Positions 1 through 25,652 of a stretch of 25,652 bases of DNA are shown here, one piece after another. Source of the DNA: a virus; IMG/VR virus record IMGVR_UViG_3300040808_000457, positions 1 through 25,652 of that record. One strand, given 5' to 3'. Position 1 is the first letter of the stretch. Each line of letters opens with the position of its first letter. The notes below the pieces were generated by a model. It was not told where the DNA came from and searched no databases. It was given only the letters and a program-made list of their open reading frames with translations. The position numbers and the translations under genes were made by a program.

Positions 1-316
1 GCTGCCCGTCTTCAGGCATGGGTACAGGCGCTTCCCATAGGCACGATTCTTCGTTCAGCACCCAGCTATCATAGGGCTTCGGCGGGATGAAAGCATCGCG
101 CACCGGGTCCCAAGTGTAGCCAATGCCCGGATAATTTTTGCGCAACGGGGTGCCGCCGTTAGCGTGAACATTGCCGAAGGTGTTGTAGGAGCAGCGGATA
201 GCGCCGTAATACTCTTCCCACGATGCCACGCCCTCGGGCAGAGTCTCGTCCTCGTTCTTCCCGACCACAACTTGGGTGACGATGTTCCGATCATCGACAT
301 ATGCGTAGTGAGCCAT
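1..316 (-). CDS. Conserved small phage tail-region protein, partial (left edge)
   Basis: The reading frame opens with ATG at 316 and stays open for 105 codons to the window edge, so the C-terminus is missing. The protein starts MAHYAYVDDRNIV and later reads GGTPLRKNYPGIGYTWD, then FIPPKPYDSWVLNEESCLWE. This aromatic-rich pattern is one I recognise from small proteins encoded beside tail-fibre genes in marine phages; their function is not known to me. A GGGAG ribosome binding site lies 7 bases upstream, and the preceding gene's TAA stop falls inside that spacer, so the two genes are probably translationally coupled. Its place at the end of the fibre block suggests a tail-fibre accessory or virion protein, which is inference. 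An ATG-initiated frame at 55-300 on the same strand is only a shadow of it. Confidence 0.82.
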   Translation of the reverse strand, partial: MAHYAYVDDRNIVTQVVVGKNEDETLPEGVASWEEYYGAIRCSYNTFGNVHANGGTPLRKNYPGIGYTWDPVRDAFIPPKPYDSWVLNEESCLWEAPVPMPEDGQ

Positions 317-318
317 TC

Positions 319-615
319 TTAACTCCCAAGAACAGGCTTAGTGTCTGGAAAATCAGCCGTGCTGGGCCAGTCCCGTAGCGCTTGACGGTAGGTCGTCAAA
401 GCTTCTTTGCCGGGGTAGTCTGATAAAAGCATTAGCGTGTCAGTCCGAGAAAGCTCATGGTCGCGCCATTGCTTAGCGTTGTATTCCTTTTCTTCCTCGG
501 AAGGCTCAATTACTTCTGGCTCGTAATTATCGTAATTAGCCGCCATAAAGTCTTCTGATGCGACTATCCTGTTAACTACTCCCCCTTCAGCATTTTTAAC
601 GACATAGATAGACAT
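319..615 (-). CDS. Phage tail assembly chaperone-like protein
   Basis: A 98-residue acidic protein. Its C-terminal half (WRDHELSRTD, then LSDYPGKEALTTYRQALRDW) matches the pattern of the Phage_tail_APC family: tryptophan-arginine-aspartate, then a Tyr-Arg-Gln-Ala-Leu-Arg helix, then DFP. Proteins with this domain usually sit directly after tail-fibre genes and are thought to assist fibre assembly. The ATG at 615 (MSIYVVKN) is preferred over the one at 630: it lies one base after the upstream TGA (TGATATG) and has a GAGGTG ribosome binding site at good spacing. The longer start would put five residues inside the upstream gene. It follows the large adhesin gene, which may be its client. Confidence 0.82.
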   Translation of the reverse strand: MSIYVVKNAEGGVVNRIVASEDFMAANYDNYEPEVIEPSEEEKEYNAKQWRDHELSRTDTLMLLSDYPGKEALTTYRQALRDWPSTADFPDTKPVLGS

Positions 616-616
616 A

Positions 617-2590
617 TCAAAGCACCTCAATAACTACGCAGCCAAACGCGCCATAACCGGCGCGAGGGTTTTCACCAGACACGCCACCGCCGCCACCACC
701 AGGGAATCCACCACCGCCGCCAGAGTGAGTTGCGGAATACCCGCCCGACCCACCGCCGCCGCTGCCTACGCCGCCCTTGGCCCCGATCTTGAGTCCGTAG
801 GTGTACGCTGCATAGCCTTGTCCGCCGAAGTGACCACCGCCCACGTTCCCGTCAGCATTAGTTAAGTGGAAGCCCTCGGCCTCCGAATAAGGGAACGTTG
901 ACGGAACCATGTCAATCGACGCACCAATATAGGTTGTTGCGCTAGCTCCGTCTTGCCGAATGCCTATGGCGCCTCCACCCCCGCCCTGGAAGTTATTTGC
1001 GACTCCAGCAGCCGGATTACCATTGCCGCCCCTGTTATTGACAATATTTCCGCCCGCAGCAGCTCCGCCAGTCTGGCCACTCGCTCCGCCGCCGAATAGC
1101 AATGAAAAGCCTGGTCCTGAAAAAGTGCTGCTACCGCCGTTTGTTCCAAACCCAGCCCCTACCGCTATGGAGTACGTTTCTCCAGCCGAAAGGGTCAGAA
1201 GACCTTGGCATAACCCCCCAGCGCCGCCCCCATAAGCGCCACTATTTGCGGTTGTGTTTTGCCCATTCGCCCCTGCTCCGACAACAGTTACAAGCGCAAG
1301 CACTGTAGCGCTTGGCGTCCACGTCGTGGAGGAAGTAAAAATAAGCTTAGTGCCTTTTGAAACGCTATTTAGATCAAATTTAAGAGGTGCCGCCTGTTCG
1401 TCAGACTCTGCCGGAACAGAGCTGTACGCACCTTTGACTACTATTTCTGTGGGAGATATAGCGTAGCCAGCTTCTGGCCCGCCAGGGGAAGCCGTCAGCG
1501 AGCCATCCCCAGCTACATAATAATTTTTTCCTGCTACCAACCCGCTTTGACCGGAGTTGACTGTGCCGACAATATCTATAGTTGCTGTCTGACCATTGCT
1601 ATAAGCGCCGTTTGAAAAACCTATAAAGTTTTCAGTAGTTAAATTAGAGGCATCCGCGGTAAGCGTGTCTAAATTAAATGCTATACAATAAGGGTTTGTG
1701 TCCTTGCTTGAAACCGAGTAGCTTGTAGAAAACGATGCGGTAGAAAGGTCAAACGCGGTGCTTAGGTTCCACTCTTTGACTGCGTCCTGACTACTGCCAA
1801 TAACATACATCTTTGTTCCATCAGGATTAAACTTCAGGCCGACAGGCGTGTATTCATAAGCACCAGTAACCGTAGACAATGACTGGCTAAATGTTCCGCC
1901 GGTAGGAATATAAGCGGTCGGCAAATCCCACGAGTGAACTTGATCTGTATTTAGGCAAACGACAAATATTTTTGTCCCGTCATTATTGAATACAATTTCC
2001 CTTGGGTTAGTAGCTTTAGCGTTAATCTGCAAGAATCCGCCATTCGTCCTTGTCCTTACATCATATGGGTAAGTGAGGTTATATTGATAAAGAGTGTCGT
2101 AGCCTCCATCTACTATTGTGATTTTTGTACCGTCATTATTAAAATCAAAACCGTAAAGGCCATAGAACTGAGTGCCTGACCAATTGATATATTCGGAGTA
2201 CCATAGAGTAGCGGTAGCTATAGAAAATGGCTCTGATAGATTATAAGCAACGATCCCTTGCCCGAAGGCCATAAGCATTTTTGTGCCGTCAGGACTAAAC
2301 TTTAAACTTAATGGGTCCGCGCTGTGCTTGAATGAATAGCCAGCGTCCGTCGCAGTAGAGGTTACAAAAGGTGTGGCTAGGTCATACTCGTAAATGGTGT
2401 CCGTGGTTGCGCCGCCGATATACATCTTCTGCCCAGGGGACCTAAGAGTAGTCGTTGATTCCCCTACAGCGCTCACCGTGCCGTCCGCATTGAGCACTAC
2501 AGGCGCGCCATTAGAAATCGCCCCGCTAGCCGTAGCCTCAATGGTGCTTCCGAAAAACGAGGCTCCGCCACCGCCACCAAGTACAGGCAT
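617..2590 (-). CDS. Tail fibre/adhesin: beta-propeller plus glycine-rich tip
   Basis: A 657-residue receptor-binding candidate with three visible parts. Residues 1-45 form a short N-terminal module (ATASGAISNG, LNADGTVSAVG) like those of other marine phage fibres. Residues about 50-306 contain repeats of about 52 residues, each with F-x-x-DGTK (positions 98, 150, 201 and 254), typical of beta-propeller blades. After residue 315 a common fibre domain follows (LTTENFIGFSNGAY...SGLVAGKNYYV). Residues about 435-650 are very glycine-rich (GGGGGSGG, GGGGGFPGGGGGG), recalling the glycine-rich adhesins that bind host receptors in T-even-like phages. The last propeller blade stops after IAFN without the expected DGTK. 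The start has an AAGGAG ribosome binding site that overlaps the previous gene's TAA stop. The receptor cannot be predicted. Confidence 0.85.
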   Translation of the reverse strand: MPVLGGGGGASFFGSTIEATASGAISNGAPVVLNADGTVSAVGESTTTLRSPGQKMYIGGATTDTIYEYDLATPFVTSTATDAGYSFKHSADPLSLKFSPDGTKMLMAFGQGIVAYNLSEPFSIATATLWYSEYINWSGTQFYGLYGFDFNNDGTKITIVDGGYDTLYQYNLTYPYDVRTRTNGGFLQINAKATNPREIVFNNDGTKIFVVCLNTDQVHSWDLPTAYIPTGGTFSQSLSTVTGAYEYTPVGLKFNPDGTKMYVIGSSQDAVKEWNLSTAFDLSTASFSTSYSVSSKDTNPYCIAFNLDTLTADASNLTTENFIGFSNGAYSNGQTATIDIVGTVNSGQSGLVAGKNYYVAGDGSLTASPGGPEAGYAISPTEIVVKGAYSSVPAESDEQAAPLKFDLNSVSKGTKLIFTSSTTWTPSATVLALVTVVGAGANGQNTTANSGAYGGGAGGLCQGLLTLSAGETYSIAVGAGFGTNGGSSTFSGPGFSLLFGGGASGQTGGAAAGGNIVNNRGGNGNPAAGVANNFQGGGGGAIGIRQDGASATTYIGASIDMVPSTFPYSEAEGFHLTNADGNVGGGHFGGQGYAAYTYGLKIGAKGGVGSGGGGSGGYSATHSGGGGGFPGGGGGGVSGENPRAGYGAFGCVVIEVL

Positions 2591-2601
2591 CTCTTATCTC
2601 C

Positions 2602-2982
2602 TTAGAGCTGGTCCCAGCCAATGGTGGCGTCAACGTAGACAAGCTGCGTGCTCGTCCCTGCATTGAGCGTTCCATCTTCTGCCAGACTTAAAATGTTGCT
2701 GCCGTTGCGGCCTACAGTGACCGTCCCGGTGCCTGAGTTACGAATTGTAAGAGTATCGCCTGCCACCGGCGAAGCGGGCAGAGTCATGGTCAAATCACTA
2801 GCGCTGTTCACTACCGACAGAGTGCCCGCCTGAAGGGTCTGGTTCGACGTGTAGACCGTCAGGCGCTGGATAAGTTGGTCTGTGACCGTAGCGTCCGTAG
2901 CCGTCAGGTTCGTCGCCGTTAGGTTCGTTACCGTAGCGTCAGAGGCGAGGGTAATAGGCGCAGTCTGTCCAATGTAAGCCAT
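2602..2982 (-). CDS. Small tail-fibre-like structural protein with TNLTAT repeats
   Basis: A 126-residue protein. Its N-terminal third repeats short Thr/Ala motifs (VTNLTATNLTATDATVTDQ), a pattern common in trimeric fibre stalks. The rest (LTMTLPASPVAGDTLTIRNSGTGTVTVGRNGSNI) resembles a beta-rich domain found in many phage fibre proteins, ending TIGWDQL. The ATG lies one base after the TGA of the upstream gene (TGATATG). I see no ribosome binding site in front of it, so re-initiation by ribosomes that have just terminated is the likely route. It sits between a small tail protein and the large adhesin and probably belongs to the tail tip. The fold assignment is by recollection of pattern only. 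Confidence 0.75.
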   Translation of the reverse strand: MAYIGQTAPITLASDATVTNLTATNLTATDATVTDQLIQRLTVYTSNQTLQAGTLSVVNSASDLTMTLPASPVAGDTLTIRNSGTGTVTVGRNGSNILSLAEDGTLNAGTSTQLVYVDATIGWDQL

Positions 2983-2983
2983 A

Positions 2984-3328
2984 TCAGGTGATGTCCAAGT
3001 GGCTTAACACAACGTCGGCAGAGGAAGCGGTATCGGAGACGACAGTGATCTTATCCCCCGGCTCCATGACCACTTTTTGGTCCCCGCCTACTACCACGAG
3101 AGCGCCGCCTACGGGGACCGGGGCGTCTTTGACAAGGTAGACGTTATCCTCAGCCCCAGATGTCCTAAAGTGGGCCTGAAGCTGCACAGAAACTTTAATT
3201 TGCGAAGTAACCGTATTAGCCACGGAGAGCCCAATAATGGTGGTCTGAGTCGACGCGGGGCACGTTAGAATGGTAACGCTCGCAGTCCCAACTCCGATTT
3301 GCGTCTCGCTTAAGAACGTATTTGCCAT
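2984..3328 (-). CDS. Small tail-associated structural protein, unknown function
   Basis: A 114-residue protein with no transmembrane segment. It is rich in Thr and Val with alternating hydrophobic residues (TIIGLSVANTVTSQIKVSVQLQ; VMEPGDKITVVSDTASSADVVLSHLDIT), predicting an all-beta fold. I recognise this general type as a small gene often found between fibre genes in marine podoviruses, where a VEPGD-like turn precedes the C-terminal strands. It starts four bases after the fibre gene's TAG stop and ends one base before the next ATG, so it is locked into the fibre operon. A minor tail-tip or decoration protein is the best guess; the exact role is not determinable. Confidence 0.75.
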   Translation of the reverse strand: MANTFLSETQIGVGTASVTILTCPASTQTTIIGLSVANTVTSQIKVSVQLQAHFRTSGAEDNVYLVKDAPVPVGGALVVVGGDQKVVMEPGDKITVVSDTASSADVVLSHLDIT

Positions 3329-3331
3329 GAT

Positions 3332-5941
3332 CTACCCCAGTGCGATGGCAAGCGCTACGGCAGCGTCCGCCCCTGCATTATCCAAAGCTGTTTGAAGGCC
3401 ATCAATGTTAGCGATGGTGTGGTTATGCGAATCATCTGCCACCGTTACCGTCAGTGTAGCATTCGCTGATCCATCCCAGGAGACAGAGCCAGAAACGTCG
3501 CCGTTCAACGTAAGGGTGCGAGCCGTGGTCCACTTGTCAGCGCTTACCGCTGCCTCAGTGCTGCCCAGCTTAGCGTCCAGGGCCGTCTGGAGCCCATCGA
3601 CATTGCCGATAATATGATTGTGGGAATCGTCGGCGACGACGATAGCGTTATAGGTGCCAGAAACATCGCCGCCGAACGTGGTGCTGGTAGTTAAAGCAGT
3701 ACTGGCGTTCTGCTTTGCGTCCAGGGCGGTCTGGAGGCCATCCACGTTTGAAATAACGTGGTTATGGGAGTCGTCCGCAATAACGATGGCATCGTAGGTG
3801 CCAGAAACATCACCACCGAAGGTCGTCGTGGTCGTCACTGCGGTAGCTGCGTTTTGCTTTGCGTCCAGGGCGGTCTGGAGGCCATCCACGTTGCCGATAA
3901 TATGGTTGTGGCTGTCATCAGCCACGGTAACCGTAAGCGTTGCGTTGCCTAGATTAGTAAACGTGGCCGATCCGCTGGCGTCCCCGGAGAGCGTTAGGGT
4001 CGGGTCTGAGGTCGCCGTGGTGGCTAGACTGACGTTGCCTGAGCCATCAATGGATACCGAGCCAGTAACCGCCCCGGTTAGCGACAACGTCCTAGCCGTG
4101 GTCCACTTATCGGCGTTGGGGTGGTAGCCGTCATGGAAAGCCGTGTTGCCGCTGATCGTGAGCGGCTTATTTAGCTGCCACTCATCCCCGGCGCTATTGT
4201 AGATAATCGTCGCCGAGGCCCCGTCAATCGTGATACCGGCCCCATTGGCCGCCGAAGCCGTAGCTGCGCCAGAGGCCAGGGTTAGATTTAGGTCATCAAT
4301 GGTGACGGTGGTGCTGTTTACCGTAGTCGTGGTGCCATCAATCTGAAGGTTGCCCGCAATGACTACGGTTCCGGTGTCATCGCCATGGGCAGCGGGGTCA
4401 ATGGTGAAAGTGCTCGGCCCGCGCAGGTAACCCGTGGCCGTGATATTCGCAACGGAAATGCTATCCCCGGACTCGTACTTGGTATCCAGGGCGGCTTGCA
4501 ATCCGTCCACGTTGCTTATCACGTGGTTGTGCGAATCATCAGCGATGACAATGGCGTTGTACGTACCAGAAACGTCCCCGCCGAAAGTCGTGCTGGTGGT
4601 TAGGGCAGTGCTGGCGTCCTGCTTGGCATTAAGCGCCGTCTGTAGGCCGTCAACATTAGAAATAACATGGTTGTGACTATCGTCGGCAACCGTCACCACA
4701 ATACTGGTGGTGCCCGACCCTGATACGTCGCCGCTAAGGGTGATGGTTTGGTTGCCGGTCAGGTAGCCCTCAACAGAATGGTCGCCCCAGCCGTAGGCGG
4801 TGTCCCAGTTGGACTTGTTGTAGCCGGTGATCGTCGCGGTGCCGGCGAAGAACGTGCCGATCTCAGACTCTGTGTAATAACGTCCGTCGTGAACGTGGCC
4901 GTCTAGAGTATCTAGCGCTGCTTGTACATCGTCGTCTGAGCCGCTGAGGACACCGCTAAAACCACCAGTGTCCACGAGGATATCTTCCGCGTCGTTTGCG
5001 TGGGAAACGACGTTAACGGGGACGGGGAGGTTTGACCGGACCGGCGCGGTTCCGCCGAACTGAAACTCAAACTCTGAATCTCCAATCCCGCCAGTGCGAT
5101 TCCCGTAATATTTGAAAACAATACGGTCGGTCTCAGCGAACGTCGTAGACGTAATTAAGCACTCGGCAAAAAATTGCTCGTAAGTGTTTTCTCCAGCCTC
5201 TGGAGTGCTGTTAGAGGTTCCCATAAGGGTTTCTGTTCCGCCCGAGTCGCGCTTGTAGACCTCAAAATAGAAGTCGGCCTGCCCGAATCCAGATACCCTG
5301 CGGACGTTCCCCACCGTACTGATACTGATAACGCCTGTGGCGCCCACCAGAATCCCGGCTTCTGACGCCAACGCCGCAATAAACTGGTCACTACCAGAGA
5401 TTACGCCGGTGGAGATATCTACGGCGGGGTCGTCATAGTCCGTGTCGTCAGTAGACGTAACTAGCTTAAAGTAGGTGGCAATATCACTGTTTGCAGACGT
5501 CGGGTAAAAGACGACGTTTGCAGCAAGGTCGGCTACGTTAAGCTTCTTATCTTGAAGCTCATCAATAGCGGACTGCACATTGCTAGCGACTAACCCGCTT
5601 GCAGTATTGTCGTACGAAGTCTCGTCGGCGCCGTAAGACAAGTCGTTTAACAGGATCGCCGTTAGCCGAAGCTCAACTTTAGCTCCGGAAGAAAACGACG
5701 ACGCAGTGGTGCCATCCTGAGCACGGGTAACAGTGACTTCGCCAGTACCCGTGTTAACAGCGGTTACTTTTACGATTTCTAGGGTCGGGGATACCGTATC
5801 TGAGTCAATGGTCAGATATGTGTGGTCCCCGGACCCTAGAGTCGGAAGTCCAGAGACACTCTGGAGCGTAATTGTCGTATCAGAAGCGGTGATACCGCCA
5901 GACAAGAACGTCGAGAAGTTATTACTGAACTTAACCGCCAT
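3332..5941 (-). CDS. Large tail fibre protein with DDSHNH repeats
   Basis: An 869-residue fibre. Residues 1-100 (MAVKFSNNFSTFLSGGITAS, then TVTRAQDGTTASSFSSGAKVELR) match an N-terminal particle-attachment module I know from cyanophage and other marine phage fibres. The shaft holds six copies of DDSHNH-(V/I/T)I-x-N-(V/I)DGLQ-x-ALD at residues about 420, 468, 675, 723, 771 and 836. Within each cluster the spacing is exactly 48 residues, and the intervening units read TTFGGDVSGTYNAIV. Residues about 515-550 hold a TTTVNSTTVTIDDLNLTLASG segment seen in other phage fibres. The C-terminus has no obvious intramolecular chaperone. The ATG at 5941 follows a modest AGGG-type ribosome binding site. The fibre is presumably trimeric and side- or tip-attached. 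Confidence 0.88.
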   Translation of the reverse strand: MAVKFSNNFSTFLSGGITASDTTITLQSVSGLPTLGSGDHTYLTIDSDTVSPTLEIVKVTAVNTGTGEVTVTRAQDGTTASSFSSGAKVELRLTAILLNDLSYGADETSYDNTASGLVASNVQSAIDELQDKKLNVADLAANVVFYPTSANSDIATYFKLVTSTDDTDYDDPAVDISTGVISGSDQFIAALASEAGILVGATGVISISTVGNVRRVSGFGQADFYFEVYKRDSGGTETLMGTSNSTPEAGENTYEQFFAECLITSTTFAETDRIVFKYYGNRTGGIGDSEFEFQFGGTAPVRSNLPVPVNVVSHANDAEDILVDTGGFSGVLSGSDDDVQAALDTLDGHVHDGRYYTESEIGTFFAGTATITGYNKSNWDTAYGWGDHSVEGYLTGNQTITLSGDVSGSGTTSIVVTVADDSHNHVISNVDGLQTALNAKQDASTALTTSTTFGGDVSGTYNAIVIADDSHNHVISNVDGLQAALDTKYESGDSISVANITATGYLRGPSTFTIDPAAHGDDTGTVVIAGNLQIDGTTTTVNSTTVTIDDLNLTLASGAATASAANGAGITIDGASATIIYNSAGDEWQLNKPLTISGNTAFHDGYHPNADKWTTARTLSLTGAVTGSVSIDGSGNVSLATTATSDPTLTLSGDASGSATFTNLGNATLTVTVADDSHNHIIGNVDGLQTALDAKQNAATAVTTTTTFGGDVSGTYDAIVIADDSHNHVISNVDGLQTALDAKQNASTALTTSTTFGGDVSGTYNAIVVADDSHNHIIGNVDGLQTALDAKLGSTEAAVSADKWTTARTLTLNGDVSGSVSWDGSANATLTVTVADDSHNHTIANIDGLQTALDNAGADAAVALAIALG
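3711..3892. repeat. 38-bp direct repeats inside the tail-fibre gene
   Basis: Two identical 38-bp copies lie at 3711-3748 and 3855-3892, exactly 144 bases (48 codons) apart. They encode the NVDGLQTALDAKQ part of adjacent shaft units. Other units in the same gene are similar but carry synonymous changes, so this pair looks like a recent duplication or gene conversion. The spacing keeps the frame, so recombination between the copies would remove or add one whole fibre unit. Confidence 0.85.
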
Positions 5942-5963
5942 GGCTTACACCCTAAGTAGCGTA

Positions 5964-6389
5964 TCAGGAGACAGTTACGACCCAGGTAATGGTCATACTG
6001 TCCGAGGCGCCTTTGTTGACTACGCCAAAGGTAGTACGGCAGAGCATGTCGCCGCCGCTAGCCGCATTAAACAGCCCTGCTTCGCTAATCGCTCCAGTGC
6101 CGTCCCCAGCTCCGAAAGTCGCTACGTAGGTGATTTCGTTGCTGGACACGGTAGTAGATGCGAGAGCCTGACGGTCCAACTCAGACCCGAGAGCCGTATC
6201 CCCAGCAGCAGGAGAGGTGCTACCGCTACCGACTGCCATATGCGACATGGCGGTTGTAGTGGCGTCCTTCATACGGCTAGCAACGTACTCTTTGCCCGTA
6301 GTAACCACTAGGTTGGGGACTTCCTTTACTACCTCTCCGTTAACGGCGATTGCCAGCCGTCCGGTCATAACAAGGTTCTCAGAGAACAT
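5964..6389 (-). CDS. Small tail-fibre-associated structural protein
   Basis: A 141-residue protein. It opens MFSENLVMTGRLAIAVNGEV, then has NLVVTTGKEYVASRMKDA and MAVGSGSTSPAAGDTALGSE. This is a widespread small phage tail module (a conserved VTTGK...A.R start, a VG.G...A...D..L turn, and a beta-rich C-terminus). I recognise it from baseplate and fibre regions but know no assigned biochemical role. There is no signal peptide or membrane segment. A TAGGAG ribosome binding site, whose TAG is the stop codon of the upstream repeat protein, lies 7 bases before the ATG. It is placed between two fibre genes and is probably a structural connector or tip protein. Confidence 0.78.
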   Translation of the reverse strand: MFSENLVMTGRLAIAVNGEVVKEVPNLVVTTGKEYVASRMKDATTTAMSHMAVGSGSTSPAAGDTALGSELDRQALASTTVSSNEITYVATFGAGDGTGAISEAGLFNAASGGDMLCRTTFGVVNKGASDSMTITWVVTVS

Positions 6390-6399
6390 TGTGCTTCTC

Positions 6400-7446
6400 C
6401 TAGTTGTTGATAGGCGCGTAGTTGAACGTGCCAGCGTTAAGCACGGAAGACGCTAGAGAGCGCTTCGCGATGGTTAAAGTTTCCGTTATGCCTAAGGAAT
6501 CCGCCAGCTGCTTTTCAACAAGGCTAGAAGACACCTCTGTGAGTCCAATACTATCTTCTTTATTGGCGCTGTACAAAGCAGAGTAAGCCTCTGCTACTGA
6601 CAGGGTGTCAGATTGGTTCGCGCTCAAGTCAACCGCTAGACCTTCACTTACGCTTATAGCATCTGTTCTGTTTAGGTTTAAAAATAAAGAACTAACGTCA
6701 GTAAAAGCAAAGGTTTCAGAAGGGTTTTTGCCAAAGAGATACGAGTTACTATCGCTAAAGCTAAACGAGTCCGCTAAAGGCTTGGCATATCCAATATCGT
6801 GAGCGTCAGAAAAACCAAAAATATTCCCTTTAGACAGATCTGTGTCTACAGTAAATGAGTCGACTCGCGCGAGATCGTCTAGCGTAAAAGCGTCAGTAAA
6901 AGTCCTGAAGAAGCTTACTGTCCTTGACAGAGCTTCAAGCATAGAAACCGAATCAGCTTGCGGCTTATCTAGAAGAGATGAATATAGCTCTGAGACAGAT
7001 ATGCCGTCTTCTTCTGGCGCCCTGGTAAACGAATAAGCGTGTGCTTCTGATACAGAGGCAACATCCGTAAGACTTTTGCTAAACAAAGTCCGCGAGCTTT
7101 CAGTTACGCTTACAGTGTCACTCTGCGTTTTAGCGATAGTTAAAACGGCGGACTCTGATACCGAAAACGAGTCTTCAAGAGAGCGCTCAAACAGCAGCGA
7201 GAGCTCTTCGGATAAAACGAACTTATTAGCGTCTGGGTCTCTGAAGAATAGGTTCTTAGAGTCCGGATTTAACGCTACATTACTGGCTACAAGATTCGTA
7301 AACGAAATAGGTGACGCTATCTTTGCGTCAAGGATAGTTAAGTCAGCTCGTAAACTAGCACCATTAAGCGAAGCAACTCTAAGGTCGGTTAGAGTTACAT
7401 CAACTTTTGCGCCAAAAGGGCTATTTACGAGCAGCTCTCCAGCCAC
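6400..7446 (-). CDS. Tail fibre of 18-residue tandem repeats
   Basis: A 348-residue protein made mostly of tandem repeats. Residues 1-72 form a unique N-terminal domain (VDVTLTDLRVASLNGASLRA), likely the attachment module. Residues 73-331 are 14 repeat units, ten of them exactly 18 residues long. The consensus is (S/T/A/E)-D-(S/T)-x-S-V-(S/T)-E followed by about ten variable residues with a small hydrophobic centre. The last 17 residues are unique. Marine phage fibres with similar DS.SVSE-type repeats are known. The start is GTG at 7446, sharing its G with the upstream TAG stop (TAGTG), and no later Met fits. A GGAG lies rather far upstream, so coupled re-initiation is likely. No cysteines are present. 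Confidence 0.82.
   Translation of the reverse strand: MAGELLVNSPFGAKVDVTLTDLRVASLNGASLRADLTILDAKIASPISFTNLVASNVALNPDSKNLFFRDPDANKFVLSEELSLLFERSLEDSFSVSESAVLTIAKTQSDTVSVTESSRTLFSKSLTDVASVSEAHAYSFTRAPEEDGISVSELYSSLLDKPQADSVSMLEALSRTVSFFRTFTDAFTLDDLARVDSFTVDTDLSKGNIFGFSDAHDIGYAKPLADSFSFSDSNSYLFGKNPSETFAFTDVSSLFLNLNRTDAISVSEGLAVDLSANQSDTLSVAEAYSALYSANKEDSIGLTEVSSSLVEKQLADSLGITETLTIAKRSLASSVLNAGTFNYAPINN
6454..7230 (-). repeat. Protein-level repeat array, 14 units of about 18 residues
   Basis: These codons specify the repeat domain of the fibre. Units are diverged at the DNA level, so the array is old and maintained by selection rather than freshly amplified. Irregular units (19, 20, 23 and 17 residues) occur at residues 127-145, 164-183, 184-206 and 315-331; the others are 18 residues long. 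Confidence 0.85.
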
Positions 7447-7820
7447 TAGTCAAAATCACTCCGGACTTTCAACTTGACCAAGTCGTACACAGTTTGTATC
7501 CCGCCACCAGCAAATGTTACTTCTACCTCGGCTTCAAAGGTCCCCGCACTATCAAGGGTCCCTGATGGGAAGTCAGTGAACGCTTTACCTAAAGTGGGCT
7601 CAGACACGGTACAAACGAGCGTGGATTTAACCGTGCTGCTGCCAAGTTCGCGGATGCGGACGCGCACTGCCGCGCCAGTTAGATCAATCGGGGCCCAAGT
7701 ACTAGAGTCGTTAGGGTCAAGCGTCTTACCGGCAGCAGCGGTGTTGCTGTCCTTCAGAGTAAAGGTCAGCTCGGGCAGGGTATCCCCGGTAACAAGGTTA
7801 AGAGTATCGGAGTACGCCAT
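7446..7820 (-). CDS. Tail/baseplate protein with BppU N-terminal-like domain
   Basis: A 124-residue, beta-rich protein. It opens MAYSDTLNLVTGDTLPELTF, then has IDLTGAAVRVRIRE, and ends VYDLVKLKVRSDFD. The TGD-TLP-(x)-L-x-F-x-L-(K/R)-D start followed by IDLTGA-x-V-x-x-x-IR is the signature I associate with BppU_N-like immunoglobulin-type domains, which anchor receptor-binding proteins to the tail tip. It is stand-alone here rather than fused to a fibre, and the next gene downstream is the repeat fibre, so it could be that fibre's attachment adaptor (inference). The ATG at 7820 has an AAGAGG ribosome binding site. Its TAG stop overlaps the downstream GTG start by one base. Confidence 0.78.
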   Translation of the reverse strand: MAYSDTLNLVTGDTLPELTFTLKDSNTAAAGKTLDPNDSSTWAPIDLTGAAVRVRIRELGSSTVKSTLVCTVSEPTLGKAFTDFPSGTLDSAGTFEAEVEVTFAGGGIQTVYDLVKLKVRSDFD

Positions 7821-7823
7821 GGT

Positions 7824-8270
7824 TTATACCTCTTCGCGCCAGTCGCGGCCTTCCCAAAGAGCCGCCTCAGCTGCTCTACGTTTTACCAGTCCGGGCAGCT
7901 CTTTTCCGCCCGCCTTCGTCCAGCGCTTAATCTGCATCGGCACGTCGCTAATAGGGCCGTAGTTTACGCGATTGAGCAGCGTTGATTCTTTTAAGTTACC
8001 TGGGCCTAGATTGTAAGTCCAAGCAACGAGCGCGTCGAATTGATTTTGCGTGAGCTCAATCTCGGTAGCTTCGCGGACATAGCCCTCGAACTCTTCGAGG
8101 TCTTCAATTAGTAGAGCTTCGGCGGCTTCTTGATCAATAGCATCGCCTTCTTTGACCCCGAGCGTATGCCCGTAGCCAATGGTCCACACGTTGGCTGGGC
8201 ACAAATAAGCCTCAAGTTCGCACCCTTCAAAGTGCCTAATCAGCGCTACGCCTTCTTCACTCGTTTTCAT
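7824..8270 (-). CDS. Endolysin: T4-type lysozyme (GH24 muramidase)
   Basis: A 148-residue lysozyme that cleaves the glycan strands of peptidoglycan at the end of infection. The fold signature is clear: HFEGCELEAY, then NVWTIGYGHT, then LTQNQFDALVAWTYNLG, and a C-terminal RRAAEAALWEGR. By spacing, E15, C24 and T30 match T4 lysozyme E11, D20 and T26 (gaps of 9 and 6 residues conserved). The aspartate is therefore replaced by cysteine, a known natural variant; a D20C change in T4 lysozyme is reported to keep activity. There is no signal peptide, so release depends on a holin. ATG at 8270 is chosen over 8366: it sits at TGATATG after the holin stop, with an AGGA ribosome binding site. The longer start would add 32 residues overlapping the holin gene. 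Confidence 0.93.
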   Translation of the reverse strand: MKTSEEGVALIRHFEGCELEAYLCPANVWTIGYGHTLGVKEGDAIDQEAAEALLIEDLEEFEGYVREATEIELTQNQFDALVAWTYNLGPGNLKESTLLNRVNYGPISDVPMQIKRWTKAGGKELPGLVKRRAAEAALWEGRDWREEV

Positions 8271-8271
8271 A

Positions 8272-8745
8272 TCAGTCCTGCCGCTGGCTGCTACCGAAAT
8301 AAAAGGCAATAACCGTGCTAAAAGATCCCGTAATGCTACCAAGTATGAGGTTGATAATGGCATCACTATTTTGATCCGGTGGAAGAACGGTCACCAGAAT
8401 AATGTATCCGGCGAACAAGCAGCATAGGGAGATGGCCAGAAACCGCGCCGTCCAGTCCTTAGCAAAATGTTTCCGAGCATCGGCCGTGTCTTGGGTCTGA
8501 AGCGCATAGAGGTCTACGTCCAGCTCCTTCATGCGAGCTTCGAAGTCCAGCTCAGCTTTTTTAATCTCCGTTAACTGCTCCGGCGTGGCCTTTGCTAGCG
8601 CTTTCTGCAAGCTCTGAGGGTCGCTGTCGCAGCCCAGAACCCCCGCAATAGCTGAAGCAGCGGCGCCTCCCAGGGGGCCGCCAAGCGCCGTGCCAAGAGT
8701 AGGGGCTACGGCTCCGATTACGTTCTTGATGGCGTCGAAGTTCAT
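8272..8745 (-). CDS. Small membrane protein, probable holin (GTA_holin_3TM-like)
   Basis: A 157-residue protein. The N-terminus is a Gly/Ala-rich hydrophobic stretch (residues 8-38, GGPLGGAAASAIAGVLG). A charged helical middle follows (residues 42-98, with EIKKAELDFEARMKELDVDLY), then two strong transmembrane segments at about 100-121 (FLAISLCCLFAGYIILVTVL) and 129-150. This layout fits the 3TM holin family found in gene transfer agents and many proteobacterial phages. It lies immediately before the lysozyme, one base from its ATG, which supports a holin-endolysin pair. The ATG at 8745 has a GAGG ribosome binding site formed by the giant gene's TGA. An ATG at 8853 would extend 36 residues into the upstream gene and is rejected. 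Confidence 0.85.
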   Translation of the reverse strand: MNFDAIKNVIGAVAPTLGTALGGPLGGAAASAIAGVLGCDSDPQSLQKALAKATPEQLTEIKKAELDFEARMKELDVDLYALQTQDTADARKHFAKDWTARFLAISLCCLFAGYIILVTVLPPDQNSDAIINLILGSITGSFSTVIAFYFGSSQRQD

Positions 8746-8752
8746 AGGTGCC

Positions 8753-11700
8753 TCAGAGCTGGTTGTAAATTGGCAGCAAGCGGTCACGCAGAGTGCGGTC
8801 GATGCGCCAGCCGTTACTGAGGGCCGTGTCGATAGTCTCCGCCGTGGGGCCAAGTAACGGCATGAGAGGGCTCTTACCCCACTCTGCGTTCTGGTGCATC
8901 ATCGCGCCCATGGTGAGCGGGCCAAGGAAGCCAGAACGGTCGACTACCTCAAAGGCGTAGGTCGGCCAATCCATGCGGTCCGTGCGGAAATAGCGGGCTT
9001 TTGCGTCTACTCCGGGTAACAGCCACGCCAGCCCGAACTTGGCGTACTCACGAAGCTCCATCGCCAGCATAGCGAGCGGCATGGTAGCCACAGCGGTAAG
9101 AGCGAAGACAGACAGGGCACCGGTAAGCTTATCTAGCTGAGTACCTTCTTCGCCTTTACGGCCCCGTGCTTCCCTAGCAATACCACCAAGGATGACCTTA
9201 CCGTAGGCATAGAAGTATGACTTCAGCTGCCAGATGATCGCCCAGTGAGGGTCAGACGCCCAAACAGGTCGCTCAGCTGCGTTCGGGCGAAGGATAGAGG
9301 ACTCCACAAAACGCTGAAGGCCTTGTTTAACCTTCTTGCCCTCGGGCGTAGAGAACTTCCTACCCCCGTCCATCCAAGCCATGACCTCTTCTTTCGTCAG
9401 CCCCAACTCACGGAGGTAACGCTCGGAACGAGGGTTATCGAACTCGTTACGGGCGTGCTTCGTGATGAACTGCACGCCCATCCCTGCAGCAAACTCGCGA
9501 GAGAACCGAGTAAAGAACTCAAGGCCGATAGCCCTGAAGAACTTGTCCGACATCTTACGGACCGTTGGGTCCATGTAATCTTGCTCGGCCTGCGTGACCC
9601 ACGCGTTCGAGACGGTCTCACTAGAGACAACGCCGATGTCGCGGGCCAGCTGCTCGGCTTCTTTGCGGTCCCTAATGGTCGCGGCGATCTGCTTGAAGCC
9701 GTCCGCAAGAGCCGAAAACTCCTTAGACGCGATTACAGGCCCAGCCAGTTCGGGCAGAGATGCGATAGTGGCGAACGGCAGAATCGTGACGAACTGGGTG
9801 AACTGAGCCCAACTGTTTACCTTCCGCCATATCGGGCTAAGCGGATTAGCCTGGTAGCCAAGATAGGTCCCGATAATCTCACGAGCGACGGCCTGATCTT
9901 CCGGGCTGAGTTTCGCTAGCTCGGCATCCAGAATGCTGTTTCCATCTGCGTCTTTCGTAGCCTTGTTGAATTCGACGCGCTTAACCACAGAGCGCATGTA
10001 GTTAACGAAAGCGTCTTGTGGCTCTTGTAGAAAGCCTTGCTCCTGCATAGCTTCGCGAGGAATGCCTCGCGTCAGCACGATGGACTCTTCGACGCGCGCC
10101 ACTGGGTTCGTAGGATCGAAGTTTATGGTTGCGCTGTCTTCGTTGCGGATGGTTCGGTTGTACCGCGCCAGATCGTTCACAACTTGACGAGCCCGCTCGG
10201 GGGTAATGTCTGCTTGGTTATCTACAAGCAGCTGCACGAACTCTTCCACGCGGCCTTCAATCTCATTGAGGTTGAGAGCAACTGGGAAGTAATCGTCTTG
10301 GAACCCAATGTCGGAGTTCGACGGTTCTACGTAGTCAGCATAGAAGTCCTGCAGGAATTCACGAATCTGCTTAGCTTTCCCCGTGAGTGACGCGGTAGGA
10401 TCAGAAGTGGCTGCTTGCCTGAACGCGCTTTGGACTTCGGGGTCGTCAAACGCCCCGATCTCATCCTCGAACTTGTTCTGCATCTCTCTGATTTTGGTAG
10501 CCGCAGCGCCCACCATGCCAAGCCGGCCCTCGCCGCGCTCATCCTGAGAGCGAACATAGAACATGTCCGCGATCTTTTGCCCCGCGTGCAGACGAAGAAC
10601 TCCGTCCGCCGTGCGCACAATCTTCATAAGAGGGCGCAGCTTCGGGTTCTTGAGAAGGTCTTGGAACTTCTTACGCCAATGTCTGGCTAGGGCTTCTCCG
10701 CCTTCTTCGACGATAACGTCGTTTATGGCCTGCGGCATAGCACGCAGCGTGAACAGGTCGGCGTCTACCTCAGCCCCGTTGCGCTTGGCCTCGACCACAG
10801 CGTCAAGATACGTCTCAAAGTCTTGGTCCATACGGCCGATTCTGGCCCGCATAGTTCTAGAGAGCTGCCGGTAGAAGCGGCGTAGCTTGTTAGCTAGCCC
10901 TTTAAAGTGACGGTCAACAGCGTTCTTGGCTTGCCGCTTCAAGTACTGACGGCTAGCCCAACGAGCAGTTTGATCGGCATACCACTCTTCAAAGCCCTGA
11001 TCGAACCCGTACTTATCCACCAATGCGTCAAAAGTCTGGTGCTTGCGAAATGCCTGCTCAAGCCGGCTGCGAATCGCGGGGTTCGTAAGCGCGTTGTTCT
11101 GCTCTTCTTTGAACAGCGAATGACCTAGCTCGTGCGCCAGTACAAACATGGTGCGCACAGGGTTACGGCGGCCTTGCGACCCGTCCTTGACGATGACGAC
11201 CTTCTGCCCGTTGGCGAAGATATGCCGTCCGCCTTTAGTGGGGGCCTCCGTCAAGGCTTGCAGGGACTGCGCTACATAGTCACGGACTAATGCGTCAGGG
11301 AAAAGAATGTCCAGCTCAGCGTCCGTCATCTCTTTGAGGGCTTCAAAGGACATGACTTGCGGCTCTACTTCTAGCTTCAGGGCGTCCAGTAGCTCTTGGT
11401 ACGCTGCTGCGAAATCAAAGTCTTGGTTGAGCGCTGGATCAAGAACTTTTAAGCGAGCACGCTGCTGCAGGCGCTCACGCTGCTGTTCAACGGTGGCCCG
11501 TGGCGGAGCAGCCGTGGTTTCAGGCGCAGCCGGGGTCTCCTCGATGTTCATACGAGTCATCGGAAGATCGCCGGGAGTGCGCTCCATCATGGAAGCAACT
11601 TCACCACCCGTCTCGGCTAAAGCCGTGTCCTCTTCCTCCCCTACGCGCGCTTGCTGGTCCACCGCGCTTTGTCTACGAGTAGCCGCAGTGCTGCGCTGTG

Positions 11701-14107
11701 CGCCAAGAACTTGATTCAGAGGGATGCTCTGGCCTTCGATAAATGTGGCGGTCACATTAGAGTTACGAAGGCGAGCGTAATTCTGCTGGTCTAGCAGAGA
11801 TTGCCCGTCTACCCGGACGTCATATCCTTCGGACGCGAGATCGCCGAGGATTTCAAACAAGCCTGCTTGAGCGGACTCGACGCGATTCTGGCCTTCAAAG
11901 CGGCCGGTCTGACGGCCTTCGACGAGCCGCTGCCCTGCACGCACGAGATCAACAAGGTTCACGGCGCGGACGTTGCCGTCAGGGTCAGTGATGGCTACGC
12001 GGCTGTTCCTAGCGAACTTGCTTCGCGCGGCTTTTTGGATCGACCGGCGAATGAACTCCGTAAGAGGCAGCGCTAGTTCCTGCCCACCTTCGCGCATGCG
12101 GAACAGCTCATCGAAGTCCTCGCGAACAACTTGATAGCCCTGCTCAGTAGGCTCGACAGAAACAACGCTGTTCGGGTTCTCGCGCTGGACTCGGGCCGCT
12201 TCCTTTAGAGTGGCTTCGGTAATACTGCCAAAAGCAGGATCGCCCCAATCAACATTCCCGAACACACTAACGTAATCAGCACGTGCTTCTTCGGTGTTGG
12301 GGAAGACTTCGTTGGGGTCACGCTTGCGCCCCCGGTTAGCAACCACAGTGCGTTCGGGTTCAGTTTCCTGTACTCCCACTTGGCCAAGCAGTTCATCTAG
12401 CTGGCTGAAAGGACGCTGACGGCCAAACTCGTCGCCTTCGTCATCGATCTCCATGTCGCGGATGTCGGGCCCGGTCTCACGCCCGGCTCTTTGCGCGCGC
12501 TCTTCAAGAGCTTTTTCTACCGTAGTCTGGCGGATAGAGCCGCCGTCCGGCATAAGCCCAGACGCAGCGTTAAACGCTGCGACCAAACCATCCTGAGTCG
12601 TTACTTCTTCTGATACAACGCCACCTCGACTGTCGAGCACCTGCACTACGGTGTCGCCTGGCTGCGCAGCGCGCTTAGCCTGACTGTAGCCGAGGGCGAT
12701 AGACAACGACTCATCATTCGCCCCCGAAGCAACTACTTCGTCTACCACTGCCTTACTGGTCGATACGATGGTGCCCCGGCCGGGAACAAACGCCGCGTAA
12801 CCCAAGCTCCCGTCCAGTGCGATCTCGGTAGCTTTATTAGTGCGGGCACGGTACTGGGCTTGGTTACCCGCTACCCATACCGCCTTTTTGGTGCTGGTGG
12901 GGTCCATCATGGCCCGTAGCTGAGCATTGATATCAGCCTGCGACTCGGGCGTCGTAACGCCTGACATCACATCACCGAACTGCTCGGTGTTGATAGCGTC
13001 GTTAACACGTTGCCCCTGCGCTCGATCCAGCAGCTCGCGCGCCTTCGCAGTTACATTGGCAGCCGTATCTAGAGCGCTGTCCGGCAAGGCTGACGCTGCA
13101 CCAACAGCGGCAGAGCCGATTGCTCCGGCGCCGCCACCGCCGATGAAACCAGCGAACGCGGCCTCGGCGAGGCGCATTTTTGCATCTTCAGCAGTGAAAG
13201 TGTCGTCGAGGTCCATACGGTTGAGGACCGAGATACCTTCTTGAGCCACTTCAGTACCGGCTTCAATAGCGCCGCCACGGATAGTCGTGTTGCCAATATC
13301 CCGTGCGAGGCTCGCAAACACGCTGCCTTCTTTTACGGCTCGCTTCCCGGCAACGTTTCCGATCAGTTTGAGAAGGGCGGCTTCGCTGCCCACTCCAATA
13401 ACAGCCTGAGGTGCAGCGATAGCTGCTGCACGAAGCGCCTGCTCGCGATTGAGCTCTTGCCCAGCATCGAGCGCCTCAGACAGGTTGCTACCGGCGAGCG
13501 GTACGTATTCTGCTGCCCCAGCACCGGCTAGGGCGCCTCGGCCTGCGGTCTTGTATTGCTGATAGGCAAGATTAGCGAGAGCGCGCTCGTCGGGGTCTGC
13601 TACTCCTTTTGCGGTGCGCTCAAGGGAATCTTTTAAGATGCGTTCGGCTGCGGACTTAGCGGATTTCTTTAGCGCCGCCTTCCCGGCCAAAGCCGCAACA
13701 GAGCCGATACCGGCGCCGCCAATACTGCTAATAGCAGAGGGTACGACTTGCCCGCCCAACTTAGCGGCTTGCGTGAAAAACCCTTCGATAGTCGGCTCGT
13801 CAGTAAACTGATCAAACGTCTGCAACCCAGCGGTTGCGTTCGCTGCTAGCTCTTCTTCAATACGAGCGTTCTTTATGTTGATTGCGGCCGCTTCGTCGTC
13901 GCCAATCAGCGTGTTGAATAGGCCCTTGAAGTATTCAACGTCTGCACCTAAGCCTTCTGCGCCGGCCTGGGCCCCCGCACGAAAAGCACCACTAAGCCCC
14001 GATGGCGCAGCATCGAGAGCTTGAGGTGCTTGAGCTAACTCTTCAGTCCGTTGAGCGGTCTTGTCAGCTTGAGCAAGTAAAGCTTTGAACGCCGCTTCGC
14101 TCGACAC
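8753..14107 (-). CDS. Giant internal/ejection virion protein with metallopeptidase domain
   Basis: At 1784 residues this is the largest gene here; by size and position it resembles T7 gp16-type ejection proteins. Visible parts: an Ala-rich N-terminus with a Gly/Ala hydrophobic stretch at about 118-145; a polyvalent-protein-like region around 410-530 (AAFVPGRGTIVSTSKAVVDE); a HELGH zinc-binding motif at 992-996 (preceded by RTMFVLA) with a likely third ligand in FEEWYADQ (E1040/E1041); hydrophobic segments at about 1434-1455 and 1662-1685; and a C-terminus ending RDRLLPIYNQL. The end resembles the large-polyvalent-protein domain LPD38 (from memory). A peptidase acting on the cell envelope or in virion maturation is inferred. 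The start is GTG at 14107, with no clear ribosome binding site, two codons past the upstream stop and in its frame. Confidence 0.85.
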   Translation of the reverse strand: MSSEAAFKALLAQADKTAQRTEELAQAPQALDAAPSGLSGAFRAGAQAGAEGLGADVEYFKGLFNTLIGDDEAAAINIKNARIEEELAANATAGLQTFDQFTDEPTIEGFFTQAAKLGGQVVPSAISSIGGAGIGSVAALAGKAALKKSAKSAAERILKDSLERTAKGVADPDERALANLAYQQYKTAGRGALAGAGAAEYVPLAGSNLSEALDAGQELNREQALRAAAIAAPQAVIGVGSEAALLKLIGNVAGKRAVKEGSVFASLARDIGNTTIRGGAIEAGTEVAQEGISVLNRMDLDDTFTAEDAKMRLAEAAFAGFIGGGGAGAIGSAAVGAASALPDSALDTAANVTAKARELLDRAQGQRVNDAINTEQFGDVMSGVTTPESQADINAQLRAMMDPTSTKKAVWVAGNQAQYRARTNKATEIALDGSLGYAAFVPGRGTIVSTSKAVVDEVVASGANDESLSIALGYSQAKRAAQPGDTVVQVLDSRGGVVSEEVTTQDGLVAAFNAASGLMPDGGSIRQTTVEKALEERAQRAGRETGPDIRDMEIDDEGDEFGRQRPFSQLDELLGQVGVQETEPERTVVANRGRKRDPNEVFPNTEEARADYVSVFGNVDWGDPAFGSITEATLKEAARVQRENPNSVVSVEPTEQGYQVVREDFDELFRMREGGQELALPLTEFIRRSIQKAARSKFARNSRVAITDPDGNVRAVNLVDLVRAGQRLVEGRQTGRFEGQNRVESAQAGLFEILGDLASEGYDVRVDGQSLLDQQNYARLRNSNVTATFIEGQSIPLNQVLGAQRSTAATRRQSAVDQQARVGEEEDTALAETGGEVASMMERTPGDLPMTRMNIEETPAAPETTAAPPRATVEQQRERLQQRARLKVLDPALNQDFDFAAAYQELLDALKLEVEPQVMSFEALKEMTDAELDILFPDALVRDYVAQSLQALTEAPTKGGRHIFANGQKVVIVKDGSQGRRNPVRTMFVLAHELGHSLFKEEQNNALTNPAIRSRLEQAFRKHQTFDALVDKYGFDQGFEEWYADQTARWASRQYLKRQAKNAVDRHFKGLANKLRRFYRQLSRTMRARIGRMDQDFETYLDAVVEAKRNGAEVDADLFTLRAMPQAINDVIVEEGGEALARHWRKKFQDLLKNPKLRPLMKIVRTADGVLRLHAGQKIADMFYVRSQDERGEGRLGMVGAAATKIREMQNKFEDEIGAFDDPEVQSAFRQAATSDPTASLTGKAKQIREFLQDFYADYVEPSNSDIGFQDDYFPVALNLNEIEGRVEEFVQLLVDNQADITPERARQVVNDLARYNRTIRNEDSATINFDPTNPVARVEESIVLTRGIPREAMQEQGFLQEPQDAFVNYMRSVVKRVEFNKATKDADGNSILDAELAKLSPEDQAVAREIIGTYLGYQANPLSPIWRKVNSWAQFTQFVTILPFATIASLPELAGPVIASKEFSALADGFKQIAATIRDRKEAEQLARDIGVVSSETVSNAWVTQAEQDYMDPTVRKMSDKFFRAIGLEFFTRFSREFAAGMGVQFITKHARNEFDNPRSERYLRELGLTKEEVMAWMDGGRKFSTPEGKKVKQGLQRFVESSILRPNAAERPVWASDPHWAIIWQLKSYFYAYGKVILGGIAREARGRKGEEGTQLDKLTGALSVFALTAVATMPLAMLAMELREYAKFGLAWLLPGVDAKARYFRTDRMDWPTYAFEVVDRSGFLGPLTMGAMMHQNAEWGKSPLMPLLGPTAETIDTALSNGWRIDRTLRDRLLPIYNQL

Positions 14108-14110
14108 TAT

Positions 14111-16117
14111 TTATTCAACCGTCGCAGAGTTTTTGTTAGTGCTAGCCGCAGCCGTGAGTACGTCGTAGACGCCTTGGTTCAAGTCTTGAATCAGGGTAGC
14201 GTCAATGCCCTCGTCCACAACATTGCCCCGGCTGTCCGTGTAGCTAAATTGTTCCGGAACAGGGTTGCCCTCACTGTCCCTACCCCAACGGGAAATGATA
14301 ACGCGCTCTAAGTTGAAATCCCCGGCAGAAGCCGTGTCGACAGCGTCAGAACGGAAGAAGCTCTTAAGCGTCTCAGACAGCCCACCCTCTTCCTCTGCGG
14401 CTAAACTCGCTATGCCGAGGCTAATGCCCTGACTAAGCCCCCGGAATACCGCCTGGCGCGTTCTCGGAGATAGGTCTGAAGACAAGCTATCGAACATAGT
14501 TTTGTATTCAGGGAGCATCTGATTAAAGAACTGGTTCGCCGTATCAGCGTTGAGGTTGAAAGAGCCATCTTCGTTGGTAAAGATGCCAGTCGTCGTGCGC
14601 GACATTTCACGGCCAGCCGTTACCGCCGCTTCAATGTCATCCGTGGCAAGACCGGTCGTGAACTCTCGAATATCCTGTGCAAGATTTCCGCGACTAACGT
14701 CAATACGTTGCTGCGCCAAATCAGCCTCGACAGCCTGCACACCGGACATGCTCGCGGTGCCGGTCTCGAAGATGTTCGTCATCTCGTTAGACATTTGCTG
14801 GCGGATGGTCGGGTCGCTCTCCGTAGCAAGAATAACAGCGCGGGCAATTGCTCGATCTTTACGGTTCAGCCGAAGAAGGTCTTTAAGCTCTGTAATCCGC
14901 TCACTGCGAAGCGTTTGAGCGACGGCTGCTTGTGCCTCGGGGGTGACGGTCACATCCCCAGCCTCGATAGCAGCGTCCAACTCTGCGTCAGTTTTTCCTA
15001 CTACTACGTCTTCGACGCTCGCTAAACTCTGCTTGGCTGCGGGCGGAGCAGCGGCCACAAAGCTACTAGCCTCTTCAGCCGTAGGTACAGTGGTACGAAC
15101 GCCCCCTAGTTCGCGCTTAAGGCTATCGACCTTAGCTTGAGCTGCATCCACACGTTGTTTTACAGCGCTTGGAACGTTACGGCGTTTACCACCTCGGCGG
15201 CGGGCAGCAGCAAGCTCTTCTTCTGCTTGCTTAATCTCGCGCTCAAGGCGGGCTTCGCGAGACTCCGTCTTGCCGGCTTTACGCTCGCCGCGAGTCATGA
15301 TCTCTGTTTCGTCGCCTGTGGCCGGTGCGGGGGTTGCTCCAATACGATTCGACAGCGGCGTATCCACACCCGCGTCGGCGCCGATCTTGCTAATAACGTC
15401 CGCACGCTCTTCTTGTGTTCCGGCTGCTGAAATCGCCGACATAGCTGCGCGTTGTGCCCCACCTGGAGGGAGGGCGTTGACTACAGCAGCCTCTTCCTCA
15501 AGCAAACCAGTCAAACGGTCTGCTTCCGCATCGGCTTCAACGCGTCCTAACTGCGCCCGCAAAGCAGTAGCGTTGGTGCTAGAACCGGGGAGGATTTTCG
15601 TACGGTACAGAGTGTTACCTAAGCCAGCAATCTCGCCGATCGAGAACTGCTTGACCACAGAATCTGGCTCACTAGACCCGTCAACGGTGATAACGCCCAT
15701 AGACCCGTCAGCGTTGCGAACATTGACGGTGTAAGCTCCGCTTTCGTCGCGGACAAAACCAGACGCAGTAGACCCCTCCGGTAGAATCCCAGAGTTAGTG
15801 ACCATTTGAAGGCCGAGAGCGATAGCAGTCTGATCGCCGGCTTCGATGTCTTGCTGAAGCTTACTCGTGTTCAACGACATGCGGTCGGTGGACACATACC
15901 CGCCGGTGTCAAGAGACTCTACGAGGTCGTCATTGGCTCGAACGCGCGCCTGAAGGGCCGCCTCCTCTTCTTGGAGACCGACCTGACGCTCTAACGCCCC
16001 GACTTGACGTCCATAAATATCAAGACGGCGGTTCGCCTGCTGGTTTTCGCGGCGCTGCTGATTGAAGGCCTGTACACCTTGAAGACCCGAAAGAAGTCCG
16101 CCTGCTAGCCCACCCAT
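14111..16117 (-). CDS. Internal virion (ejection) protein, coiled-coil rich
   Basis: A 668-residue protein without transmembrane segments. It opens MGGLAGGLLSGLQGVQAFNQ and has long predicted helices (RRLDIYGRQVGALERQVGLQ-like region at residues 27-55; EARLEREIKQAEEELAAARR around 280-300; VDAAQAKVDSLKREL around 312-326), with Ala/Thr/Ser-rich linkers. This matches the middle-sized internal core proteins encoded just before the giant ejection protein in podoviruses (the T7 gp15 position), though I cannot claim homology to T7 gp15. The TAGGAG ribosome binding site contains the upstream gene's stop. It ends TAA, and the next gene continues in the same frame after one intervening codon. Confidence 0.75.
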   Translation of the reverse strand: MGGLAGGLLSGLQGVQAFNQQRRENQQANRRLDIYGRQVGALERQVGLQEEEAALQARVRANDDLVESLDTGGYVSTDRMSLNTSKLQQDIEAGDQTAIALGLQMVTNSGILPEGSTASGFVRDESGAYTVNVRNADGSMGVITVDGSSEPDSVVKQFSIGEIAGLGNTLYRTKILPGSSTNATALRAQLGRVEADAEADRLTGLLEEEAAVVNALPPGGAQRAAMSAISAAGTQEERADVISKIGADAGVDTPLSNRIGATPAPATGDETEIMTRGERKAGKTESREARLEREIKQAEEELAAARRRGGKRRNVPSAVKQRVDAAQAKVDSLKRELGGVRTTVPTAEEASSFVAAAPPAAKQSLASVEDVVVGKTDAELDAAIEAGDVTVTPEAQAAVAQTLRSERITELKDLLRLNRKDRAIARAVILATESDPTIRQQMSNEMTNIFETGTASMSGVQAVEADLAQQRIDVSRGNLAQDIREFTTGLATDDIEAAVTAGREMSRTTTGIFTNEDGSFNLNADTANQFFNQMLPEYKTMFDSLSSDLSPRTRQAVFRGLSQGISLGIASLAAEEEGGLSETLKSFFRSDAVDTASAGDFNLERVIISRWGRDSEGNPVPEQFSYTDSRGNVVDEGIDATLIQDLNQGVYDVLTAAASTNKNSATVE

Positions 16118-16126
16118 ATCGGTCTC

Positions 16127-16708
16127 CTAGAATGCAAACGCCATGATAGCCATAGCACCAAGCGAACCAATCGTCTGATAGGTCTGCGCTTTGGATGCAG
16201 CTTTGGCCTGCGTGTATGAGTTCTGTAAGTTGCGAAAGTTCTGAGCCGAAGCCCCGAGCTGATTTTGGGACGAGCGATTCACGCCTTGGCCGATGTTAAT
16301 CAGGTCAGACATAAGCTGCGTGTTCGCTTCACGCTGAGCAAGCCGAGCATCGTTAACAGATTGGATAGACCCAAGGGTGTTGGCTCGCTGCAAGCGGAGG
16401 TCACGCTGTTGCAGCTGCGCCGGCGTTAAGTTCGCCCCGTAGCGGGCGGCGTTGCGGCTAGCGACGCCTTGGGTGAGCGTTGCCGCCATACCTGCGTCTT
16501 CGCGGGCCTGATCAATGAGACTCGTGTCCGTCTGTGCCTGCTGGATCAACTGGTTCTCAAAATCGCGAAAATTCTGAACATAATCGAGGTACTCACCGCG
16601 AGTGATCGCAGCGTACGCCTGCTCAGGATCAGAGACCGTAGGCAGGTTCGTACCAGGGGTTACGTAATTAGTCGCACCGAGTCGGGGCTCGCTGTATCCA
16701 ATAGCCAT
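16127..16708 (-). CDS. Internal virion protein, small, with C-terminal hydrophobic tail
   Basis: A 193-residue protein, Gln/Asn/Ala-rich and mainly helical (EYLDYVQNFRDFENQLIQQA; AQLQQRDLRLQRANTLGSIQ). It ends with a short hydrophobic stretch (IGSLGAMAIMAFAF) that could insert in a membrane. Small, helical, Gln-rich proteins with such a tail are typical of the first ejected internal proteins of podoviruses (T7 gp14 position), which insert in the outer membrane. That role is inferred from position and composition, not from a recognised domain. The ATG at 16708 has a GGGAG ribosome binding site and lies three bases past the upstream stop, in the same frame. Confidence 0.72.
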   Translation of the reverse strand: MAIGYSEPRLGATNYVTPGTNLPTVSDPEQAYAAITRGEYLDYVQNFRDFENQLIQQAQTDTSLIDQAREDAGMAATLTQGVASRNAARYGANLTPAQLQQRDLRLQRANTLGSIQSVNDARLAQREANTQLMSDLINIGQGVNRSSQNQLGASAQNFRNLQNSYTQAKAASKAQTYQTIGSLGAMAIMAFAF

Positions 16709-16711
16709 TAG

Positions 16712-17344
16712 TTAGCTCCCAAAGAACCCGGAGTAGCCGAGACGGTTTTTAAAGCCAGTTACTCGCTGTCCCTGGTCATTGACCGGGGTAAAGAAACCAC
16801 CCTGAACAGGATTGCCCTGAGCATCTAAGCCGCTAGTACTCATGTTATCCAGTCCCTGCATCAACGCTGCGCCGGCTACCTGCCCAGCAGCGCTGTACTT
16901 AGCCTGGGCTACCTGCTGGTTAGCGCGGGCTCGCTCAAGCGCTGCAGATGTGCCAAGACGTGCTGCTTCGGCCATACCCGTCTGTGCGTCAGCCGCCTGC
17001 CCACGAGCCGTGCCCAGAACGTTGGTGCGCATGCGGTTCTGCACCTCTTGCGCCCGAATGTTCGCCACGTTGGTCTGCCCCTGGAGCGCCTGCGAAAGAT
17101 CGCCTCCACCATCGCCGCGGGCGGCAGCTTGATAGCTAGGGCCGGACAGCGCCTGCATAACATCGGCGTTAGCTCGGCCACGAAGGCCGCTGGCTACGTC
17201 TTCAGTCATGGACTTGTCGCGCATCTCGCGGAGCAGCGGGTCATACTGCTGCTTGAAATACTCGTACTCCGCCATAGCGACAGATGCACTGGCCTTATCA
17301 GAGGCAGAGGGCTGATAATCGGACTGCTTCGGCTTTGAACCCAT
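16712..17344 (-). CDS. Putative internal virion protein
   Basis: A 210-residue protein. It starts MGSKPKQSDYQPSASDKASA, followed by YEYFKQQYDPLLREMRDKS, a start pattern I recognise in virion-associated proteins of marine podoviruses. The middle (residues 90-155) is a long Ala/Gln/Arg-rich helix (RAQEVQNRMRTNVLGTARGQ) with a mildly hydrophobic AGQVAGAALMQGL. The C-terminus is Gly/Phe-rich and aromatic (GGFFTPVNDQGQRVTGFKNR). It resembles the following gene in composition, so the two may be partner ejection proteins. Its ATG directly follows the upstream TAA with no spacer (TAAATG), and GAGG lies just before that stop. No enzymatic motif is seen. Confidence 0.7.
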   Translation of the reverse strand: MGSKPKQSDYQPSASDKASASVAMAEYEYFKQQYDPLLREMRDKSMTEDVASGLRGRANADVMQALSGPSYQAAARGDGGGDLSQALQGQTNVANIRAQEVQNRMRTNVLGTARGQAADAQTGMAEAARLGTSAALERARANQQVAQAKYSAAGQVAGAALMQGLDNMSTSGLDAQGNPVQGGFFTPVNDQGQRVTGFKNRLGYSGFFGS

Positions 17345-17803
17345 TTACAAACGCCTCGTATAAACGACTGTTTCTACATCCCAGCCTAAGCTGGGTAGGT
17401 AATCCTGCAGCGCTGGCACGGACGACCTTGTTTCTAACTTCGCAAACCCTGCTTCCCTAGCCGCCATAACGAAGAAGTCTTGATACTTCGCCACTAGATT
17501 GTGGCCCCTTTCCTTCGCCCAAGCTAGCCACAGGAGCAAGGTTCGCTTACCTGTATAGGGGTCCGTTTCGCCCGTGGCTACTACGAACCCTTCGTCTGCT
17601 ACCCAAAGTATTGCCTGTTTTGCTTCACAGGCGTCGTACACATCGTAAGCAGTGAAAGTGAGGTTCGGATCGTTCGCTATAATCTCTTCGACCCCAGGAC
17701 CTACCCACTCCCACTCATCCCGTACGTCAGCGAGAACCGGCCTACTTAGACTCTCGCCCATACCGGTTACGTCGCTTTGCGACTCCGGAGTAAAGTCCAC
17801 CAT
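17345..17803 (-). CDS. Small virion-associated protein, possibly acetyltransferase-like
   Basis: A protein of about 152 residues from ATG at 17803 (MVDFTPESQSDV), chosen because an AGGA lies 9 bases upstream. ATGs at 17860 (19 residues longer) and 17761 (14 shorter) are alternatives; all overlap the upstream adaptor gene. The body (WEWVGPGVEEIIANDP, FVVATGETDPYTGKRTLLLW, DFFVMAAREAGFAKLETRSS, LGWDVETVVYTRRL) reads like a compact alpha/beta fold with a central helix and a final strand pair, similar in outline to GNAT-type proteins encoded at this place in podoviruses (the T7 gp13 position). The acetyl-CoA motif is not convincing, so a structural role in virion assembly is just as likely. It is the first of five same-frame genes. 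Confidence 0.68.
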   Translation of the reverse strand: MVDFTPESQSDVTGMGESLSRPVLADVRDEWEWVGPGVEEIIANDPNLTFTAYDVYDACEAKQAILWVADEGFVVATGETDPYTGKRTLLLWLAWAKERGHNLVAKYQDFFVMAAREAGFAKLETRSSVPALQDYLPSLGWDVETVVYTRRL

Positions 17804-18431
17804 ACTTGACCGTCCTAGATACGTTCGTGTCTGCGTGACGCCCTCGGCGTTCTGCCTCAACGATTCCTTCGTTGAACAGCGAGCCGTACACTTGCGCCCC
17901 CGCGTAATCAGTCCACTCTTTGCTCGGCAAGCGAAGCAGCCGATACAGCGCCCCGTAGATAATAGTGTCGCGGTATTCCGACATAACTTCGTCGTCAGCT
18001 GCGTTAGAAGTACGCGTCGGCTTAAGCTGAGCCCGCATGATGGTGCTGCTGACTATTGTCTCATCAGGCACAGGTACAAGGTGAAACAGAGACTGAGACA
18101 CCTTCACGTAGTACTCGGGCGTACCGCCATAGCCGGTTTCCCGCCACCGAGGCTTACGCTGCTCTAGGAGCTGAGTCGTAATCGGCTCAATCTCTTGACC
18201 CTTGTGCGTCACCCAAAGAATCTTATGAACCGTGCTACCAGACGGCGGCTCAAGGTCGTATTCAAAGATGTTCGCGACAGTAGTGATCGGGTCCAACTCC
18301 GCCTGATAAACAGCTGCTTTCTCGCACAGCTCAATCACGGCGGAGCGGATGTTGTTCTCAATCAGCGTGTCAGAGCACCCCGGCACCATCGGAATGATGT
18401 CGGGGAGCAAAGACTCATAGGTCGTAGCCAT
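17742..18431 (-). CDS. Head-tail adaptor-like protein 2
   Basis: A 229-residue protein. It begins with a helical segment (TYESLLPDIIPMVPGCSDTL, NNIRSAVIELCEKAAVYQAEL), followed by beta-rich strands (FEYDLEPPSGSTVHKILWVT, PEYYVKVSQSLFHLVPVPDE) and a helical C-terminal half (DEVMSEYRDTIIYGALYRLL). The layout (N-terminal helices, a short beta insertion, then a long helix with paired Tyr/Leu) is typical of phage adaptor proteins that ring the portal. It shares order and length with the preceding 231-residue gene, so the two may stack as successive rings. A GGGG-TAAA-CCCC inverted repeat precedes its ATG. Its last 62 bases overlap the next gene. Confidence 0.75.
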   Translation of the reverse strand: MATTYESLLPDIIPMVPGCSDTLIENNIRSAVIELCEKAAVYQAELDPITTVANIFEYDLEPPSGSTVHKILWVTHKGQEIEPITTQLLEQRKPRWRETGYGGTPEYYVKVSQSLFHLVPVPDETIVSSTIMRAQLKPTRTSNAADDEVMSEYRDTIIYGALYRLLRLPSKEWTDYAGAQVYGSLFNEGIVEAERRGRHADTNVSRTVKYGGLYSGVAKRRNRYGRESK

Positions 18432-18437
18432 AGGGGT

Positions 18438-19133
18438 TTACCCCGCCGCCATTTGCCGGGGCATCATGGTAGGAACGTTCGGCGTAGTCAGCGCGTCTAC
18501 TTGGCCCTTACCGGTGATCGACGTAGTGAAGATCTGGAAGTGCGAAGCAGCACGCTGGTTGTTACCGGCGTAGTCCGCGTCCTTCATGTACGCCATGTAG
18601 AGCACATAGTTCATGACAGCATTGGCGTAGATGTCAGGAATGTCGAGGTTATCCCCCTGCGCCACCGTAGAGGGGTTAGCAGAGTAGATAATCTCTAGAT
18701 ACGCGTCGCCTTCAATGCCGGGGTACACGTAGAAGTTACGCGGGTTCTGCTCGTCGTAGACGTAGTGCTTAACAATGTTGGTATGAGCCGCATCGCCAGT
18801 GACGGTAGGGTCATGCCAGTCGGGGGTCTGGGCGTCGAGCACCTCACGCTGTACGAGACGCACGGACCGCTTACCTACTCCGCTGGAAGCCGCCGACATA
18901 TTTCGAACGGCGCGCAGCAGGCGGTTCCCATCGCTGGGGATCTCCTGCTTCGTACCAGTGGTAAGAGTGATAGTGGTGTTCCTAGCGGAAGCATCGGGCT
19001 TGAGGAGTGCAATTTCGCGCTGGGCGTCATTGATCCAGAGCACGAGTTCATTTACAACCGGCCATCGGACACCCGTGGTGTCTTGGAGAGTAGTTTGAAC
19101 GCGGTCAATCACGCTCTGAACTGAGACTGCCAT
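18438..19133 (-). CDS. Head-tail adaptor-like protein 1 (DUF6682-like)
   Basis: A 231-residue protein. It starts SVQSVIDRVQTTLQDTTGVR, then ELVLWINDAQREIALLKPDA, then TGTKQEIPSDGNRLLRAVRN. This arrangement (helical start, W-x-N-(D/E)-A-Q-R-E helix, TGT-x-Q-x-(I/L)-P beta turn) is one I know from DUF6682-type phage proteins, placed after the capsid gene and thought to join head and tail. The C-terminal half has a helix pair (DIYANAVMNYVLYMAYMKDA; NNQRAASHFQIFTTSITGKG). It lies between the 122-residue protein and the second adaptor, the usual place for connector proteins. ATG at 19133; the gene before it ends 9 bases upstream in the same frame. Confidence 0.82.
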   Translation of the reverse strand: MAVSVQSVIDRVQTTLQDTTGVRWPVVNELVLWINDAQREIALLKPDASARNTTITLTTGTKQEIPSDGNRLLRAVRNMSAASSGVGKRSVRLVQREVLDAQTPDWHDPTVTGDAAHTNIVKHYVYDEQNPRNFYVYPGIEGDAYLEIIYSANPSTVAQGDNLDIPDIYANAVMNYVLYMAYMKDADYAGNNQRAASHFQIFTTSITGKGQVDALTTPNVPTMMPRQMAAG

Positions 19134-19142
19134 AATCTACCC

Positions 19143-19511
19143 CTACGAGTTGAGGAACGCCTCCCAGCTCTTTTCTCGCTCCTCGGTCCGCACTGTGCGC
19201 CCGGCTACGCGATTAACTGCTGCTGCTTTGGGCGTTCCGTCAGATTTAAAATCCTCTGGGTCACCTTTATCAACGAGTTTCTCCATAACTTCAATAAGAG
19301 TCTCGTCTTCTGAGGTATCCACCTCTTCTGTTAGAGCCACCTCAATGTGCTTAGGGGGCTCTGGCTGCCGTTCGTTAATCTGTTTAGCACCCATCGTCAT
19401 AGCGATGCTGCCAATTGTATCTGAAACTTCGCGGGGCTCTCCTGCTTTAAAAAGCACCACTGCTCCGCTAAGCGTCGATACTCGTAAATCTTTATCGCAA
19501 ACGACCTTCAT
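19143..19511 (-). CDS. Small head-associated protein of unknown function
   Basis: A 122-residue acidic protein. The N-terminal half (MKVVCDKDLRVSTLSGAVVL, FKAGEPREVSD) looks like a small beta-domain. The C-terminal half (LVDKGDPEDFKSDGTPKAAA, then VAGRTVRTEEREKSWEAF) resembles a short motif found in Mu-like phage proteins (G-(D/N)-P-(E/D)-DF-x-x-(D/S)-G-x-P-K...GR-x-(V/I)-x-x-(A/E)-ER-(D/E)-x-(A/S)W), as I recall it. The function of that motif is not known to me. The position after the capsid suggests a decoration, head-completion or gateway protein. The ribosome binding site AAGGAG is strong and lies immediately after the capsid hairpin. Confidence 0.75.
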   Translation of the reverse strand: MKVVCDKDLRVSTLSGAVVLFKAGEPREVSDTIGSIAMTMGAKQINERQPEPPKHIEVALTEEVDTSEDETLIEVMEKLVDKGDPEDFKSDGTPKAAAVNRVAGRTVRTEEREKSWEAFLNS

Positions 19512-19528
19512 CTTTACTCCTTAAAGAT

Positions 19529-19554
19529 GTTACCCCCTCCGAAGAGGGGGTAAC
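19529..19554 (-). terminator. Perfect 11-bp hairpin with UUCG loop after the capsid gene
   Basis: In the minus-strand transcript, GTTACCCCCTC pairs perfectly with GAGGGGGTAAC around a TTCG tetraloop (26 bases, 11 bp, five consecutive G-C pairs). It begins 12 bases after the capsid stop. The bases after it read ATCTTTAAGGAG: only a short T run, then the next gene's ribosome binding site. It is therefore either a leaky terminator or a 3'-end stabiliser of capsid mRNA. T7 has a comparable partial terminator after its capsid gene. Confidence 0.82.
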
Positions 19555-19565
19555 GGTCACTCATC

Positions 19566-20711
19566 TTACTGAGCGGTGTCGAGGCAGATAACCCCGAAGT
19601 CCTGCACGGACCCACTGACATCGCTGTTGAACTTCGGCTTACGAAGACCAAAGATCTTGCCGATGGAGATACCGGCTTGGTTTTCGTAGTCGAAGGTGTC
19701 TTCAACGATCTCAGGCAGACCGATGTCGGCCATGCCGAGCGCTTGAGCACCGCAGAAGAGTGCGCGAGCACCTTCCACATCTGCGTCTGCACCCCACTTG
19801 TAGCCGGGGTCGCCAGCTTCAGAGGACGTACCGGTCGTTGCGCCAGAGGTGTTAAACACGTGACGGAACTCGTGGATCATCACACCGTCAACCATCAGCG
19901 AGCTGGTACCAGCGAAGAGCTGGTTGTTCGGCCCACGGATGCCTGCGTTGCGAACGTTGGCGAGGAAGTCGCTATCCAGCTTGAGGTCAGCCATTTGCTT
20001 CGGCGTGACGAACATGTGGAAGATTTCCTCGTTGCCTGCGCCACGGATACCACGGATGTAGTTATCCTTAGCGAAGGCCTTCAGGTCCACGATGTGGCGG
20101 TACTTGATGACGTCGGTCGACTCAAGAGCCGTCGTGTCGCCTGCGACAAGCAGGTCACCATCGGTACGGAGGTGACGGGCGCTGGTCGGAGCAGACACAT
20201 CAGAGGCGAACTCAAGGTCCACCAGCTCAAGGCCGGTCGTAGCAGAGGTCGGGCGGAGGGCGCCGTTGGTCTTGTGGGTGTAAGCAACACCGGCCAGCGT
20301 CAGGAACGCAAGCTGGTCCATCCGGTCAGCCATGGCATAGGCCAGAGCGTCGCGGCTGGTCTCACGGAAGTTCACCACGGACTTCTGATCGGCCAGACGA
20401 CCGGCGATGCGGTTAGCAAAGCGGAGCTGGTCGAGCTCAATCGTGATGTCATAGGAACGCAGTGCTTCTTCGTTCCCTTCCAGGGTGTTGTCACCCGTCA
20501 CACCGTCGCCGGTCATGTCGGCAAGCAGCGTCAGAACGGCGCGAGTGCCTTTGTCGGAACGAGTGAGTTCGGTGATCCGTTGGATCATTGCGTTAGAACC
20601 AGAACCTGCAAACTGGTTCACGAAGGACATGTTGCGAGCAACACGCCAGAAGTCGCGACTCCACGCGGTAAGCTGTTCGGAAGTCAGCGACGCAAAGTTA
20701 GTAAGAGCCAT
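19566..20711 (-). CDS. Major capsid protein (N4-gp56/DUF4043-like)
   Basis: A 381-residue shell protein. The N-terminal pattern is diagnostic of the family: LTSEQLTAWSRDFWRVARNM, SFVNQF, SNAMIQRITELTRSDKGTRA, VLTLLADMTGDGVTGDNTLE and GNEEALRSYD. The family-typical DQLRFANRIAGRLADQKSVV and DRMDQLAFLTLAGV follow. The C-terminal part has an Ala/Gly-rich segment (GARALFCGAQALGMAD) then DYENQAGISIGKIFGLRKPK, as in other members. Its length is near the family norm. The gene has the best ribosome binding site in the window (AGGAGG, 6 bases before the ATG), a 254-base structured leader, and a strong hairpin after the stop, all consistent with very high expression. Function: forms the HK97-fold icosahedral shell around the scaffold. 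Confidence 0.95.
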   Translation of the reverse strand: MALTNFASLTSEQLTAWSRDFWRVARNMSFVNQFAGSGSNAMIQRITELTRSDKGTRAVLTLLADMTGDGVTGDNTLEGNEEALRSYDITIELDQLRFANRIAGRLADQKSVVNFRETSRDALAYAMADRMDQLAFLTLAGVAYTHKTNGALRPTSATTGLELVDLEFASDVSAPTSARHLRTDGDLLVAGDTTALESTDVIKYRHIVDLKAFAKDNYIRGIRGAGNEEIFHMFVTPKQMADLKLDSDFLANVRNAGIRGPNNQLFAGTSSLMVDGVMIHEFRHVFNTSGATTGTSSEAGDPGYKWGADADVEGARALFCGAQALGMADIGLPEIVEDTFDYENQAGISIGKIFGLRKPKFNSDVSGSVQDFGVICLDTAQ

Positions 20712-20965
20712 GGTAGGCCTCCTAAATTATTGTCGATGTTATGCAGCAAAATAGCTGCCGTACCCTTCGTTTTCAGCCGACTTGTGGAGCGGCTAACCCG
20801 TTCCCCGTATCGTGGGGCAACGACTTAGCGCGTATTTACGAGGCGCGACCTCGGCATGTTTTACGCCGATGCGGGCGAGGACGTTTTTTACGTGTGCGAC
20901 ACGGCCCGATATCGTACGGACGGACGAATATTGCAATACTAGTAACTGTTTCTAATAAACACAAG
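20712..20965 (-). promoter_or_regulatory. Non-coding, hairpin-rich leader upstream of the capsid gene
   Basis: The only sizeable gap in the window; I see no plausible gene in it. In the minus-strand transcript it can fold into several short hairpins: arms at 20891-20895/20899-20903 (CGTGT type), 20839-20843/20849-20853 (CGAGG type), 20803-20806/20814-20817 (CCCC/GGGG), 20773-20779/20790-20796 (7 bp with one G-U), and 20743-20747/20754-20758 (GCAGC). Segment 20849-20853 can instead pair with 20876-20880, with 20854-20857 pairing to 20869-20872, so two folds compete. A weak promoter-like pair (TTGTGT at 20964-20959 and TAGTAT at 20941-20936, 17 bases apart) lies at its upstream end. A promoter, an mRNA-processing site or a regulated leader are all possible. 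Confidence 0.55.
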
Positions 20966-21217
20966 CTATCTATATCGAGAAGTTTTCTTAGCAATCTTTT
21001 TAGGCTGCTTTGAAAACTGCTTCCCGGCTTTAGTATCTTTGCGCTTTTTACGAGAAGTAGCTGCGTACTCTTTCTTAGAAAGAGCCTCGCGGGCCTTCTT
21101 CGGTAGGTAACGCTCCCCGGTAGCTTTAGACCCTTGAGTGCTTGGCTTACCGGACTTGGTGCCCCACTCTTCCTTGGTCCATTTACGTAAGGACTTCTGA
21201 GACTTTTTAAGAGCCAT
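20966..21217 (-). CDS. Small lysine-rich protein, 83 residues
   Basis: A very basic protein: 29 of 83 residues are Lys or Arg and only six are acidic. It has a conserved-looking body (RKWTKEEWGTKSGKPSTQGS, GERYLPKKAREALSKKEYAA, then KAGKQFSKQPKKIAKK). I recall near-identical proteins in marine cyanophages and other aquatic viruses, annotated only as a domain of unknown function; I cannot name the family with certainty. There is no transmembrane segment or signal peptide. Its ATG shares one base with the upstream TGA stop (TGATG). It is the last member of the basic cassette before the capsid leader. Nucleic-acid binding is suggested by charge only. Confidence 0.85.
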   Translation of the reverse strand: MALKKSQKSLRKWTKEEWGTKSGKPSTQGSKATGERYLPKKAREALSKKEYAATSRKKRKDTKAGKQFSKQPKKIAKKTSRYR

Positions 21218-21408
21218 CAGCTTTTCTTCTTATTCATCTTACGTAGGGTCATGGCTAAACGCGCTCTCTGCCCCGTCTTTCCTGGCTTTTTTGCAGCTTT
21301 ACGAAGGTCTTTAGCCGGGATCTTTTCACCCTTTTTCACGCCCATGGTCTTACGTAAGGCCCCGGGCTTCTTGATAGCGTCTTTGATCCACTTTTTCTTT
21401 TCGGCCAT
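21217..21408 (-). CDS. Small lysine-rich protein, 63 residues
   Basis: A 63-residue protein with 24 Lys/Arg (38 percent). It reads MAEKKKWIKDAIKKPGALRK, then GVKKGEKIPAKDLRKAAKKP, then RARLAMTLRKM. The (K)KWIK-x-AIKKPGAL...RA-R-LA-x-TLRK pattern is one I recognise from small marine-virus proteins with no assigned function. It looks like two amphipathic helices separated by a Lys/Gly/Pro turn. Its ATG overlaps the upstream TAA by one base (TAATG), and its own TGA overlaps the next ATG by one base. It has no independent strong ribosome binding site, so translation probably depends on coupling. Confidence 0.85.
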   Translation of the reverse strand: MAEKKKWIKDAIKKPGALRKTMGVKKGEKIPAKDLRKAAKKPGKTGQRARLAMTLRKMNKKKS

Positions 21409-21605
21409 TAGTCTCTATAGCCTCCGCCTTTAGCCTTATACTCTTTGGCGAGCATCTGCGCCTTCCTGGCACTCCACTGTCCGGGTTTTCCGCCCTTACC
21501 GCCCGCTTTAATCTTCTCAAAGAGCTGCTTACGCATGGTCGGCTTAGTGTAATTACCGGCGGCGTTCACTTTACTTTTAGTAGTTTTAGCAGGCTTTTTG
21601 TTCAT
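21408..21605 (-). CDS. Small lysine/glycine-rich protein, 65 residues
   Basis: A 65-residue protein, 18 of them Lys/Arg. It reads KSKVNAAGNYTKPTMRKQLF, then EKIKAGGKGGKPGQWSARKA, then QMLAKEYKAKGGGYRD. The N-Y-T-K-P-x-(L/M)-R-K...GG-x-PGQWSARKAQ-x-LAK-x-Y pattern is a small domain I have seen repeatedly in aquatic phages and large DNA viruses, described as unknown function. Tryptophan plus SARKAQ in a basic helix suggests binding to DNA or RNA, but this is inference. Its ATG overlaps the upstream TAA (TAATG), and its own TAA overlaps the next ATG the same way, forming a coupled chain. Confidence 0.85.
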   Translation of the reverse strand: MNKKPAKTTKSKVNAAGNYTKPTMRKQLFEKIKAGGKGGKPGQWSARKAQMLAKEYKAKGGGYRD

Positions 21606-21721
21606 TAATACATCTTTTTCTTAGGCGACTTTTTAGCAGCCGTTTTTGCAGCACGCTTCATGCATTTACCCGCACGCTTACACTTAGCGGGGCTAGGACA
21701 TCCGGCACAAGGTTTGAACAT
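21605..21721 (-). CDS. 38-residue Cys4 lysine-rich mini-protein
   Basis: A very short gene that is nevertheless convincing. It has an AGGAG ribosome binding site 7 bases before ATG 21721, it fits exactly between its neighbours, and its TAA overlaps the next ATG by one base. The protein begins MFKPCAGCPSPAKCKRAGKC and ends in a Lys/Ala tail (KTAAKKSPKKKMY). Four cysteines (5, 8, 14, 20) in a C-x2-C-x5-C-x5-C arrangement could bind one zinc ion. Thirteen of 38 residues are Lys/Arg. The tail resembles histone-H1-like or basic DNA-binding tails. Function unknown; a small nucleic-acid-binding zinc protein is a guess. Confidence 0.75.
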   Translation of the reverse strand: MFKPCAGCPSPAKCKRAGKCMKRAAKTAAKKSPKKKMY

Positions 21722-21731
21722 GGTTAGGCTC

Positions 21732-22025
21732 CTACCATTTAACTTTATCGGCCCAGTAGGCCGCGCTCATCTTACCCTTTTTAATATTACGTGCGTGTCG
21801 AGCTTTAAATGACGCACGCTTCTTCTTCATGCGCTCCGACTCACCCGCTTTTGGCTTGCCGGCGGTGCTCGCCCCCTGCTCACCAAAGCGGATAGTTTTA
21901 ACCTTGTCGCCCTCTTTAGCCACGACAACGTGGCTCTTTTTAGGGTGGCTAGGCGTCCGCTTAGGTTTGTTGTAGCCCGAGACTCCTGCTCGGGCTAATC
22001 GCGGGTCTTTTTTCCGCTCGGCCAT
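21732..22025 (-). CDS. Small basic protein, 97 residues
   Basis: A 97-residue basic protein and the first gene of the small-protein cassette. The N-terminus is RKKDPRLARAGVSGYNKPKR. A short beta-like part follows (SHVVVAKEGDKVKTIRFGEQ), then a C-terminal domain ERMKKKRASFKARHARNI...GKMSAAYWADKVKW. That C-terminal pattern (R-x-SFKARH...SAAYWA-x-KVKW) is a widespread small phage domain I recognise from marine phages without known function. The middle RFG-x-QG segment resembles a small phosphate- or nucleic-acid-contacting loop, but this is speculative. ATG 22025 has an AGGAG ribosome binding site overlapping the scaffold stop (TAA then AGGAG). Its own TAG forms the next gene's TAGGAG. Confidence 0.85.
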   Translation of the reverse strand: MAERKKDPRLARAGVSGYNKPKRTPSHPKKSHVVVAKEGDKVKTIRFGEQGASTAGKPKAGESERMKKKRASFKARHARNIKKGKMSAAYWADKVKW

Positions 22026-22037
22026 TGGCCTGCTCCT

Positions 22038-23048
22038 TTATAGGATGTCGCCCCTGAGGCGCTTCAGCGTGGCCTCTGGGAGCGCTGAGAACTCTTCCTC
22101 AGTCATATTAGAGATGTCAGCTGCCCGCTCTCCACGGGACGCAGAGGACTCCCCAGGCAGCTCCGGAGGCTGAGATGCCGCCGCTTTGAGCTTACGGCTC
22201 ACTTCTGCGCGCTTTTTAGCCACTTCATCCGCCTGTTTCGGTGCCGCTTGGGTAGCAAGCGACGGTGCTTCGCTAGAGGAGTCTAGACCGTACTCTTTAA
22301 TCACGTACTTTGCAGCCTTCGATAGCGCTGCAACGGCGTTTTCACCCTTAACAATGAAGGCGTCGCGCAAATCGATGACTTCCTGGGTGTACTCTTCGCT
22401 GTAATCGGGGCTAGAACGGTCGAAAACCGGGAAATTAGCTTCCAGATCGGACGCGGCCTGCTGCAAAGCGGTCATCTGCTGGTTCTGAGTGACCTTTTGC
22501 TCCATTTTCTGAGCCATTTCGTACTCAATCTGAGCACGTTCGGCCCGACGCATCTCCGCACGGAGTGCTGCAGCCTTCTGAGACTCCCCATCAAGCAGTA
22601 AGTTCTGGTATTCGATTTCTTTGGCTTCGAAATCGTAGGTCTCGGGAGCATTTTCCACCTGCTCCTTAGCCGCCATGAGGTCATCCAGCTGCTTTTGGAG
22701 CGCTTTCTGCTTGGCAAGCACCTCATCGAGCCGTGATTTCGGCACCATGGGCTTCTTCTGCTCAGGTTCGTCCTCAATTTCGGGCTCTTCGGCCTCAATT
22801 TCGGGCTCTTCCCCTAAGGCAGACGGTTCATTCTCGTCTACTTCAGAGGCTTCGGGGTCTTCCGGCTCCTCTCCCAAAGCAGAGGGCTCGTCTTCGTCTT
22901 CGTCTTCGTCGATTTCAGGCTCAGGAGCCGGAGTAGGTTCCTGATCGAGCCCAAAGTTCATGTCCAACCGGTCGTTGGCGCCTTCCTCAAGCTGGTCGGC
23001 CCCCGGCATGCGGTCGAAAGTTACTGTCTTGTCCTGAGCTTCGCTCAT
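22038..23048 (-). CDS. Capsid scaffolding protein
   Basis: A 336-residue acidic, helical protein between portal and capsid, the standard place for a scaffold. Residues 20-95 are extremely Glu/Asp-rich with repeats of EPSALGEEPE and PEIE. Residues about 100-205 form a long coiled coil (KSRLDEVLAKQKALQKQLDD, ALRAEMRRAERAQIEYEMAQ). The C-terminal third includes an Ala/Lys/Arg helix (ADEVAKKRAEVSRKLKAA) and ends LPEATLKRLRGDIL, a plausible basic capsid-binding helix. Scaffolds are sequence-variable, so the call rests on position, charge and coiled coil. ATG 23048 has a TAGGAG ribosome binding site whose TAG is the portal stop. Confidence 0.85.
   Translation of the reverse strand: MSEAQDKTVTFDRMPGADQLEEGANDRLDMNFGLDQEPTPAPEPEIDEDEDEDEPSALGEEPEDPEASEVDENEPSALGEEPEIEAEEPEIEDEPEQKKPMVPKSRLDEVLAKQKALQKQLDDLMAAKEQVENAPETYDFEAKEIEYQNLLLDGESQKAAALRAEMRRAERAQIEYEMAQKMEQKVTQNQQMTALQQAASDLEANFPVFDRSSPDYSEEYTQEVIDLRDAFIVKGENAVAALSKAAKYVIKEYGLDSSSEAPSLATQAAPKQADEVAKKRAEVSRKLKAAASQPPELPGESSASRGERAADISNMTEEEFSALPEATLKRLRGDIL
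22772..22811. repeat. Two 19-bp direct repeats in the scaffold gene
   Basis: Identical 19-bp copies lie at 22772-22790 and 22793-22811, 21 bases (7 codons) apart. They encode the two PEIE units of the acidic domain. The period preserves frame, so slippage would only lengthen or shorten the acidic linker. Confidence 0.85.
22888..22911. repeat. Hexanucleotide microsatellite coding for Glu-Asp
   Basis: The plus strand repeats tcgtct/cgtctt about four times, encoding the EDEDEDE stretch of the scaffold. It is a slippage-prone, frame-preserving repeat and could vary in length between related phages. Confidence 0.8.
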
Positions 23049-23057
23049 GTCAATCTC

Positions 23058-25235
23058 CTATTGATTAATCGGGGGCCGCACGTTCGGAATGTTTACCGGC
23101 TGCGGTTGTTGAGGCTGCTGGTTCTGCTGCTTAGCAGCCGTCTGCATCGCCGTAGCAGCGATTCGAGTAGCCGCCGCAGTCTCTTGCTGCGAGCGACGGG
23201 TCTGGTTGGTGAGGTCTGCAAGCTCACGCCGCAAGTCGAGTTCCTGCTGCTTCATGGCCATCTTGCTCTGCAGCTCGGCCATACGTAGCTGCGGGCTGAC
23301 ATCTGCGGTGTCCTGCACTTTGGCGATGTTGATCGCGGCCTCGGACTGCAGCTTCTGGACCTCTGCCTGCAGCTTACCCAGCTCAAGCTGCGCCTGCTGC
23401 ATGGCCATCTGCGCCTGCATGGCCTGGACCTCTGCCTGCTCAGGCGTCGGCGGCTCCTGACCCGTGAGCGCACGGATGCGCTTGGCCAGCTCCTGCTTAC
23501 GAGCCAGGTGGCTGTACTCAATGATGGCGTCGTCAGGAATAGCCACCCCGATTTGCCGCATGTTGAGCGCTTCAGCGAACTGCACCTCGTCGAAGCTATC
23601 ACGGGCCGGAGCCGTGGCTATCACAACGTCATATTCCCCTAGGGTCAAGTCGTTGACGATGCGGCCCTCGGGGGTCATCTCGTTGATGATCATGGGCTCA
23701 CGAGGCTGAAGCGGGTCATCCTCGTTGGTGATCATGATGATCCGCTGCTCGGTGTAGAAGCTCTGGATGAGGTTCAGCACCTTCTCGGCCAGATAGTGGC
23801 GGGCCTTACGCAGGTTATCCAGGGGCACCTGAATCATGATAACGCCACGATTCTGCTTGGCCTGGATGGCTACGCCGGACACCTCAGCGCTGTCCGACCC
23901 CAGCATGGAGTCGTTGATGCCGCTGATGGTTTTGATGTTCAACGCGGCTTTCTGGCTGATGCGGTCTAGGCCAGTAGGAATCTGGTTGGGCGGGATCTTA
24001 GAGGGCGGGTTGGACCCACGGTTGTATTCCAGCACGAGACCGGTCTCAGCCCCGTGCTCCTCTAGATCGTCTGCCGTCATCCCGACCAACGAGCCGCTTT
24101 CGACGACCCACCCGCTGTTAGCGGTAGTGTTGACGATGTGCAGCTCCTGGCTCGCAATCTTGTTCAGCTGCTCCTGGGGAGACAGCAGGTTGCGGACCAT
24201 TCCGAAAGGACGACCACGGCGGAAGTACGCGAAATAAGGAACAACTGTGAAGTCATTGTAGGGCGACCAATCGTCGTGCAGGACCACCTTGTCGCAGGTC
24301 ACGGTCCAGCGAACGCGGCGCTTCACCTTAGAGATGATATCTAGCCCGTGCTGCTTGGCGAACTTCTTCGCTTTTGCGTCCGACCAAGCCTCGGGCACAT
24401 CTCGTTGGTCGCCCGTAAGCGGGTCCACGTAGCAGTCGACGCGGTGCATGCGCCGGTGCTGTCGCTCAATGACCCGCAACGCGCGCACATTCCGGTATTC
24501 ATCATCCCCAGGAACGCCCGCCCCAAAGTAGTCGTCAGTTTGATCAAGGTCGCCATAACGAGTTTCTTCGTACTCTATCGAGTCTCTCCCGAAGCTGTTG
24601 CCGTTCTCTGCGATGAAGCGCAACTCTTCGGCTTTTTTCTTCCCGTACAGCTCTTCGATTTCGTCGAGAGTCATCCATTTCGTTTCAAAGACCTCGTTCC
24701 ACGTTTTGGGATCGTAGTCCTTGGCGTCCGGATCGATAAGGATGTCCAACGGATCTTTAGCCATGATCCGAATTTCGCCTTCCACATGGTCACTGAAGTC
24801 CATGCGGACGTCAAAGAACCCACGACCGTCCATGATGAGGCCGTCGCTGAACACCTGCTGCTCGACCCAGTCGAGCTTGTTGTTGTCCGCGATCTGCATG
24901 TACAGCTTGGTCAGCGTGTTAGCTACGTCGCTGTCGCCATTGCGCCGGGGCTTGAAGCGCACATCTGCACGGCGCGTGGACTGTTCTCCAAGGACCGTGT
25001 TCACGGTCGGGAGGATGGTGTTGATGGTCAGGGCGGGACGGCCCTGGGCCTCAAGAGCAGAGAGGTCCGCCTCGTCCCACTGGTCGCCACGATAGTAGGC
25101 GTCGCACTTCTTGGCCGTTTCAATGTACTCAAGGTGACCGTTGTCACGGGCTCGGATGTATCGATCCCACTGACGGCTGGCGACTTCCTGTTGTTCGCCG
25201 GGGGTCATTCGCTTAGCACTTTTAGTAATGGCCAT
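23058..25235 (-). CDS. Portal protein (P22-like)
   Basis: A 725-residue portal; twelve copies form the DNA gateway at one capsid vertex. The N-terminal half is typical of P22-type portals: YYRGDQWDEADLSALEAQGR, PALTINTILPTVNTVLGEQS, DPLDILIDPDAKDYD. Later come RPFGMVRNLLSPQEQLNKIA and SGVAIQAKQNRG. The C-terminal 120 residues are Gln/Ala/Leu-rich coiled coil (MQAQMAMQQAQLELGKLQAE) and end in a Gln/Pro tail, comparable with a barrel region entering the capsid. ATG at 25235 starts one base after the terminase TAA (TAATATG); a GTG three codons earlier (25244) is possible. There is only a weak ribosome binding site, so coupling with the terminase gene is likely. Confidence 0.95.
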   Translation of the reverse strand: MAITKSAKRMTPGEQQEVASRQWDRYIRARDNGHLEYIETAKKCDAYYRGDQWDEADLSALEAQGRPALTINTILPTVNTVLGEQSTRRADVRFKPRRNGDSDVANTLTKLYMQIADNNKLDWVEQQVFSDGLIMDGRGFFDVRMDFSDHVEGEIRIMAKDPLDILIDPDAKDYDPKTWNEVFETKWMTLDEIEELYGKKKAEELRFIAENGNSFGRDSIEYEETRYGDLDQTDDYFGAGVPGDDEYRNVRALRVIERQHRRMHRVDCYVDPLTGDQRDVPEAWSDAKAKKFAKQHGLDIISKVKRRVRWTVTCDKVVLHDDWSPYNDFTVVPYFAYFRRGRPFGMVRNLLSPQEQLNKIASQELHIVNTTANSGWVVESGSLVGMTADDLEEHGAETGLVLEYNRGSNPPSKIPPNQIPTGLDRISQKAALNIKTISGINDSMLGSDSAEVSGVAIQAKQNRGVIMIQVPLDNLRKARHYLAEKVLNLIQSFYTEQRIIMITNEDDPLQPREPMIINEMTPEGRIVNDLTLGEYDVVIATAPARDSFDEVQFAEALNMRQIGVAIPDDAIIEYSHLARKQELAKRIRALTGQEPPTPEQAEVQAMQAQMAMQQAQLELGKLQAEVQKLQSEAAINIAKVQDTADVSPQLRMAELQSKMAMKQQELDLRRELADLTNQTRRSQQETAAATRIAATAMQTAAKQQNQQPQQPQPVNIPNVRPPINQ

Positions 25236-25236
25236 A

Positions 25237-25652
25237 TTACGCACTCATCGCTGAACGTTGGCGAGGCGTCTTACCAATATAGTCGAGCCTGTCTCGCCAG
25301 GAAGGCTCGCGGATCACGGGGGCGCTGTAGGTCGAGAACTCCGTCATCATGAGGCCCAACCACGCCAGAGCGTCGACTTGGTCGTCATGCACTCCATTCG
25401 GGAACCGCAGCAGCTCTGCTACCAACGGCCCCGTAAAAATCTCGTTGCGCGGCAGGAACACCATGCCCTGCTGCATCCGGCCCTGGATAGCACGAGCCCG
25501 TGCCTCCTTATCCCTGCGCCCCGTTTTAAGATCCTTGAAGTACGCTTCGTAGAGCCCTCGCTCACGAACGCGTTTCTCCAAAAATGGTCCAAGGGCCATC
25601 TCAATGTGCCCTTTTTCAATGCCAATGATCGACGGTTTCCACTGTTCATACA
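25237..25652 (-). CDS. terL: Terminase large subunit, C-terminal part (right edge)
   Basis: The open frame runs from the window edge and ends TAA at 25237-25239. The visible 137 residues are the C-terminal end of the nuclease domain (IIGIEKGHIEMALGPFLEKR, then FPNGVHDDQVDALAWLGLMM). HDDQVDAL carries the acidic residues of the RNase H-like nuclease that cuts packaged DNA. The N-terminal ATPase part lies outside the window. An ATG at 25599 gives a shorter in-frame reading but is an internal Met, because the frame continues upstream with conserved residues. The packaging motor docks on the portal encoded immediately after. Confidence 0.95.
   Translation of the reverse strand, partial: YEQWKPSIIGIEKGHIEMALGPFLEKRVRERGLYEAYFKDLKTGRRDKEARARAIQGRMQQGMVFLPRNEIFTGPLVAELLRFPNGVHDDQVDALAWLGLMMTEFSTYSAPVIREPSWRDRLDYIGKTPRQRSAMSA

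Follow-up and report, generated by a model that had tools for sequence, protein, structure and literature searches.

As judged by sequence comparison, the scaffold and capsid genes of aquatic bacteriophages enclose an exchangeable set of genes for tiny, strongly positive proteins, which most likely help to build or fill the virus head. The set was studied starting from a 25.6-kb virus record, a genome fragment, the whole of which is called here the window. The head genes of the window, the five basic ORFs forming the cassette, and an RNA element lying close to the capsid gene are listed in Table 1.

Table 1. Head genes, cassette ORFs and RNA element of the window, in the order in which they follow one another on the coding strand
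Feature	Position	Strand	Remarks
Portal protein	23058..25244	(-)	phrog_156, 1.1e-127
Putative scaffold, acidic	22038..23048	(-)	KPP25 ORF018 homologue; lies between the portal and capsid genes
97-aa basic protein, first cassette gene	21732..22025	(-)	phrog_7595; probable head-morphogenesis domain, distant DUF5754/Tlr6F relative
38-aa basic protein	21605..21721	(-)	four Cys: C5, C8, C14, C20
65-aa basic protein	21408..21605	(-)	phrog_17747; N-terminal half of a DUF5872-like 131-aa protein
63-aa basic protein	21217..21408	(-)	phrog_20603/15706-like; sits between the DUF5872-like halves
83-aa basic protein	20966..21217	(-)	phrog_14910; C-terminal half of a DUF5872-like 131-aa protein
Conserved structured RNA, 148 nt	20775..20922	(-)	leader between cassette and capsid gene, just upstream of capsid
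Major capsid protein	19566..20711	(-)	PF13252 Phage_capsid_3, 2.4e-48; phrog_334

The basic cassette of the window

By their profile matches, the capsid and portal genes are securely identified. The scaffold is a putative one, deduced from its position, its homology to KPP25 ORF018 and its composition: the product bears a net charge of -46, and its most acidic 60-residue stretch reaches -31. It has no significant match to the scaffold models of PHROG or Pfam. A prohead protease was not recognized among the head genes of the window, which is a fragment of the genome.

A first-pass annotation had placed five small basic ORFs (97, 38, 65, 63 and 83 residues) between the scaffold-like and capsid genes, and their coordinates were confirmed. 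All five lie on the minus strand and start with ATG. The likeness in charge, also claimed, is evident: the net charge ranges from +22 to +34 per 100 residues, setting the cassette apart from every other confident gene of the window, where it does not exceed +4; the one exception is a doubtful ORF of 81 residues at the edge (+16). In comparisons with homologues, median pN is 0.15–0.22 and median pS 0.82–0.93, the values for the 38-residue ORF being based on 2 usable homologues only. As pN is far below pS, the five ORFs are real genes, under strong purifying selection. Inspection by eye did not reveal a common N-terminus or a capsid-targeting sequence among the five proteins; none of them matches a histone/HU-like or other known DNA-binding family in Pfam, and no credible match was found in PDB, either by sequence or by fold.

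The one-base stop/start overlaps reported within the cassette are exact (TAATG at 21605, TAATG at 21408, TGATG at 21217). Such an overlap is found at 4 of the 25 junctions examined in the genome, the fourth, at 7446, being outside the cassette: by itself, the pattern is not unusual in this genome. Coupled translation at fixed ratios had been proposed for all three junctions. Obligatory coupling is plausible at two of them, those at the starts of the 65- and 83-residue genes, where the Shine-Dalgarno sequence is weak (duplex energies of -1.3 and -2.4 kcal/mol, respectively). The 97-, 38- and 63-residue starts feature a Shine-Dalgarno sequence of their own; since only the 65- and 83-residue starts lack a good one, coupling is a fair proposal for these two. 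At the third junction, the strong Shine-Dalgarno of the 63-residue gene (-9.5 kcal/mol, spacing 11) speaks against it.

The five proteins had also been described as separate and unrelated in sequence, a view that does not hold for those of 65 and 83 residues. In many loci, both are covered end to end by a single fused ORF of 131–132 residues: 37 distinct fused sequences were found, compared with 47 adjacent split pairs. Across phages, the junction of the two ORFs retains stop/start overlaps: of the 48 close split junctions, 30 are at -1 and 10 at -4, 40 in all. Because fused forms and overlapping split forms exist in other phages, the two ORFs are shown, at the level of sequence comparison, to be the halves of one protein of about 131 residues, acting together. 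The five ORFs therefore amount to four units, and near-equimolar expression of the two halves becomes meaningful; two "hypothetical" families turn out to be parts of the same protein. The existence of genuine fusion proteins also caused the first-round iterative HMMs to merge the two families, and later counts were obtained by single-sequence searches. In the window and in several relatives, the 63-residue gene is placed between the two halves. In pelagiphages and HMO-2011-like phages, this pair belongs to late clusters at a distance from the capsid gene, which weighs against a head role.

Neither half matches DUF5872 (PF19197) at E<=1. Fused relatives do match it, below the cut-off of 27.5 (24.4 bits, 4.6e-5, over 95 residues, for one of 131 residues), whereas the window features two ORFs, parted by a third gene. 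The AF2 model of the fused 131-residue protein is only moderate (pLDDT 71.9, pTM 0.41), and its fold is therefore not interpreted; its viral structural matches resemble the relatives found at the sequence level.

As to the two remaining small proteins, the 63-residue family is by homology also a movable domain, since it is found embedded in longer proteins of two other loci (L093:6476-7600, 374 residues; L154:6938-7588, 216 residues). No informative annotation was found for either of these longer proteins. A tblastn search with the 38-residue ORF against phages gave no match; related peptides are present in other scaffold-capsid gaps, for example in L007, L017, L024 and L063. The 38-residue protein is possibly a small metal-binding peptide.

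The scaffold-capsid gap in related phages

The gap was compared among loci gathered in two ways: 80 by similarity to the capsid protein (81–98% identity), and others with the cassette proteins as queries. Within this sample, and as far as homology goes, the scaffold-capsid gap is shown to be a conserved accessory-gene slot, where a near-constant 97-residue gene is joined by changing, small, Lys-rich companions. The 97-residue family is present in 73 of the 76 loci having both scaffold and capsid genes, that is in all but L057, L060 and KPP25; in the latter, the scaffold-like and capsid genes are 181 bases apart, with no cassette in the gap. Its distance matrix correlates with that of the capsid protein (Mantel r=0.40; 0 of 2000 permutations; 46 distinct loci). 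The 47 distinct gaps are 182 to 2072 bases long; the gap of L174 measures 3024 bases. Strongly basic ORFs are 130 of the 153 found in the distinct gaps, and the content of the gap differs even among close relatives. Other basic families featured in the gaps are an 86-residue DUF5872-like protein, a 53-residue protein with the motif YKVWPSAYASGAVAKC and an 83-residue HNH-like protein. As to related phages, in which conservation of the cassette order had been put forward as a check, a basic cassette stays in the slot, and its content is variable, not fixed. Abundant aquatic phages are in this way found to have a slot in which basic genes associated with the head can be swapped.

Variability of length and content among close relatives, together with the presence of the same families in unrelated phages, would also be expected if the gap were just a place where small mobile genes can settle without harm, neutral or selfish insertions adding nothing to the head. 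This explanation is hardly tenable, given the strong purifying selection, the almost universal retention of the 97-residue gene and the recruitment of ORFs that are nearly all basic.

In L007 and L010, the 83-residue basic HNH-like protein precedes the 97-residue gene (weak match to HNH_4, E=0.079, and a match to phrog_4590). A small acidic ORF of 61–63 residues (MKDLEYSMVDVALSVLKYSKGRW...) is found amid the basic ORFs in the gaps of L007, L010 and L017, and similar acidic ORFs are present in L011 and L013.

The 97-residue family and its fusions

The 97-residue protein of the window matches phrog_7595 over its full length (1.9e-43; residues 4–97 on positions 3–96 of the 96 of the profile). The orphan family DUF5754/Tlr6F (PF19058) has members in polinton-like viruses, virophages, giant viruses and phages (PMC4642659). 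A relation of the 97-residue protein to it is supported by profile scores of other members of the protein's own family: a protein from L136, which aligns within the 97-residue family, reaches 44.6 bits (1.5e-11), the NCTB homologue scores 2.5e-11, and matches at E<=0.1 are found for 13 of 39 family members. Because the window protein itself, at 15.0 bits, does not reach the curated cut-off of 27.4, it is termed, on profile evidence, a distant relative only.

A head role of the 97-residue protein is likely, because several independent associations with head assembly are found in unrelated phages. Of the 39 family members, 24 have matches to phrog_220, labelled "minor head protein and DNA pilot", the best at 1.3e-15; for 19, a match was found to phrog_9979, the ICP1-type protease. 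In the capsid protease gp125 of ICP1, located by tblastn with the L136 protein, the domain is C-terminal, after the S78_2 protease domain, and the adjacent gene codes for the scaffold gp124; in the S78_2 protease of Aeromonas phage 4L372XY it is found at the opposite end. The window protein aligns pairwise with both, at 4e-8 for the Aeromonas protease and 7e-7 for the ICP1 protein. In the portal gp012 of Aphanizomenon phage CL131 (1393 residues), the domain spans residues 514–609, between the portal and minor-head domains; LC-MS/MS of purified virions revealed this portal (PMC6293099). In siphovirus KBS-S-2A, next after the 97-residue gene come a scaffold gene belonging to a different family (phrog_206, 3.3e-25) and then the capsid gene. 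In NCTB, the homologue is found among non-head genes, which weighs against a head role.

The window copy is free-standing. In ICP1 and 4L372XY, in contrast, the domain forms one protein with a protease, in a head operon next to the scaffold, and in CL131 it is one part of a portal/minor head protein of the phrog_220 type. The head, one of the targets suggested in the first-pass annotation, is thus indicated for the 97-residue protein, through the portal and prohead protease fusions and the adjacency to an unrelated scaffold. Strong evidence for the head, drawn from homology, is limited to this family; for the 38-, 63- and 65+83-residue proteins, it is their location that suggests it.

The AlphaFold2 model of the window protein (pLDDT 81.5) is composed of a beta-hairpin plus helices. 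It resembles the predicted models of ICP1 ORF125, of XkdF, of ChaB phage proteins and of one Tunisvirus protein; no structural match was found in PDB.

The same genomic and fusion evidence would also serve for transient assembly helpers, binding scaffold, portal or coat during assembly or packaging, in a chaperone-like manner, and leaving before maturation. The 97-residue domain is carried by, or lies beside, prohead proteases and scaffolds, which are largely lost on maturation. Yet the domain-bearing portal of CL131 remains in the virion (PMC6293099), and the high charge of all the partners points to contact with packaged DNA more than to a function in assembly only; a transient function is accordingly regarded as rather unlikely. 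A search of the literature found no virion proteomics of roseophages, pelagiphages or KPP25-like phages with free-standing copies, and at the time of the cited review ICP1 virions lacked a complete proteomic analysis (PMC9040626).

Two further proteins were observed in the course of these comparisons. In L177 (818-6166), the 97-residue domain is at the C-terminus of a protein of 1782 residues, which has no other PHROG match. The Aeromonas phage protease (L252:2803-3726) matches phrog_1530, labelled as DNA methyltransferase, while Pfam identifies it as an S78_2 protease; for this protein, the phrog_1530 label looks wrong.

Possible roles in the head

The nearest working analogues of the cassette are the T4 proteins IPI, IPII and IPIII, small, basic, non-conserved proteins associated with the scaffold core, thought to touch head DNA. 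The T4 internal proteins co-purify with gp22, the scaffold protein; they bind DNA when the salt is low, and differ from one relative to another (PMC9026906). Like them, the cassette proteins are small and basic, and their genes lie directly downstream of a scaffold-like gene. No sequence relationship to them was found, no shared N-terminal propeptide is seen by eye, and membership in the T4 internal head proteins is not claimed.

The explanation considered best, with moderate confidence, is that the cassette codes for accessory head-assembly proteins, which would associate with the procapsid, their Lys-rich chains probably touching DNA or the inner face of the shell. Their synthesis would be late, from the operon that also supplies scaffold and coat, and by binding to portal, scaffold or coat they would gain entry to the procapsid as it grows. 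The 97-residue protein is probably a head-morphogenesis module, incorporated with scaffold into procapsids, and its domain would act as the head-targeting or head-binding module. By analogy with the basic internal proteins of T4, the Lys-rich chains would then line the inner surface of the shell or rest on the packaged DNA, and the cassette proteins would be retained in virions. The stop/start overlaps would hold the 65- and 83-residue halves near equimolar, a condition equal to that of the fused form.

Recruitment by electrostatic pairing with the acidic N-terminus of the scaffold was put to a test, which did not support it, as the charges do not co-vary as expected: the positive charge of the cassette correlates with the negative charge of the scaffold in the wrong direction (Spearman +0.31, p=0.035), and one clade retains the cassette though its scaffold is much less acidic.

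The analogy with T4 may be carried further. Besides being small, basic, scaffold-associated and variable, the T4 internal proteins include IPI, which inhibits a restriction enzyme (PMC9026906); the cassette proteins could, similarly, be packaged and injected with the DNA, to act against restriction or other host defences. The quick turnover of gap content beside capsid proteins that are 81–98% identical is what an arms race predicts. Effectors of this kind would not account for a 97-residue gene that is near-constant and fused to assembly proteins, and no match to defence-related families was found in Pfam or PHROGs, all of which makes ejection improbable.

For the accessory head-assembly reading, the relation of the 97-residue protein to Tlr6F is of wider interest. 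Tlr6F/DUF5754 is conserved in nearly all polinton-like viruses, in several virophages and in many giant viruses, and has been called important, its function being unknown (PMC4642659). Its relative in phages has ties to portal, prohead protease and scaffold, and a testable question follows, namely whether the domain places proteins in the procapsid. A tentative extension, rather doubtful at present, is that the DUF5754/Tlr6F domain works in general as a module for procapsid targeting or for the head interior, and that the scaffold-capsid gaps of aquatic phages would be loading slots for swapped basic cargo.

Finally, the cassette proteins might act in the cell and not in the head, binding nucleic acid late in infection (late mRNA or that of the host, for example); transcription together with the head genes would then be a matter of timing. 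Their high Lys content and their late-operon position in many phages would suit such a role, and the structured RNA that precedes the capsid gene is a candidate target. An intracellular role is nevertheless very improbable, as it leaves the portal and protease fusions of the 97-residue domain unexplained. The RNA element itself has no Rfam match at gathering thresholds, and was not found in KPP25 or in the other phage records tested. It is present in 33 diverse relatives, with extensive compensatory change: 97.1% of cells pair, and 16 of the 29 pairs are changed on both sides. None of 500 shuffles reaches the observed values, and in slid controls pairing drops to 33–43%. The element matches STnc250 only weakly (E=0.031).
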